A stretch of DNA of 55,384 nt from assembly GCA_025361725.1 (NCBI GenBank), contig JANYJV010000060.1:1-55384 (forward strand). The letters are read 5' to 3'. This document shows, piece after piece, positions 1 to 55,384 of this stretch. Source of the stretch: Acidimicrobiia bacterium. GTDB taxonomy: Bacteria > Actinomycetota > Acidimicrobiia > IMCC26256 > JAENVU01. The notes beneath the pieces were generated by a model that was not told where the DNA came from, searched no databases, and saw only the letters and a list, made by a program, of their open reading frames with translations. Numbering within the stretch: the stretch's first letter is position 1; each line of letters begins with the position of its first letter. Made by a program: the position numbers and the translations under genes.

Positions 1-2031
1 CACATCGAGGAGGGCCAGAGCCACCGGCGCGAGTGCGGGTGCGGGGGCACTCGGCTCGAAGGAATCGGCGAGGGCCTTCGTTGCGAACTCGCGCGCCCGC
101 GCAAAGTCGCCTTCATCGATCGACTGCCACGCCGCGGCCGCGAAGATCGCGCCGCGCTGGGCCGGGTCCGTATCGCCAACCAGCGGCGCCGCTTGGGTTG
201 CCCAGCTTCCAACGCCCATCGTCTTCTGCATGGTCGATTCACGCGCGAGCACAGCAATAATTCTGAATGCAAACTGCGCTGCGTGCTGCTGGTCCATCGA
301 CCACAGCGTGGCGGCGCGAATATTGTCGAGCTGCTGGACAAGTTCACGACGACTGGCGAGCTCGTCCGGTCCAACGCAGTGAGGGCCGACGCGCTCGGCG
401 AACTCCGCGTAGTACGCCGCGTGACGCGCCCGCCAGGCATCTCCCTCCGCGTCGGCGTCGAGAACCTCGCGCGCGTATTGGCGCAAAGTTTCGAGCATCG
501 AGTAACTCGTGGCATCGTCGACGGACTCGGCCACCACCATCGACTTGGCAATCAGGCTTTCGACGGTATCGACCACTTCCCAGCCGTCGATCCGATCGTC
601 GCTTGCCGTGGCCGATGCCGCTTCAGCACTGAACGATCCCGAGAACACGCCAAGGCGGGCGAACACGGCCTGCTCCGTTTCGCTCAGCAAGGAGTACGAC
701 CACGACACGGCGGCGCGCAAGGTCTGGTGGCGTTCAATCGACCGACGGCGAGTTCCGGTGAGCAGCCGAAATCGCTCGTCGAGCTTCGATGCGATTTCGG
801 CCGGACTCATCGCGACGACGCGCGCGGCCGCCAACTCGATCGCCAGCGGAATGCCATCGAGACGACGACAAATCTCCGAAACGGCGGCTCGGTTGCGATC
901 ATCCAAGGCGAACCCACCGCGGGCCGAACCCGCACGGTCCACGAACAAGAGCTCCGCGTCGGACGTGGCACTGCCCGGCGCGCCCGATCCGAGCGCCAAC
1001 GGGCGCAACGGAAAGACCTGTTCGCCCGCCACACCCAGTCCTTCACGGCTCGTGGCCAGAATCTTAGTCGTGGGGCATTCTCGTAACACCGCGTCGACAA
1101 AGTCGGAGACCGCGTCGAGTACGTGTTCACAGTTGTCGAGGATGAGCAGCAGCTCTTTGGAACGAAGGAACTCGATGCAGAGTTCGAGCGGAGGGAGCCC
1201 AGCGCGCGCCGGGATACGGGCACTGCTGATGACCACATCGAGAACATTCGCGGCATCGCTCACGGTCGCAAGGTCACACACCCACACGCCATGACGGACC
1301 CGCACTTGAAACTCGCCGGCCGCTTCGAGGGAAAGCCGCGTCTTGCCCACGCCACCCACGCCGGTGATGCAGACGAGGCGATGGTGATCCATGAGCTCGA
1401 CCAGCCGGTCGAGATCATCGACGCGCCCCACGAACGACGAGACGACCGCAGGGAGGTTCCCATCCGGGGTGATATCACCAGATCGGATCGGCGGGAACGT
1501 TTCGTCCAGGTCACCCGAACTCAGCTGGTACACCCGTTCGGCCCGGATGAGATCACGCAGACTGTGTTCCCCGAGGAATGTGAGCTTGACGTTGCGCGGG
1601 AGCGCGTCGCCCACGAGTTCGGCGATGACGGAAGAGCACAACACCTGGCCACCATGGCCGCATCCCATCAGGCGCGCGGCGCGATTTAGCGTGGGCCCGA
1701 AGTAGTCGCCGTCACGTTGCTCGGCCTCGCCAGAATGCAGACCCATCCGCACCCGCAGCGGACGCGGCGTGGGCCACGACTGCGCCGCGAGCGCACGTTG
1801 TGCGGCGAGCGCCGCTACAACGCCATCGATTGCCCGAGCGAAGACGCCGAGGATGCCATCGCCCATCGATTTGAGTAGCCAGCCCGAGTTCGTTTCGATC
1901 GCGCCACGGAGGATCGAATCGTGAACTTCGAGCGCGAGCCCCATCTCCTCAGGGAACTCCTCCCAATGGCGCGTTGAACTCTCCAGGTCCGTGAAGAGAA
2001 ACGTTGCCGTCCCTGTAGGCAACTCGCGCAC
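1..2031 (-). CDS. Adenylate/guanylate cyclase fused to NB-ARC-type ATPase regulator (partial, C-terminus off window)
   Basis: The minus-strand frame is open from about 2109 to the window edge, giving 677 visible residues from the chosen GTG at 2031. The N-terminus is a class III nucleotide cyclase domain: metal-binding Asp15 in FLFTDLESSTRHWE, Asp58 in KSMGDGILGVF, and a later GDYFGPTLNRAARLM containing the Asn/Arg pair of active cyclases. A STAND/NB-ARC ATPase follows, with a Walker A GVGGVGKT at residues 224-231 and a Walker B-like LLLILDNCEH, then an alpha-helical repeat region. This architecture is common in actinobacterial signalling ATPases, sometimes ending in a LuxR HTH, but here the end is cut off. 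The 2031 start puts the family-typical RELPTGTATFLFTD at the N-terminus. An upstream GTG at 2109 would add 26 residues and abut the divergent gene. Function in vivo is inferred. Confidence 0.85.
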   Translation of the reverse strand, partial: MRELPTGTATFLFTDLESSTRHWEEFPEEMGLALEVHDSILRGAIETNSGWLLKSMGDGILGVFARAIDGVVAALAAQRALAAQSWPTPRPLRVRMGLHSGEAEQRDGDYFGPTLNRAARLMGCGHGGQVLCSSVIAELVGDALPRNVKLTFLGEHSLRDLIRAERVYQLSSGDLDETFPPIRSGDITPDGNLPAVVSSFVGRVDDLDRLVELMDHHRLVCITGVGGVGKTRLSLEAAGEFQVRVRHGVWVCDLATVSDAANVLDVVISSARIPARAGLPPLELCIEFLRSKELLLILDNCEHVLDAVSDFVDAVLRECPTTKILATSREGLGVAGEQVFPLRPLALGSGAPGSATSDAELLFVDRAGSARGGFALDDRNRAAVSEICRRLDGIPLAIELAAARVVAMSPAEIASKLDERFRLLTGTRRRSIERHQTLRAAVSWSYSLLSETEQAVFARLGVFSGSFSAEAASATASDDRIDGWEVVDTVESLIAKSMVVAESVDDATSYSMLETLRQYAREVLDADAEGDAWRARHAAYYAEFAERVGPHCVGPDELASRRELVQQLDNIRAATLWSMDQQHAAQFAFRIIAVLARESTMQKTMGVGSWATQAAPLVGDTDPAQRGAIFAAAAWQSIDEGDFARAREFATKALADSFEPSAPAPALAPVALALLDV

Positions 2032-2111
2032 GCGATGACCGTACTCCCAGTCCCACACCGAGGCCACCGGGCCTACGATCGCCCCGTTCGGGACAACGAG
2101 GAGGGGCACCA

Positions 2112-3707
2112 ATGGCGCAGACCTCAACCGTCTGCATCGTGGGCGGCGGCATCAGCGGCGCAGCGTTAGCCTTGAGTTTCGCGAAAGCGCAGCAACAACA
2201 GGGTGGCCCCACGCGCTGGGAAGTCACGGTGATGCACGACGAGCAAGACCTCGGCGGCCACGCGAGCTCGTATCCCGTGGAATACCAGGGCACCACCTAC
2301 AACATCGACCTCGGCGTCCAGATGATCGCGCCGGTCATGTACCCGAACACCATGTGCATGCTCGAGTTCCCGGAGTTCGCCGCGATCAAAGCCGCTATGC
2401 AACCCGTGGAACTCGCGATCTCCGCCGCGTTCGCGCCCGAGACACCGAATGGACCGGCCCCCTACTGGGGCAACCTCGCGCCGTATCAGACCACACCCCT
2501 GGCCCAGAGTGGTACAGCCGACTGCCTCGCGTTCGACCAGTTACTCGAGGCCCATCCGTACTCACTCATGACCCTCGCGACCTACCTCGCAGACCATCAG
2601 AGTGTGTTCACCGGAGGGAGTTCCGCGCACTTCGAGACGTACTTCCTCGACCCGCTGCTCAGCATTCTCAACGGCTACTCGTCACCGCTCACCAACCAAC
2701 TCCTTGCGCCCGAGATCGCGTTCGTCTTCGATCACAACCTCGCAAGCTTCGAACACCCCACGACCGGGTTCCAACGTTTCGGCAGCGGCGCCGCAGCCTT
2801 CCCCAGACAGATGGGTGAATGGGCGAGCAGCCAGGCCGGAGTCACCACGATGCCGTACACCTGCGTCGATCAAGTTTCTCCCACGGTCGGCGGACCCGTG
2901 ACCATCACCTATCACTCCACCCAACCTGGCGGCGATCCCAGCCCGAAGCACACCCAGTTCGACCACGTGGTGATCGCCGTCGATCAGTACCACGCGGGAA
3001 AACTTCTTGATCAATCCCCACTCTGGGCGAGCCACTATTCGCAGTACGTGGGTCAGGACGTGTGGAACCTCTACTCCCAGTGGAGCTACCTCCACACCGA
3101 CCGCACCATCCTCGCTCCCGGGCTTCCAAACCCGCCGCAGGAGACACTGCAATACAACGAGTACTTCGGGGCCGACCACGGATACGCCACCTACATCGCG
3201 GCCAACGTGGTGGGACTCGGGCCAGAACATTTCGACGCGTTCCCGTACATGGTGAGCATGTACGCGTTCGACCCCGCGAGCGTGTCCATCCCCGGGTTCC
3301 ATGTTCCCGATCCCATCGTCGCCCAACCGCCGCAGTGGTACCACGGCATGTGGCTGCCGTCCTTCTTCTGGGATGAGAAACGCGCCTTCCATACCGCGCA
3401 GGGCGTGAGTACCAACCCCGCAGTGCCGGCCCGACCCGGTCAGCTCGACACGCACGTGTATTTCGCGGGCAACAACCTCACGATGGACTCAGCCGAAGGC
3501 GCGTTACTCGCGGCGATGGTGCTCGGCCACTATGCGTTCGATCTTCCCGTGATCGAGACGATCACCGGGGGCACGAACGTCGGCACCGGCCGTTCCGTGC
3601 TGGCACTGCTCGCGTACACCGCGTTCTACGAGCTGATGTTCCCGGGATTCCAAAATGGAGTCTCCACCATCGCACATCAGATGCAAGCCCTCGACGCAAT
3701 CCGCTGA
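2112..3707 (+). CDS. FAD/NAD(P)-binding amine-oxidase-like oxidoreductase
   Basis: A 531-residue flavoprotein. Residues 7-24 hold a Rossmann GxGxxG (VCIVGGGISGAALALSFA), followed by a DLGGHASS segment like the FAD-binding second motif of amine oxidases and desaturases (COG2907-like). The C-terminal VYFAGNNLTMDSAEGALLAA fits the conserved FAD-contacting end of this superfamily. No signal peptide is seen. The substrate cannot be read from sequence; relatives act on amines, carotenoids or fatty acids. It is divergent from the cyclase/ATPase gene with about 80 bp between the preferred starts, so the two may share control. Its 3' end faces the convergent thermonuclease gene; the 93-bp gap contains only a short ACCCC/GGGGT stem. 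Confidence 0.8.
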   Translation: MAQTSTVCIVGGGISGAALALSFAKAQQQQGGPTRWEVTVMHDEQDLGGHASSYPVEYQGTTYNIDLGVQMIAPVMYPNTMCMLEFPEFAAIKAAMQPVELAISAAFAPETPNGPAPYWGNLAPYQTTPLAQSGTADCLAFDQLLEAHPYSLMTLATYLADHQSVFTGGSSAHFETYFLDPLLSILNGYSSPLTNQLLAPEIAFVFDHNLASFEHPTTGFQRFGSGAAAFPRQMGEWASSQAGVTTMPYTCVDQVSPTVGGPVTITYHSTQPGGDPSPKHTQFDHVVIAVDQYHAGKLLDQSPLWASHYSQYVGQDVWNLYSQWSYLHTDRTILAPGLPNPPQETLQYNEYFGADHGYATYIAANVVGLGPEHFDAFPYMVSMYAFDPASVSIPGFHVPDPIVAQPPQWYHGMWLPSFFWDEKRAFHTAQGVSTNPAVPARPGQLDTHVYFAGNNLTMDSAEGALLAAMVLGHYAFDLPVIETITGGTNVGTGRSVLALLAYTAFYELMFPGFQNGVSTIAHQMQALDAIR

Positions 3708-3800
3708 GCCGGCATACGGACCCCCTCAGATGGGGTGATCTACCTCGCCGGCATCCCGGACTGCGATGTTCGAAGTCACCGCCGACCGGCGCGCCGTCGT

Positions 3801-4316
3801 TCAACACGCGGCCCAGAGGCCGCGGCCGGCGCGCTTTGCTGCGAGTTGTTCTTGCAACATCGGACGCGCGTAGACACCGTTCGGTGGAATCACCAACACG
3901 CGCGCGTAGCCGAGCTCCAACAGCCGGTCGTTGAACCGGCGACCGTCGAGATAGATGTACGCGAGCAGGCGCCCGTACTTGTCGCGATGCTCCACATCGA
4001 GTTCGAGTTCCACCCGCCGCCCGGCGAGCACCCGATCCGTGTAAGCCGACGCTTCCGGCCCGTAACACTCGAGCCCTTTGGTGGGGTGATGAGTCTCCGG
4101 AGTGTTGATCCCCAAAAGTCGAACCGTGTCAGTGCCCGATGCCGTGCGCACGTGCACGGTGTCCCCGTCGACGGTCTCGGTGACCACCGCAGGAAAGCGT
4201 TGACCGGTGGTCGAGGTTGGGTTCGAATGGGCCGGATCGTGACTGCCGAACCACCACCCCGCGAAGGAAGCGGCGGCGAGAACGATCGCCACGACCACGG
4301 CTCGCGGGGGAGCCAT
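3801..4316 (-). CDS. Secreted or membrane-anchored thermonuclease (SNase family)
   Basis: A 171-residue protein with an N-terminal hydrophobic segment (VVVAIVLAAASFAGWWF, about residues 7-23) that could be a signal peptide or anchor. The staphylococcal-nuclease OB-fold follows: VDGDTVHV, then VRLLGINTPET with a catalytic Arg and an acidic residue, then DKYGRLLAYIYLDG with the second catalytic Arg, and a NDRLLELGYARV segment. These are the signature residues of Ca2+-dependent nucleases that cleave DNA and RNA, so an extracytoplasmic nuclease is expected. It is convergent with the flavoprotein gene and divergent from the gene at 4406; a perfect dyad lies in that divergent gap. Confidence 0.9.
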   Translation of the reverse strand: MAPPRAVVVAIVLAAASFAGWWFGSHDPAHSNPTSTTGQRFPAVVTETVDGDTVHVRTASGTDTVRLLGINTPETHHPTKGLECYGPEASAYTDRVLAGRRVELELDVEHRDKYGRLLAYIYLDGRRFNDRLLELGYARVLVIPPNGVYARPMLQEQLAAKRAGRGLWAAC

Positions 4317-4333
4317 CGGCGCACCTTACCCAA

Positions 4334-4363
4334 AATGTCCGTGATGCGCCCTGGACGGACATT
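4334..4363. promoter_or_regulatory. Perfect dyad in divergent promoter region
   Basis: AATGTCCGT (4334-4342) and ACGGACATT (4355-4363) form a perfect 9-bp inverted repeat with a 12-nt spacer. It sits 18 bp upstream of the nuclease start and 42 bp upstream of the start at 4406. A 21-bp centre-to-centre spacing, two helical turns, suits a dimeric regulator, but no regulator is identified and a hairpin role is possible. Confidence 0.4.
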
Positions 4364-4405
4364 CACCGATAGCGACCGTGGGACAACCTAGGGTGAGGAG
4401 CCGAC

Positions 4406-4945
4406 ATGGAGCGTGCCCGCCGCCTTTTCGGCCTTCTCATCGTGCTGATCGTCGCCGGTGTCGTCATCCTCGTGGTGACCGTCCGGCCTGGATTGCGCAA
4501 GGACTCCGAGTCCGTCGACCGGTCGTGGGCCCCTTTGGTCCAGCCACTGGACGTTCGATTCCGCACCCTGGACCCAGTCATCACGCAGCTAAAAATCGAT
4601 GGTGCCGGCAACCGCACCGCGACGATCGGGCTCACCCGGCTCCTCGAACGGTGGCGGGTCATCAGTACCGGTACGGACACCGCCGATCAGGTCAGAACGG
4701 CAAATCAGATCGAGGAGTACGCGGCGCGTGTGTCCGCGCTCGCCCGCACCGCTCGTCTCTCCGGCGCCCTCCCGCTCCAGGATGCCCTCGGCGCGTATGA
4801 GAAGACGCGCGCCGCCATCGGCACGCAACTTGGTGTTTACAACGCCAAAGTGGGCGCGTACCAACACCGCCGAGACGCGTTCTGGAGCCAGATCGTCGCC
4901 AAGCTCGACGGCTACCCCATGCGGCCGACGCTGCAACTGAGCTGA
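4406..4945 (+). CDS. Single-pass membrane protein, possibly LemA-like
   Basis: A 179-residue protein with one strong N-terminal membrane segment (FGLLIVLIVAGVVILVVTV, about residues 8-26), then a helical domain. The end, YNAKVGAYQHRRDAFWSQIV, resembles the YNxxVxxYN...F...IA signature of LemA proteins, but the similarity is by eye and weak. The ATG at 4406 has a good GAGGAG Shine-Dalgarno a few bases upstream. It ends 3 bp before purK, so the two are probably cotranscribed. No catalytic residues are visible and function is unknown. Confidence 0.65.
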   Translation: MERARRLFGLLIVLIVAGVVILVVTVRPGLRKDSESVDRSWAPLVQPLDVRFRTLDPVITQLKIDGAGNRTATIGLTRLLERWRVISTGTDTADQVRTANQIEEYAARVSALARTARLSGALPLQDALGAYEKTRAAIGTQLGVYNAKVGAYQHRRDAFWSQIVAKLDGYPMRPTLQLS

Positions 4946-4948
4946 CCC

Positions 4949-6058
4949 ATGACGACGCTCACGGTGCTCGGCGGTGGTCAGCTCGGCCGCATGATGGCGC
5001 TGGCCGCGATCCCGATGGGAGTGGACGTACGCAGTCTCGACCCGTCGGCCGAGGCAACGGCTCGGAACGTCAGCGTCCTCACTGTCGGCGGACTCGGCGA
5101 TCCTGCGGCGCTCATCGCCGCGGCAACCGGCTCGGAGGTGGTCACCTACGAGTGGGAAGGCGTGCCCGCGTCCTCGACCCGCGCCTTGGAACACGCCGGT
5201 TGGATTGTGCGTCCGTCCACCGCGGCGCTCGAGATCTCGCAGGATCGCATCGCGGAGAAGTCACTCTTCACCAGCCTCGGAATTCCGGTGGCGACGCACG
5301 CGGCGGTGAGCAGTCGAGCCGAACTCAAGGCTGCGCTCGAGGCGGTCGGGACGCCGGCCATCCTCAAGACGTGTCGCGGCGGGTACGACGGCAAGGGTCA
5401 GACCACCATCGACGGACCGGACGACGCCGAGCCGGCGTGGGCTGCCCTCGGCCCGGCCGGTGACCTCGTGCTCGAAGGACGGGTCCCGTTCGACCGCGAA
5501 CTCTCGATCATCGCGGTTCGGAGTGTCGACGGCGAGGTCCGGACGTGGCCGCTCATCGAGAACCATCACCGGGGCGGGATCCTGCGCACGTCGTACGCGC
5601 CGGCCCCCACGATCACCGACGAACTCCAGGCCACCGCCGACGGGTACGCCCGAGCGATCCTCGACCACTTCGACTACGTCGGCGTCCTCACGGTCGAACT
5701 CTTTCAGCTCGGCGACCAGCTCCTCGCGAACGAGATGGCGCCACGCGTGCACAACTCGGGCCACTGGACGATCGAAGGCGCGAAGACGAGCCAGTTCGAG
5801 AATCACGTTCGCGCGGTACTGGGCTGGCCGCTTGGCGAGACGGCGGCGATCGCACCGAGTGCGATGGTCAACTGCATCGGCGCGTTGCCCGACGCCGCCA
5901 CGATCCTCGGGCTACCGGGCGTCCATTTCCATCGCTACGGCAAGTCGCTCCGAGCCGGACGCAAAGTGGGTCACATCACCGTGACCGCACCCGATGCCGT
6001 GACGCTCCACGAGCGCGTCGATGCGCTGCGGAGACTGCTGCCCGACGACGTCGGCTGA
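4949..6058 (+). CDS. purK: 5-(carboxyamino)imidazole ribonucleotide synthase
   Basis: A 369-residue ATP-grasp enzyme that makes N5-CAIR from AIR, bicarbonate and ATP in de novo purine synthesis. The sequence opens with TTLTVLGGGQLGRMMALAA, the diagnostic PurK N-terminus. It then has EKSLFTSLGIPVA, the ATP-grasp core with ILKTCRGGYDGKGQ, and NEMAPRVHNSGHWTIEG, a strongly conserved PurK block. Length is normal. It usually pairs with purE, but the next gene here is an unrelated exported protein, so purE must lie elsewhere. It sits 3 bp after the preceding membrane-protein gene. Confidence 0.96.
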   Translation: MTTLTVLGGGQLGRMMALAAIPMGVDVRSLDPSAEATARNVSVLTVGGLGDPAALIAAATGSEVVTYEWEGVPASSTRALEHAGWIVRPSTAALEISQDRIAEKSLFTSLGIPVATHAAVSSRAELKAALEAVGTPAILKTCRGGYDGKGQTTIDGPDDAEPAWAALGPAGDLVLEGRVPFDRELSIIAVRSVDGEVRTWPLIENHHRGGILRTSYAPAPTITDELQATADGYARAILDHFDYVGVLTVELFQLGDQLLANEMAPRVHNSGHWTIEGAKTSQFENHVRAVLGWPLGETAAIAPSAMVNCIGALPDAATILGLPGVHFHRYGKSLRAGRKVGHITVTAPDAVTLHERVDALRRLLPDDVG

Positions 6059-6176
6059 CCAACCGGTCGTCAGATTTCACTTGAACTTGTGCGGAATTTG
6101 ACCTGGTTCGAGTTCAGGCGCTGACCGGTTTCCGCCGATACCTCCTAGGTCCGGGTCCGTCACCGAGGAGAGTCGC

Positions 6177-6725
6177 ATGTTGCATCGCGTCGGAGTGGCG
6201 TCGTCGTTCGCCATCACGGCCTCGTTGTTGAGCGGGATCGCGGCCGTCGCCATGACCACCGGGCCGACCGTGATGACCGCGCTGCCGGCTCGGGCTGCAA
6301 CTGCGGTGCCCGTCGGAACCGTCGACGCGCGCCTGCGCAACGGCGACAGCGCTCCGGTCGTCGGCGGGCCGGCCACCACGAACGCCACGCCGACGGCGCC
6401 GTCGTCGTCGTCTGATGCCAAGACGATCGCGGCATTCTTGGCTGCGGCCGCGAAATCCAGCGGTCATCCGGCCACCAACGGCGTGGCGCAACCGGTCCCC
6501 GCGACCTTGAGCAACGCACCATCGACTCCGCAGCAACTGGGCTCCGGCCCACGACCGGTCTCGAAGCCACCGACGAGCTCGCCGACGAACCCACCACTGA
6601 CGACACCTCCGACCACCGCCCCGAGTGCAGGCCCGCCGCCGTACAACTGCGCGGGCAGCGACGACGGCATGACCGAGGCGTACAAGCACGCTCGGGAGCA
6701 GTACTGCCAAGGTGGTGGAGATTGA
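6177..6725 (+). CDS. Exported Pro/Thr/Ser-rich protein
   Basis: A 182-residue protein with an N-terminal hydrophobic segment (about residues 8-30) and a plausible signal-peptidase site near LPARAATA. It is followed by low-complexity Pro/Thr/Ala/Ser sequence and a short C-terminal part with two cysteines (YNCAGSDDGM and EQYCQGGGD). I know of no family. The ATG at 6177 follows a GAGGAGAG Shine-Dalgarno. Its TGA overlaps the TTG start of the next gene (TTGA), a layout typical of translational coupling. A surface or periplasmic partner of the downstream membrane protein is possible but unproven. Confidence 0.7.
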   Translation: MLHRVGVASSFAITASLLSGIAAVAMTTGPTVMTALPARAATAVPVGTVDARLRNGDSAPVVGGPATTNATPTAPSSSSDAKTIAAFLAAAAKSSGHPATNGVAQPVPATLSNAPSTPQQLGSGPRPVSKPPTSSPTNPPLTTPPTTAPSAGPPPYNCAGSDDGMTEAYKHAREQYCQGGGD

Positions 6726-7216
6726 AACGTCGAACCCACGCCGCCGCAGCAAGCCGGGCCCTCACCTCCGGACTCAGCACGACCGCGACCTTTGCCATCG
6801 TGGCGATGCTCGCGTCCGGGGCACCGGCCACTGCGACCACTGCGGCGGCGGCGACCGACCCCACGCGTGTTGCCGCGATGAACCCGTCGGGCGCTCGCAC
6901 CCTCACCGGCACCGCCGCGGCCTCGCCTACTCCGACCACGACCCCCGCGGCCGGCGGGCCACCGCTGACCGATCCCGCCGCGACCCTCACCGCGACGCCG
7001 ACCGCCGCCGGGTCCGGTGCCCCAGCACACGGACCTACGGGTGCGTCGTCCCCACCCGCGCCCGGCACATCAGCTCCGATCAGCTCGACCCCACCCGCGC
7101 CCGGACCGGTTGCCGCGCCCGCGCCAGCTCCTCTGGCGTCCCCGCCGCCGACGTCACCACCGGCCACCTCGCCTCCGGCGACTACCCCGCCGCCGCCGAC
7201 GACCGGCGGGAGCTGA
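6722..7216 (+). CDS. Exported Ala/Thr/Pro-rich protein
   Basis: A 164-residue protein starting at a TTG that overlaps the preceding stop by 4 bp. A basic N-terminus (KRRTHAAAASRA) and a hydrophobic stretch (about 22-34) suggest export, with processing near the APATATTAAA region. The rest is Thr/Ala/Pro-rich and ends in a run of PP and PPATSPPATTPP-like repeats typical of wall-spanning linkers. No catalytic domain is seen. Composition could hide a wrong frame in such GC-rich DNA, but coupling with both neighbours and the export-like N-terminus support it being real. Confidence 0.6.
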   Translation: MKRRTHAAAASRALTSGLSTTATFAIVAMLASGAPATATTAAAATDPTRVAAMNPSGARTLTGTAAASPTPTTTPAAGGPPLTDPAATLTATPTAAGSGAPAHGPTGASSPPAPGTSAPISSTPPAPGPVAAPAPAPLASPPPTSPPATSPPATTPPPPTTGGS

Positions 7217-7223
7217 GTAACCC

Positions 7224-8024
7224 GTGACCCTCGATCCGAAGACGTGGTGGTACGTCACGCGCGCAACCGGCTTCGTGTCCTGGGCTCTCCTGGCCGTTGC
7301 CGTGCTGTGGGGTCTGTTCATCACGAACAAGACCCTCAACCGCAGCACTGCTCCGGCGTGGGTCCTGGACTTGCACCGCCACCTCGGTGGCCTGGCGGTG
7401 GTTTTCGTCGCGGTGCACGTGGCAGCGCTGCCCCTCGATCGGTTCACCCATTGGGGTTGGGGTGACCTCTTCGTTCCGATGGCGACCTCGTGGCATCCCG
7501 GCGCGATCGCCTGGGGCATCGTCGGTATGTATCTGCTCGTCGCGATCGAGTTGACGTCGCTTCTCGGCCGGCGCTTTCCCAAGAAGTGGTGGCGACGCGT
7601 GCACATGCTGTCGTTCCCGCTCTACGTGATCGCTTCGATCCACCTCTTCGCGGCCGGAACCGACAGTGGAAACATTGTCGTGACCTGGATGGTCGTGACG
7701 ACTTCGACGCTCATCGTGTTCCTTACGATCGTCCGCACGCTGGCCGCGGCCAAGCCACGCGAGACCCGCGCGAATCCGCGCACCGCCGCCGTACGCGCCC
7801 ATGCACTCAGTGTTGCGGCAGACCCCGGCGCGGAATTGCGCGTTCCTGCCAGCCGTGCAACCACCGGCGACCTACTTCCCAGCGCGACTGAACTCGATGT
7901 TCCGGAGCGTGCCTCACTTCCGGTACGACTTGGCGCGCCGACGCTCGCCGACCGAATCACTCGCCTGCACGAGCAGACGGAGGCCGCCGCACGCCACGCG
8001 CGTGACGTGACAACCGTCAGCTAG
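7224..8024 (+). CDS. Ferric-reductase-like transmembrane protein
   Basis: A 266-residue protein with about five to six membrane helices in residues 10-170 and a cytoplasmic tail. Histidines within or at the ends of helices (DLHRHLGGL, VAVHVAAL, RRVHMLSFP, ASIHLF) match the bis-heme pattern of the ferric-reductase/cytochrome-b-like domain (PF01794 type). There is no fused FAD/NAD reductase domain, so electrons must come from a partner. The GTG start at 7224 lies 7 bp after the preceding gene, so it probably forms an operon with the two exported Pro-rich proteins. The 3' end is 9 bp from the convergent racemase gene. Confidence 0.8.
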   Translation: MTLDPKTWWYVTRATGFVSWALLAVAVLWGLFITNKTLNRSTAPAWVLDLHRHLGGLAVVFVAVHVAALPLDRFTHWGWGDLFVPMATSWHPGAIAWGIVGMYLLVAIELTSLLGRRFPKKWWRRVHMLSFPLYVIASIHLFAAGTDSGNIVVTWMVVTTSTLIVFLTIVRTLAAAKPRETRANPRTAAVRAHALSVAADPGAELRVPASRATTGDLLPSATELDVPERASLPVRLGAPTLADRITRLHEQTEAAARHARDVTTVS

Positions 8025-8033
8025 GGCGTCACA

Positions 8034-9194
8034 TCAAGCGACCGCGCCGCTGGCGCGCAAGCTCGAGATCTCGTCGGCACCGAATCCCCAGTCGGCGAGC
8101 AACTCGTCGGTGTGTTGACCGGGCCACGCGGGTGGGCGTTGAATCGAGCCCGGTGTGCGGCTGAACCGTGGTGCCGGCGCCGGCTGCATCACGCCGTGGT
8201 CTTCGACGATCGTGTTGCGCGCCTTCAGATGGGGGTGCTCGGCCGCTTCGGTCATCGTGAGTACCGGCGCAAAGCACACGTCGGTCATCTCCAACACCTC
8301 ACACCAGTCGTCGCGCGTCTTGGTGAGGAACAGCGCGGTGAACTTCTCCCGCTGATCCGCCCAAGTGGTCTGGTTCATCTGGCCGGCCAACTCGAGTTCG
8401 TCGGTCAGACCGAGGCGCGTCACGAGTTCGGCGTAGAACTGTGGCTCAAGCGAACCGAGCGAAATGAACTTGCCGTCGCTCGTCTCGTACGTGTCGTAGA
8501 ACGGCGCACCCGTGTCCAACACGTTGGTACCGGCTGGACCCCAGATACCCAGCGCCTGGAATCCCCACACCATCGCCATCAGCGCGGCCGCACCGTCGAC
8601 CATCGCGGCGTCGATCACTTGACCCTGGCCGCTGCGAGCGGATTCGACGAGCGCGCACGCGACGCCGAACGCCATCAGCATCCCACCCCCGCCGAAGTCA
8701 CCGACGAGATTGATCGGCGGAGTGGGCTTCGCACCGGCCCGGCCGAAGTGACCAAGCGCGCCCGCAAGCGCGATGTAGTTGATGTCGTGTCCGGCGGCCT
8801 GCGCGTACGGACCGTCCTGACCCCACCCGGTCATTCGGCCGTAGACCAGCTTTGGGTTTCGAGCCAGGCACGCATCGGGTCCGATGCCCAGCCGATCGGC
8901 CACACCGGGCCGGAACCCTTCGATGAGAGCGTCGGCCTGGTCGACGAGTTTCATCACCGTCTCGACCCCGTCGGGATTCTTCAAGTCCACACCGATCGAC
9001 CGGCGACCGCGGTTCAGAATCTCGAGGTTCTGTCGATCGAAGTTGCCGGTCACCGCCTGCGCGCGGTCCACGCGCACGACGTCGGCGCCCATGTCCGCCA
9101 GCATCATTGCGGCGAACGGACCAGGCCCGATGCCTGCGATCTCGACGACCTTCACTCCCGACAACGGACCCGACACTGCTACTCCTCTTGACAT
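8034..9194 (-). CDS. Alpha-methylacyl-CoA racemase (CaiB/BaiF family)
   Basis: A 386-residue class III CoA-transferase-fold protein. Three motifs mark it as a racemase rather than a transferase: AAGHDINYIALAGALG (catalytic His), LVGDFGGGGMLMAFG (catalytic Asp) and LGSLEPQFYAEL (the Glu that supports catalysis). In the mycobacterial racemase these correspond to His126, Asp156 and Glu241. The enzyme interconverts (R)- and (S)-2-methylacyl-CoA so that branched or sterol side-chain acyl-CoAs can enter beta-oxidation. The ATG at 9194 is used; an in-frame GTG at residue 5 is also possible. The PhyH, ETF, thiolase and acyl-CoA dehydrogenase genes elsewhere in the window fit this role. Confidence 0.93.
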   Translation of the reverse strand: MSRGVAVSGPLSGVKVVEIAGIGPGPFAAMMLADMGADVVRVDRAQAVTGNFDRQNLEILNRGRRSIGVDLKNPDGVETVMKLVDQADALIEGFRPGVADRLGIGPDACLARNPKLVYGRMTGWGQDGPYAQAAGHDINYIALAGALGHFGRAGAKPTPPINLVGDFGGGGMLMAFGVACALVESARSGQGQVIDAAMVDGAAALMAMVWGFQALGIWGPAGTNVLDTGAPFYDTYETSDGKFISLGSLEPQFYAELVTRLGLTDELELAGQMNQTTWADQREKFTALFLTKTRDDWCEVLEMTDVCFAPVLTMTEAAEHPHLKARNTIVEDHGVMQPAPAPRFSRTPGSIQRPPAWPGQHTDELLADWGFGADEISSLRASGAVA

Positions 9195-9292
9195 GGTTCG
9201 TATGAACGACTGGGCGCAGGACGTTAGGCGTGCCTACGTCGGGCCGTCAGATTCGCGACGCGGGGTCGTCGGCGGCTTCGCGCACCTTCGGG

Positions 9293-10057
9293 TCAGTCCA
9301 GCGCGGAGTGGGCAATCCAGTGGTTGACCAGATCGATGCGGCCCGCGAGTTCGATTCGCGGGTCAGTGACCATGAGGCGTCGAGACATCGTCAACGCGAG
9401 GTCGCTCGTCGACCCTGACACCGAAGCATCAGTGGCGCCGAGATCGTCGTCGACCTGAAAGCCGGTCGGCGTCAGCGTGATCGTCCCGAATCCGTCCCCG
9501 TCGGTCGCACGCAACGCGATCGTCTCACCGTTCCCGCGTAGCTTCGCGAGGTGCGGAAGCACAGCACCGAAATTCGGGATGAAGTCGAGGAGTTCGAGGA
9601 TCGAATCGAGGGCAGCCGCGCGATCGAGTTCCGCCGCGGCGCCACCCACGAGCGCGAGATCGATCCGGTGCATCGCGGTTTCGTGCAGTTGACGCCGCGA
9701 CCAGAAATGAACGTGGTGCGTCAGTCCCCACGCCCACATCGGGGTGTCCGAGTCACACACCTTCAGCGTCGCGACGAGCGCGCTCGCACCGGCACGGAAC
9801 CAAGGAGCAATATCGTCCGGGCTCTCGGGATGCGGGTACTCCGCCTCGACCCTCGGGATGCGCTCGGGAGTGCGTTCGCGCACCATTCGAGTCACCCACC
9901 GATGGATGATGCCCAGATGGACCGCGAGATCGGTCACGGTCCACTCCGGACACGTCGGCACTCGCGCGTCCGGATCCGATGCATCGAGGAGCGCAACGAA
10001 CCGGTCGACCTCGAAACCGAGGCGGTCGACGCACTCCGTGTGACCCAACCGATGCAT
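9293..10057 (-). CDS. Mycothiol-dependent maleylpyruvate isomerase-family protein
   Basis: A 254-residue protein of the DinB/MDMPI fold. The N-terminal domain has VPTCPEWTVTDLAVHLG with its metal-ligand His, and later RRQLHETAMHRIDLAL, the second His motif of the family. The C-terminal half is the usual SCP-like MDMPI domain ending in DLVNHW. Such enzymes use mycothiol as a cofactor for isomerisation or transfer; the substrate is unknown. The open frame extends far upstream, but the ATG at 10057 is preferred because it overlaps the stop of the SMP-30 gene by one base (TGATG), showing coupling. Confidence 0.83.
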   Translation of the reverse strand: MHRLGHTECVDRLGFEVDRFVALLDASDPDARVPTCPEWTVTDLAVHLGIIHRWVTRMVRERTPERIPRVEAEYPHPESPDDIAPWFRAGASALVATLKVCDSDTPMWAWGLTHHVHFWSRRQLHETAMHRIDLALVGGAAAELDRAAALDSILELLDFIPNFGAVLPHLAKLRGNGETIALRATDGDGFGTITLTPTGFQVDDDLGATDASVSGSTSDLALTMSRRLMVTDPRIELAGRIDLVNHWIAHSALD

Positions 10058-10980
10058 CAGAACGCGAGCGCCAGTCCCGGCCGCACCCACGGGAACGACA
10101 CCAGCTTCCCGGTGCCGGAGCAGGTGACGAACGCCGTGCTCAGGTCCGGGCCACCGAAGCAGACGTTGGTCACGAGGATGTCCGGAATCGCTATGTGCTC
10201 CACACCCGCACCGCTGCCGTCGGCATCCGGCGCGATCGAGGTGAGGCCGCCGTTGATCAGCGTGCCGACCACCACGTAGCCACCACTGTCGACCGCCAAC
10301 GAGTCGAGCAACTGATGGCCAGGGAGTCCGGCGAGCAGCTGACCGCCGTGACCCACCGGACTCGGCCGACCCACCACCCCCGGTGACTCGACCGGCCACC
10401 AGTACACGCGCCCCGTGTGGGTCTCGGCCACGTAGACGCGCGAGCCGTCAGGCGAGAGTCCGATGCCGTTCGGTGACTCGAGCGGATAGATCACCTCGCG
10501 GATCAACGACCCGTCCGGCGCCGCGTAATAGACACCACCATGGTCCCGTTCTCGCGCGCGGATCTTGCCGTGATCGGTGAACCACATGCCGCCGTCGGCA
10601 TCGAAGACCAGATCGTTCGGACCCATCAACGGGTTGCCGTCGCACTCGGTGTAGAGCACGGTGACGTCACCGGTTTCGAGGTCCACGCGCTCGATCCGAC
10701 CGCCCGAGTAGTCGTCGGGTTGCAGCGTGTCTGTCACCGTCATCCCGAAGATCTCGGTGAAGCCCCATCCGCCGCTGTTGCACACGTAGCCTGCGCCGTC
10801 AGGACCGATCGCGAGTCCGTTCGGACTCCCACCGGGAGTGGCGACCGTCTCAATCCGTCCGTCGGGGTGCACCCGATCAACGGTCCGGCGCTTCAACTCC
10901 ACGCACAGCACCGTGCCGTCGGGCATCCATACCGGGCCTTCGGGAAACTCGAGTCCGGTGGCGATCTCGGTGATGTCCAT
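10057..10980 (-). CDS. SMP-30/gluconolactonase-like beta-propeller protein
   Basis: A 307-residue six-bladed beta-propeller. Family motifs are visible: GLEFPEGPVWMPDG at the start with the metal-ligand Glu, SPNGLAIGPDG, GPNDLVFDADGGMWFTD with the Asn ligand, and LESPNGIGLSPDGSRVYVAE with the Asp ligand. These proteins are Ca2+/Zn2+-dependent lactonases. The ATG at 10980 gives the standard N-terminus; longer forms would run into the divergent gene at 11072. It is translationally coupled to the downstream MDMPI-type gene, suggesting one pathway for a lactone- or thiol-adduct-forming compound. Confidence 0.87.
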   Translation of the reverse strand: MDITEIATGLEFPEGPVWMPDGTVLCVELKRRTVDRVHPDGRIETVATPGGSPNGLAIGPDGAGYVCNSGGWGFTEIFGMTVTDTLQPDDYSGGRIERVDLETGDVTVLYTECDGNPLMGPNDLVFDADGGMWFTDHGKIRARERDHGGVYYAAPDGSLIREVIYPLESPNGIGLSPDGSRVYVAETHTGRVYWWPVESPGVVGRPSPVGHGGQLLAGLPGHQLLDSLAVDSGGYVVVGTLINGGLTSIAPDADGSGAGVEHIAIPDILVTNVCFGGPDLSTAFVTCSGTGKLVSFPWVRPGLALAF

Positions 10981-11071
10981 GGGTGCTCCTCGACGCGATC
11001 CGACCTCGAGCGATCGCTCGAGTGACTTCGCATTGGAGCGCACGCGAGCCAAACGTGGCAAGAATGCGCCG

Positions 11072-12085
11072 ATGAAGATTCGACTGGACCCCGAAGACGA
11101 GTACCTGCACCCGCTCGAAGAAGCGACCAACTTCAACGAGAGCATGTACTTCAACGTGTACGACCCGGCCGAGAAGATCGGCGGGTTCCTGCGTCTCGGG
11201 AACCGGGCGAACGAGGGGTACGCCGAGATGACCACCTGCATCTACCTGCCGGACGGTCGGGTCGGGTTCATGTTCGGTCGTCCAGAAATCTCGAACAACG
11301 ACGCGTTCGACGCCGGTGGCATGAAGTTCGACGTCGTGACGCCGTTCGAAGCGCTGCGCACTACCTACACCGGCAAGGTCGTCCTGCTCGACGAACCGCT
11401 GCAAATGGCGAATCCTCGGAAAGCCTTCACCGACAACCCGTGGGTCGACGCGCGCGTCGAGTTGGACTACCGCGGCATCGCCCCGATGTTCGGCGGCGAG
11501 CCCGTCAACGACGACGGTTCGCCGCTCACTGAAGACCTCTCCGGTGGTTTCGCGCGCGGCCACTACGAGCAGCACGTCGGCGCGCGCGGTGTGATCCAGG
11601 TGGGCGACGAAGAGTGGGCCGTCGACGGCTACGGACTTCGCGACCACTCATGGGGGCCGCGCTTCTGGCAAGCCCCGTGGTGGTACCGCTGGCTCACCAT
11701 GAACTTCGACGACCACAGCGGCTTCATGATCTCGATCGTGACGTCACGAGACGGCAAGCAGCGCATTGGTGGCATCGCACTCGAAGACGGCGAGTATCGC
11801 CACATCGACCGCGCCGAGATCGAGACGGACTGGGTCGGCGACGACTTCTACCATCAGGAGATCCGGGTCAAGGCCGGCGCCGGCGACCGGGAGTACGAAA
11901 TCACCGGCAGCGTGCTCAACCTCATCCCGTTGCGGAATCGCCGCACCTCACCGGAGGGTGAGAAGCTCGTGACCCGCATCTCCGAGGGCATGACCGAGTG
12001 GCACTGGAACGGCCACACCGGATACGGCCTGTCCGAGTACCTCGATCAGATCGTCGACGACAAGCCCGTCGGCTTGACTCCATAA
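11072..12085 (+). CDS. CrtC/AttH-like lipocalin-fold protein (DUF7064-type)
   Basis: A 337-residue cytoplasmic protein without signal or membrane segment. It resembles the two-lobed lipocalin-like proteins related to hydroxyneurosporene synthase and AttH: an N-terminal half with FNESMYFNVYDP, then YGLRDHSWGPRFWQAPWWYR and a C-terminal MTEWHWNGHTGYGLSEYLDQ. The RDHSWG and GYGLSEYLDQ blocks recur in actinobacterial and proteobacterial members linked to lipid or steroid loci; catalysis is unproven. The ATG at 11072 follows a start-less region shared with the divergent SMP-30 gene (91 bp between starts). Family assignment is by recognition of motifs only. Confidence 0.68.
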   Translation: MKIRLDPEDEYLHPLEEATNFNESMYFNVYDPAEKIGGFLRLGNRANEGYAEMTTCIYLPDGRVGFMFGRPEISNNDAFDAGGMKFDVVTPFEALRTTYTGKVVLLDEPLQMANPRKAFTDNPWVDARVELDYRGIAPMFGGEPVNDDGSPLTEDLSGGFARGHYEQHVGARGVIQVGDEEWAVDGYGLRDHSWGPRFWQAPWWYRWLTMNFDDHSGFMISIVTSRDGKQRIGGIALEDGEYRHIDRAEIETDWVGDDFYHQEIRVKAGAGDREYEITGSVLNLIPLRNRRTSPEGEKLVTRISEGMTEWHWNGHTGYGLSEYLDQIVDDKPVGLTP

Positions 12086-12146
12086 TTGCTCGTCCGGCTT
12101 CGCAGCGAGGTTTGTGGCATGTCAAGGCGTATCAGTTCGGGACGCC

Positions 12147-12251
12147 TCCCGAGCTGCTCGGCTCCGCAAGCTCCGCCTCGGTGGCGCCAGACGCGATGCT
12201 GGACCTCACAGATGGACGGGACATTCACCGAGCGAAGCGAGCAGCTCGGGA
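12147..12251. repeat. Long-spaced inverted repeat in 223-bp intergenic region
   Basis: TCCCGAGCTGCTCG (12147-12160) and CGAGCAGCTCGGGA (12238-12251) are a perfect 14-bp inverted repeat with a 77-nt loop, between two convergent genes ending at 12085 and 12309. It could fold as a long RNA hairpin or mark an old inserted element. No gene is seen in 12086-12308. Confidence 0.45.
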
Positions 12252-12308
12252 GCGAGCCCACGTGGCACGCGGTCCCTTGGTTGGCGACCGTACGAGCAGA
12301 AGTGATGC

Positions 12309-13163
12309 TCAGCGGTTGCGGAACGTGCCGTCCACGACGTGTTCGTCGTCGGCGTCGAGTTGCCAGAGCGCGAGTGCCGCTTCGGCCGGGTCGTCGGCGG
12401 CCGCGCGCTCGGGCATACCGGCGAATCCGAGAAGTTGACGAGCGCGGGCGGGAAGGGTGCGAGCCAACTCGGGACCGACACCGACCGCGACGGCCTCTTC
12501 GGGTGTGAGCCAGCCGACGAGGTACGAGAGATAGAGCGCTTTGCGCCACCGGTCCGGCGTGACGTTCGCGCCGCCGCCGTGGACGAGGCTGCCGAGGTAG
12601 ACGAGCGCGTCGCCTGGCTCCAACTCCACCTGCACCGCAAGTGAATCGTCGATCGGACGATCGAGCGGCCAACGGTGGCTACGCGGGATGACACGCGTCG
12701 CGCCGACAGCGGCGTCGTAATCGCCAAGCGCAACGAGCACCGAGATCTGGAGCGGCACTCCGAGCTTCGCTGCGAGGTTCCAGTTGAGGTCGTCGCGGTG
12801 CAACGTCTGCTGCTTGTTGCCCGGCCCGATGAAGATCGTCTCCGACTGACTCATCCAGTAGTCACCGCAGTACGGCAACAGCACGCGGTCCGCAAGATCC
12901 AGCAGCGTCGGGTGCAGTAGGTACTCGTCAACCATGGTCCGGCTCTTCGCCGGGATGCCTTGCACGCGAACGGTGTTTGCGCCGTAGAAGGAATCGTCGA
13001 AACCCTCACGGAATCCCGGCTGGCGCGCGGCCACGGAGGGCGCGAGTTCACGGTCAATGCGGTCGACCGTCTCACGGTCGAGCAGGCCCTTGATGACGAG
13101 GCCGCCGTCGCGGTCGATCGTCTCGAGGAGGAGGTCGGAGTCGGTGTCAGGGGTCAGGCGCAC
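12309..13163 (-). CDS. Phytanoyl-CoA dioxygenase (PhyH) family protein
   Basis: A 284-residue Fe(II)/2-oxoglutarate oxygenase from the chosen GTG. The HxD pair is in TLHRDDLNW, and the distal His in GSLVHGGGANVTPDRWRKAL, with the Arg that binds 2-oxoglutarate nearby. PhyH proteins hydroxylate branched acyl-CoAs or small molecules. The GTG at 13163 gives the usual start VRLTPDTD followed by a short linker to the domain; an upstream TTG at 13244 would add 27 residues without family support. It is convergent with the lipocalin-fold gene. Together with the racemase upstream it hints at branched-lipid degradation, although many bacterial PhyH proteins act on other substrates. Confidence 0.85.
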   Translation of the reverse strand: MRLTPDTDSDLLLETIDRDGGLVIKGLLDRETVDRIDRELAPSVAARQPGFREGFDDSFYGANTVRVQGIPAKSRTMVDEYLLHPTLLDLADRVLLPYCGDYWMSQSETIFIGPGNKQQTLHRDDLNWNLAAKLGVPLQISVLVALGDYDAAVGATRVIPRSHRWPLDRPIDDSLAVQVELEPGDALVYLGSLVHGGGANVTPDRWRKALYLSYLVGWLTPEEAVAVGVGPELARTLPARARQLLGFAGMPERAAADDPAEAALALWQLDADDEHVVDGTFRNR

Positions 13164-13332
13164 GAGACCGTCGGAGGGACGGGAGCTGCGGCGGGACCAC
13201 GCTGCGCCGAGAATGGCAGAGGCACGGGTCAGCAAGAGAACCAAGTCTTCCAGCTACGACAGGACAGAACGCGTATCGACCATTGTGACCTGCGCCCTGA
13301 GTACTTCTCGGTCAGGAGCCCACTCCGAGTGG

Positions 13333-13995
13333 TCAGGGCCGAACGGCCCGACCGCAAGACATCGTGGTCAGGATTTTCGGCCCCCGGAGGACGAATCGGT
13401 CCACCTTTTCGACCTTGAGGCCCGCACGTTCGGCGAGTTCGGCCGGGTCTCGAGTCAGGTGGCACCCACCACCGATGCGCTTCTGGATCGGCTCGAACCG
13501 GCGCTGGCGGGCCTGAACCTTTGGATCCTCACTCCGCCCGTGTTCGACGAATTGCAGAGCACCCCCTGGCTTCAGCACCCGAACGATCTCGGACATCGCC
13601 GCGTCGATGTCCGGAATCGTGCAGAGCGTGAACGTCGAGAGCACGGCATCAGCCGATTCAGACGCAAGCGGGAGCGACGCACCATCGAGGCCGACGAACT
13701 CAATCGGCGGGTGAGACATCATGCTCATACGCTTCTGCGCCATCTCCTGCGCTCGAGCCGACGGCTCCACGGCAAGCACCCGCTCCACCTCCGGTGGATA
13801 CAGACCGATGTTGGGGCCCGTTCCGAACCCGACCTCCACCACCACGCCACGCAAGCCAGCAAGTGCGGGCTTACGCACCGGGACCATCGCCCTTCCGCCG
13901 CAGGTGATGTTCACGACGTGCGGGAGGACATGCTCCGAATACCAACTCACCGGCGAACCATCCAAGTCACGCGAGGAGCGAGCGTTCGGCTTCAC
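13333..13995 (-). CDS. Class I SAM-dependent methyltransferase
   Basis: Up to 220 residues with a Rossmann methyltransferase fold: VVVEVGFGTGPNIGLYPPEV is motif I (SAM binding), VLAVEPSARA motif II, ADAVLSTFTLCTIPD motif III region and ALQFVEHGRSED motif IV/post. This resembles UbiE/phospholipid-type methyltransferases (Methyltransf_11). The start is uncertain: a GTG at 13995 overlaps the upstream cNMP-binding gene by 29 bp, and a TTG at 13965 would just clear it. Close packing suggests cotranscription with that gene. The substrate is unknown. Confidence 0.82.
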   Translation of the reverse strand: MKPNARSSRDLDGSPVSWYSEHVLPHVVNITCGGRAMVPVRKPALAGLRGVVVEVGFGTGPNIGLYPPEVERVLAVEPSARAQEMAQKRMSMMSHPPIEFVGLDGASLPLASESADAVLSTFTLCTIPDIDAAMSEIVRVLKPGGALQFVEHGRSEDPKVQARQRRFEPIQKRIGGGCHLTRDPAELAERAGLKVEKVDRFVLRGPKILTTMSCGRAVRP

Positions 13996-14389
13996 GCAGC
14001 CGCCCGCTCAGGACGCCGAGCAGTTTCACGGCGAGGGTCGGATACTGCTTGAGCAGCGAGCGAAAGTTGAACTCCGCGATCGACCAGGTCTCGAGCGGAC
14101 TTGCGGCCACCACCGATGCCGTCCGCGGTCCGCCGTCCAGTACCGACAATTCACCGAAGTATGAGCCGGGCCCGAGCGTCACTCGAGTCCGTCCGTTCGT
14201 CTGCACCTTGGCCGTGCCGGACTGGATCACAAAGAACCGACCGCCTTGTGAACCTTCGTCCACGACGCATACGCCCTCGCGAAAGGTCGCACGTTTGGCG
14301 ACGGCGGCGATCCGCTTCAGCTCCGGGCGGCTGAGCTCGGCGAAGAGCGGCACCTCGGCGAGCAGGTCAGCATCGCAGCCTTGGTCCAC
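13967..14389 (-). CDS. Stand-alone cyclic-nucleotide-binding domain protein
   Basis: A 140-residue protein that is one CRP-type cNMP-binding beta-roll: LFAELSRPELKRIA helix, EGVCVVDEGSQGGRFFVIQS, then the phosphate-binding cassette YFGELSVLDGGPRTASVVA with its Glu and Arg, and the C-helix. There is no HTH or other effector domain, so it must act by protein contact. The GTG at 14389 is used. It overlaps the methyltransferase gene and is divergent from the kinase gene at 14480. Two class III cyclases in the same window (1-2031 and 42872-43954) could supply ligand; this link is inference. Confidence 0.86.
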   Translation of the reverse strand: MDQGCDADLLAEVPLFAELSRPELKRIAAVAKRATFREGVCVVDEGSQGGRFFVIQSGTAKVQTNGRTRVTLGPGSYFGELSVLDGGPRTASVVAASPLETWSIAEFNFRSLLKQYPTLAVKLLGVLSGRLREAERSLLA

Positions 14390-14479
14390 GGAAGCTCCTA
14401 CGTCGGTCGTCGGTCGTCGGTGCGCGAGCGCAGGCTACCGGCGAGCCGAGCTTCGCGCGCAGCCTCTATGTTGGCGCCG

Positions 14480-15877
14480 ATGTCCACAATCGACGCCGAT
14501 CGGCTCGCCGCCGTCTGTACTCGTCATCTCGGCCACGGGTATTCCGTCACCGAACTCCGCCGGCTTTCGGGTGGCGCATCGCGAGAAACGTGGGCGTTCG
14601 TCGCGACCGACGCGAGTGGCGAACGCGAGGAACTCGTCCTCCGCCGCGATCCGGGCGCGTCCATCGGTCAGACCGACCGGGCCACCGAATACCGGCTGCT
14701 CCAAGCGGCGGCCGCAGGCGGAGTCGCGGTTCCAATCGTCCGCTTCATCATCGAGGACGAGGACGATCTCGGCGCCGGGTTTGTGATGAGTCGCGTCGAC
14801 GGCGAGACCATCCCTCGCAAGATCCTGCGCAACCCCGAGTTCACAGAAGCGCGGTCGCGGCTCACCGACCAATGTGCGCGCGCCGCCGCGGCGATCCACG
14901 CGCTCCCGATCGAGATACTTCCCTCTCTCGCTCGTCAGGAGGCACCGACCCTGATCGATCAGTTCCGCGGCGTCATGGACATGCTCGGTGAACCGCATCC
15001 CGCGTTCGAACTCGGCCTGCGGTGGCTGTCCGAGCACGTCACGGACCTACCGGCCACGCCGACGGCACTCGTCCATGGCGACTTCCGCAACGGCAACTTC
15101 ATCGTCGGACCGGAGGGTCTTCGCGCCGTTCTCGATTGGGAGCTCGCGCACCTCGGTGATCCCGTCGAAGATCTCGGGTGGCTGTGCGTGAAGTCCTGGC
15201 GGTTCGGCAACGTCGATCAGTCGGCCGGTGGGTTCGGTTCGGTCGAGGCGTTGCTCGAGAGCTACGAAGCGGCCTCCGGCCAGGCGGTGACTCCCGGGCA
15301 TCTGCACTTCTGGGAGGTCTTCGGAACATTGAAGTGGGGCGTCATCTGCGAGATGCAGGCGTCCTCCCATCTCCAAGGACTCGTGCGGTCCGTCGAACTC
15401 GCAGCCCTCGGTCGCCGCATCGCTGAGATGGAGTGGGACATCCTGGATTTGCTGGACACTGCGGGCGCATCGATTCCGGCGCCCGCCGCCCCACTGAGCA
15501 CACCCATCGTCACGATGCACGACCGGCCGACCGCCGCCGAGCTCGTCGAGTCCGTCAGGGAGTACCTCGAGCAGGACGTCATGCCCGGCGACGGTCGGGT
15601 CGCCTTCCACGCCCGCGTCGCCAGCAAGGTTCTCGCGATGGTCGAGCGAGAGCTCGCTGACGGCGGCGAGCAGTACCGCGCCGAGCTCACACGTCTCACC
15701 GGACTCCTTGCGTACGACGGCACAGTGCGAGAACTCACGGTCGAACTCGCACGCCGTATCCGCAGTGGGGAGCTCGAGGATCTCGAGGAACAAGTCTTTG
15801 CAGTCGTGCGCGCTTCGGTACGGTCGAAGCTCGCAGTGAGCAATCCCGAATACATCACGCCCGTCGTCGAGGAATGA
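14480..15877 (+). CDS. APH-fold phosphotransferase with C-terminal DUF6285-like domain
   Basis: A 466-residue protein. The N-terminal two-thirds is an aminoglycoside-phosphotransferase/ACAD10-like kinase: TELRRLSGGASRETWAF (nucleotide loop), ELVLRRDPG (Lys/Arg region), LVHGDFRNGNFIV (catalytic HGD...N) and VLDWELAHLGDPVEDLGW (metal-binding Asp). A helical C-terminal domain of about 110 residues (ELVESVREYLEQDVMPG to the end) resembles DUF6285. Family members usually sit near acyl-CoA dehydrogenases and are thought to phosphorylate hydroxyacyl-CoA-like substrates. The ATG at 14480 is preferred; ATG 14468 is possible. xthA starts 4 bp downstream. Confidence 0.85.
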   Translation: MSTIDADRLAAVCTRHLGHGYSVTELRRLSGGASRETWAFVATDASGEREELVLRRDPGASIGQTDRATEYRLLQAAAAGGVAVPIVRFIIEDEDDLGAGFVMSRVDGETIPRKILRNPEFTEARSRLTDQCARAAAAIHALPIEILPSLARQEAPTLIDQFRGVMDMLGEPHPAFELGLRWLSEHVTDLPATPTALVHGDFRNGNFIVGPEGLRAVLDWELAHLGDPVEDLGWLCVKSWRFGNVDQSAGGFGSVEALLESYEAASGQAVTPGHLHFWEVFGTLKWGVICEMQASSHLQGLVRSVELAALGRRIAEMEWDILDLLDTAGASIPAPAAPLSTPIVTMHDRPTAAELVESVREYLEQDVMPGDGRVAFHARVASKVLAMVERELADGGEQYRAELTRLTGLLAYDGTVRELTVELARRIRSGELEDLEEQVFAVVRASVRSKLAVSNPEYITPVVEE

Positions 15878-15881
15878 GTTC

Positions 15882-16661
15882 GTGCGCATCGCCACCTGGA
15901 ACGTCAACTCGTTGAAGGCGCGCCTCGAGCGCGTGGAGGAGTGGCTCGAGTACGCACAGCCCGACGTCCTCTGCTTGCAAGAGACCAAGATGGCCGACAA
16001 GAATTTTCCGGCGATGGCGTTCTCCGCGCTCGGGTACGAGAGCGTCCACCACGGTTACAACCAGTGGAATGGCGTGGCGATCCTGTCGAAGGTCGGCATC
16101 GAAGATCCCCAAAACGGTTTCGGCGACGGTGTCGAGAACCCGTACGCCGATGACGCCCGGATGTTGAGCGCCACTTGCGGACGAATTCGGATCGTGAGTG
16201 TCTACGTCCCCAACGGACGTGAAGTGCCGAGCGAGTTCTATGACAGGAAACTGGTGTGGTTCGAACGCCTCGCCGAGTGGCTCGATGCGAACCACATCCC
16301 CTCAGACCCGGTCGTCATCACCGGAGACTTCAACGTCGCGCCCGATGACCGGGATGTGTGGTCACCCAAGGCCTTCGTGGGTTCCACGCATGTGACCGAG
16401 CCCGAACGCGCGGCGGTCCGACGACTCGAGGACTGGGGCCTCGTCGATCTCTTCCGCGCGCGGTATAACGGCGACGGCCTCTACAGCTACTGGGACTACC
16501 GGCGCGGCGACTTCCACCAGGGCCGGGGGATGCGCATCGACCTCGTGCTCGGCTCGCAACCCGTCGCCGAGCGGTCGACCTGGGCGATCGTCGACCGCAA
16601 CGCCCGTAAGGGCAAGCAGCCTTCGGACCACGCACCCGTCGTCGTCGATCTCACCGACTGA
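15882..16661 (+). CDS. xthA: Exodeoxyribonuclease III
   Basis: A 259-residue AP endonuclease/exonuclease III of base-excision repair. All core motifs are visible: RIATWNVNSLKARL, DVLCLQETKM with the metal-binding Glu, YVPNGREV, VITGDFNVAPDDRDVW with catalytic Asp and Asn, LGLVDLFR-type region (GLVDLFRARY), MRIDLVLGS and the final KQPSDHAPVVVDL with catalytic Asp-His. Length is normal. A GTG start lies 4 bp after the kinase gene, so the two are probably cotranscribed. A 9-bp inverted repeat with a 24-nt loop (16660-16668/16693-16701) follows the stop and may be a weak terminator. Confidence 0.95.
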   Translation: MRIATWNVNSLKARLERVEEWLEYAQPDVLCLQETKMADKNFPAMAFSALGYESVHHGYNQWNGVAILSKVGIEDPQNGFGDGVENPYADDARMLSATCGRIRIVSVYVPNGREVPSEFYDRKLVWFERLAEWLDANHIPSDPVVITGDFNVAPDDRDVWSPKAFVGSTHVTEPERAAVRRLEDWGLVDLFRARYNGDGLYSYWDYRRGDFHQGRGMRIDLVLGSQPVAERSTWAIVDRNARKGKQPSDHAPVVVDLTD

Positions 16662-16723
16662 CGCAGGCATCGAACGTCGGAAGTGGTCTCGGGCCTGCGT
16701 CAAACCAGTTAGCGTTTGACGCC

Positions 16724-17176
16724 ATGACTGACAGTGCACCTCAACCCACGACGACCAAGTCCCCGGCGCGCACGCTCATCATCGTCGTGCTGGCGGTCGT
16801 CGTCCTCGCCGGTGGCGGTTTCGTCGCGTACAAACTCACGTACAAACGAGACACCGGCCAACCAGCCAACGTCGTCGCCCAGCAGGTCGAGAAAGCGTTG
16901 CTCGCCGGCGACAACGCGACGATCAACAAGCTTTCCACCGCACGAGGCCGCGCCCAACTTGAGAAGATCAAACCCGCCGATGTCACCGGCTTCAAGTTCG
17001 GTGGTTGCGGCTTGGTTCCGGTGGCGAAGGTCCGTACCCGGCTCTGCCTGTTCTCCCGTCCCGGTGGCGAGCTCCGGATATTCCTGACGGTGCCCGGCGA
17101 CAAGCTGATGGTGAATCAAGCCGAGATCGGTCCCGCCGGCCTGCCACCGACTCCGCAGACTCCGCCATCCAGCTGA
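16724..17176 (+). CDS. Membrane-anchored hypothetical protein
   Basis: A 150-residue protein: a short cytoplasmic N-terminus, one membrane helix (TLIIVVLAVVVLAGGGFVAY, about residues 18-37), then an extracytoplasmic domain of about 90 residues with paired cysteines (FGGCGL and TRLCLF) that could form a disulfide. The tail is Pro/Thr-rich. The pattern resembles small actinobacterial lipoprotein-like or DUF4878-type domains, but I cannot assign a family. A strong bidirectional terminator follows. Confidence 0.7.
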   Translation: MTDSAPQPTTTKSPARTLIIVVLAVVVLAGGGFVAYKLTYKRDTGQPANVVAQQVEKALLAGDNATINKLSTARGRAQLEKIKPADVTGFKFGGCGLVPVAKVRTRLCLFSRPGGELRIFLTVPGDKLMVNQAEIGPAGLPPTPQTPPSS

Positions 17177-17190
17177 GGCAACGGTGACGT

Positions 17191-17226
17191 GAAGAAGGCC
17201 CGGCCCACACGGACCGGGCCTTCTTC
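17191..17226. terminator. Bidirectional hairpin terminator
   Basis: GAAGAAGGCCCGG (17191-17203) pairs perfectly with CCGGGCCTTCTTC (17214-17226) around a 10-nt loop. It lies between the convergent genes ending at 17176 and 17259, with A- and T-rich stem bases supplying a short U-tract in either direction. Confidence 0.85.
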
Positions 17227-17258
17227 GTGATTGCTGCCGCGTCGCTGCGGCCGTTTCC

Positions 17259-18215
17259 CTACTTGCGGGCCTTCAACGCTTCGATGAGCTTCGGGACGAC
17301 CTTGTGCACGTCACCGACGATGCCGAGGTCGGCCACCGAGAAGATCGGCGCTTCGCCGTCCTTGTTGATGGCGATGATGTTGTCCGAACCTTTCATGCCC
17401 ACCATGTGCTGGGTGGCACCGCTGATACCGAGCGCGACGTACACCTTCGGCTTCACGGTCTTGCCGGTCTGGCCGACCTGCTTCGAGTACGGCACCCAAC
17501 CCGCGTCGACGATGGCGCGAGACGCTCCCGAGGCACCGCCGATGAGCTTGGCCAGTTCTTCGACGAGCGGTTCGTAGTTCTCCGCCGCACCGATTCCACG
17601 ACCACCGGAGACGACGATCGTCGCCTCTTCGAGCTTCGGTCCTTCACGCTCTTCGACGTGGGTTTCGAGCACCTTCGCCTCCGCCGCGCGGCCGGCGTCG
17701 GGCGTGTCCACGTTCACCACTTCGGCCGCCGCTTCGCCGCCCGCTTCGGCGACGAATGACTTCGGACGGATGGCCGCGAGCGCCGGCTTGGCGCCCTCGA
17801 ACTTCGTGTCCACCAACGTGTTGCCGCCGAAGATCGCACTGCGCACGGTGATCGAGTCACCCTCAACGCTCAGGCCGACACCGTTCGTGAGCACCGTGCG
17901 ATCGAGCTTCACCGACAGACGCGCCAGCGCGTCTCGGCCGTCGTAGCTCTGTGCGAACAGGATGAGGTCGGGCGCTTCAGCCTCGACCAGACCGGCCATC
18001 GCGGCCGCGCCCATGACTCCGGCGAGGCTCCCGCCGGCGTCGACGGCGAACACCTTCGCCACACCGTGCGCGCCAAGTGCAGGAGCAACTGCGGCGGCGT
18101 TGTCGCCGACGTAGATCGCCTCGACCGTGCCCAGCTCGCGCGCCTTCGTGACGAGCTCGAGCGTGGCGGTGGTGGGCGCGTCACCCTCTGATTCTGCGTA
18201 GACCCAAATCTTCAT
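17259..18215 (-). CDS. etfA: Electron transfer flavoprotein subunit alpha
   Basis: A 318-residue ETF alpha (FixB) subunit, which holds FAD and passes electrons from acyl-CoA dehydrogenases to the quinone pool. The N-terminal domain opens with [10 protein letters not shown]. The C-terminal FAD domain has the diagnostic [13 protein letters not shown], then [54 protein letters not shown] and [15 protein letters not shown]. Length is normal. It follows etfB by 17 bp and is plainly in one operon with it. The hairpin at 17191-17226 ends the transcript. Confidence 0.97.
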
Positions 18216-18232
18216 GTGTCTGTTCCCCTCCC

Positions 18233-19003
18233 TCAGATGACTTTGAGACCGTCGAGGAACTCGACAACCTTCTCGAATGCCGTACCGTCGTCTTCGATCT
18301 TCTCGCCCGCCTCGCGAGGTGGCGCCGCCGCGACGTTCACAATCGTCTGGTTCGGTGCGATCGCCTCGGCGGACAGGCCGAGGTCAGCGGTGGTGACCTG
18401 GTCGACCGGCTTGGACTTGGCCGCCATGATCCCCTTGAACGACGGGTACCGCGGCTCCACCACACCGGCGGTCACGCTGACCACTGCGGGCAGCGACGCC
18501 TCGACGACGTCGTAGCCCGCTTCGGTCTGGCGCTGGATCTTCGCAGTTCCACCTTCGAGGTGAACTTCCTTCGCGAAAGTCAGCGACGGCCACCCCAGCA
18601 GTTCGGCCATTTGGGCCGGGATCGTTCCGGTGTACCCGTCGGTGGACTCGGTCGCGGTGAGGACGAGGTCCGTGCCCTCGGCCCGCTCGACGCACTTGGC
18701 GAGCACCTTGGCCGTCGTCAGCGAGTCCGCCCCGGCGAGTGCGTCATCCGAGACGAGAATCGCCTTGGCCGCACCCATCGCCAGCGCAGTACGCAGGCCC
18801 GAGACTTCGCCGTTCGGCGCCATCGAGATCAGCGTGACCTCGCCCCCGCCGGCCTTGTCGACGAGCTGGAGCGCCATTTCGACGCCGTAGCTGTCGGACT
18901 CGTCGAGGATCAGCTTGCCTTCACGCTTCAGCGTGTGGTCGCTGTTCAGCTCGCCCGGCACGGCCGGGTCGGGGATCTGCTTCACGCAGACGACGACGTT
19001 CAT
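18233..19003 (-). CDS. etfB: Electron transfer flavoprotein subunit beta
   Basis: A 256-residue ETF beta (FixA) subunit, the AMP-binding partner of EtfA. It starts MNVVVCVKQIPDP, the standard ETF-beta N-terminus, and continues with DSYGVEMALQLVDKAGGGEV and LTATESTDGYTGTIPAQMAE in the recognition region. The ATG at 19003 is chosen; the open frame runs 37 codons further upstream without family similarity. It is first in the etfBA operon and divergent from the geranylgeranyl-reductase-type gene (128 bp between starts). Confidence 0.96.
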   Translation of the reverse strand: MNVVVCVKQIPDPAVPGELNSDHTLKREGKLILDESDSYGVEMALQLVDKAGGGEVTLISMAPNGEVSGLRTALAMGAAKAILVSDDALAGADSLTTAKVLAKCVERAEGTDLVLTATESTDGYTGTIPAQMAELLGWPSLTFAKEVHLEGGTAKIQRQTEAGYDVVEASLPAVVSVTAGVVEPRYPSFKGIMAAKSKPVDQVTTADLGLSAEAIAPNQTIVNVAAAPPREAGEKIEDDGTAFEKVVEFLDGLKVI

Positions 19004-19131
19004 ACAGGTCGCTCCCAGTGATTGCTCCGGGCACGCCGGGAGATCGGCGGCTCCATGGATTGCGGCCGAGATTCTGTCGCCCGCCGCCCCGCCAAGTCGA
19101 AGCGGGCGGTCCACCAGGCTATTTTCCGCCG

Positions 19132-20361
19132 ATGACCACCGCCGACGCCGACCTCTTGGTCATCGGGGCCGGGCCCGCCGGGTGTGCAGCTGCGATCACC
19201 GCCACTCGGGCCGGCCGAAGCGTCGTGATGATCGACAAGGCCACCTTCCCTCGAGACAAGACCTGTGGGGACGGGCTCACCGCTCGTGCGTTGCGGACCC
19301 TCGAATCCCTCGGCGTCCCGCTCTCGTCTCTCGATGCATCGGTCCCGGTGGCGAAGGCGATCGTCGTGAGCCCGTCGGGTCGGCAGGTCGTGCTTCCCCT
19401 TCCGTCCGACGGTGAACACGCACGAGTCATGCGCCGGATCGACCTCGACGCGGCGCTGGTGCACGCAACGCGCGCCGCTGGTGTCACCGTGCTCGAAGCC
19501 GCCACCCTCACCGAGTTGAAGAGCCTCGACACGGCGGTGGAGGCAACCCTGGATGACGGCCGATTGCTCACGGCACCGTTTGCCATCGCCGCCGACGGCA
19601 ACTACTCCACTGCCCGCCGCCTGCTCAGCCCCGAAGCAGCACCGGTGCTCGGCGAATGGTCCGCGTTCCGTCAGTACTTCGCGCACGTCGACGATCCCAC
19701 GCTCTGGGTCCTGTTCGAACGAGATCTGCTCCCGGGATACGCCTGGGTGTTTCCCCTCCCAAGCGGGCGCGCCAACGTGGGTCTGGCCGTACGACGCCGA
19801 CCCGACGTCACCGGCAAGGTGCTCGCGGCAATGTGGCGGGACCTGCTCAAGCGTACGTCACTTCGCTCCGTGCTGGGACCGCGCGCCGAGGCCGAAGGCG
19901 CGCACCGGGCCTGGCCGATCCCGAGCCATCTCGACCCCGCTCGCCTGGCGCATGGTCGCGTGCTCTTTGTGGGCGACGCCGCCGGCGTGGTGGATCCGAT
20001 GACCGGCGAAGGCATCGCCCAAGCGCTCGAGACCGGGGCGCTCGCCGCGCGCGCCATCACCCATGTTCCTCATCCGCCCGTCGGGCACCGGTCGCTCTTC
20101 GATCCGGCGTCGATCGCCACTCGATATCGCACCGACGTGCACCGCGCGCTGGGACGAGACCTCCGCTTCGCGGAAGCGTTGCAACGGGTCCTGGCCCACC
20201 CACTCGGCGCTCGGGCTGCACTCCGGGTCGTCGACACGAACGACTGGACCCGGCGCAACTTCGCGCGCTGGATGTTCGAGGACTACGGCCGCGCGATCCT
20301 GCTGACACCGAGCCGCTGGAAGCGCGGCGCGCTCACCCCTCCCGGCGCCTACCTCCCCTGA
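19132..20361 (+). CDS. Geranylgeranyl reductase-family FAD-dependent oxidoreductase
   Basis: A 409-residue flavoprotein starting at ATG 19132. It has DLLVIGAGPAGCAAAITATR (FAD Rossmann), the family-typical FPRDKTCGDGLTARALRTL, an internal FALP-like FPLPSGRANVGLAV and VLFVGDAAGVVDPMTGEGIA, the GD motif that contacts the FAD pyrophosphate. Members reduce prenyl double bonds, for example of menaquinone side chains or prenyl lipids. Divergence from etfBA suggests a link to quinone or electron-transfer metabolism, but the substrate is not determined. A clear hairpin follows the stop. Confidence 0.88.
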   Translation: MTTADADLLVIGAGPAGCAAAITATRAGRSVVMIDKATFPRDKTCGDGLTARALRTLESLGVPLSSLDASVPVAKAIVVSPSGRQVVLPLPSDGEHARVMRRIDLDAALVHATRAAGVTVLEAATLTELKSLDTAVEATLDDGRLLTAPFAIAADGNYSTARRLLSPEAAPVLGEWSAFRQYFAHVDDPTLWVLFERDLLPGYAWVFPLPSGRANVGLAVRRRPDVTGKVLAAMWRDLLKRTSLRSVLGPRAEAEGAHRAWPIPSHLDPARLAHGRVLFVGDAAGVVDPMTGEGIAQALETGALAARAITHVPHPPVGHRSLFDPASIATRYRTDVHRALGRDLRFAEALQRVLAHPLGARAALRVVDTNDWTRRNFARWMFEDYGRAILLTPSRWKRGALTPPGAYLP

Positions 20362-20370
20362 CAATCCACG

Positions 20371-20419
20371 GTTTTGGCGTCCTCACGCGCGCTCCTGCAG
20401 CACTTCAGGACGCCAAAAC
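20371..20419. terminator. Bidirectional hairpin terminator
   Basis: GTTTTGGCGTCCT (20371-20383) and AGGACGCCAAAAC (20407-20419) are perfect 13-bp arms around a 23-nt loop, located between two convergent genes ending at 20361 and 20423. The A/T runs at the stem base supply a U-tract in both directions. Confidence 0.8.
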
Positions 20420-20422
20420 GGC

Positions 20423-21475
20423 TCAGACCGGGGTGATCGCGGCGGACGCGCCGGGTTCGACCATAACTTTGGCGTGGTCCTCGGGATTGCCGAGCGCGGT
20501 GAACGCGTCCGGGACACCATCGATACCGACCACACCGGTGATGAGCGGCGATGCGTCGATTTCGCCCTCAGCCAAGGCGCGCAGCGTGTCCGCGAACTCC
20601 GCCGGGTCGTAATAGATCACGAACTGGAACTGCAGTTCCTTCGCCACCGCTACGAGTGGCAAGAACGTGTCCGGCTCCATGCACACACCCACCACCGTGA
20701 TGCGCGTCTGCGGTGGCACCGAGCGGCAGATGTCGTCGAGAATTCCCGGGATGCCGATGGCCTCGAAAACGACGGGCGTCGCGCCGCCGGACGCGCGATT
20801 CCAACCGTCCATCGCGGTCTCGACGGCCGGGTCCACCACCGCCGTCGCGCCCATCGACCTGGCCAACGCGCGGCGGCGGGGCGAGAAGTCACTGGCCACG
20901 ATCTGCTCGATGCCCTTCGACCGCAACACCGCGATCAACGCCAGCCCGATCGGGCCCGCGCCCAATACGAGCGCACCTTCGCCGCGAGCGATCCCCGACT
21001 TGTTGACCGCGTGCACCGCGACCGCAACAGGCTCGGTGAGCGCCGCGGTGCGCGCATCCAATCCGTTCGGGACCGGCAGGCACATTCCCGCAGTCAGTTG
21101 CATCCGCTCCGCGAACGCGCCGACGTAGTTGTTCGAGAACCCGATGAGTTCGAGGCCGTGCGGTGCAAAGGCCATCGGCATGCTGACGACGAGGTCACCG
21201 ACCTTGATCAGCACACCCTCGGTTCCGGCTCCGAGTTCGAGCACTTCGCCGCTGTACTCGTGACCCATCACGTAGTCGGCGTCCGGGTCGAAGGGATTGT
21301 CGAGGCCGCCCATGCCCGAGAGCGCCAGCATGGCGTCGGCGTGATGCAGCGTGTGCAGGTCCGACCCGCAGATGCCACACGCCTTCACCGCGACGAGCAC
21401 CTCACCCGCCGCGAGTACCGGCTCCCGAACCTCGTCCACCACCATCTGGCCCTGTCGGGCGATCGCTGCGCGCAT
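20423..21475 (-). CDS. Zinc-type alcohol dehydrogenase (MDR superfamily)
   Basis: A 350-residue medium-chain dehydrogenase from ATG 21475. Catalytic zinc ligands are present in ACGICGSDLH (Cys) and VMGHEYSGEV (His-Glu). The NAD(P) fold has ALVLGAGPIGLALIAVL. The lobe that normally carries four structural-zinc cysteines is replaced by SMPMAFAPHGLELIGFSN without cysteines, so the structural zinc appears absent. This resembles a subgroup of actinobacterial threonine/butanediol-dehydrogenase-like proteins. The substrate is unknown. It is divergent from the broken methyltransferase at 21581. Confidence 0.88.
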   Translation of the reverse strand: MRAAIARQGQMVVDEVREPVLAAGEVLVAVKACGICGSDLHTLHHADAMLALSGMGGLDNPFDPDADYVMGHEYSGEVLELGAGTEGVLIKVGDLVVSMPMAFAPHGLELIGFSNNYVGAFAERMQLTAGMCLPVPNGLDARTAALTEPVAVAVHAVNKSGIARGEGALVLGAGPIGLALIAVLRSKGIEQIVASDFSPRRRALARSMGATAVVDPAVETAMDGWNRASGGATPVVFEAIGIPGILDDICRSVPPQTRITVVGVCMEPDTFLPLVAVAKELQFQFVIYYDPAEFADTLRALAEGEIDASPLITGVVGIDGVPDAFTALGNPEDHAKVMVEPGASAAITPV

Positions 21476-21580
21476 GGCCGCAGCATGCGGGGCATTCGGC
21501 GCCCCGGTCAAGTGACGGGCGTGGGCGCACGGATCAGAAAAAGCGCCCAGCCACCTTGGTCGACCTGCCAGAGTGCACCG

Positions 21581-22316
21581 ATGCCCGAGAACATCTTCGA
21601 CGAGCGCGTCGCGCCGTTTTACGACGCGACGTCCGCCGACCACTTCGATCCGGCCGTGCTCGACCCGACCGTGCGCTTCCTCGTGGCCGAGGCGCGCGGT
21701 GGCGCCGTGCTCGAACTTTGCGATCGGGACCGGTCGGGTCGCGTTGCCGCTCGCCGCACGTGGCATTCCCGTTCACGGCATCGACATCTCCACCGCGATG
21801 GTCGAGCAACTCCGCGCCAAGCCCGGCGGGAACCAGATCGACGTCACTATCGCCGACATGGCAACGGTCGCGCTCGACCGCACGTTCCGGCTCGCCTACC
21901 TCGTGTACAACACGATCTCGAATCTCATCACCCAGGACGAGCAAGTCGAGTGCTTTCGCAACGTTGCCCGCCACCTCGAACCCGGCGGTCGATTCGTGAT
22001 CGAGGTCGGAGTGCCGCAACTCCGACGCCTCCCACCGGGCGAGACCCTGCGAGTGTTCGACCTGTCACCGACGCACGTCGGTGTCGATGAGTACGACACC
22101 GTGAACCAGATCGACGTGTCGCATCACTGGTTCGTCATCGACGGGTGGCTGCAGACGTTCGCATCGCGCCATCGCTACACGTGGCCACCCGAACTGGACC
22201 TCATGGCGCGTCTCGCCGGCATGGAGCTCGTCGGTCGGTACGCGAACTGGGACCGCAGTCCTTTCACCGCCGACAGCGAGCAACACGTCTCGGTCTGGGA
22301 GAAACCCGCCTCCTGA
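21581..22316 (+). pseudogene. SAM-dependent methyltransferase interrupted by a +1 frameshift
   Basis: The N-terminal frame from ATG 21581 reads PENIFDERVAPFYD...AVLEL and then loses similarity, while the next frame picks up IGTGRVALPLAARGIPVHGIDIS and continues to a normal end at 22316. Removing one T from the TTT at 21717-21719 restores LELAIGTGRVALPLA, an intact motif I, and gives a protein of about 244 residues. Downstream motifs (IADMATV, YLVYNTISNLI, HLEPGGRFVIEV, VSVWEKP) are intact. Either the gene is recently inactivated or the base is a sequencing/assembly error; the otherwise clean coding sequence makes both plausible. The family is that of CheY-distant, Methyltransf_25-type small-molecule methyltransferases. 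Confidence 0.85.
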
Positions 22317-22322
22317 ACGCTC

Positions 22323-22403
22323 TTGTTCACTTCGTTCACGGGCCGCTCGGGCCCCGGCCGAGCGGAACCCGAGGCGAGCGGTATTGCGTGTCCGCTCGCC
22401 CTC
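22323..22403 (+). repeat. Dispersed intergenic repeat, family A, copy 1
   Basis: This element begins TTGTTCACTTCGTTCACGGG and ends TGTCCGCTCGCCCTC; two further copies lie at 39222-39324 and 39326-39420. Inside, GGCGAGCGG pairs with CCGCTCGCC to form a hairpin that the other copies keep. It lies between the convergent methyltransferase and TetR genes, so it may serve as a terminator-like or REP-type element. Confidence 0.7.
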
Positions 22404-22415
22404 TCGCTGAACGCG

Positions 22416-23015
22416 CTAGTGCGGCGGCCGGAGCGCGGCGTCGAGGACCGCGCGAGTCGCAACCGCGCGGCGCGATTCGGGGCTGACGCTGGCTTGCAGT
22501 GAACTCATCAACACTGAGATCACGATCGACTCGAGGCCTTCGGCGATCAGTCGGGGATCGACGTCCGCGCGCACCTCGCCGTCGGTCTGGGCCACCACGA
22601 TCTGCGCGGTCACATCATCCGTGAGCGTGAGCAGCGACGGCAGATCGAGCAAGCGACCGATGACTTCCGGTTCCTTTCCCAGCAACACGCGCTCCGCGAG
22701 TGGATGGTCGACCACGCGGCGAAGCAGGACCGAGACCATGGCGCCGACGCCCTCGCGCATCGCAAGACCCTCGACCTCGGTCCGGCTGTCGTCGATGAGT
22801 GCACTGGCATCGGCGTCGACGGCCGCTTGGAACAACGCTTCCTTCCCGGCGAAGTACGCGTAGACCGCCGCGGGGGTGAGGTCGGCGTCCCGAGCGATGT
22901 CCGAGACCGACGTGCGCCGGAAGCCGTCGGCGGCGAATCGGGCCACGGCAATCTCGAGCAGGCGCCGGCGGGTGCGGTCGCCTTTGGTGCCTGCTGCTGC
23001 CGTCGTGGACACCAC
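22416..23015 (-). CDS. TetR/AcrR family transcriptional regulator
   Basis: A 199-residue regulator. The N-terminal HTH spans about residues 12-60: TRRRLLEIAVARFAADGFRR, then TSVSDIARDADLTPAAVYAY and FAGKEALFQAAV, the textbook TetR pattern. The C-terminal ligand domain is helical with no recognisable ligand signature. It is divergent from the AurF-like oxygenase gene across an 81-bp AT-richer gap that holds a 28-bp imperfect palindrome, so it very likely represses that gene and itself; this is inference from layout. Confidence 0.92.
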   Translation of the reverse strand: MVSTTAAAGTKGDRTRRRLLEIAVARFAADGFRRTSVSDIARDADLTPAAVYAYFAGKEALFQAAVDADASALIDDSRTEVEGLAMREGVGAMVSVLLRRVVDHPLAERVLLGKEPEVIGRLLDLPSLLTLTDDVTAQIVVAQTDGEVRADVDPRLIAEGLESIVISVLMSSLQASVSPESRRAVATRAVLDAALRPPH

Positions 23016-23045
23016 AAACTCACGCTACCGGAGCCCGACAGAAAC

Positions 23046-23073
23046 ATGAAACCAATAGTTTTGTTTGATTCAT
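23046..23073. promoter_or_regulatory. Candidate TetR operator
   Basis: ATGAAACCAA (23046-23055) and TTTGATTCAT (23064-23073) match as inverted repeats at 8 of 10 positions around an 8-nt spacer, in the divergent gap between the TetR gene and the oxygenase gene. The 28-bp size is typical of TetR-family operators. Confidence 0.5.
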
Positions 23074-23090
23074 AGATTACTGGGTATCCT
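23061..23090 (+). promoter_or_regulatory. Candidate leaderless promoter of the oxygenase gene
   Basis: TTGTTT (23061-23066) and TATCCT (23085-23090) are 18 bp apart and resemble -35 and -10 boxes. The -10 box ends 6 bp before the ATG at 23097, so transcription would begin at or next to the start codon, giving a leaderless mRNA. No Shine-Dalgarno is visible. The -35 box overlaps the proposed operator. Confidence 0.45.
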
Positions 23091-23096
23091 CTTCCT

Positions 23097-24029
23097 ATGG
23101 CTGCCACGACCATCCCTCGTCCCACTGCCGACCAGCGCGTCGAACGGCTCAATGCCGCTTCGCTTCGTCGCCCGATCGAGCCCGACACCGCGCTGCCATG
23201 GGGCACGCTCGGCGACGGCGCCGTCATCCCCGCCGAACTGCTCTCGATCGAGGGACTCGACGTCGAGACCACCGCCGAGCAACGGGCACGACTCTCACGC
23301 GAGGAAGTTGCATCGATGCTGGCGATGGGCGTGCGCTTCGAAGCGGTGCTCACCACGGGCTTTGCTCGCATGATCGGCGAGGCACCCGATCTCACCGATC
23401 CGCGCGTCGTCTACATGCTGCACGAGGTGGGCGAAGAGTCGAAGCATTCGCGCGCGTTCATCCGGCTCATCACTGAACTCGGTCCGACGACCCGCAATCC
23501 GCTCGACCGTCGGTCGATCAATCGGATCATGAACGGCATCACCCGCCGCATCACCGCGCACGACACGCTGCTGCTCGTCATGACCCTTGCTGGTGAAGAG
23601 ATCCCTGATCTGCTCCAGAAGCTCGCCGCCGACCACCCCGACACGGACCCGATGCTGGCCGCGCTCAACCGCTACCACCGCCAGGAGGAAGCTCGCCATC
23701 TCTCGTTCGCGCGGTCGGTGCTCCCGGAGTCGTGGTCGCGTGCCGGAGCCGTCGAGCGCGCCGCAGTGAAGTTCGTGGCCCCCGCGCTGATCACGATGCT
23801 GTGGCAGAACTTCGCCCACCCCGGCGTCTACGCGGCGGCGGGCCTTCCCACCTGGAAGACGTGGAACGCGGTGCAGAAGCTGCCGCGTCGCGTCGCGCTT
23901 CGCCACCAAGCGACTCGACCGGTCCTCACTGCGTTGATTGATGCGGGTTCGATCCGCCGAGGCCGAGTCCCCCGCCCGTGGCGCGCCCTCTGCGCCGTCG
24001 ACCGCAACGGCGAACCACTCGCCGGCTGA
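23097..24029 (+). CDS. AurF-like diiron oxygenase
   Basis: A 310-residue helical protein resembling p-aminobenzoate N-oxygenase AurF. Diiron ligand motifs are visible: MLHEVGEESKHSRAFIRL (Glu and ExxH), LAGEEIPDLLQ (Glu) and YHRQEEARHLSFAR (second ExxH). The protein is cytoplasmic. AurF-type enzymes oxidise aryl amines, but most actinobacterial members have unknown substrates. The ATG at 23097 is probably read from a leaderless message. The divergent TetR gene and the operator between them suggest that the substrate or product is the inducer. Confidence 0.85.
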   Translation: MAATTIPRPTADQRVERLNAASLRRPIEPDTALPWGTLGDGAVIPAELLSIEGLDVETTAEQRARLSREEVASMLAMGVRFEAVLTTGFARMIGEAPDLTDPRVVYMLHEVGEESKHSRAFIRLITELGPTTRNPLDRRSINRIMNGITRRITAHDTLLLVMTLAGEEIPDLLQKLAADHPDTDPMLAALNRYHRQEEARHLSFARSVLPESWSRAGAVERAAVKFVAPALITMLWQNFAHPGVYAAAGLPTWKTWNAVQKLPRRVALRHQATRPVLTALIDAGSIRRGRVPRPWRALCAVDRNGEPLAG

Positions 24030-24038
24030 GGTCGGCCG

Positions 24039-24340
24039 CTACCACCGATCGGCAGGCTCTCGGACCGCGCGGTTGGCAACGGCCCGAGCGAAGGCCGGGT
24101 CGACGCCGAGCAACGTGACCCACCGACCTGACGCATCGAGTTCTCCGTCGCCGCTGACGAGGCAGGCGAGATCGCTGAGCTTCCCAGTCACCATGCCGGC
24201 ATCGCGTCCTTGAGCACGCGATCGTTGACCAGCAACACGGCGATCGCCGCCGCGCACAGCGGGCTCGCCAGCAGGCCGGTCCGTGCGCTCATCGCCCGGA
24301 GCATACGGAGCGTCGAACCCAACCGACAGGCCCACTTCAT
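24039..24340 (-). pseudogene. Frameshifted and truncated membrane-protein relic
   Basis: On the minus strand one frame reads LLASPLCAAAIAVLLVNDRV then LKDAMPAW and stops at 24188; the overlapping frame begins VTGKLSDLACLVSGDGELD. Adding one G at about 24191 joins them as VLKDAMPAWVTGKLSDLA. The VNDxVLK...VTGKLSD pattern is one I recognise from a family of hydrophobic bacterial proteins, which normally continue with membrane segments. Here the rest (to 24039) is not hydrophobic, so the gene is also truncated or rearranged. It lies in a 406-bp stretch (24030-24435) with no intact gene. Confidence 0.55.
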
Positions 24341-24435
24341 CACGACTTTCGCGCGATTTGGAGGTGAGGAGCGCCCCAAAGCGCGCGAAGGTCAGGAGGG
24401 ACGCGGCTCGGCGCCGAGAGATACGGTCACGACTG

Positions 24436-25002
24436 ATGGAGCGACCCGAGGGGAACGACGAGTGGCTCGTCGGGTTGGTCGGTGGACCGGAGGCTCGCAA
24501 GGTCGAGATCCACGACCACCGACCCGAGTGGGCAGAACGCTTCGAGCGCGAGCGGGCCAAGATCGCCGCAGCCTTGCCGCACGCGCGAGCGATCGAACAC
24601 GTCGGCTCCACCAGCGTCCCCGGCCTGGGAGCGAAGCCGATTGTGGACATCCAGGTAGAGGTCGACAGCCTCGATGAGGCCCGGGACATCCCACCACTCG
24701 AAGCTGCCGGTTACATCCTGCGCGTGCGCGAACCGAACCATCTGATGGTGCGCACAGCGGAACGTGACGTCCGCATCCACCTCTGGGCCGACGAGTCCGA
24801 TCTCGACCGTCATCTGCTCTTCCGAGACTGGCTCCGCACCAACTCCGCTGACCGCGCGCACTACGAAGCAGTGAAGCGCGAACTCGCAGCGCACACGTGG
24901 CGCGACATGAATGACTACGCGTACGCGAAGTCTGAAGTCGTCAACGACATCACCGCACGCGCCGAAGCGTGGGCCGCAGCAACCGGGTGGCACCGCGACT
25001 GA
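24436..25002 (+). CDS. GrpB family protein (nucleotidyltransferase fold)
   Basis: A 188-residue protein of the GrpB/UPF0157 family: VEIHDHRPEWAERFERERAK, then AIEHVGSTSVPGLGAKPIVD with the GSTS and IVDIQV nucleotidyltransferase-like active site, YILRVREPNHLMV and FRDWLRTNSADRAHYEAVKR. The ATG at 24436 is chosen because homology begins soon after; longer forms run into the relic region. Some relatives are fused to dephospho-CoA kinase; the stand-alone role is unknown. It is convergent with the VapBC genes, with 9 bp between the stops. Confidence 0.88.
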   Translation: MERPEGNDEWLVGLVGGPEARKVEIHDHRPEWAERFERERAKIAAALPHARAIEHVGSTSVPGLGAKPIVDIQVEVDSLDEARDIPPLEAAGYILRVREPNHLMVRTAERDVRIHLWADESDLDRHLLFRDWLRTNSADRAHYEAVKRELAAHTWRDMNDYAYAKSEVVNDITARAEAWAAATGWHRD

Positions 25003-25011
25003 CGGCTGAGA

Positions 25012-25416
25012 TCACCGCGCGGGCACGACCTCGAGATCTGTCTGCGCGAAGTCGTTCCCGACGCAAAGAATCGGATACCCCGTGCGCTCGGCGAGGGCAT
25101 AGGTGAAGCAGTCGCCATAGTTGAGCCGCGCTTGATGCCGACCACGACCAAATCGACGCCACGCTGCGACGGCCGCTTCGGCATCGTCACGATCGACGGA
25201 GACCACCGACAAGCGAGCCTCGCGAATCAGGCGCTCGACCGCCTCCAGCCCGTGGAGAGTGAATCGGTTCTCCATCACAATTCCGGACTCGGCCAAGGTC
25301 GCGGCTGACACCAGCCGGTCGTCGGCTGACCAGAGCTCTGACGTGAGATGTTCCCAACCGTTCTCGTGCGTGACGACCGCAACGATGGCGGACGAGTCGA
25401 CCACAACCCCGGTCAC
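25012..25416 (-). CDS. vapC: PIN-domain toxin, VapC family
   Basis: A 134-residue PIN ribonuclease. The acidic active-site set is visible: Asp in VVVDSSAIVAVV, Glu in SAATLAESGIVMENR, Asp in LNYGDCFTYALAERTG and Asp in VGNDFAQTDLEVV. VapC toxins cut tRNA or rRNA and are held inactive by VapB. Its start overlaps the end of the antitoxin gene by 4 bp (coupled translation), the usual VapBC arrangement. The RNA target is not readable from sequence. Confidence 0.94.
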   Translation of the reverse strand: MTGVVVDSSAIVAVVTHENGWEHLTSELWSADDRLVSAATLAESGIVMENRFTLHGLEAVERLIREARLSVVSVDRDDAEAAVAAWRRFGRGRHQARLNYGDCFTYALAERTGYPILCVGNDFAQTDLEVVPAR

Positions 25417-25667
25417 GCTGGGAGGCCGTGCTCATCGTACCCGAGGATCTCGTCGTCGGAACGCGGATCAACGACCAGGTAGGCACGTACATCTTCGCCG
25501 ATCCGTCGCAAGCGTTCGACGAAGCGATCCCGATCGTGGTCCGAAACCTGTCGGGCGAGCCGCTCCCGGAGCGCGATTAAAACTGCGTCAGTAATGGACT
25601 CTTCAGTCTTCGTTGCTAGTTCGCGGGCGAGCCGCTCGACTTCGGGATTCTTGATACTCAACGCCAT
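25413..25667 (-). CDS. vapB: VapB-type antitoxin (Rv0623/PSK-like)
   Basis: An 84-residue antitoxin. The N-terminal ALSIKNPEVERLARELA and ITDAVLIALRERL match the PSK transcription-factor-type (Rv0623-like) VapB domain that binds DNA as a dimer; the acidic C-terminus (DPRSDDEILGYDEHGLPA) is the toxin-wrapping part. It is first in the vapBC operon. The upstream region has several GATAC-containing repeats and a perfect 10-bp palindrome, likely for autoregulation. Confidence 0.92.
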   Translation of the reverse strand: MALSIKNPEVERLARELATKTEESITDAVLIALRERLARQVSDHDRDRFVERLRRIGEDVRAYLVVDPRSDDEILGYDEHGLPA

Positions 25668-25668
25668 G

Positions 25669-25705
25669 GATACATGATACTACCTCGCTGGATACCTAGG
25701 TACCT
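25669..25705. promoter_or_regulatory. Candidate vapBC operator/promoter
   Basis: Upstream of vapB lie GGATACATGATAC (25669-25681), a third GGATAC, and the perfect palindrome TACCTAGGTA (25693-25702). On the minus strand TAGTAT, 9 bp before the ATG, could be a -10 box. Repeated half-sites at a toxin-antitoxin promoter fit binding by VapB or the VapBC complex. Confidence 0.45.
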
Positions 25706-25741
25706 CCCGACCGGAAACGTTCACAACTAGCGTCCGCTCGC

Positions 25742-27307
25742 GTGACTGACGAATCGCCCTGGCAGCCCGAACTCGACGAACTCGAGCGCCGCCGAAGCCT
25801 CGCCAAGAACATGGGTGGAACCGAAAAAGTCGACCGCCACCATGCCAATGGCAAGCTCACCGTCCGAGAACGCATCGACGCCCTGCTCGACGGCGGCACC
25901 TTCACCGAGGTCGGTCAGCTCACCGGTCGGGCCACCTACGACAAGGACGGCACGCTTACCGACGTCATGCCCGCGAACTTCGTGATGGGTCGGGGCCGCA
26001 TCGACAACCGGCCGGTGGTGGTCGGCGGCGACGACTTCACGGTCCGCGGCGGCGCCGCCGATGCCTCCATCTTCCAGAAGCAGGTGATGGCTGAACGGAT
26101 GGCGCACGACTTCGGTCTCCCCATCGTGCGCCTTGTCGACGGATCGGGCGGGGGCGGGAGCGTCAAGACCCTCGAGACCGATCGTCGGTCCTTCGTCCCG
26201 TTCAACCCCGGCTGGGAGTGGGTCGTTGCGAACCTTGGCCGCGTGCCGGTCGTGAGTTTGTGTCTCGGCAGTGTTGCCGGGCTCGGCGCGGCCCGCGTCG
26301 TCACGAGTCACTACTCGCTGATGGTGAAGGGCACGAGTCAGCTGTTCGTTGCGGGTCCGCCGGTGGTGAACCGGCTCGGCATCGAGACCGTCGACAAGGA
26401 GACGCTGGGCGGTAGCCACATCCATACGCGCAACGGCGCGGTCGACGACGAAGTCGTGAGTGAGGAGGAAGCGTTCGCACGGACGCGCGCGTTCCTCTCC
26501 TACTTGCCGAGCTCCGTCGAGGAACTTCCGCCGCGCGCCGAACCCACCGACGACCCGAATCGGGCGGAGGACTCGCTTCTGCGCGCGATCCCTCGCGAAC
26601 GCCGACGCGTGTACAAGGTGCGCGAGATCATCACCGCCGTCGTCGACCGCGACAGTTGGTTCGACATGGGTCGCCACTGGGGTCGGAGTGCAGTCACCGG
26701 ACTCGCGCGCATCGACGGGTGGCCCGTCGCCATCCTGACGAACGACCCATACCACTACGGCGGAGGTTGGACTGCGGACGGGTCACGCAAGGTCGAACGC
26801 TTCATCGATCTTGCCGAGACGTTCCGGCTCCCGGTCGTGCACCTGGTGGACAATCCGGGTTTCGTGATCGGGACGCAATCGGAACAGCAGGCCACCATCC
26901 GGCATGGCGCTCGTGCGCTGGCCGCGATCTACCAGGCGACGGTGCCGTGGTGTTCGGTGATCATCCGCAAGGTCTACGGCGTCGCCGGCGCTGCGCATCA
27001 GAACGCATCCCGCCTCTCCTACCGATTCGCCTGGCCCTCGGGCGAGTGGGGATCACTACCGCTCGAAGGTGGTATCGAGGCTGCGTACAAGGCCCAGCTC
27101 GAAGCGTCCGACGACCCCGCTGCGCTCCGAGCCGAGATCGAAACCCGCCTCGCGAAGTCACGGAACCCGTTCAAGACGGCAGAGGTGTTTCTCGTCGACG
27201 ACATCGTCGACCCCCGCGAAACCCGCCCCCGCCTGTGCGAGTTCGCCAACCTGGCCGCACCACGCCGGGCGCACTCCAGCCCTGGAGGCTCCTCGCACCG
27301 GCCGTAG
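25742..27307 (+). CDS. Acyl-CoA carboxylase beta subunit (carboxyltransferase)
   Basis: A 521-residue carboxyltransferase of the PccB/AccD family. It has the N-terminal GKLTVRERIDALLDGGTF, then LVDGSGGGGSVKTLE at the acyl-CoA pocket, VVSLCLGSVAGLGAARVVTS (oxyanion region), TVDKETLGGSHIHTRNGAVD, and the C-terminal LVDNPGFVIGTQSE and VIIRKVYGVAGAAHQN biotin-binding blocks. The enzyme moves CO2 from carboxybiotin to an acyl-CoA; chain-length preference cannot be read. No alpha (biotin) subunit is adjacent. It starts at GTG 25742 and lies between two toxin-antitoxin pairs. Confidence 0.92.
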   Translation: MTDESPWQPELDELERRRSLAKNMGGTEKVDRHHANGKLTVRERIDALLDGGTFTEVGQLTGRATYDKDGTLTDVMPANFVMGRGRIDNRPVVVGGDDFTVRGGAADASIFQKQVMAERMAHDFGLPIVRLVDGSGGGGSVKTLETDRRSFVPFNPGWEWVVANLGRVPVVSLCLGSVAGLGAARVVTSHYSLMVKGTSQLFVAGPPVVNRLGIETVDKETLGGSHIHTRNGAVDDEVVSEEEAFARTRAFLSYLPSSVEELPPRAEPTDDPNRAEDSLLRAIPRERRRVYKVREIITAVVDRDSWFDMGRHWGRSAVTGLARIDGWPVAILTNDPYHYGGGWTADGSRKVERFIDLAETFRLPVVHLVDNPGFVIGTQSEQQATIRHGARALAAIYQATVPWCSVIIRKVYGVAGAAHQNASRLSYRFAWPSGEWGSLPLEGGIEAAYKAQLEASDDPAALRAEIETRLAKSRNPFKTAEVFLVDDIVDPRETRPRLCEFANLAAPRRAHSSPGGSSHRP

Positions 27308-27316
27308 ACCGCCTAA

Positions 27317-27344
27317 ACTTGGTGACTTCGCAGGTCCACCAAGT
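27317..27344. promoter_or_regulatory. Inverted repeat upstream of AbrB/PIN-like pair
   Basis: ACTTGGTG (27317-27324) and CACCAAGT (27337-27344) form a perfect 8-bp inverted repeat with a 12-nt spacer, 16 bp before the antitoxin start codon. It is a likely binding site for the AbrB-type antitoxin; it could also help end the upstream transcript, although no U-tract follows. Confidence 0.5.
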
Positions 27345-27360
27345 ACATCTGGAGAAGGCC

Positions 27361-27594
27361 ATGAAGACTGAAACGTTTCGGGTTTCCGCTTCCGGCCAGA
27401 TGTGCCTGCCCGCCACGGTCCGCCACCGCTGGAACCTCGACGGCGGCGGCCGGGTCGACATCATCGATCTGGGCTACGGCGTCCTCACCGTGCCCGTGGG
27501 GACTGCCGCCAAATTGCTGGACGGCCTCCTGCCCGCCGAATCGCTGTACGCCGCGGTCGCCGCCGATGACGATCCCGATCTCGCGACCACGTGA
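27361..27594 (+). CDS. AbrB/SpoVT-type antitoxin
   Basis: A 77-residue protein, too short to stand out because the frame is open for hundreds of codons upstream. The start is fixed by a GGAG Shine-Dalgarno at 27351. It has the swapped-hairpin AbrB pattern: ETFRVSASGQMCLPATVRHR followed by WNLDGGGRVDIIDLGYGVLTVP. The C-terminus is acidic. The end overlaps the next gene by 4 bp, and the inverted repeat upstream suggests autoregulation. It is read as the antitoxin of the PIN-like protein that follows. Confidence 0.8.
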   Translation: MKTETFRVSASGQMCLPATVRHRWNLDGGGRVDIIDLGYGVLTVPVGTAAKLLDGLLPAESLYAAVAADDDPDLATT

Positions 27595-28019
27595 CCGTCG
27601 TTCTCGACGACCATCTGCTCCGCGATTGGATGGCCGTGCGTGACGACCAACTCGTCGCGGCGGTTGCGACCGACGACATCGCGACCACGAATCTTTGGTA
27701 CGCGCGTCTCTGCAAAGTTGCGGCACGGGTGACCGACGGCGGAGTCCTTCGTGGATGGAGCCGACACGAACGCGAGGCGCTGATCGGCGGGTTGGTGGCG
27801 CTCCCCGACGAGATCACAGTCCTGCCCATGCGGGACATTGCGTGGCCGATGGGTCAGCTCGCATCGTCGCACCACCGCTTATCGATGCTCGGCGCGGAGG
27901 CGGTCGCCGCGTCCGTCGCGCTCGAGGCGCGACTGCTCGTCTCGAGTCGCGACGACGGCCCCAGCATTCGAGCCTGCTGCAACACAATCGGCGTGAGCTA
28001 CGACGCGCTCCCCCGATGA
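27591..28019 (+). CDS. PIN-like toxin candidate paired with AbrB-type antitoxin
   Basis: A 142-residue protein starting at a GTG that overlaps the antitoxin stop (GTGA). VVLDDHLLRDWM fits the first PIN strand with its Asp, ATTNLWYARLCKVAARV occupies the second-motif position where the usual Glu is replaced, and EAVAASVALEARLLVSSRDD is near the third and fourth acidic sites. This resembles a divergent actinobacterial PIN family next to AbrB-type genes. If the missing acidic residue is real, activity may be weak or use another ligand. Assignment rests on context as much as on motif. Confidence 0.65.
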   Translation: MTVVLDDHLLRDWMAVRDDQLVAAVATDDIATTNLWYARLCKVAARVTDGGVLRGWSRHEREALIGGLVALPDEITVLPMRDIAWPMGQLASSHHRLSMLGAEAVAASVALEARLLVSSRDDGPSIRACCNTIGVSYDALPR

Positions 28020-28182
28020 GAAGGCAGCGGGCGCTCACGAACCGAAGAGTCGACCTCTCCCGGACCATTGGTGGACGAATCCGTCATGCGAAACCATGTT
28101 CGGCCCTGTCCAACCCGACGTCGGTCACGTTGAAGCCGCCCAAACCCCAGCTCGGAGTGGGACCCTCCATAGACTTCTCGAC

Positions 28183-28917
28183 GTGACCGGTTCTGTCGAC
28201 ACTGCCACCACCGAGACGCCGCACGCATGGTGGCCGAATCAGGATCACTGGTCCGTCGCCATTCCACGGGACACACCACATCCGCGCCCCACCGCGATGG
28301 CCGAGCGTGGAGTCATTCAACTCGCCGACGCGCCGTTCACCATCCCCGAGGCCGAGTACCTCGACCTCGAGTACATGGATTGGAAGAGCGGCGGCGACAC
28401 CAACTTCGCGCCGATCGCCACCGCCGATGGCCAGCTGGACTGCCGCGGCTTCTGGAACGACGGCGACGAGCGCACGGACAAGAACGCCATGTTCACCAGC
28501 AACGCCGCGAAGTGTCCGACGATCGCCACGTACGTGGAGAGCGTGGGCGCGAACTTCGGGCGGGTGCGCACGATCAAACTCGAACCCCAGGGTTACGACA
28601 CCGCGATTCGCTCGTTCCATCGGGACGACAACAATCGCTTCAACCCGCCCACCGACGGTTGGGTCGTGCGGGCGTGGTTCGAACTCACCGACAACCCCGA
28701 CTCGTACATGTTGCTCATGGAGAGCGGGCCGGACGGGCTGCCCGATCCGGCGACGGAGATCCGCGTTCCACTGCATCGAGGTGCGCGCTTCGTGGTGGAC
28801 ACCCAACGCCTTTGGCACGTGGTGGTGCACAACGGCACCGAGCCGAGGTACGCGCTCATCACCAGTTTCGAGAGCGGTCCCGAGCTCGATCGCTGGATCG
28901 AGTCTCAGCTCCCCTGA
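28183..28917 (+). CDS. Putative Fe(II)-dependent oxygenase, cupin fold (Asp/Asn hydroxylase-like)
   Basis: A 244-residue protein without signal or membrane segment. SFHRDDNNRFNPPTDGWVVR followed by RAWFELTDNP, then RGARFVVDTQRLWHVVVHNG, supplies an HxD...H triad and an Arg-rich strand like the double-stranded beta-helix of aspartyl/asparaginyl hydroxylase-type 2-oxoglutarate oxygenases. I do not recognise an exact family. The GTG at 28183 is preferred, although the frame is open back to an ATG at 28096. The 163-bp gap before it (28020-28182) shows nothing clear. A long antisense frame over it is judged spurious. Confidence 0.68.
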   Translation: MTGSVDTATTETPHAWWPNQDHWSVAIPRDTPHPRPTAMAERGVIQLADAPFTIPEAEYLDLEYMDWKSGGDTNFAPIATADGQLDCRGFWNDGDERTDKNAMFTSNAAKCPTIATYVESVGANFGRVRTIKLEPQGYDTAIRSFHRDDNNRFNPPTDGWVVRAWFELTDNPDSYMLLMESGPDGLPDPATEIRVPLHRGARFVVDTQRLWHVVVHNGTEPRYALITSFESGPELDRWIESQLP

Positions 28918-28986
28918 CGACCGGGCGCGAGCGATGAAGGTGAACCGTCGCTGACCGCGAGATGAACGACCGGTAACGTCCGCCGC

Positions 28987-30309
28987 ATGGCCAACGTGGA
29001 CCGTCGATCGTTCCTCGCGTTGAGCGCGAGTGCTGCCGCCGCTGCGGCGCTCGCCGCGTGCTCGAGTGACTCGAAGCCGGCAGCACGCGTTCCCACGACC
29101 ACGAGCCGTCGGCCGGCACCGAACGCGCTCGGCAATCCCAAAGACGCGCCGTTCGAATACGTCGTGCTGCTCATGATGGAGAACCGTTCGTTCGACCACC
29201 TGCTCGGTTGGCTTCCCGGCGCCGACGGCAAACAAGCGGGTCTTCAGTATCCGGACCGCACCGGGGAACTGCACGGGACCTGGGATCTCGGGACCGACTA
29301 CCAGAGCTGCAGCTTCATGGGCCCCAAACATCAGTGGCAGGACGGCGTCACCCAGCTGGACAACGGGAAGGGCGACGGGTTCCTGTTCACCCAAGTCAAG
29401 CCCGGACAACAGACGCCGACCGACCTGTGGCCGATCGGGTACTTCACCGAGGATGCCGTTCCGATCCTGGGCACCCTTGCGCAGCAGTACACCATCTTCG
29501 ACAAATACTTCGCGTCGTTGAACGCAGGCACCTGGCCCAACCGCTTGTACCAGCACGCGGCCGCCACCGACGTCGACATCACCGGCATCTTTCTGCCCAA
29601 CGGACTCGCGATCCCCGGCTCCAAGATCCAGACGACGATCTGGGATCGGCTCGCCGGCGCCGGACTCACCGGCGGCTACTACTCCTACGGCGAACCCATG
29701 ACCGGGGTCTTCGACTCGAAGAAGTACGACGCCATCTCCCATCCCGTCGACGACTTCTTCACCGCGGCGAAGAATGGGACGCTGCCGAACGTCTCGTTCC
29801 TCGAACCCGATTACACCGAAGCCTCCGAGGGTGCCGGCACCTCGAACGACGATCACCCGTGGGGCTCGATCCGCAGCGGCGAGGGCTACATCCAGAAGGT
29901 GTACGAGGCCGTCACCACGAGTCCGCAGTCCGACAAGACGGTGCTCGTCATCAACTTCGACGAGTGGGGCGGCTTCTACGACCACATCGTCCCGCCCACC
30001 GTCGAGGACGACAACGTCAACCCGTATCCCGGCCCCCATCCCGACTACCACCAACTCGGATTCCGCGTGCCGTGCATCGTGGTCTCGCCGTGGTCACCCG
30101 CCACGATCGTCACCGATGGCCCGTACGAACACTGCTCGGTGTTGCGCATGATCGAGTGGCGCTGGGGCCTCGAACCGATGTCCCTCAGGGACAAGACCGC
30201 CAAGAACCTCGCCGCCACGATGGACTTCTCGTTGAAGCGCGCGCCGGCGAAGCTCCCGAAGTTCACTGCGCCGGCACCGGTCGCATGCCCCCCGGGTTCG
30301 CAACGCTGA
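28987..30309 (+). CDS. Tat-exported phosphoesterase (phospholipase C/acid phosphatase family)
   Basis: A 440-residue extracytoplasmic enzyme. The N-terminus has a Tat-like motif (DRRSFLALSAS) followed by a hydrophobic Ala-rich stretch and LAACSS, a lipobox, so it is likely a Tat-exported lipoprotein. The phosphoesterase domain starts with VVLLMMENRSFDHLLGW, the metal-binding ENRSFD signature of PLC/AcpA enzymes, and later has FDEWGGFYDHIVPP and PWGSIRSGEG. Members cleave phosphodiesters or phosphomonoesters outside the membrane. An antisense open frame of 656 codons covers it but is a codon-bias artefact. Confidence 0.93.
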   Translation: MANVDRRSFLALSASAAAAAALAACSSDSKPAARVPTTTSRRPAPNALGNPKDAPFEYVVLLMMENRSFDHLLGWLPGADGKQAGLQYPDRTGELHGTWDLGTDYQSCSFMGPKHQWQDGVTQLDNGKGDGFLFTQVKPGQQTPTDLWPIGYFTEDAVPILGTLAQQYTIFDKYFASLNAGTWPNRLYQHAAATDVDITGIFLPNGLAIPGSKIQTTIWDRLAGAGLTGGYYSYGEPMTGVFDSKKYDAISHPVDDFFTAAKNGTLPNVSFLEPDYTEASEGAGTSNDDHPWGSIRSGEGYIQKVYEAVTTSPQSDKTVLVINFDEWGGFYDHIVPPTVEDDNVNPYPGPHPDYHQLGFRVPCIVVSPWSPATIVTDGPYEHCSVLRMIEWRWGLEPMSLRDKTAKNLAATMDFSLKRAPAKLPKFTAPAPVACPPGSQR

Positions 30310-30373
30310 ACATTTCTCGAAGGATCACCGCCACGCTTTGACCCGTGGGCTTCGGGCCGACTCCAATGCGCCG

Positions 30374-31537
30374 ATGCGCTTCGGAACCTTCATGGCCCCG
30401 TTTCATCCCGTCGGTCAGAACCCGACCCTCGCGATCGAACGCGATCTCGACCTGATCGTGCACCTCGATCGGCTCGGCTTCGCCGAAGCTTGGGTGGGTG
30501 AACACCATTCCGCGGGCTACGAGATCATCGCCTCGCCGGAAGTGTTCCTCGCGGTGGCGGCTGAGCGCACCAAGCACATCAAACTCGGGACGGGCGTGAG
30601 CTCGCTCCCCTACCACCACCCGTTGATGCTCGCCGATCGCATGGTGTTGCTCGACCACCTCACCCGCGGCCGCATCATGCTCGGAGTGGGACCCGGTCAG
30701 CTCACCTCCGACGCGGAGATGCTCGGCATCCCGCCGGACAAACAGCGCCCCCGCATGGAAGAAGCACTCGACGTGATGATGCGGCTCTTCCGCGGTGAGA
30801 CCGTCACGTACGAATGCGAGTGGTTCACCATCAACGGCGCGCGCTTACAGCTGCGTCCGTACTCGGATCCGTGTTTCGACATCGCGGTCGCCGCATCGTT
30901 CTCCCCCACCGGCGCACGCGCGGCCGGCAAGCACGGCATCGGCATGCTCTCTGTCGCCGCGACCGCGAAGCAGGGCATGGACCTGCTCGCCCATCACTGG
31001 GACATGTGGGAGGAGTTGGCCCAAGAGAGCGGACACGTGGCCGACCGGTCCAAGTGGCGGCTCGTCGGACCGATGCACCTCGCCGAGACGCGCGAGCAGG
31101 CGGAGCGGGAGGTGGAGTACGGGATCGCGCCGTTCTCGAAGTACTTCACGCACATTCTCCCCGGCGGACCCGTCTCGGGCGACACGCCGGCCGAGATCAT
31201 CGAGAACAACGAGGCCTCCGGGTTCGCGGTGATCGGGACCCCGGACGACGCGATCGCCAAGATCGAGGAGCTGGTGGAATCCAGCAACGGCGGCTTCGGC
31301 GCATTCCTCTTGTTCGACCACAACTGGGTCCGAGCGGACGCCAAGCTCCGTTCCCATGACCTGTTCGCGCAGTACGTCATGCCGCACTTCACCGGACAGT
31401 TGGAACCGGTCCAGGCATCGCACGACTGGGTGGTGAACAGCGGGGGCCGGTTCGTCGAGCGCGCCGCGAACGCGATCGGCAAGGCGATTGAAGATCACGC
31501 CACCGAACGCGCCGCCGGCGCGTCGACCGCTTCGTAG
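30374..31537 (+). CDS. LLM-class flavin-dependent oxidoreductase
   Basis: A 387-residue bacterial-luciferase-fold enzyme from ATG 30374. Motifs: MRFGTFMAPFHPVGQNPTL, GFAEAWVGEHHSAGYEII, IKLGTGVSSLPYHHPLMLAD, GRIMLGVGPGQLTSDAEM and a late GTPDDAIAKIEEL. This matches the limonene-monooxygenase-like/alkanal-type subgroup that uses FMNH2 or F420. Substrate is unknown. It lies 16 bp before an alpha/beta hydrolase, probably in one operon, which would fit an oxygenation-then-hydrolysis route such as Baeyer-Villiger ester cleavage; that is inference. Confidence 0.9.
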   Translation: MRFGTFMAPFHPVGQNPTLAIERDLDLIVHLDRLGFAEAWVGEHHSAGYEIIASPEVFLAVAAERTKHIKLGTGVSSLPYHHPLMLADRMVLLDHLTRGRIMLGVGPGQLTSDAEMLGIPPDKQRPRMEEALDVMMRLFRGETVTYECEWFTINGARLQLRPYSDPCFDIAVAASFSPTGARAAGKHGIGMLSVAATAKQGMDLLAHHWDMWEELAQESGHVADRSKWRLVGPMHLAETREQAEREVEYGIAPFSKYFTHILPGGPVSGDTPAEIIENNEASGFAVIGTPDDAIAKIEELVESSNGGFGAFLLFDHNWVRADAKLRSHDLFAQYVMPHFTGQLEPVQASHDWVVNSGGRFVERAANAIGKAIEDHATERAAGASTAS

Positions 31538-31553
31538 CCACGCGCCTCAAGTG

Positions 31554-32411
31554 ATGCGTACCCAGCATTCCTTCGTCGCGCCCTCGGGCCTCACGCTCGC
31601 CGTCCACGAGTGGGGTGGGACCGGTGACCCGGTGCTGCTCGCCCATCCCACCGGATTCCACGGCGTCGTCTGGCAGCCCGTTGCGGAACGACTGGTCGCC
31701 GCCGGTCGCCGGGTGTGGTCGTTCGACTTCCGTGGTCATGGGGACTCCGACCCGTCTCCGGACGGCGAGTACTCGTGGGACGGTTTCGCCGACGACGCCG
31801 ACGCGATCCTCGACCACCTCGGACTGCGCGGCGAACCGTCGCTCGTTGCCGCCGGACACTCGAAGGGCGCAGCCTCGCTCCTGACCGTCGCGATTCGGGA
31901 CCCGGACGCCCTCCCGCGCATCTGGGCCTTCGAACCGATTGTCTTTCCTCCCGAGGCCCGCGCGGCGGTCGACGCGAACAACCCGATGTCAGCCGCGGCG
32001 CGCAAGCGACGCGCGGTGTGGGACACGCGCGCCGAAGCGATTGCTTCGTACGGAGCGCGCCCTCCGCTCGGATCCCTTCACCCCGATGCGCTCGCCGCGT
32101 ACGTGGACTATGGCATGAGCGATCGCGCCGACGGCACCGTCGAACTCAAATGCCGGCCTGAGGACGAGGCGAACATCTACATGATGGGCGTCGCCAACGG
32201 AATCTTCGGACGCCTGGGCGAGGTCGGGCCACCCGTGCTCGTTGGTTGCGGTGGCGATTCCCGTTCCATCTCAGCAGAACTCGGCGCGCGCATCGTCGAT
32301 GAGATCCCGAACGCGCGCCTCGAGGTCTGGGACGGGCGGGGTCACTTCGGCCCCATCGAGGATCCTGACCGTGCGGTCGAGTCGATCCTCGCGTTCGCCT
32401 CGGCGAGTTAG
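31554..32411 (+). CDS. Alpha/beta hydrolase
   Basis: A 285-residue hydrolase. LLAHPTGFHGVVWQPVAERL holds the oxyanion-hole region, WSFDFRGHGDSDPSP the family FDxRGHG motif, AAGHSKGAASLL the nucleophile elbow (GxSxG), VGCGGDSRSIS the acid region and WDGRGHFGPIEDPD the catalytic His. No signal peptide is seen. The ATG at 31554 overlaps a GTG three bases earlier, either of which may be used. It probably forms an operon with the luciferase-like enzyme upstream. Its stop lies in a small TAGCT/AGCTA hairpin shared with the convergent gene's stop. Confidence 0.88.
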   Translation: MRTQHSFVAPSGLTLAVHEWGGTGDPVLLAHPTGFHGVVWQPVAERLVAAGRRVWSFDFRGHGDSDPSPDGEYSWDGFADDADAILDHLGLRGEPSLVAAGHSKGAASLLTVAIRDPDALPRIWAFEPIVFPPEARAAVDANNPMSAAARKRRAVWDTRAEAIASYGARPPLGSLHPDALAAYVDYGMSDRADGTVELKCRPEDEANIYMMGVANGIFGRLGEVGPPVLVGCGGDSRSISAELGARIVDEIPNARLEVWDGRGHFGPIEDPDRAVESILAFASAS

Positions 32412-32420
32412 CTGCCGGAG

Positions 32421-33446
32421 CTACCTGAATCCGTCGAGGACTGCACGCCACCGGTCAGGGTCGGACTGGTACGGCGCGTAGAACGACAACCGGTCGACGA
32501 TGTCTCCGTACCGACGGGTGAGTTCCGCACCGATCTTCTCGGGCTCACCGACCACTGCGAACGTCTCGAGGATCTCATCGTCGATGAGCCCCCCCATCTC
32601 GACCCACTTGCCCTGCTTCGACATCGCGTTCAACTCGGGTTGGAGATCGCCCCAACCGTGGAGTTCGAGCACGCCGCGGTACGCGGGCGTCGAACCGTAG
32701 AACGCGATCTGTTGCTTGGTGCCGGCCCGGGCTTTCCCGATCTCTTCGTCGTTGGTTCCGGTGACGACGAAGAGCGGACCCGAGAGTTGGAAGTCAGCTC
32801 GGGTCTTGCCGGCCTTGGCCCATCCGCGTTCGAGCGCCGGGAGGGTGACCTCGCGGACGTACCGCTCGGTGGTGAAGCCGTGCAGGATGATGCCGTCGCA
32901 CACCTCGCCCGCGGTCTCGGTCATCTTCTCGCCGACGGCCGCAAGGAACACCTTGGGCGGTCCGGCGGGGATCGGACCGGGGTTGAAGAACGGCGTCATC
33001 AAGGTGTGGCGATAGAACTCGCCCTCGAACTGCAGCGGCGTGCCGTCCTGCCAGTTGGCCCAGATGGCGCGCATCGCGAGCACGAGTTCGCGCATGCGTG
33101 CCGCGGGGTGCGACCACGGCATCGAGAACCGCTTCTCGATGTGTGGCTTGATCTGACTACCGAGTCCGAGCATGAATCGGCCGTCGGAGAAACCCTGAAG
33201 ATCCCACGCGGTGTTGGCGAGCGTCATCGGACTGCGGGCGAACGCCACCGCAATCCCCGTCCCCAACTCGATTCGCTCAGTGTGCTCCGCCGCGATCAGC
33301 AGCGGATAGAACGGATCGTGGCTGGTCTCGGCGGACCAGATCCCGTCGTATCCAAAATCCTCCTGCGCCTTCGCCGCCGCACCGATGGCCGCGAGGCTTC
33401 CCGTTCCGCTCGTCGAGATCGCGCCGATCCCACCGTCAACCTTCAT
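32421..33446 (-). CDS. LLM-class F420-dependent oxidoreductase
   Basis: A 341-residue luciferase-fold protein of the TIGR03617/F420-dependent type. It opens VDGGIGAISTSGTGSLAAIG, then YDGIWSAETSHDPFYPLLIA, IELGTGIAVAFARSPMTLAN, GRFMLGLGSQIKPHIEKRF and later AVGEKMTETAGEVCDGIILH. The cofactor assignment to F420 comes from similarity to actinobacterial members and is not provable here. It is convergent with the hydrolase gene and is the second luciferase-like gene in 3 kb. Confidence 0.9.
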   Translation of the reverse strand: MKVDGGIGAISTSGTGSLAAIGAAAKAQEDFGYDGIWSAETSHDPFYPLLIAAEHTERIELGTGIAVAFARSPMTLANTAWDLQGFSDGRFMLGLGSQIKPHIEKRFSMPWSHPAARMRELVLAMRAIWANWQDGTPLQFEGEFYRHTLMTPFFNPGPIPAGPPKVFLAAVGEKMTETAGEVCDGIILHGFTTERYVREVTLPALERGWAKAGKTRADFQLSGPLFVVTGTNDEEIGKARAGTKQQIAFYGSTPAYRGVLELHGWGDLQPELNAMSKQGKWVEMGGLIDDEILETFAVVGEPEKIGAELTRRYGDIVDRLSFYAPYQSDPDRWRAVLDGFR

Positions 33447-33524
33447 ATGGCTGCCTCCTTCAAGACCGGCGCACGCTACCGGTCAGCACGGTTGGCCTCG
33501 CGTGGCCACGCTCCGTCTCGGTCT

Positions 33525-33563
33525 TGGTACCAGAAACCACCGAAACGGTGGAATCTCGTGCCA
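33525..33563. repeat. 39-bp palindromic repeat, copy 1
   Basis: This element differs from the copy at 34581-34619 at 5 of 39 positions and has the same orientation. It runs from TGGTACC to CGTGCCA with the hairpin CCACC-GAAAC-GGTGG at its centre. The pair directly frames the AbiEi/DUF559 gene, 97 bp before its start. Confidence 0.75.
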
Positions 33564-33660
33564 CGTACGGCGGCGGCGCTCGTGAGTTGCTGGTGCAATT
33601 TCTCGGCGCGGTGCGGGCGAGAACATCAGCGGTGTCGCACCCTCGCGCTTTGATGCCGCA

Positions 33661-34575
33661 ATGCCCGAATCGTCCGTCGTCCGCCTCGAGGCGTTCGCCG
33701 CGACGAGATACGGGGTCTTCACCCTCGCCGACGGTGCCGATCACGCGGTGAGTGCACGCATGATCGAGACGCGGGTCGCGTCCGGGCGATGGACCCGCGC
33801 ACTCCCTCGCGTTTTCCGTGTGACCGCAGTTCCCATCACGTTCCGTCAGCGAGCGCTGGCCGCGACCCTCTGGTCACGCGGCCACGGGTTCCATATCACC
33901 GGAGCGCGACTGTGGGCGCTCCACCGCACCACCACTCGCGCGCCGCAGGTGATCGTCCCTCGTGGTCGCAACCCCCGACATCCCGGCGTCATCGTTCACC
34001 GCGCTGAGAACCTGCCCCCTGCCGACCTCACTCACATTCACGGCATCGCCGTGACGTCTGCCCTCCGGACCGTGCTCGATCTCGCCGCGCTGCTTGATCC
34101 GCTGGCCCTCGAGTTGGTGATCGAGGACGCACTCCGGCGCCAACTGTTCACCATCGGCCAGCTGCGATGGCGGGCCGACGAATATTGCGGGATGAGCGTT
34201 GCCAGCTCCACGCTCCTTCGGGAACTTCTCGACCGTCATCTCGGCGACACCGACAGCGGATGGGAACTTCGCGTGGCCCGGATTCTCACCGGCGCAGGTT
34301 TCCCCGAACCACAACGTCAGGTGCAGGTCGCGACGATCGACGGCCCGAAGTTCCTCGACCTCGGATACAACGGATTGCCACCGATCGCACTCGAGTACGA
34401 CAGCGACCTGTGGCACTTCGGCATTCGGCGCCGCCACCTCGACGCGGCGCGGCGCAACGCCCTGCGGCTCGCCGGTGTGACGGTGATCGAGATCACTTCG
34501 GATCTCGCCGCTGATCCACGGCGACTCATCACGCTGATCGGCCCCGCGATCCAGCATCTCGACGTCGCCTCGTAG
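33661..34575 (+). CDS. AbiEi-like/DUF559 domain protein, orphan
   Basis: A 304-residue protein. Residues 1-75 form a winged-helix-like AbiEi_4-type domain (TRYGVFTLADGADHAVSARM, GRWTRALPRVFRV), the middle is the AbiEi body (TSALRTVLDLAALL), and the C-terminal about 100 residues are a DUF559/PD-(D/E)XK-like fold with FLDLGYN and IALEYDSDLWH as candidate metal ligands, ending in VIEITSDL. AbiEi antitoxins normally pair with an AbiEii nucleotidyltransferase toxin; none is adjacent. Possible roles are a DNA-binding nuclease or a repressor-like orphan. Flanking palindromic repeats suggest the gene moved or was captured as a cassette. Confidence 0.78.
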   Translation: MPESSVVRLEAFAATRYGVFTLADGADHAVSARMIETRVASGRWTRALPRVFRVTAVPITFRQRALAATLWSRGHGFHITGARLWALHRTTTRAPQVIVPRGRNPRHPGVIVHRAENLPPADLTHIHGIAVTSALRTVLDLAALLDPLALELVIEDALRRQLFTIGQLRWRADEYCGMSVASSTLLRELLDRHLGDTDSGWELRVARILTGAGFPEPQRQVQVATIDGPKFLDLGYNGLPPIALEYDSDLWHFGIRRRHLDAARRNALRLAGVTVIEITSDLAADPRRLITLIGPAIQHLDVAS

Positions 34576-34580
34576 AGACG

Positions 34581-34619
34581 TGGTACCGGATTCCACCGAA
34601 ACCGTGGAATCGCGTGCCA
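34581..34619. repeat. 39-bp palindromic repeat, copy 2
   Basis: The second copy begins 6 bp after the stop of the AbiEi/DUF559 gene. It is a more perfect palindrome: GATTCCAC and GTGGAATC pair around a 7-nt loop, extended outward by TGGTAC/GTGCCA with one G-U pair. It is in direct orientation to copy 1, 1056 bp apart. Confidence 0.75.
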
Positions 34620-34694
34620 AGTCCGGGCGGCCTGACGGCGCGAACGCTCACCGCAGTCCCGGGGGTGGTCGCACCCTGCCGGTACCCTGGCGAC

Positions 34695-35588
34695 ATGGGA
34701 GTAGGAAAGCCGCGAGGGCTGTCACCGTCGTCGTTCTCGGCGTTCAAAGACTGTCCGCTCGCGTTCCGCTTCTCGTACCTCGACCGGCTGCCGCAACCGC
34801 CGTCGGCGGCCGCGAGCAAGGGAACGTTGGTGCACCGAGCGCTGGAACTGCTGATGCTGCGTGGCCCCGAGGCCCGCACAATCCCCAACGCCGTGGTGGA
34901 TCTGGACACGGCTCGCGCCGAGCTCGCATCCCACCCTGATTTCGCGGATCTCGACCTCACGGTGGACGAGTGGGATCGCTTCCACGCCGAAGCCGAAGTC
35001 CTGGTCCGGAAGTACTTCGAACTCGAAGACCCCACCACCGTGGTGCCCATCGGCCTCGAACTCCGACTCGCGGCGACCATCGGATCCGTGCAGCTACGCG
35101 GCATCATCGACCGGCTCGAGATCGACGCGGACGGCGAACTCGTCATCACCGACTACAAGACCGGCGCAGTCCCCGGCGAGCGCTACGAGATCAAACGTCT
35201 GGCCGGTGTCCACATGTACGCGGCGATGGTCGCGCACGTGCTCGGGAAGCGGCCGGTCAAGGTGCAGCTCTTCTACCTCTCGAAGCCGGAGGCGATCATC
35301 ACCTCGCCGTCCGAGCAGTCGATCACCGGCGTCATGCGCAAGACCGATGCGTTGTGGTCTGCCATCGGACGTGCGTGTGAGCGCGACGATTTCCGGCCGA
35401 GCACCGGTCCTCTCTGCAACTGGTGCGCGTACAAGCCGTACTGTCCCGCCTACGGCGGCGATCCACTTCAGGCCGTCGAGCTCCTCGGGCCGGGCCAGGT
35501 GATCGAACCAAGTCTTCCGTTGGACGCCGCCACCGGCGCGCTCGAACCCTCGACCGTCATCACCGCATCCGAGCCCGCACCCGTCTAA
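34695..35588 (+). CDS. RecB-family (PD-(D/E)XK) exonuclease-like protein with Fe-S cysteines
   Basis: A 297-residue protein of the stand-alone PDDEXK_1 type. GLSPSSFSAFKDCPLAFRF is the usual N-terminus, GTLVHRALELLML has the conserved His, LRGIIDRLEID the Asp, and LVITDYKTGAVPG the D-x-K catalytic pair. A C-terminal LCNWCAYKPYC plus the Cys in KDCP match the four-Cys iron-sulfur staple seen in AddB/Cas4-like nucleases. The ATG at 34695 is preferred to earlier starts. It abuts the PAP2 gene. Such proteins are widespread in actinobacteria with unproven roles in DNA repair. Confidence 0.88.
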   Translation: MGVGKPRGLSPSSFSAFKDCPLAFRFSYLDRLPQPPSAAASKGTLVHRALELLMLRGPEARTIPNAVVDLDTARAELASHPDFADLDLTVDEWDRFHAEAEVLVRKYFELEDPTTVVPIGLELRLAATIGSVQLRGIIDRLEIDADGELVITDYKTGAVPGERYEIKRLAGVHMYAAMVAHVLGKRPVKVQLFYLSKPEAIITSPSEQSITGVMRKTDALWSAIGRACERDDFRPSTGPLCNWCAYKPYCPAYGGDPLQAVELLGPGQVIEPSLPLDAATGALEPSTVITASEPAPV

Positions 35589-36116
35589 GTGCTCTCATTG
35601 ATCGAGCGGTTCGACCAGCACGTCAACGAGCGGGTGGAGCGTCTCCGCCGCCCGTCGCTCGACCGGATCTTCTATCCGCTCTCCAGTGCCGCGGACCACA
35701 GCCTGCTCTGGCTGATCCTCGGCACCTTCCGGGCCTTCCGCCGCAACGACGCAACGTTTGCGGTTCGCTTCGCCGCCGTCATGGGGTTCGAGTCCGCGCT
35801 GACCAACGGTCCCATCAAGGCGGTCTTCGACCGTCGCCGACCCCTCGCGATCGAGGTCACACCCGATCCGCTCCCTTACGGCATGCACCGGCCCATCACG
35901 TCGTCGTTCCCTTCGGGCCACGCGACCGCAGGGTTCACGGCCGCAATGCTGCTCAGCCGTCCCGGCCGGAGGACTCCCTGGTTCTTGCTTGCAGCGGTGG
36001 TCGCCAGCAGCCGGGTCTACGTCCGCATGCACTTCGCCTCGGATATCCTCGGCGGCGCAGTGGTGGGCCTCGCACTCGGCCGGCTTCTCCGACGCTGGGT
36101 GAACCCCGACCACTGA
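35589..36116 (+). CDS. Membrane PAP2-family phosphatase
   Basis: A 175-residue integral membrane protein with about four to five helices. The tripartite phosphatase signature is complete: KAVFDRRRP (KX6RP), SSFPSGHATAG (PSGH) and SRVYVRMHFASDILGG (SRX5HX3D). These enzymes dephosphorylate lipids such as undecaprenyl diphosphate or phosphatidate at the outer face of the membrane. The GTG start begins immediately after the RecB-like stop, and a wax-ester synthase/DGAT gene follows 98 bp later. A role in providing diacylglycerol to that enzyme is possible but only contextual. Confidence 0.92.
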   Translation: MLSLIERFDQHVNERVERLRRPSLDRIFYPLSSAADHSLLWLILGTFRAFRRNDATFAVRFAAVMGFESALTNGPIKAVFDRRRPLAIEVTPDPLPYGMHRPITSSFPSGHATAGFTAAMLLSRPGRRTPWFLLAAVVASSRVYVRMHFASDILGGAVVGLALGRLLRRWVNPDH

Positions 36117-36214
36117 CCGCGCGCGAGTCCCCACCGCCCAGACCACGAGGTCAACGGGATACGGATGCGGAGGGTGAAAGTCCGCAACGGCGTGAGCGGC
36201 AAGACTCGGACGGC

Positions 36215-37627
36215 ATGAGGATGTCTGCGAGCGAAGCCGTGATGTGGGCGGTCGAGAAGGACCCGGCCCTCAGGTCGGATTTCGCCAACATCACGATCTT
36301 GGATCGCGTGCCGACTGAGCGGCGCTTACGCGCCACCATCCGTCGCGCGTTGGCCGCGATCCCCCGCCTCGGCGAACGCGTCGTTTCACCACCATTGCGA
36401 ATCGCGCCACCCGAGTGGCGACCGGATCCCACGTTCGACCTCGAGTACCACCTCCGCCATGTCGCCATTCCCGCGCCGGGAACCACGCGCGGGCTCCTCG
36501 ATCTCGCCGCGTCGATCACCGGTCCCCCGCTCGACCGCTCCCGTCCGCTGTGGGAGTTCACGCTCGTCGAGGGGCTCGAAGGCGGCCGGTGCGCGTTGGT
36601 CCAACGGATGCATCACACGATCACCGACGGTGTCGGCGCGATGAGGTTGTCGTTGAGCCTCGTCGATCTCGAACGCGATCCGGCGCCCAACGATCTTGCC
36701 GAGATCCGTGCGGTTGCCGACGACGTGCAGGCGAGCCGGCGCGACGCCGCGGTCGAGGACCCCATCGATCGCGACGGTGCCGTCGACGTCGTTCGCGACG
36801 CGTTGCGGTACAGCGTGAACGAAGCCGCAGATCTTGCGCTCCGCGCCGCGAGCACCTCCCTCACCACGCTCACCCATCCTCGCGACATCGTCGGCGCGGG
36901 ACGCCGGTCGATCGAACTCCTGCGTTCCTTACGTCGCCAGGTTCTCGTCACCGACCGAGGCCGATCCGAGATGTTTACCGTGCGGTCGTTGGCGCGGCGG
37001 TACGACACACTCGGTTTCGACTTCGACCCAATCCATCGAGCGGGGAAGGCACACGGTGCCAGCATCAACGACGTGTTCGTCACCGCAGTCGCGCGCGCGC
37101 TCGGCCGATTCCATCGCGAGTTCGGCGAGACGATCGACGGGCTGCGGATGGCGATGCCGGTGAGCACCAGGGATCGGGGCGATTTCACGGCCAATCGTTT
37201 TGCACCGAGTCGCATTCTCGTGCCAGTGATCGACGGTCCGGCCGAGGACCACCTGCGGGCGGTGCACGACGCGGTGCACAACGTGAGATCGGAACCGGCG
37301 ATCGAAGCTGCCGACGTACTCGCGGCACTCACCGCCGGGGTGCCGACGGCGGCGCTGGTCGGGATGCTCCGAGCCCAGACCCGAACCATCGATTTTGCGA
37401 CCTCGAACCTGCGCGGCAGCCCGGTCGATCTCTATCTCGGCGGCGGACGCATCGAAGCGAGCTATCCGATGGGGCCGCGTGCCGGGGTCCCCGTCAACGT
37501 CACGATGATGTCCTATTGCGGGGAACTCCACCTCGGCATCCATTCCGATCCCGCAGCGATCATCGACGCCGAGCTCTTCCTCGACTGCCTTCGCGAGGCA
37601 TTCGCCGAACTCGCCGCCCTCGCCTGA
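36215..37627 (+). CDS. Wax ester synthase/diacylglycerol acyltransferase (WS/DGAT)
   Basis: A 470-residue acyltransferase from ATG 36215 (another ATG at 36221). The catalytic motif is QRMHHTITDGVGAMRL (HHxxxDG), with the family N-terminal MSASEAVMWAVE, the PLWEFTLVEGLEGGRCALV segment and a C-terminal SNLRGSPVDLYLGGGRIE and MMSYCGELHLGIHSD. These enzymes use acyl-CoA to make triacylglycerol or wax esters for storage. Length is normal. The upstream PAP2 phosphatase would supply diacylglycerol in a Kennedy-type route. The stop is followed by tandem family B repeats. Confidence 0.93.
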   Translation: MRMSASEAVMWAVEKDPALRSDFANITILDRVPTERRLRATIRRALAAIPRLGERVVSPPLRIAPPEWRPDPTFDLEYHLRHVAIPAPGTTRGLLDLAASITGPPLDRSRPLWEFTLVEGLEGGRCALVQRMHHTITDGVGAMRLSLSLVDLERDPAPNDLAEIRAVADDVQASRRDAAVEDPIDRDGAVDVVRDALRYSVNEAADLALRAASTSLTTLTHPRDIVGAGRRSIELLRSLRRQVLVTDRGRSEMFTVRSLARRYDTLGFDFDPIHRAGKAHGASINDVFVTAVARALGRFHREFGETIDGLRMAMPVSTRDRGDFTANRFAPSRILVPVIDGPAEDHLRAVHDAVHNVRSEPAIEAADVLAALTAGVPTAALVGMLRAQTRTIDFATSNLRGSPVDLYLGGGRIEASYPMGPRAGVPVNVTMMSYCGELHLGIHSDPAAIIDAELFLDCLREAFAELAALA

Positions 37628-37640
37628 CTGACCGGACGGT

Positions 37641-37823
37641 TCAAGAACGAAGCGAAACCCACCACGCGCCCACAGCCGACACACCAGCGAAGTGTGGCCC
37701 GAGCGGCCCGGCCCGCAGGACCAAGAGCGGAAGTCAAGAACGAAGCGAAACCCACCACGCGCCCACAGCCGACACACCAGCGAAGTGTGGCCCGAGCGGC
37801 CCGGCCCGCAGGGCCAAGAGCGG
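37641..37823 (+). repeat. Tandem dispersed repeat, family B, two copies
   Basis: Two 90-bp copies (37641-37730 and 37734-37823) start TCAAGAACGAAGCGAAACCC and end CCAAGAGCGG. They differ at one position and are 93 bp apart. A diverged inverted copy lies at 47753-47844. They occupy the 198-bp gap between convergent genes. All frames read through, so apparent peptides such as GPSGPARRAKSG are repeat artefacts. Confidence 0.85.
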
Positions 37824-37825
37824 GA

Positions 37826-38176
37826 TTACGGCCGGCGGCGGGCGACCACCGGCGGCGCGACGGCGTCGACCCATTCCTCGTGGCCGGGGTCACGCCAGCG
37901 CGGGTGGGTGCAAAGCGCCACGTGGTCGAGGACGTAGAGGTGCAGGGTTGGTGCGTCGTCGGCAAGTTCGAGGATCTCACCCGTACGAGCGTGGGGCGGC
38001 GCCTGCTCGAGCAGGTCAGCGAGGGCAACGACGGAAATCACCCGGCTCCGACAATCGGGGCACGCAGAGGTGGTGGCCGAGTCGAAGTTGTCGGTCAGTG
38101 CGAGCAACCCGACGGCCTCGACCGGGTCGAGCGTCACTGCCTTTCCATCATCGTCCACGATCGAAAGGTCGGCCAC
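37826..38176 (-). CDS. Small protein with a CPDC pair
   Basis: A 116-residue cytoplasmic protein. The N-terminal ADLSIVDDDGKAVTLDPVEA is followed by SACPDCRSRVISVVALADLL, where the CxxC could bind metal or be redox active, and by a later single Cys (ALCTHPRWRDPG) with a nearby His. I recognise it as resembling conserved actinobacterial hypothetical proteins but cannot name a family. It is divergent from the quinone oxidoreductase gene (46 bp apart) and ends 2 bp from the family B repeat. Confidence 0.65.
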   Translation of the reverse strand: MADLSIVDDDGKAVTLDPVEAVGLLALTDNFDSATTSACPDCRSRVISVVALADLLEQAPPHARTGEILELADDAPTLHLYVLDHVALCTHPRWRDPGHEEWVDAVAPPVVARRRP

Positions 38177-38222
38177 CGGCGCAAGCTACCCGGAACTCCG
38201 AGCCCCGAGTACGGTCGCTCCG

Positions 38223-39203
38223 ATGCGCAGTGTGATCGCCGCCGGAGACACAACCATCACCGTTCACGACCGACCGGTCCCCGAACCCGGGCCGGGCGAG
38301 ATCCGCGTCCGGGTCCACGGCGCCGGCCTGAACCGCGCTGATCTCCTGCAGCGGTTGGGTTTCTACCCGGCGCCGCCGGGGAGTCCGGTGGACATTCCGG
38401 GCCTGGAGTTCGCCGGGATCGTCGATGAGTGTGGGCCGGGAGTCAGCGAGCCTGCAGTCGGCACGTCCGTGTTCGGCGTGTGCGGCGGCGGGGCCCAGGC
38501 CGAATATCTGATCGTCCCGGCAGTGCACGCCGCGGTCGTGCCGGCGAACGTCGATCTGGTCGAGGCCGGCGGTGTGCCCGAAGTGTTCGTGACCGCGCAT
38601 GACGCGATGCGCACCCGAGCGCGGCTTCAGCCCGGTGAGCACGTGTTGGTGCACGCGGTCGGCTCCGGCGTCGGGACTGCGGTCGTGCAACTTGCGAAAG
38701 CGTTCGGTTGCACGGTGACCGGAACGGCTCGCACCCAGTCCAAACTCGACGACGCTCGTGCGCTCGGCCTCGACCACGCGATCCTCGCGCCGCGCGAGTT
38801 CGAACCCCTTGCGTTCGCGCAGGAGATCACCGCGAACGGCGGCGCGCCCGACGTGGTCATCGACCTCGTCGGGGGCGCGTACGTGCCGGCGGAAGTGACC
38901 GCGATCGCGCCGGGCGGCCGGATTGTGATCGTCGGAACTCTGGCCGGCGGCTCGCCGACGGTTCCCCTGCTCGGACTCATGCAGAAACGCGCCGAGATGC
39001 ATGGGACCGTGCTGCGCCCGCGATCCGTCGACGACAAGGCGGCGGCCACCGCCGCGTTCGTCGACGAAGTCGTCCCGATGTTGGCCGACGGTCGGGTCCA
39101 CCCGATCGTCGACCGCGTCTTCTCGATCGACGGCGCCGAGGCGGCCTACGCTCTGTTGGACGCCGACACCACCTTCGGCAAAGTCATCCTCGACGCCCGC
39201 TGA
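38223..39203 (+). CDS. NAD(P)H:quinone oxidoreductase, PIG3-like (MDR superfamily)
   Basis: A 326-residue zinc-independent medium-chain reductase. PGPGEIRVRVHGAGLNRADL has the Asn-Arg-Ala-Asp of the QOR family. IPGLEFAGIV has no catalytic cysteine, VLVHAVGSGVGTAVVQLAKA is the NADP-binding loop, and ALLDADTTFGKVIL is the usual end. It reduces quinones or enones with NADPH. The ATG at 38223 is chosen because homology starts there. It is followed by two family A repeats before the thiolase gene. Confidence 0.91.
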   Translation: MRSVIAAGDTTITVHDRPVPEPGPGEIRVRVHGAGLNRADLLQRLGFYPAPPGSPVDIPGLEFAGIVDECGPGVSEPAVGTSVFGVCGGGAQAEYLIVPAVHAAVVPANVDLVEAGGVPEVFVTAHDAMRTRARLQPGEHVLVHAVGSGVGTAVVQLAKAFGCTVTGTARTQSKLDDARALGLDHAILAPREFEPLAFAQEITANGGAPDVVIDLVGGAYVPAEVTAIAPGGRIVIVGTLAGGSPTVPLLGLMQKRAEMHGTVLRPRSVDDKAAATAAFVDEVVPMLADGRVHPIVDRVFSIDGAEAAYALLDADTTFGKVILDAR

Positions 39204-39221
39204 CCAGCGCCCTGAACCGGT

Positions 39222-39420
39222 TTCCCACTCATGTTCACTTCGTTCACGGGCCGCTCGGGCCGCTCGGGCCACGGGCGAGCGGAAACCATGTGGGCAAAAG
39301 GCGCCTGTCCGCTCGCCCTCTTCGGTTCCCCACTCATGTTCACTTCGTTCACGGGCCGCTCGGGCCACGGGCGAGCGGAAACCATGTGGGCAAAAGGCGC
39401 CTGTCCGCTCGCCCTCTTCG
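39222..39420 (+). repeat. Tandem dispersed repeat, family A, copies 2 and 3
   Basis: Copy 2 (39222-39324, 103 bp) carries a 9-bp internal duplication (GCTCGGGCC) relative to copy 3 (39326-39420, 95 bp); the remainder is nearly identical. Each holds a perfect GGGCGAGCGG/CCGCTCGCCC inverted repeat (39273-39282 with 39309-39318, and 39369-39378 with 39405-39414). They fill most of the 271-bp gap before the thiolase gene and relate to the single copy at 22323-22403. Confidence 0.85.
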
Positions 39421-39474
39421 TCCGCTGGACGCGGCGCTACCATCCCGGCTCCCACCTTTGCCCCGGAGGCTGAC

Positions 39475-40668
39475 ATGGCTGCACTCGAGGACTCGGACGT
39501 CGTCATTGTCGAGGCGGTGCGTTCACCGCTCGGCAAGCGCAACGGCGGACTCTCCACCGCGCACCCGGCCAATCTCCTCGGCGCCGTTCAAGTGGCCGCG
39601 CTCGAGCGCAGCGGTATGAACCCCGCCGACGTCGGACAGGTGATCGGCGGTTGCGTCGGCCAGATCGGGCCGCAGACCTTCAACATCGCCCGTACTGCGT
39701 GGCTCTCGGCCGGCCTCCCGCTGGAGGTCGCCGCCACCACCGTTGACGCCCAGTGCGGTTCCTCCCAGCAGGCCACCAACCTGGCGGCGGCGCTCATCAA
39801 GGGCGGCGTCGTGGACAGTGCGTTGAGCTGTGGCATCGAGATGATGAGCAAGATCCCGCTCGGCGCCACCGTCAGCAAGGAACTCGAGCGGCCGCTCACC
39901 AAGTCGTACTTCGCTCACTACGAAGCCACGTCGCAGTTCGAGGGTGCGGAGCGCATCGCCGAGAAGTGGGGCATCACCCGCGCCGATTGCGATGCGTTCG
40001 GCCTCCGGTCCCAACAACGTGCCGCGCACGCGTGGGACGAGGGCCGGTTCGAACGTGAAGTCGTCGCGTTCGACGCGCCTGATCTCGGCGAGGACGGCAA
40101 ACCCTCCGGGAGCTCGCACACCGTGAGCAAGGACGAAGGCTTGCGCGAGACGTCACTGGAAGCGCTCGCAAAACTGAAGCCGGTGGCGCGCGAGAACGGT
40201 GTGCACACCGCCGGATCCGCGAGTCAGATCAGCGACGGCGCCGCGGCCGTGCTCATGATGACCGCCGCGCGTGCAAAGGAACTCGGCCTGACGCCACGCG
40301 CGCGCCTCGTCGACCAATGTCTCGTCGGCGTGGACCCGGTGCTGATGCTGACCGGCCCGATTGATGCCACCCGCAGGATCCTCGAACGCACCGGACTCAC
40401 CATGAACGACATCGACACCGTCGAGATCAACGAAGCGTTCGCGTCCGTGGTGCTCGCATGGGAACGTGAACTGAAGCCAGACATGAATACGGTGAACCCC
40501 AACGGTGGCGCGATCGCAATCGGGCACCCCGTCGGCGCGACCGGCGCGCGCCTCATCACGACGGCCCTGCACGAACTCGAACGTATCGACGGCACCTTCG
40601 GTCTGATCACGATGTGTTGCGGCGGCGGTCTCGGCACCGGCACCCTCATCGAGCGGGTTGAAGGTTAG
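39475..40668 (+). CDS. Acetyl-CoA C-acyltransferase (thiolase)
   Basis: A 397-residue thiolase. The nucleophilic Cys is in VDAQCGSSQQATNLAA; the second-half catalytic residues are in VEINEAFASVVLAW, IAIGHPVGATGARLI (His) and LITMCCGGGLGTGTLIE (Cys). N-terminal VVIVEAVRSPLGKRNGGL is typical. Thiolases either cleave 3-ketoacyl-CoA in beta-oxidation or condense acetyl-CoA; this one resembles degradative actinobacterial types but direction is inferred. ATG 39475 follows CGGAGG (Shine-Dalgarno). The deacetylase gene begins 23 bp after its stop. Confidence 0.95.
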   Translation: MAALEDSDVVIVEAVRSPLGKRNGGLSTAHPANLLGAVQVAALERSGMNPADVGQVIGGCVGQIGPQTFNIARTAWLSAGLPLEVAATTVDAQCGSSQQATNLAAALIKGGVVDSALSCGIEMMSKIPLGATVSKELERPLTKSYFAHYEATSQFEGAERIAEKWGITRADCDAFGLRSQQRAAHAWDEGRFEREVVAFDAPDLGEDGKPSGSSHTVSKDEGLRETSLEALAKLKPVARENGVHTAGSASQISDGAAAVLMMTAARAKELGLTPRARLVDQCLVGVDPVLMLTGPIDATRRILERTGLTMNDIDTVEINEAFASVVLAWERELKPDMNTVNPNGGAIAIGHPVGATGARLITTALHELERIDGTFGLITMCCGGGLGTGTLIERVEG

Positions 40669-40691
40669 AGATCTTCACCTAGGCTCCGGCT

Positions 40692-41516
40692 GTGGAATTG
40701 GCGGAGCGGCTCGGGTACGACGCCGACGCGAAGTTGCTCATCATCAACTGCGACGACCTGGGGTCGTCACGCGCCGCCAACGTTGCGGTGTACGAGTCGA
40801 TCCGGTCCGGGTTGGGGACCAGCGCCACCTTGATGGTCCCGTGCCCGTGGTCCCGTGACGCCGCGGCGATGTACCGCGGTGAAGACGTCGGCGTTCACCT
40901 CACGTTGAACTCGGAATGGGAGAACTACCGGTGGGGACCGATCACCCACTCACCGAGCCTGCTCGACGGCGACGGCGGTTTCCCACGCACGATCGAAGAT
41001 GTGTGGGACCACGCCGACGTCGAGGAAGTCCGGAAGGAGTGCCGAGCCCAGATCGAGCGCTCCATCTTGTGGGGTTTCGACGTCAGCCACCTCGACAGTC
41101 ACATGGGCACGTTGCAACTCCGCCCAGAGTTCTTCGACGTGTACCTCGAACTCGCGATCGACTTCGCACTGCCACTCCGGCTCTCCGGCGCCCGATCCGA
41201 GAGTCGAGTCGGGTTCCCGTTCCGACGGCTGGCCGCAGAAGAAGGGATCGTCTTTCCCGACCACTTCGTGACCTCACCGATGGGCGCGCGCCGCACGATC
41301 GAGAAGCTGCTCTACGACCTGCGCCCCGGCGTCACCGAGGTCTACCTCCACCCCGCCCTGGACACCGATGAGTTGCGATCGTCCTATCCGGACTGGGCGG
41401 CGCGAGTCGAGGACTACGCCACGTTGTGTCACGACGCCGCGTTCGCCCACTTGCTCGATCGCGCCGGCGTCGTGCGGATCGGGTACCGCGAGCTGCGCGC
41501 ACTTCAGCGCGCCTGA
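40692..41516 (+). CDS. ChbG/YdjC-family carbohydrate deacetylase
   Basis: A 274-residue protein of the YdjC/ChbG fold. LLIINCDDLGSSRAANVAVY holds the catalytic Asp and metal-binding Asp, GEDVGVHLTLNSEW a metal-ligand His, FDVSHLDSHMGT the two further His residues, and EVYLHPALDTDEL a late conserved His. These metalloenzymes remove acetyl groups from chito-oligosaccharides; the actual substrate here may be another N-acetyl sugar. It starts at GTG 40692 behind the thiolase gene and is convergent with the SCP2 gene. Confidence 0.9.
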   Translation: MELAERLGYDADAKLLIINCDDLGSSRAANVAVYESIRSGLGTSATLMVPCPWSRDAAAMYRGEDVGVHLTLNSEWENYRWGPITHSPSLLDGDGGFPRTIEDVWDHADVEEVRKECRAQIERSILWGFDVSHLDSHMGTLQLRPEFFDVYLELAIDFALPLRLSGARSESRVGFPFRRLAAEEGIVFPDHFVTSPMGARRTIEKLLYDLRPGVTEVYLHPALDTDELRSSYPDWAARVEDYATLCHDAAFAHLLDRAGVVRIGYRELRALQRA

Positions 41517-41524
41517 ACCCGACG

Positions 41525-41549
41525 GGCGCGCCGGCCGGTCGGGCGCGCC
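41525..41549. terminator. GC-rich hairpin between convergent genes
   Basis: GGCGCGCC at 41525-41532 and again at 41542-41549 pair around a 9-nt loop. The element lies between genes ending at 41516 and 41556. There is no U-tract, so it is a weak terminator candidate. Confidence 0.4.
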
Positions 41550-41555
41550 GGAGCT

Positions 41556-41942
41556 CTAGAACTCGGTGTGCGCCCGAACGGTGGCTTGGAGTTCCTGGTA
41601 CTCGGCCGAGTTCGTCAGCGGGAGCAGCTGCATGAGCTTGCCCATCGCACCCGTGACCTTCATCCGGCCCTGCATGAACGCGGCGTTCAGGTCGAGCTCG
41701 CCTTTCTGGATCTTCACCGAGTCCTGATACGCGAGGGTCATCGTGAAGTCCGGGTCGTCGATCGCGCCGAGCGCACTCTCGAGCAACTTCCCGTCCTCGA
41801 GTTCCCACCAGTACTTGATGTCTCCGTCGGGACCGCCGGTGACCACGTACTGCATCCGGGCCGATGCGCCGGGACGTTCCGGCTGCGCCTGGGCCAACGC
41901 ACGGCCTTCGTCGATCCATTCGGGACTCAGGTACTTCGCCAT
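41556..41942 (-). CDS. SCP2 sterol-carrier domain protein
   Basis: A 128-residue single-domain protein. IKYWWELEDGKLLESALGAI and then DDPDFTMTLAYQDSVKIQKG followed by DLNAAFMQGRMKVTGAMGKL reproduce the SCP2 core with its conserved F-x-G-x-x-x-x-x-G pattern. Such proteins bind acyl-CoAs or sterols in a hydrophobic tunnel. It is last in a tight minus-strand run of acyl-CoA dehydrogenase, cyclase and mca, starting 22 bp after mca, and may hand acyl-CoA substrates to the dehydrogenase. Confidence 0.9.
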   Translation of the reverse strand: MAKYLSPEWIDEGRALAQAQPERPGASARMQYVVTGGPDGDIKYWWELEDGKLLESALGAIDDPDFTMTLAYQDSVKIQKGELDLNAAFMQGRMKVTGAMGKLMQLLPLTNSAEYQELQATVRAHTEF

Positions 41943-41964
41943 ATCGTCTCCTCCTCGTGATCGA

Positions 41965-42861
41965 CTATGCGACGCGCGTCGGTGCGGTCTCGCGGAGACC
42001 GGCAAACAAGTCGTCCTCGGCCGTACCTTCGGTGACTCCGGTCTCGACGAGCGTCCGCACCAACTCGAACTCTTCCCACGGGAAGACCTCGCGCAGGACG
42101 TCGTCCGGCAAACGCATCCAGAACCCTTCGGGATCGACTTGAGTCCGGTGCGCGAGCAGCGCGGCGCGTCGATGCTTGAGGAAATCTCCGACCTCGATGA
42201 AGGTCGTGAACCGTTCATCGCCGTCTTCGTTGAACCCGCGTTCGAACCACTGCGCGAAGGGACTCTCCTCGCCGCGTGCCAGGTAGGTCTCGTGGAGCAA
42301 TCGAACCCGTCGACCGGACCAGCCGGTGTAATAGAGCTTCGACGGCTGCCACGGCTCACCGGCGTCCGGGAACCGATCCGGGTCACCGGCGGCATCAAAG
42401 GCCGGGCCCGAGATCTCATGCACCCGCACGTGGTCGGGGTGGGGATAAAACTCGCGATCGTCGGCGTAGGTGATGATCACCTGAGGTCGTTCCGTGCGGA
42501 TGATCCGCACCAACCGCCCGACGGCTTCGTCGAACGGCGCATTCGTGAAGTTGTCCGCACGGGCGTTGGTCTCGGTGTCCTTCATGCCGGAATCGCGATA
42601 CCCGAGCATGTGCAGGGATGCGTAGCCAATGGCCTCGACGCTCGCCTGGAGTTCGTCCATGCGCACTGCGAACAGGTTCTCCCGCACCTCGGGCGTGTCC
42701 ACCGCCGGGTTCAGGATCTCGCCCTCCTCACCGCCGGTGCAGCACACCAGGACGCCCCGGATCCCCTCGGCTGCGTACTTCGCCACGGTGCCGGCCCCTT
42801 TCGAGGCTTCGTCGTCGGGGTGCGCGTGGACGGACAGCAGGCAGAGGGGAGCAGCAGTCAT
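41965..42861 (-). CDS. mca: Mycothiol S-conjugate amidase
   Basis: A 298-residue PIG-L/LmbE-fold metalloamidase. LLSVHAHPDDEASKGAGTVA has the HPDDE zinc-binding motif, VLVCCTGGEEGEILNP the second block, and FYPHPDHVRVHEI the catalytic HPDH. The C-terminal AHRTQVDPEGFWMRLP and EVFPWEEFELVR are typical of Mca rather than of the deacetylase MshB. Mca cleaves mycothiol-toxin adducts to release mercapturic acids for export, which marks a mycothiol-using actinobacterium. ATG 42861 is chosen over longer frames. It follows the cyclase gene by 10 bp. Confidence 0.9.
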   Translation of the reverse strand: MTAAPLCLLSVHAHPDDEASKGAGTVAKYAAEGIRGVLVCCTGGEEGEILNPAVDTPEVRENLFAVRMDELQASVEAIGYASLHMLGYRDSGMKDTETNARADNFTNAPFDEAVGRLVRIIRTERPQVIITYADDREFYPHPDHVRVHEISGPAFDAAGDPDRFPDAGEPWQPSKLYYTGWSGRRVRLLHETYLARGEESPFAQWFERGFNEDGDERFTTFIEVGDFLKHRRAALLAHRTQVDPEGFWMRLPDDVLREVFPWEEFELVRTLVETGVTEGTAEDDLFAGLRETAPTRVA

Positions 42862-42871
42862 GGCTTCGAAG

Positions 42872-43954
42872 TTAGTGCGTCTCGCCCGCAGGTTCCTCGG
42901 CCTCGACGAGTCGAGCGGCATAGATCTCGACCCGACCGATCCCTCGGATTCGCCGGGGCCGCAACCGATGGAACGAGAACCCGTCCCGGGTCGCGAGCAC
43001 GGCGGCCAACTCGGCCGAGACCACCGCCGACGACGGCCGGGCGATCTCCACGAGCCGGTGCGCGAGGTTGACCACCGCCCCGTAATAGTCGCCTTCTCGT
43101 GCGAGTGCCGGCCCGAACGCGAGCCCGGCTCGAGCACGCGGCAGCACGTCGTCCGAGCCCGTTCGTTCCGTCAGCGCATGCGCAACGTGCAGCGCGATCT
43201 CGGGATCTTCGGTGACGAACATCACCTCGTCACCGATCATCTTCACAAGCCGCGCGCCGAGCCGCGCCACCGTGTCATAGGTCACGGCCTCGAAGCGCTT
43301 GACCAGTGCGGCCAACTCCTTGCCGTCGAGTTCCTGACTGATCGCGGTGTAGCCGACCAGGTCGACGAACCCGACGGCCAATGACGGGATCTCGCCCGAC
43401 TCGAGCGGCGGCGACAACAACTTCCGCCAGATCGCGGCGCGGAGCTGCACGCGGAGCGCGTAGTCATTCATCCGGGCCAACAACTTCCAGTCCAGCGTGT
43501 CCGCGATGATGCCGGCCACGGTGGCATCGTCCGCTCCGGCCAGACGGGCACCGACGATCGCTTCGGCGATCTGATCCGACATCGATTCGGCCACGCGCGC
43601 CAGACCCGATCCGACCGCTCTCACCTGGGCCACGAGCACCTCGGCGTCGGAGTCGACGAACATCGAGGACTGCGTGCTGGTGTGGAGGGCGCGGAGCACT
43701 TCGACCGACTCGTCGGTGAAGACGGGCGAACCCTCGGGGACGTCCGGGAACCCCAGAGCCCGCCACAACATCGTGGCGGTTTCGTTCGGCACGTGGCTGC
43801 GGGCCGCGACCGAATCCGAGTCGAGGTACGGAGATCCGGGCACGAGGAGCCGATCTATGGCGAGCAACGTGAGCATTCCGTCACGCTCGGCCGTGGCGAT
43901 CTCGTCGCCGGTTGCGCCTCGAGACCGGAGGAACTCAATCAGTGTTTCGTCCAC
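42872..43954 (-). CDS. Class III adenylate cyclase with N-terminal regulatory domain (Rv1264-like)
   Basis: A 360-residue soluble cyclase. Residues 1 to about 165 are a helical regulatory domain like the pH-sensing autoinhibitory domain of mycobacterial Rv1264; SLAVGFVDLVGYTAISQELD then opens the catalytic domain with the first metal Asp, RLVKMIGDEVMFVTEDPEIA holds the second Asp and Lys for adenine recognition, and YYGAVVNLAHRLVEIARP gives the Asn/Arg pair. All catalytic residues are present, so it should make cAMP as a homodimer. It sits between the acyl-CoA dehydrogenase and mca genes with gaps of 21 and 10 bp. Confidence 0.9.
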   Translation of the reverse strand: MDETLIEFLRSRGATGDEIATAERDGMLTLLAIDRLLVPGSPYLDSDSVAARSHVPNETATMLWRALGFPDVPEGSPVFTDESVEVLRALHTSTQSSMFVDSDAEVLVAQVRAVGSGLARVAESMSDQIAEAIVGARLAGADDATVAGIIADTLDWKLLARMNDYALRVQLRAAIWRKLLSPPLESGEIPSLAVGFVDLVGYTAISQELDGKELAALVKRFEAVTYDTVARLGARLVKMIGDEVMFVTEDPEIALHVAHALTERTGSDDVLPRARAGLAFGPALAREGDYYGAVVNLAHRLVEIARPSSAVVSAELAAVLATRDGFSFHRLRPRRIRGIGRVEIYAARLVEAEEPAGETH

Positions 43955-43975
43955 CGGACTCCCCTCGCCGTGCAG

Positions 43976-45253
43976 CTACGCCGAGCGCGGAACGTCGATC
44001 CAGGGCAGCTCACGGGACGAGTCCGGCTCCTTGGGGAGACCGAGGACCCGCTCGCCGAGGATGTTGCGCATCACGTCCGAGGTCCCGCCCTCGATGGTGT
44101 TCGCCTGCGCGCGGAGGAATCCGAAGGCCACCAGCGCGTCTTCCTCGACCTTGGGTGAACGCCCGACCCGCTCGGTCTTGGACAGCGCCGACCCTTCCCA
44201 CGCGATGCCATTCATCCCCTCGAGATCGATGGCGAGGTTCTGCAGGCGCTGGTTGAACTCGGCCTGCATGAGCTTGGTGATGGAGCCCTCGGGTCCCGCC
44301 TCACCACCACTCTTGCGCTTCGAGGCTGCACGTTCGTTGTTGATGCGGATGAGCCGGCTCTCGATGTAGGCCTGAGCAAGTTGCTGGCGCACAATCGGAT
44401 TCGAAGTGTCGGTGGTCCGCGCGAGCAGCCGGTCGAAGGAACTCCCGCCGACGGCGTCGCCACCGATGGACCCCGCACCCGAGAGCGACACCCGCTCGTT
44501 CATGAGCGTCGTGATGGCAACCTTCCAGCCGTCGCCCTCCCGGCCGAGCATCCAGTCGTGGCGCACCCGAGCGTCGTTGAAGAAGACCTCGTTGAACTCC
44601 GCGTCACCGGTGATCTGAACGAGCGGACGAACTTCCACTCCGGGTTGGTGCATGTCGACGACGAAATACGACAGGCCGCCGTGCTTGGGCACGTCCGGGT
44701 CCGTGCGGCACAGCAGCATTCCCCAGCGAGAAATGTGCGCAACGGTCGTCCAGACCTTCTGACCGTTGACGACCCATTCGTCGCCATCGCGCACCGCGCG
44801 CGTCGCCAAGCCCGCAACATCCGAGCCGGCGCCGGGCTCCGAGAACAGCTGACACCAGATCTCCTGGTTGCACGCCAGTGGCTTGAGGAGTTGGTGCTTC
44901 ATCTCCTCGGTGCCCCACGCGAGCAGGGTCGGGCCACCCATCCCGATACCGATGATGTTGTAGGGGCGGGGCACCTGGTACCGCGCAAGCACGTCGTTGA
45001 CGGCCTTGGCTTCACCCGGGGCGAGTGACAGACCGGCGCCGTACTCAGCGGGCCAGGTAGGGGTCGCAAGACCGGCTTCACCGAGCGCAATACACCAATC
45101 GTCATAGGACATCGCCCCCCGCAACGACGCAACCATGGCGGAATCGCCCGCATCGACCGCTTCCATCCAGCCGGCGGGCAGATGATCGGCCAGCCAGGCC
45201 CGGGTGAACTCCTGCAGCGCAGGCGCAGAACGATCGTCGAGTACCGCCGACAT
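43976..45253 (-). CDS. Acyl-CoA dehydrogenase
   Basis: A 425-residue FAD enzyme of the actinobacterial FadE type. IWCQLFSEPGAGSDVAGLAT is signature 1 (FAD/substrate), VVNGQKVWTT the second block, and QANTIEGGTSDVMRNILGER signature 2. The catalytic Glu is expected in the TIEGGTS loop as in family-2 and long/branched-chain enzymes. It oxidises acyl-CoA to enoyl-CoA and passes electrons to ETF (etfBA is at 17-19 kb). The ATG at 45253 gives a normal N-terminus; the frame is open a few codons further. It is first in a four-gene minus-strand run. Confidence 0.94.
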   Translation of the reverse strand: MSAVLDDRSAPALQEFTRAWLADHLPAGWMEAVDAGDSAMVASLRGAMSYDDWCIALGEAGLATPTWPAEYGAGLSLAPGEAKAVNDVLARYQVPRPYNIIGIGMGGPTLLAWGTEEMKHQLLKPLACNQEIWCQLFSEPGAGSDVAGLATRAVRDGDEWVVNGQKVWTTVAHISRWGMLLCRTDPDVPKHGGLSYFVVDMHQPGVEVRPLVQITGDAEFNEVFFNDARVRHDWMLGREGDGWKVAITTLMNERVSLSGAGSIGGDAVGGSSFDRLLARTTDTSNPIVRQQLAQAYIESRLIRINNERAASKRKSGGEAGPEGSITKLMQAEFNQRLQNLAIDLEGMNGIAWEGSALSKTERVGRSPKVEEDALVAFGFLRAQANTIEGGTSDVMRNILGERVLGLPKEPDSSRELPWIDVPRSA

Positions 45254-45335
45254 GGATGACCTCCGAATCACCGAAACGGCGGACCCTATCCGCGACTGCC
45301 GTTCTTCGATGTCGGTGCACTAATTTCGCCACGCT

Positions 45336-47198
45336 TTGGCGACCGACCTTTCTCCCCACGGACCACCTCGGCCGGGCCTCGAACCGCTCCCGGCACCCGG
45401 GCGCGCGGCATTGGCCCGAGCTTGGAACGAGCAACGGCCGGGCCTCGCGGCAATGGCCGTCGGGAGTGCGATCCTGCTCCTGGTCATCATCTCGATCGGC
45501 GATCGCGTCACGCACCGCGACCGAGTGCTCGGTGGGGTCGACGTCGCAAGCATCTCGCTCGGCGCCGCGAGCGAACGGGAGGCGTTCCACTCCATCACCG
45601 ATCTGAGCGAGCGCCTCAAAGCTCTCCCGATCCACGCGCACGCTGGCTCGGCCGACCTCACGTTGGACCCATCGGCCATCGGATATCACGTCGACGCAGC
45701 GGCCACGGTCCGGAGCGCGCGCCGCCAGGGCCGAGCCACGAATCCCCTCAACGCACTCAGTGGCACCATCCTGCGACGGCTCCGTGCAGACCACGTTCGG
45801 CTCGTCGTCCGGTACGACCGGACTCGGCTCGCGGCCGTCATCGACTCCTGGGTGGGCGCGACCGGCAAGGGCCTGGTGGACGGCGGGCTGCGCTTCGACA
45901 ACGGTCAGGTGGCCGAGATCCGACCTCGGCGCGGTATCGGCATCGACCGCACCGAGGCCGAACGCCGGGTCATCGCTGCGATGGACGTCGGGTCCACCGA
46001 AATCGGCCGGTTGAGGATCGGTCGAATTGCGCCCGCCATCACCCTGGCGCAGGTGAACGAGACCGCTCGACGAGCCCGCCGACTGCTCGCGGCGCCGGTG
46101 ATCATCACCTCCGGCGCCACCCAGATCACCTTGACGCCGCCGCAGGTCGCCGCAATCTTGCGCACCCAGATCCACGGCCGCCGCCTCGAGCTCTCGGTGG
46201 ATGACACCGCACTGCGAGCCGCAATCGGCACGCAGCTCGCGACGATCGAGACCCCACCGAAGGACGCAACCTTCGCGATCAACGGGACATCGGTGTCGGT
46301 GGTGCCCGCGGTCGAGGGTCGGACCGTGTCGATCGCCGCGCTCGGGCGCGCGATCGAGCGCGGCGAGCACGCCATCGTTGCCCGCACCAGCATCACCCCG
46401 CCGGTACGCACGACCGAGTGGGCCCAGCGCCAGAACATCACCGAACTTGTCGCCTCGTACACAACCAATCACCCGTGTTGCGCGCCGCGCGTCACGAACA
46501 TTCACCGGGCCGCGGACACGATCAACGGCACCATCGTCGAAGCCGGCGGAACCTTCAGCCTCAACGATGCGCTCGGACCGCGCACCACCGAGAAGGGGTA
46601 CGTCCTCGCGCCCGGTATCGGTGCCAACCTCGAGTTCGAAGACTCGGTCGGCGGCGGTGTGAGTCAGCTCTCGACCACGTTGTACAACGCCACCTTCTTC
46701 GGCTGCTATCAGGACGTCACGCACACGGTGCACGCTCTCTACATCTCGCGTTACCCGATGGGTCGCGAAGCGACGTTGAACTACCCGTCGATCGACAACA
46801 AGTTCCGCAACGACTCGCACTCCGGGATACTGATCCGCACTTCGTACAGCGATACCTCGATCACGGTGTCGTTCTACGGGAACAAGGAAGGCCGGAGCTG
46901 TCGTGCCGAGGGCCCGAACATCCTCCAGACCATTCCGGTAGCCGACGAGTTCGTCGACGATCCTGCGCTTCCCGCCGGGACGCTCACGCAGTTGGCCCAC
47001 GGGTCGGTCGGATACGTCGTCGAGAACTTTCGGATCATCAGTCGGCCCGGAGTTCCCGACGTCCGCGAGCGCTACGTCGAGAGCTATTCGATGGCGAAGA
47101 ACAAGGTCGCCCGCGGTACCGGTCCGGTGGTCGTCGTGCCGCCCCCGGCTGTCCCTCCGGGTACGCCGCCCGGCCCAACGACGCCGCCCGCATCCTGA
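45336..47198 (+). CDS. VanW family membrane-anchored cell-wall protein
   Basis: A 620-residue protein starting at TTG 45336. One membrane helix (MAVGSAILLLVIISIG, about residues 40-55) follows a short cytoplasmic part. The extracellular portion has two PG_binding_4-like regions (about 60-330) and then the VanW domain: TNIHRAADTINGTIVEAGGT, FSLNDALGPRTTEKGYVLAP, SVGGGVSQLSTTLYNATFF and NYPSIDNKFRNDS. A Pro-rich tail ends it. VanW proteins are linked to peptidoglycan or envelope biology but lack a proven activity. The 18-bp-scale Shine-Dalgarno is weak; upstream GTG starts are possible. Confidence 0.9.
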   Translation: MATDLSPHGPPRPGLEPLPAPGRAALARAWNEQRPGLAAMAVGSAILLLVIISIGDRVTHRDRVLGGVDVASISLGAASEREAFHSITDLSERLKALPIHAHAGSADLTLDPSAIGYHVDAAATVRSARRQGRATNPLNALSGTILRRLRADHVRLVVRYDRTRLAAVIDSWVGATGKGLVDGGLRFDNGQVAEIRPRRGIGIDRTEAERRVIAAMDVGSTEIGRLRIGRIAPAITLAQVNETARRARRLLAAPVIITSGATQITLTPPQVAAILRTQIHGRRLELSVDDTALRAAIGTQLATIETPPKDATFAINGTSVSVVPAVEGRTVSIAALGRAIERGEHAIVARTSITPPVRTTEWAQRQNITELVASYTTNHPCCAPRVTNIHRAADTINGTIVEAGGTFSLNDALGPRTTEKGYVLAPGIGANLEFEDSVGGGVSQLSTTLYNATFFGCYQDVTHTVHALYISRYPMGREATLNYPSIDNKFRNDSHSGILIRTSYSDTSITVSFYGNKEGRSCRAEGPNILQTIPVADEFVDDPALPAGTLTQLAHGSVGYVVENFRIISRPGVPDVRERYVESYSMAKNKVARGTGPVVVVPPPAVPPGTPPGPTTPPAS

Positions 47199-47306
47199 GC
47201 GTCTACGACCAGACCCGACTTGGTCATTCCCGAACATTTCCCTGACGGCACGTGCACGTGGGGCGTCGAGGATGTTCAACATCACCCCGACCAAGGAGTT
47301 CAACTC

Positions 47307-47744
47307 ATGAACCGCACCACACTTCGCCGACTCGTCGGCACCGGTCTCACGGCAGTCGCGCTGAGCGTGTCGGCCGTCGCCGTACCCGCCGGCGTCGCCG
47401 ACGCCGGCACGGCTGACACCGTCGCCAGGGGCGCCCGCCAGCACCGACTGCACCTGACCGACACGCAGAAGCAATGCATGAAGGACCACGGCATCACCCG
47501 ACCCATCCGACCCCTCACCCCCGAAAAGATCACCGCCCTCAAAGCCGCAGCCAAAGCCTGCGACATCAAGCTCCCGAAGCGCCTCGGCCACCGGCTCACC
47601 GACACGCAGAAGCAATGCCTGAAGGACCACGGCATCACCCGACCCATCCGACCCCTCACCCCCGAAAAGATCACCGCCCTCAAAGCCGCAGCCAAAGCCT
47701 GCGACATCACCCTCCGGCATCGGATGGCAGCACCCCAGAGCTGA
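47307..47744 (+). CDS. Exported protein with two duplicated 47-residue two-Cys units
   Basis: A 145-residue secreted protein. A signal peptide (RRLVGTGLTAVALSVSAVAV, cleavage near ADAG at about residue 33) is followed by two near-identical units of 39 residues (50-88 and 97-135) in a 47-residue period. Each starts LTDTQKQC, holds DHGITRPIRPLTPEKI and ends LKAAAKACDI; cysteines are at 57, 85, 104 and 132, probably one disulfide per unit. AAGGAG at 47293 is a good Shine-Dalgarno. The family is unknown to me. Near-identical DNA between units shows a very recent duplication. Confidence 0.85.
   Translation: MNRTTLRRLVGTGLTAVALSVSAVAVPAGVADAGTADTVARGARQHRLHLTDTQKQCMKDHGITRPIRPLTPEKITALKAAAKACDIKLPKRLGHRLTDTQKQCLKDHGITRPIRPLTPEKITALKAAAKACDITLRHRMAAPQS
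47454..47709 (+). repeat. Tandem coding duplication, 115-bp units
   Basis: Units 47454-47568 and 47595-47709 match at 113 of 115 positions, 141 bp apart, inside the exported two-Cys protein gene. Identity at third positions shows recent duplication or gene conversion and the locus may be unstable. Confidence 0.92.
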
Positions 47745-47752
47745 CCTGACCT

Positions 47753-47844
47753 CCGCTCCTGGCCCTGCGGGCCGGGCCGCTCAGGCCACACTGCGCTGTC
47801 GTTCCGGCTGCGAGCGCGTGGCGGGTCCCTCTCCGTTCCGGTTC
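47753..47844 (-). repeat. Dispersed repeat, family B, inverted diverged copy
   Basis: Read on the minus strand this matches the two copies at 37641-37823, with CCGCTCCTGGCCCTGCGGGC here against CCGCTCTTGGCCCTGCGGGC. I estimate roughly three-quarters identity. It lies between convergent genes, next to a strong terminator. Confidence 0.7.
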
Positions 47845-47850
47845 AAGCAG

Positions 47851-47878
47851 ACGAGACGCCCCTTCGGGGGCGTCTCGT
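47851..47878. terminator. Bidirectional terminator with UUCG tetraloop
   Basis: ACGAGACGCCCC (47851-47862) and GGGGCGTCTCGT (47867-47878) form a perfect 12-bp stem closed by TTCG, between convergent genes ending at 47744 and 47886. Confidence 0.85.
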
Positions 47879-47885
47879 CGCGATG

Positions 47886-50303
47886 TCAGTTCGGAGTGAC
47901 ATTCTCCGCAGGTATCGGCTCGACGGCCGGCGCACCATCGTCGATGTCCGCTCCGGTCCTGCGCCAGCGAGCGATCAGCTCGACCGCCGCGCACCCGACC
48001 GCCGCCGATCCTGCTGCGATCGCGAGCACCGCGCCGGTCGGCACACGCAGTGCGAAGAAGTGGCGGAACGCGGGAACGGCGACGACCAAGACCGCCGCGG
48101 CGGTCATCGCCGCGACCAGCAGCGCCCGGTACTTCGAGAACGGACGAGCCAACACCATCAGGACGTAGAGGCCGACGACGAGCACGACCACGAGGGCCGC
48201 GGTCCGCGCCTCCCGCGTCACCCGATCGGAGCGCGCAATGCCGTAGGCCACGAAGGTCACGACCGCGATCGCAGCGCCGGCAGGGATCGCGAAGCGCAGT
48301 ACCCGGTTCACGAAACCCGGCACATACCGCCGGGTGTTCGGCGCCAACGCGAGGAAGAACCCGGGCACGCCGATGGTGAGGGTGTCGATGACGGTGAAGT
48401 TGCGGGGTAGGAACGGGTACGGCCAGCCGGTGACCACCACGGCGATGGCGATCAGTGCCGCGTAGACGGTCTTCGTGAGGAACAGATTGGCGGCGCGTTC
48501 GATGTTGGCCGTGACCCGCCGACCCTCGGCGACGACACCCGGCAACGTGGAGAACTTGCCGTCGAGCAATACGAGCTGCGCAACCGAGCGCGTCGCCGCC
48601 GCGCCTGACCCCATGGCCACACCGATATCGGCATCTTTGAGCGCGAGGGCGTCGTTCACGCCGTCACCCGTCATCGCCACCACATGCCCGCGCGATTGCA
48701 AGGCGCCGACCATCGCTCGCTTCTGCTGCGGCGTGACCCGGCCAAAGACCGAGTGTTGCTCGAGCACGTCGGCGAGTTCGTTCTGATCCTCGGGCAACTC
48801 TCGGGCGTCGACCGGTTCGCCGGCGTCGAGGCCCACCCGGCGAGCCACCGCGCCGACTGTCCGCGGGTTGTCGCCCGAGATCACCTTGAGGGCCACGCCC
48901 TGGGTGCGGAAGTACTCGAGCGTCTCCGCGGCGTCGGGTCGGACCTGCTCGTCGAAGCGAATGAGGGCAACGGGCTCGAGATCGGCCGGGAGTGAGTCCG
49001 CCGACAGTGGCGCCTCGGTATGAGCGAGCAGCAGCGTGCGGCTCCCGGTCGCTGCCAGTTCGTCGGCCCGCCCGCGGACGGCGTCGTTCGCGTCGGGCCA
49101 GACCATTTCCGGGGCGCCGAAGACCCAACTCCCCTGGTCGGCGAACGAGACCGCGCTCCACTTCCGTGCCGACGAGAACGGCGTCACGCCCGAGCGCGAC
49201 CACCCCGGATCTTCGAATGCATCTGCAAGCGCCACGAGGGTGGCGTTGGCGTTGTCATCAGCAGCGAACGCGCCGAGCACCGCTTCGACGTCTGCCGCCG
49301 GCGTTTCTCCCGTCGGCTCGATCTCGGAGAACACGATGGACCCTTCGGTCAGCGTTCCGGTCTTGTCGAGACAGACGACGTCAACCCGAGCCAGCCCTTC
49401 GACCGCGGGGAGTTCCTGCACCAGCACCTTGCGTCGCGCCAGCGTCACTGCCGCCACGCCGAACGCCACCGAGGTGAGCAAGACCAATCCGAGCGGCACC
49501 ATGCCGACGATCGCCGCCACTGCGCCGATGACGGCCGCCGGAACGTCGTTGTGTTGGAGCTGACGCAGGAAGAGGAGCGGCGTCACGATCACCAACAACC
49601 ACACGACGTACCGGAGGATCCGGTTGATCCCCTCCATGAGTTCGGATTTCGTGACCGTGAACCGCCGGGCTTCGGTCGCGAGCTTGCGGGCATAGGCATT
49701 CGCGCCGACGGCTGTCGCCTGCATCCGACCGGAACCCGACGCCACGAAGCTCCCGGACAACGCGCGATCACCCGGCTGCTTCAGGACGGGATCGGCCTCG
49801 CCGGTGAGCAGTGACTCATCGAGGTCGAGACCCGTCGCGGTGGTCACGGTGCCATCCGCAGGGACCTGATCGCCCGTGCGCAATTCCAAGAGATCGTCGA
49901 GCACCACACCGGCAACGGGAATCTCGGTGACCTGGCCGTTGCGCACGACGCGCGCGATCGGAGCGTTGAGCACCGCGAGTTCGTCGAGCGTCTTCTTGGC
50001 CCGAAGTTCCTGCACGATGCCGATGAGCGCGTTCGAGACGAGGACGATTCCGAAGAGGCCGTCCGCCGGGGAACCAAAAACGATGACCAACGCGAACATC
50101 ACACCGAGAATCGCGTTGAACTGGGTGAACACGTTCGCCCGGACGATCTCGTTCAGGGTGCGGCTGGTTCGTTCGCCGGTGTCGTTGCCATCGCCTCGTG
50201 CAACTCGGTCTGCGACCTCGGCGTCGGTGAGGCCCTCCGGGCCGGTCGGCGGCCGGTCGAGACCGGGCGCGTCATCGGTCGAGGCGGGCACCGGGTCGGA
50301 CAC
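47886..50303 (-). CDS. P-type ATPase, CtpE-like cation transporter
   Basis: An 805-residue membrane pump from GTG 50303; the open frame is longer but the N-terminal homology starts there. LDESLLTGEADPVLKQPGDR is the actuator TGE, VVCLDKTGTLTEGSIV the phosphorylation site, and GHVVAMTGDGVNDALALKDA the hinge. About eight to ten helices are predicted. Length and the motif VQELPAVEGLARVDVV fit the mycobacterial CtpE group, linked to calcium uptake. In helix 4 the segment reads VGMVPLGLVLLTS, without the acidic residue of the PEGL motif of most P2 pumps. The ion is therefore uncertain. Confidence 0.88.
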   Translation of the reverse strand: MSDPVPASTDDAPGLDRPPTGPEGLTDAEVADRVARGDGNDTGERTSRTLNEIVRANVFTQFNAILGVMFALVIVFGSPADGLFGIVLVSNALIGIVQELRAKKTLDELAVLNAPIARVVRNGQVTEIPVAGVVLDDLLELRTGDQVPADGTVTTATGLDLDESLLTGEADPVLKQPGDRALSGSFVASGSGRMQATAVGANAYARKLATEARRFTVTKSELMEGINRILRYVVWLLVIVTPLLFLRQLQHNDVPAAVIGAVAAIVGMVPLGLVLLTSVAFGVAAVTLARRKVLVQELPAVEGLARVDVVCLDKTGTLTEGSIVFSEIEPTGETPAADVEAVLGAFAADDNANATLVALADAFEDPGWSRSGVTPFSSARKWSAVSFADQGSWVFGAPEMVWPDANDAVRGRADELAATGSRTLLLAHTEAPLSADSLPADLEPVALIRFDEQVRPDAAETLEYFRTQGVALKVISGDNPRTVGAVARRVGLDAGEPVDARELPEDQNELADVLEQHSVFGRVTPQQKRAMVGALQSRGHVVAMTGDGVNDALALKDADIGVAMGSGAAATRSVAQLVLLDGKFSTLPGVVAEGRRVTANIERAANLFLTKTVYAALIAIAVVVTGWPYPFLPRNFTVIDTLTIGVPGFFLALAPNTRRYVPGFVNRVLRFAIPAGAAIAVVTFVAYGIARSDRVTREARTAALVVVLVVGLYVLMVLARPFSKYRALLVAAMTAAAVLVVAVPAFRHFFALRVPTGAVLAIAAGSAAVGCAAVELIARWRRTGADIDDGAPAVEPIPAENVTPN

Positions 50304-50373
50304 GCGCAGGACCGTACCCGCACATCGGTCACTCCGAGCGTTTTGGGCCTGAAGGTCGGGGTGAATCACGTCG

Positions 50374-52251
50374 ATGCAGCACCCAATGGCGGATCTGTCC
50401 GAACCTCGACCGACCGCGCGTGGACGCGCGCGGGTCGTCACCGGTGCGTGCTTCGGCGCGGCGCTGGCGGCGCTCGTCGCGTCATGTGTCGTCTCGGGCC
50501 ACGTCGCATGGTTCATCCGCGGCATCATCGGACTCGCCGTGGTCATCGCCACGCTCGTGGCCGCGCGCCGGTCCCTCCGGGTGGGCCCCAACCCGTGGGT
50601 GTGCATCGCGGCCGGGGTCGCGATGTGGACGACGGGATACCTGCTCCGGGACCTCGTGGCTGGGCGCAACGGCCATTGGTCCGATGCCATGTCATTGCTC
50701 GGATACCTGGCTATCGGGATCGGGCTGGCCGTCATCGCCCGGCTCCGGAGTGATTCGCCCAGCCGCATTGCGTTCTTGGATGCGTCGGTCATCGCCATCG
50801 CGGCCGCGATGTTGGTGTGGGCCTTCTGGGTCACGCCGTCAGGAACATCGACGACCATCGTGGACCGGCTCGTCCTCGCCGCCTATCCCCTCGGCGACGG
50901 AATCCTGATCACCATTCTCGGTTGGATGGCGCTCGTGCCCGGCCGGAAGTCCCGCGCGCTCGAACTCATCGGAGTGAGCGTCGCACTCGTGCTCGCCGCC
51001 GACCTCGTGCAACAGATCGGCGAACGGTTCCACACCGATCTCGGCGCGCTGACCGCGCCGGTGGCGTTCCTCGCGTATGCCCTCCTCGGCCTGGCGGCCC
51101 TGTGCGCCGACCATCGGATGCGCATCGCGGAGCCGGCGGCGGCGGACTCGTCCAGCGACACGAGCCGGCTGATACTGCTCGGTGTGGCCTTGGTCGTCGG
51201 GCCTGCGGTGAGTATCACTGCCGATACGAGCACGACCGAAGGCGCGGTCTTCGTCGGCGTGTGTTCAGCCTTGCTCGCCACTGGCGTCATCGCCCGATTC
51301 GTCAACCTCATTCACGAGAAGCGGCTCGCCCACGAAGCGACGACGACGAGCGAGCGACGATTCCGTCTGCTGGCCGACAGCGCACCCGTCGGCATCTTCG
51401 AAGTCGCCCGCGGCATGCGCGTCACCTATGCGAACCGCGAGGGCAAGGACGTTTTCGGAGCCGGGGTCGTGGGCATCGACACGCATGCGCTGCTCGACCA
51501 GGTGCATCCCACCAGTCGAGACTCGCTCGCCGACGCCATACACGCCGTCGAGCGCGGGAATCGAGCCGAGGCCGATGTGAAGCTCGTCGGCGCCGGCAAC
51601 CGGTGGGTGTCGTGGCGCGGAGTTCCCGTCACGACCCAGGGCCCACATTTGCCGGCGGCCTTTGTGTCGACCCTCGACATCACCCAGTTGAAGCACGCGG
51701 AAGCGGCACTCGGGCGCCAAGCCACGCACGATCCGCTCACCGGACTTCCGAACCGTCGCCTGTTGCTCCAGTCCTTGATCACCGCGCTGAAAGCGCTCGG
51801 GCGTGGCCACCGAACCGGCACCGTTGCGTTGATGTTCATCGATCTTGATCAGTTCAAGCTCGTCAACGACGTCCTCGGTCACGACGCCGGCGACGAGCTC
51901 CTCAAGACGGCATCCGCCCGGCTGCGCAATGCGGTCCGGAGTCACGACATGGTCGCCCGATTCGGAGGCGACGAGTTCGTCGTGCTCATGCAGCACGTCT
52001 CGGATCGCGGCGAGCTTCACGATGTTGCCCAGCGGATCCTCGACGCGCTCCACGAGCCGATCGTCGTTGCCGGCTCTCCCGCCAAGGTCGGTGCGAGCGT
52101 CGGCATCGCCACCGCCACCGGCCCCGACGACGACCCCGACGCCCTGATCCGGAATGCCGACGCGGCGATGTACCGAGCGAAAGAACACGGTCGCGGCCGC
52201 TATGAGTTCTTCCGTCCTGATGCGAAGGGACAACTCCACCGCACGCTGTGA
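50374..52251 (+). CDS. Membrane diguanylate cyclase with PAS and GGDEF domains
   Basis: A 625-residue protein. About eight membrane helices fill residues 20-310, a PAS domain follows (SERRFRLLADSAPVGIFEVA), then DITQLKHAEAALGRQATHDP links to a GGDEF domain: LTGLPNRRLLLQSLITALKA, LMFIDLDQFKLVNDVLGHDA and the active-site MVARFGGDEFVVLM. RSHD five residues before GGDEF is the RxxD inhibitory I-site, so the enzyme should make c-di-GMP under product inhibition. No EAL domain. ATG 50374 is used, with ATG 50386 also possible. It is divergent from the CtpE-like gene. Confidence 0.93.
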   Translation: MQHPMADLSEPRPTARGRARVVTGACFGAALAALVASCVVSGHVAWFIRGIIGLAVVIATLVAARRSLRVGPNPWVCIAAGVAMWTTGYLLRDLVAGRNGHWSDAMSLLGYLAIGIGLAVIARLRSDSPSRIAFLDASVIAIAAAMLVWAFWVTPSGTSTTIVDRLVLAAYPLGDGILITILGWMALVPGRKSRALELIGVSVALVLAADLVQQIGERFHTDLGALTAPVAFLAYALLGLAALCADHRMRIAEPAAADSSSDTSRLILLGVALVVGPAVSITADTSTTEGAVFVGVCSALLATGVIARFVNLIHEKRLAHEATTTSERRFRLLADSAPVGIFEVARGMRVTYANREGKDVFGAGVVGIDTHALLDQVHPTSRDSLADAIHAVERGNRAEADVKLVGAGNRWVSWRGVPVTTQGPHLPAAFVSTLDITQLKHAEAALGRQATHDPLTGLPNRRLLLQSLITALKALGRGHRTGTVALMFIDLDQFKLVNDVLGHDAGDELLKTASARLRNAVRSHDMVARFGGDEFVVLMQHVSDRGELHDVAQRILDALHEPIVVAGSPAKVGASVGIATATGPDDDPDALIRNADAAMYRAKEHGRGRYEFFRPDAKGQLHRTL

Positions 52252-52279
52252 CCGCCGGTTGTGGTTGGCACCGACCTCG

Positions 52280-52888
52280 CTACCGCGCCAGGCCGTCGAT
52301 CAACGTCTTCAAGGTCGTGCCGACAACGCGGCGCGTGCGCTTCGGGTTCGCCGACCGCGCGATCACCATTCCCGCTTGCGTACACGCGCCGAGGAGTAGC
52401 TGGGCGAGCGACTCGACGTCAACCCGCGGCACGGCCCGCGCGGTGACCGCAAGCTCGAGTGCTGCGATGACGTTCCCCAAAGTGCGGGCGCGAACGATCT
52501 CGTCGAATCGCTCGACCCCGAGCACCGACGGAGCATCCAGGAGCACGATGCGCTGCACGTCGGGCTCCATCGAAGCATCGAGAAACGAGCTGAAGCCGCG
52601 ATTCAGCGCAGCGAGTGGATCGCCCGGGCCCTTCAGCGCGGCGCGCATCCCACGGTCGGCGAGCTCGGTCTCGACCTCGTCGAACACACAGTCGAAGAGG
52701 TGTTCCTTACTCGTGAAGTGGTGATAGAGCGCGCCCTTGGTCACGCCCGCGTCGCCCACGATCTCGTCGACGGAAGTGGCCGCGAATCCTTGGGTGCCGA
52801 AGCGGTCGCGCGCCACGTCGAGCAGGGCGCGTCGCGTGGCTGCGACGTGTTCGGCGCGCAGCGACCGTCGTCCGGTCTCGTTGGTCAC
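52280..52888 (-). CDS. TetR/AcrR family transcriptional regulator
   Basis: A 202-residue regulator from GTG 52888. The HTH is clear: TRRALLDVARDRFGTQGFAA, then TSVDEIVGDAGVTKGALYHH and FTSKEHLFDCVF. The C-terminal domain resembles TetR_C groups with LLDAPSVLGVERFDEIV. It starts 13 bp after the stop of the MDMPI-type gene, so both lie in one minus-strand operon. The palindrome at 53719-53735 upstream of that operon is a probable autoregulatory operator. Confidence 0.92.
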   Translation of the reverse strand: MTNETGRRSLRAEHVAATRRALLDVARDRFGTQGFAATSVDEIVGDAGVTKGALYHHFTSKEHLFDCVFDEVETELADRGMRAALKGPGDPLAALNRGFSSFLDASMEPDVQRIVLLDAPSVLGVERFDEIVRARTLGNVIAALELAVTARAVPRVDVESLAQLLLGACTQAGMVIARSANPKRTRRVVGTTLKTLIDGLAR

Positions 52889-52901
52889 GATGCTAGGTGT
52901 T

Positions 52902-53666
52902 TCAGAACACCCGGATCGCGTCGCAGAAGGCGGCCGCGATCTCGACGTCGCCATCGAGTGCAACGTCGAGCTCCCGCCAGTCGCGGCGCTTCGTTCCCCA
53001 GAGCACGAAGTCGGTCGTCGGTGTCGTCACGGTTGCAACGGAGGCCTCTGGCCCGTCTGGGCTGTCAGCTGGGAACGTGACCGTGCGGCCGCCCGGTCCG
53101 CTGAGGTCGAGGGTCACCGGGCTCGGGATGCTCGCGACGGCTTCAGTGCACATCTGCGGGATCCCCGCGACCATCCAGTCCATCGCCGGGCCGAGCCGCA
53201 GCGCGTCGGACTCGGGTGCAGTCCCGATCGGGCCGATGGGGCCGAAGATGTCGGCGCGGAGATGGGTGTAGTGGTCGAACGAGAACGCGTTCGCGATCAT
53301 GCCCATCGGATACGTCCCGAGGTCGCCGAGGTCCATCGGCGTGTCGTTGCCACGCAGGCCTTCGAGCCCTGCCATCGCGTTCCCCGCGTGCTCTTGGTAC
53401 GCCGCGAGTACTTCGGTGCCCGACATCGATCGCATGGACTCGACCCACCGGTCTTGCGTGCGCTCGGTGTCACCGCTGGGGTCGGCCAGCGGCAGCGAAC
53501 CCGGATCGGTGATCTGGCGCCACAGCGCGCTCATATGCGCGACGACGTCTTGGACGGTCCAGCCCGCGCACGAGCTCGGCGTGGCCCAGTCCGCGGGAGT
53601 GAAGTTGGACGCGGCTGCGACCAGAACTTCGCTGTCGGCTCGGAGCGCATCAACGGCGTCAGTCAT
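52902..53666 (-). CDS. Mycothiol-dependent maleylpyruvate isomerase-family protein
   Basis: A 254-residue DinB/MDMPI protein from ATG 53666. FTPADWATPSSCAGWTVQDV then VAHMSALWRQITDPG is the first metal-His block, and NAFSFDHYTHLRADIFGPIG the second with His-x-x-His; the C-terminal half carries the SCP-like domain. It is a second copy of this family in the window (the first at 9293-10057). It heads a two-gene operon with a TetR regulator, so it may act on the compound that the regulator senses. The 278-bp gap upstream (53667-53944) holds only the operator candidate. Confidence 0.82.
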   Translation of the reverse strand: MTDAVDALRADSEVLVAAASNFTPADWATPSSCAGWTVQDVVAHMSALWRQITDPGSLPLADPSGDTERTQDRWVESMRSMSGTEVLAAYQEHAGNAMAGLEGLRGNDTPMDLGDLGTYPMGMIANAFSFDHYTHLRADIFGPIGPIGTAPESDALRLGPAMDWMVAGIPQMCTEAVASIPSPVTLDLSGPGGRTVTFPADSPDGPEASVATVTTPTTDFVLWGTKRRDWRELDVALDGDVEIAAAFCDAIRVF

Positions 53667-53718
53667 GGGGACTCCCTTGGGTCGGGCGGGTCGGTGTTCC
53701 ACCGACCGCTGGTGTGCA

Positions 53719-53735
53719 ACATACTGTTGGTATGT
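53719..53735. promoter_or_regulatory. Perfect palindrome, candidate TetR operator
   Basis: ACATAC-TGTTG-GTATGT at 53719-53735 has perfect 6-bp arms and a 5-nt spacer, 53 bp upstream of the MDMPI-type start. AT-rich context and an embedded TATG-like box suggest it overlaps the promoter of the MDMPI-TetR operon. Confidence 0.6.
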
Positions 53736-53944
53736 GAGGAGCGTCAAGGGCCGTCCGCGGTGAGGACCGGCGGCCAACCAGGGGCACGGTAAGCACACCC
53801 GACGATCGGACAGCGGGACCCGAACGGCGCCGGGATGTCATTCGACGACGAACGACTCAGTGGCAAGCCGGGACGTGTATACCGACGGAGAACAGATCGA
53901 GCCCAGTCGGAATCACCCGCCAGTTTTGGCACGCGCCCCTCGCA

Positions 53945-54655
53945 TCACCCTTGTTCAGCAGGCACAGACATTGTCCACTCGAGCGGCAGCGCAGCGAACC
54001 ACATCACGTCGCAGCGCTGCCCTTCCCAGACGCCGTGTGAGCGCATCGTTCCTTCATGCACGAACCCCGCTCGGCGAGCCACTGCGACTGACGCTTCATT
54101 CTCGGCAACGATCGTCAAGAACACCCGAGCTGCGCCCAACTTGAACAACCAGCCCGTGAGAAGCATCGCCGCGCGAGTCGCGTAACCGCGCCCCCTCGCG
54201 CTTGCTGTGATCCAGTATCCGAACTGGACTACGTCAGCCCGAGACCAGTCGTCGATGCCACAGCAGCCGACCAAGTCGCCAGACCTGTCGTCCATGATTG
54301 CGAATGCGACACCACCAGATGGTGTCTCAGTCGTAGCGAATGCGCGCCAGTTCGACGCGAACTGGTCGATGACGGCCTCGGCGTCCATGACCGAGAGCGG
54401 CGGAGTCGGGTGTCCTCGCCGGTCGAGGACCCCGTTATATCGTCGGATCGCTGGGTCGGCGAAAGCTTCCGCCATGAACCCGGCGTCACCCCTCGACCAA
54501 GGCCGAAGGGTGATCACGTCGTCGGAAAGCGTCACGACCGGATCGTCGGCATCTGGCTCGGGCTCGTCTTCGGGCGACGCCCTTGGGCCATCGGGATCGA
54601 CGCGCCAAGAGCGAGATTTGATTTCCGGCGCCTCGCGCCTCGGCTCGAACGGCAC
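53945..54655 (-). CDS. GNAT family N-acetyltransferase (RimJ/RimL-like)
   Basis: A 236-residue protein from GTG 54655. An acidic, Pro-rich N-terminal extension of about 40 residues precedes the GNAT fold: VITLRPWSRGDAGFMAEAFA, FGYWITASARGRGYATRAAM (acetyl-CoA pyrophosphate loop RGRGYA) and VFLTIVAENEASVAVARRAG then FVHEGTMRS. The pattern is that of RimJ/RimL or ribosomal-protein acetyltransferases; the true substrate is not known. Divergent from the gene at 54838. Confidence 0.9.
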   Translation of the reverse strand: MPFEPRREAPEIKSRSWRVDPDGPRASPEDEPEPDADDPVVTLSDDVITLRPWSRGDAGFMAEAFADPAIRRYNGVLDRRGHPTPPLSVMDAEAVIDQFASNWRAFATTETPSGGVAFAIMDDRSGDLVGCCGIDDWSRADVVQFGYWITASARGRGYATRAAMLLTGWLFKLGAARVFLTIVAENEASVAVARRAGFVHEGTMRSHGVWEGQRCDVMWFAALPLEWTMSVPAEQG

Positions 54656-54837
54656 AGTCTCATCATGCCCGCCCTGCGGTCGTCTCGCTCACCGTCGAGC
54701 GACTTCACAGAGATCACCCAGGTGCGCCGTAATGACACCCGGCCGCGTCGGGCGAGTTCCTGACGCTCGCGCTGCGACCTTGATCGGTCGGTCGCCAGCC
54801 ATTTGGACCAGCCACTGGGCCCTGTACAGTCCTGGCG

Positions 54838-55287
54838 GTGCGGTTCTTCGCGGTCGGCACCAACATGGATGAAGGACGCATGCGAAGTTGGATCCCCTCT
54901 GCGCGGCGGCTCACCATCGCGACCTTGTCGGGGTTCAGGTTGAGATGGCACAAACGAAGCCCCGACGGAGGGAAACTCGCCGCACTACGCACCGATCACG
55001 CCGATGACGTCATTTGGGGTGTCGTCTACGAGGTGGACGGCCTCAGCTGGCAGCAAATCGACGAAGGACAATGTTCCCACGGCTATCGCAGTGAGCACGT
55101 GACCGTCGTCGGTCCCGACGGCGACGAGCACGACGCCTCGGTGTACGTCGCCCGCGCCGAGATGATCGACGACTCGATGATGCCGACGCGGTCGTACCGA
55201 GACCCGATCCTCAACGCAGCCCGGGCCAACGGGCTTCCCGCGGAGTACGTCGACGAACTCGCCAGAACTGCGGCCGTGGACTTGTAA
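54838..55287 (+). CDS. Gamma-glutamylcyclotransferase-fold protein (AIG2-like)
   Basis: A 149-residue protein from GTG 54838. RFFAVGTNMDEGRMRSWIPS corresponds to the nucleotide-free YGSN-type opening of the GGCT fold, with G-T in place of G-S, and VIWGVVYEVDGLSWQQIDEG carries the conserved Tyr and the candidate catalytic Glu; SYRDPILNAARANGLPAEYV is the usual end. The family cleaves gamma-glutamyl amides or forms 5-oxoproline, but small AIG2-like members have unproven roles. A hairpin follows the stop. Confidence 0.83.
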   Translation: MRFFAVGTNMDEGRMRSWIPSARRLTIATLSGFRLRWHKRSPDGGKLAALRTDHADDVIWGVVYEVDGLSWQQIDEGQCSHGYRSEHVTVVGPDGDEHDASVYVARAEMIDDSMMPTRSYRDPILNAARANGLPAEYVDELARTAAVDL

Positions 55288-55308
55288 GCGGCGCGGACGA
55301 CACACCTG

Positions 55309-55349
55309 GCACATCCAGCTCGCGCCTCTCTCGCACGATCTGGATGTGC
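55309..55349. terminator. Hairpin after the last gene
   Basis: GCACATCCAG (55309-55318) pairs perfectly with CTGGATGTGC (55340-55349) around a 21-nt loop, 22 bp after the stop at 55287. There is no strong U-tract, so termination is probable but not certain; the remaining bases to the window edge show nothing else. Confidence 0.5.
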
Positions 55350-55384
55350 AACGACCTCGGAGAGATTGGACCGGTGCCAGAGAG

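Follow-up and report, generated by a model that had tools for sequence, protein, structure and literature searches.

The systems that come closest to the locus analysed here are the REPtrons, in which REP palindromes are combined with RAYT, a Y1/HUH transposase (PMC3733652, PMC2817692). Actinobacteriota are not mentioned in PMC3733652, and its authors report that a dedicated transposase was not found for the CGTC REP superfamily, so that a palindrome enzyme outside the HUH group would bear on an open question. Parts of the locus also recall the EDxHD homing endonuclease I-Bth0305I (PDB 3r3p), the AbiE type IV toxin-antitoxin with its antitoxin AbiEi (6y8q), the RecA-NDp/PafBC-regulated and DUF222-HNH genes of actinobacteria, and the Vsr / REase_MTES_1575 / DUF559 proteins, of which REase_MTES_1575 has been termed a Vsr-family REase (PMC3710099). 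The stretch of DNA that was analysed, hereafter the window, comprises 55,384 nucleotides from an Acidimicrobiia bacterium (assembly GCA_025361725.1, contig JANYJV010000060.1) and holds a nuclease gene framed by two matching near-palindromes. In our judgment, this unit probably belongs to a widespread group of small mobile elements of the chromosome, selfish and REPtron-like, that would rely on a Vsr-type nuclease in place of an HUH transposase.

As in REPtrons, the gene is framed by palindromic repeats, the same repeat is dispersed as lone extragenic copies near the 3' ends of genes, and the repeats are lineage-specific. Unlike in REPtrons, the enzyme joins an AbiEi part to a Vsr-type nuclease with no relationship found to HUH or tyrosine transposases, and the palindrome, ~50 bp long and in a host of the phylum Actinobacteriota, has no GTAG tag, its ends reading CTTGGTAC.. 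/ GAACTTCGGG.. in the sequences. The catalytic domain, by profile and by fold, and the selfish logic are those of I-Bth0305I, but the window protein carries an AbiEi domain and its gene is not in an intron, intein or phage; homing genes further differ in that here a full palindrome stands on each side, with no interrupted target or half-sites. While the N-terminal ~177 residues have the fold of AbiEi, there is no AbiEii toxin, and the AbiEi part is fused to a nuclease. With the Vsr / REase_MTES_1575 / DUF559 proteins the window protein shares the family of its nuclease domain, but not the domain architecture, and palindrome framing of such proteins was not described in the literature searched. 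Promoter spacing and the occurrence of multicopy chromosomal nuclease genes link the unit to the RecA-NDp/PafBC-regulated and DUF222-HNH genes, although the DUF222-HNH nuclease is unrelated, and insertion sequences differ in that no known transposase domain was found here. Because the unit conforms to neither the REPtron nor the homing-gene definition, and because no link of DUF559/AbiEi genes to palindromes was found in the open-access PubMed Central literature, we rate the putative element class, as read from sequence, as categorically new.

The locus consists of the following features.
33519..33569, + strand: near-palindrome that frames the gene on its upstream side, proposed as the left end of the element (covariance model R1 match, E 3e-14; repeat pair)
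33633..33654, + strand: promoter-like TGTCGCACC-N7-TTTGAT, 28 bp before the start codon (core motif; consensus from PMC5656591)
33661..34575, + strand: gene, 304 aa, AbiEi-fold N-terminal part and predicted Vsr/EDxHD-type nuclease domain (ORF listing, PADLOC, AF2 model, Foldseek, profile against PDB)
33661..34191, + strand: AbiEi-like region, residues 1-177, winged helix followed by an AbiEi C-terminal-like domain (PADLOC PDLC02228; 6y8q)
34255..34560, + strand: nuclease domain, residues ~199-300, with E202, D233, E245-Y-D-S-D, H252 and D261 (conservation; 3r3p match)
34575..34625, + strand: near-palindrome that frames the gene on its downstream side, proposed as the right end of the element (covariance model R1 match, E 8.5e-14; repeat pair)

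The preliminary description had reported two matched 39-bp near-palindromes bracketing a single gene, and this was borne out: the copies at 33525-33563 and 34581-34619 have the same orientation and are identical at 34 of 39 positions, their similarity spans 46 bp at 85% identity, and matches to the palindrome core, of which the window has two, occurred in none of 100 dinucleotide shuffles, which rules out chance for the framing palindromes. When aligned with the other copies in the genome, the palindrome has a true length of ~51 bp, with the consensus CGGACTTGGTACCAGATTCCACCGAAACGGTGGAATCTCGTACCAAGTCCG, and is laid out with CTTGGTAC as its outer arm and TCCACCGnnnCGGTGGA as its inner module, along with a spacer that varies. 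The gene starts 97 bp past the first 39-mer, as had been described, and ends 5 bp short of the second; the downstream palindrome, taken at its ~51-bp footprint, meets the stop codon. The gene has no companion: it is flanked by an LLM oxidoreductase gene in divergent orientation and by a PDDEXK_1 gene; no AbiEii is adjacent, in agreement with the earlier statement that the AbiEi part has no partner. The window had no match in Rfam. The downstream neighbour, at 34695-35585, is itself another PD-(D/E)XK protein.

In the window protein, the PADLOC AbiEi model covers residues 8-177 (E 4.2e-28), PF13338 falls just under its cut-off (E 0.0005), and the AlphaFold2 model (mean pLDDT 82) matches the AbiEi structure 6y8q in Foldseek with an E-value of 4.5e-6. 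For the C-terminal ~100 residues, the best profile match, obtained with the family profile, is the homing endonuclease domain of I-Bth0305I (3r3p, E 0.0011), with Vsr as the next match, and the fold match to 3r3p has a TM-score by target of 0.60-0.69 with a weak E-value. An alignment of 27 relatives shows no variation at D233, E245, Y246, D247 and D261 and at least 90% conservation at E202 and H252, the exact catalytic assignment being putative. The AbiEi half of the originally proposed pairing of an AbiEi-type winged helix with DUF559 is supported; Pfam did not detect DUF559 in the window protein itself but found it, along with REase_MTES_1575, in relatives. Taken together, profiles and model predict a nuclease of the Vsr/EDxHD type. 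HUH, tyrosine or other known transposase domains were absent from the protein in Pfam, NCBIfam, PDB profile and Foldseek comparisons, and a DNA methyltransferase, including cytosine methyltransferase, was not among the seven neighbouring proteins scanned. The filing of the N-terminal half as AbiEi by PADLOC would also suit a solitary restriction or abortive-infection gene, with palindromes that are terminators or recombination sites for the exchange of genes from strain to strain, and a segment flanked by two lone palindromes 3.4 kb apart is indeed absent from a sister genome (below). Such a gene is nevertheless a decidedly unlikely explanation, given that there is no AbiEii or methyltransferase among the neighbours scanned and that terminators need neither match in sequence nor turn over together.

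The motif upstream of the gene resembles the actinobacterial PafBC/RecA-NDp promoter, in that it has the spacing of the DNA-damage consensus tTGTCRgtg-8nt-TannnT (PMC5656591), with an imperfect -10 half. Its core, TGTC[AG]nAC, precedes the start codon by no more than 90 bp in 30 of 128 homologues, mostly at position -28/-29, whereas 4 of 504 control windows contain it; in a wider phylum set it was rare (2/27). In the window's genome, there are two instances of the exact form TGTCRYACC-N7-TANNNT, one belonging to a homologue of the gene, the other to a DUF222-HNH gene. It can be hypothesized that the nuclease gene is induced by DNA damage. In a relative (G002), the region upstream of the PDDEXK_1 neighbour carries a motif of the DNA-damage promoter type, TGTCACACCCTCCCGATACCCT.

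A covariance model of the palindrome finds nine strong copies in the window's genome, the two that frame the gene and seven elsewhere, and two weak matches that lie either side of a paralogue of the gene (C27). A related complete genome (G021) has 16 lone copies, most of them at or within ~50 bp of the 3' end of a gene by ORF calling. An exact-pattern search of 60 relatives returned the window palindrome only from its own genome, and the covariance model found diverged relatives of it in G002 and, weakly, in G006, from which the repeats were recognised as lineage-specific. Two congeners of G021 (G036 and G039, with assemblies 79% and 72% complete) keep lone palindromes in genomes where the gene was not found, and six of eight lone palindromes tested differ between G021 and these congeners, some of the differing sites being rearranged or retaining part of an arm. 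The preliminary description had coupled two things that would mark the palindrome as a common repeat; one was found, as the seven lone copies lie beside unrelated genes, and the other was not, as gene-less sites do not retain both copies. In G021, two lone palindromes 3.4 kb apart (L222:1001-4548; G021:C1, ~885537-889104) enclose a kinase-like and a sarcosine-dehydrogenase-like gene, so named by eye from their translations; G036 is without this segment and retains a single palindrome, which would fit recombination between the two copies.

Over 23 copies of the palindrome, almost no variation is seen in the outer AACTTCGGG or the central TCGCTATAGCGA, while the 8-bp spacers are variable and rarely symmetric. 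In 11 orthologous lone-copy comparisons, which are not fully independent of each other, the outer and central modules had 6 changes against 29.8 expected from the divergence of the flanks, and the spacers 24 against 13.2. This conservation of two modules reflects either selection or the rewriting of copies by conversion, and both would point to a sequence-specific activity at the palindromes. Conserved outer and central modules around a free spacer look, moreover, like binding sites of a dimer kept after insertion, and AbiEi-like proteins recognise inverted repeats in the promoters of their own genes. Together with the position of the upstream palindrome, which adjoins the promoter-like motif, this speaks for a regulator that does not move, in which the palindromes would be operators, the flanking pair would allow repression by looping, the lone copies would constitute a regulon and the nuclease would be secondary. 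However, the lone copies are at the 3' ends of unrelated genes and mostly not at promoters, close relatives differ in which copies they have and in whether they have the whole unit, and the nuclease residues are the best conserved part of the protein, so that we regard regulation without mobility as unlikely.

The C27 paralogue (C27:3251-4147), in the same genome as the window, has a palindrome pair of its own with quite different outer arms, GTTCACTGTCCCC..., and framing was therefore tested across the family, with a score given by the best ungapped match between the 350 bp upstream and the 250 bp downstream of each of 128 homologues. The score was at least 16 in 80 and at least 20 in 67 of these, while 16 or more was reached by 1% of 600 cross-locus pairs and by four out of 211 control ORFs, including two that themselves overlap homologue matches. 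A separate phylum-wide set, drawn later, had 15 of 27 framed, with a null of 0.25%. The geometry is uniform: for the 67 pairs scoring at least 20, the median distance is 52 bp from the end of the upstream copy to the start codon and 1 bp from the stop codon to the downstream copy, the median repeat length is 52, and 36 pairs have strong self-complementarity, against 2% of controls. The figures of 80/128 for homologues and 4/211 for control ORFs show that matched framing characterises this gene family rather than genes at large; framing repeats were not seen in roughly 40-50% of homologues (Kribbella and others). Dispersed, extragenic and close to gene 3' ends, the palindromes do look like REPs, and one could suppose that they are ordinary REP-like repeats spread by some other transposase, with the nuclease gene merely lying between two copies. 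This is very improbable, since the family is framed far above controls and with a different repeat in each lineage, which chance does not give; on the framing controls just listed, ordinary REP hitch-hiking was rejected.

The framing repeats differ from lineage to lineage and are often palindromic, those of L083/L107 (Mycobacterium-type) and L099 (Mycobacteroides) being weakly palindromic or non-palindromic. Two paralogues in one genome with 68% protein identity (L118/L141) have unrelated palindromes, and in the syntenic orthologues L112/L120 and L133/L154 the outer arm was kept and the inner module changed in both copies. Between N-terminal identity and the palindrome, co-variation over 95 close pairs was weak (rho 0.21), and the N-minus-C contrast over the same pairs was not significant; L124/L155 compared with L169/L180, and L171/L176, suggest co-variation of protein and palindrome, as single cases that prove nothing. 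In the Mycobacterium-type homologues L083, L091 and L107, flanking inverted repeats begin CCGCGAGCGTGCG; this may be a repeat that is widespread among mycobacteria.

At the window site, the nuclease gene is absent in all six family relatives and the LLM and PDDEXK genes are next to each other, with 41 bp between the matched flanks in G001 against 1185 bp in the window; in G004 a different insert separates the two genes. The simplest reading would be an insertion in the window lineage. Another element, L194 of G021, is missing at the corresponding site of three congeners, with flank identities of 97% (G036), about 90% (G039) and about 72% (G031), the flanks being separated by a 9-bp gap in G036, overlapping by 11 bp in G039 and lying 37 bp apart in G031. 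G036 and G039 have a remnant of ~10 bp of the outer arm at this site, which may derive from a past lone palindrome or from a deletion, and element-less sites could in part be deletions. The two comparisons of occupied with unoccupied sites gave no clean target-site duplication, the junctions having outer-arm remnants or being too diverged. Many framed loci are syntenic between species, implying that movement is not frequent, and homologues were not found in the viral contigs, phages or plasmids searched, which offers no carrier. As a candidate case of transfer, two homologues with 98.8% identical proteins in two species (L052 and L058) were rejected: the stretches end at contig ends, and the downstream flank is common to both.

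These sites bear on a homing variant in which passive palindromes came first: the nuclease would cut lone palindromes already in place, and repair of the break would copy the gene into them along with a duplicated palindrome. The closest solved nuclease is a homing endonuclease, lone palindromes exist where no gene was found, outer-arm remnants occur at gene-less sites, and flanking copies can match down to their asymmetric mismatches (47/47 in L116, 54/55 in L099). Homing endonuclease genes, however, normally split their target and do not sit between two full copies, and no palindrome was seen at the window-site junctions of the relatives read (G001, G002, G003); homing is thus possible but somewhat unlikely.

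Returning to the REPtron-like element, the unit would consist of a ~50-bp near-palindrome, the AbiEi/Vsr-type nuclease gene and the matching palindrome. A dimer of the protein would bind its own palindrome through the AbiEi part, and the domain similar to Vsr and I-Bth0305I would nick or cut at or beside it. Repair or transposition would then place a copy of the entire unit, or of just a palindrome, at another extragenic site, typically at the 3' end of a gene, and expression would probably be raised by DNA damage through the PafBC-type promoter. Among the readings first proposed for the locus, a captured cassette and a nuclease that recognises the palindrome are strongly supported, because the pair and gene recur as a unit and are absent whole from related sites, and autoregulation may coexist with them. 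We lean towards mobility driven by the unit's own nuclease, with homing counted in, and have less confidence in any particular chemistry. The fuller claim of a new autonomous class of mobile elements in Actinobacteriota, in which a damage-induced AbiEi/Vsr-type nuclease would move itself and lone copies of a private two-module palindrome and so provide the REP-like repeats of actinobacteria with an enzyme of their own that has no kinship with known transposases, is put forward tentatively, at slightly short of an even chance.

Actinobacterial genomes contain many orphan genes annotated as 'AbiEi antitoxin' or 'DUF559 endonuclease', and should these prove to be mobile nucleases framed by palindromes, much existing annotation would have to be read differently. 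A new DNA-mobility chemistry that pairs a Vsr-type nuclease with a palindrome would then become testable, and the dispersed palindromes of Actinobacteriota would be supplied with an enzyme. The number of homologues differs widely between genera, with 8 to 10 each, at the thresholds used, in G009, G012, G084, G147 and G175. Elsewhere in the window, near-duplicate stretches in the ORF translations at ~37690-37790 and 39190-39450, together with a match in one flank, GTGGCCCGAGCGGCCCG, suggest a further family of local repeats.
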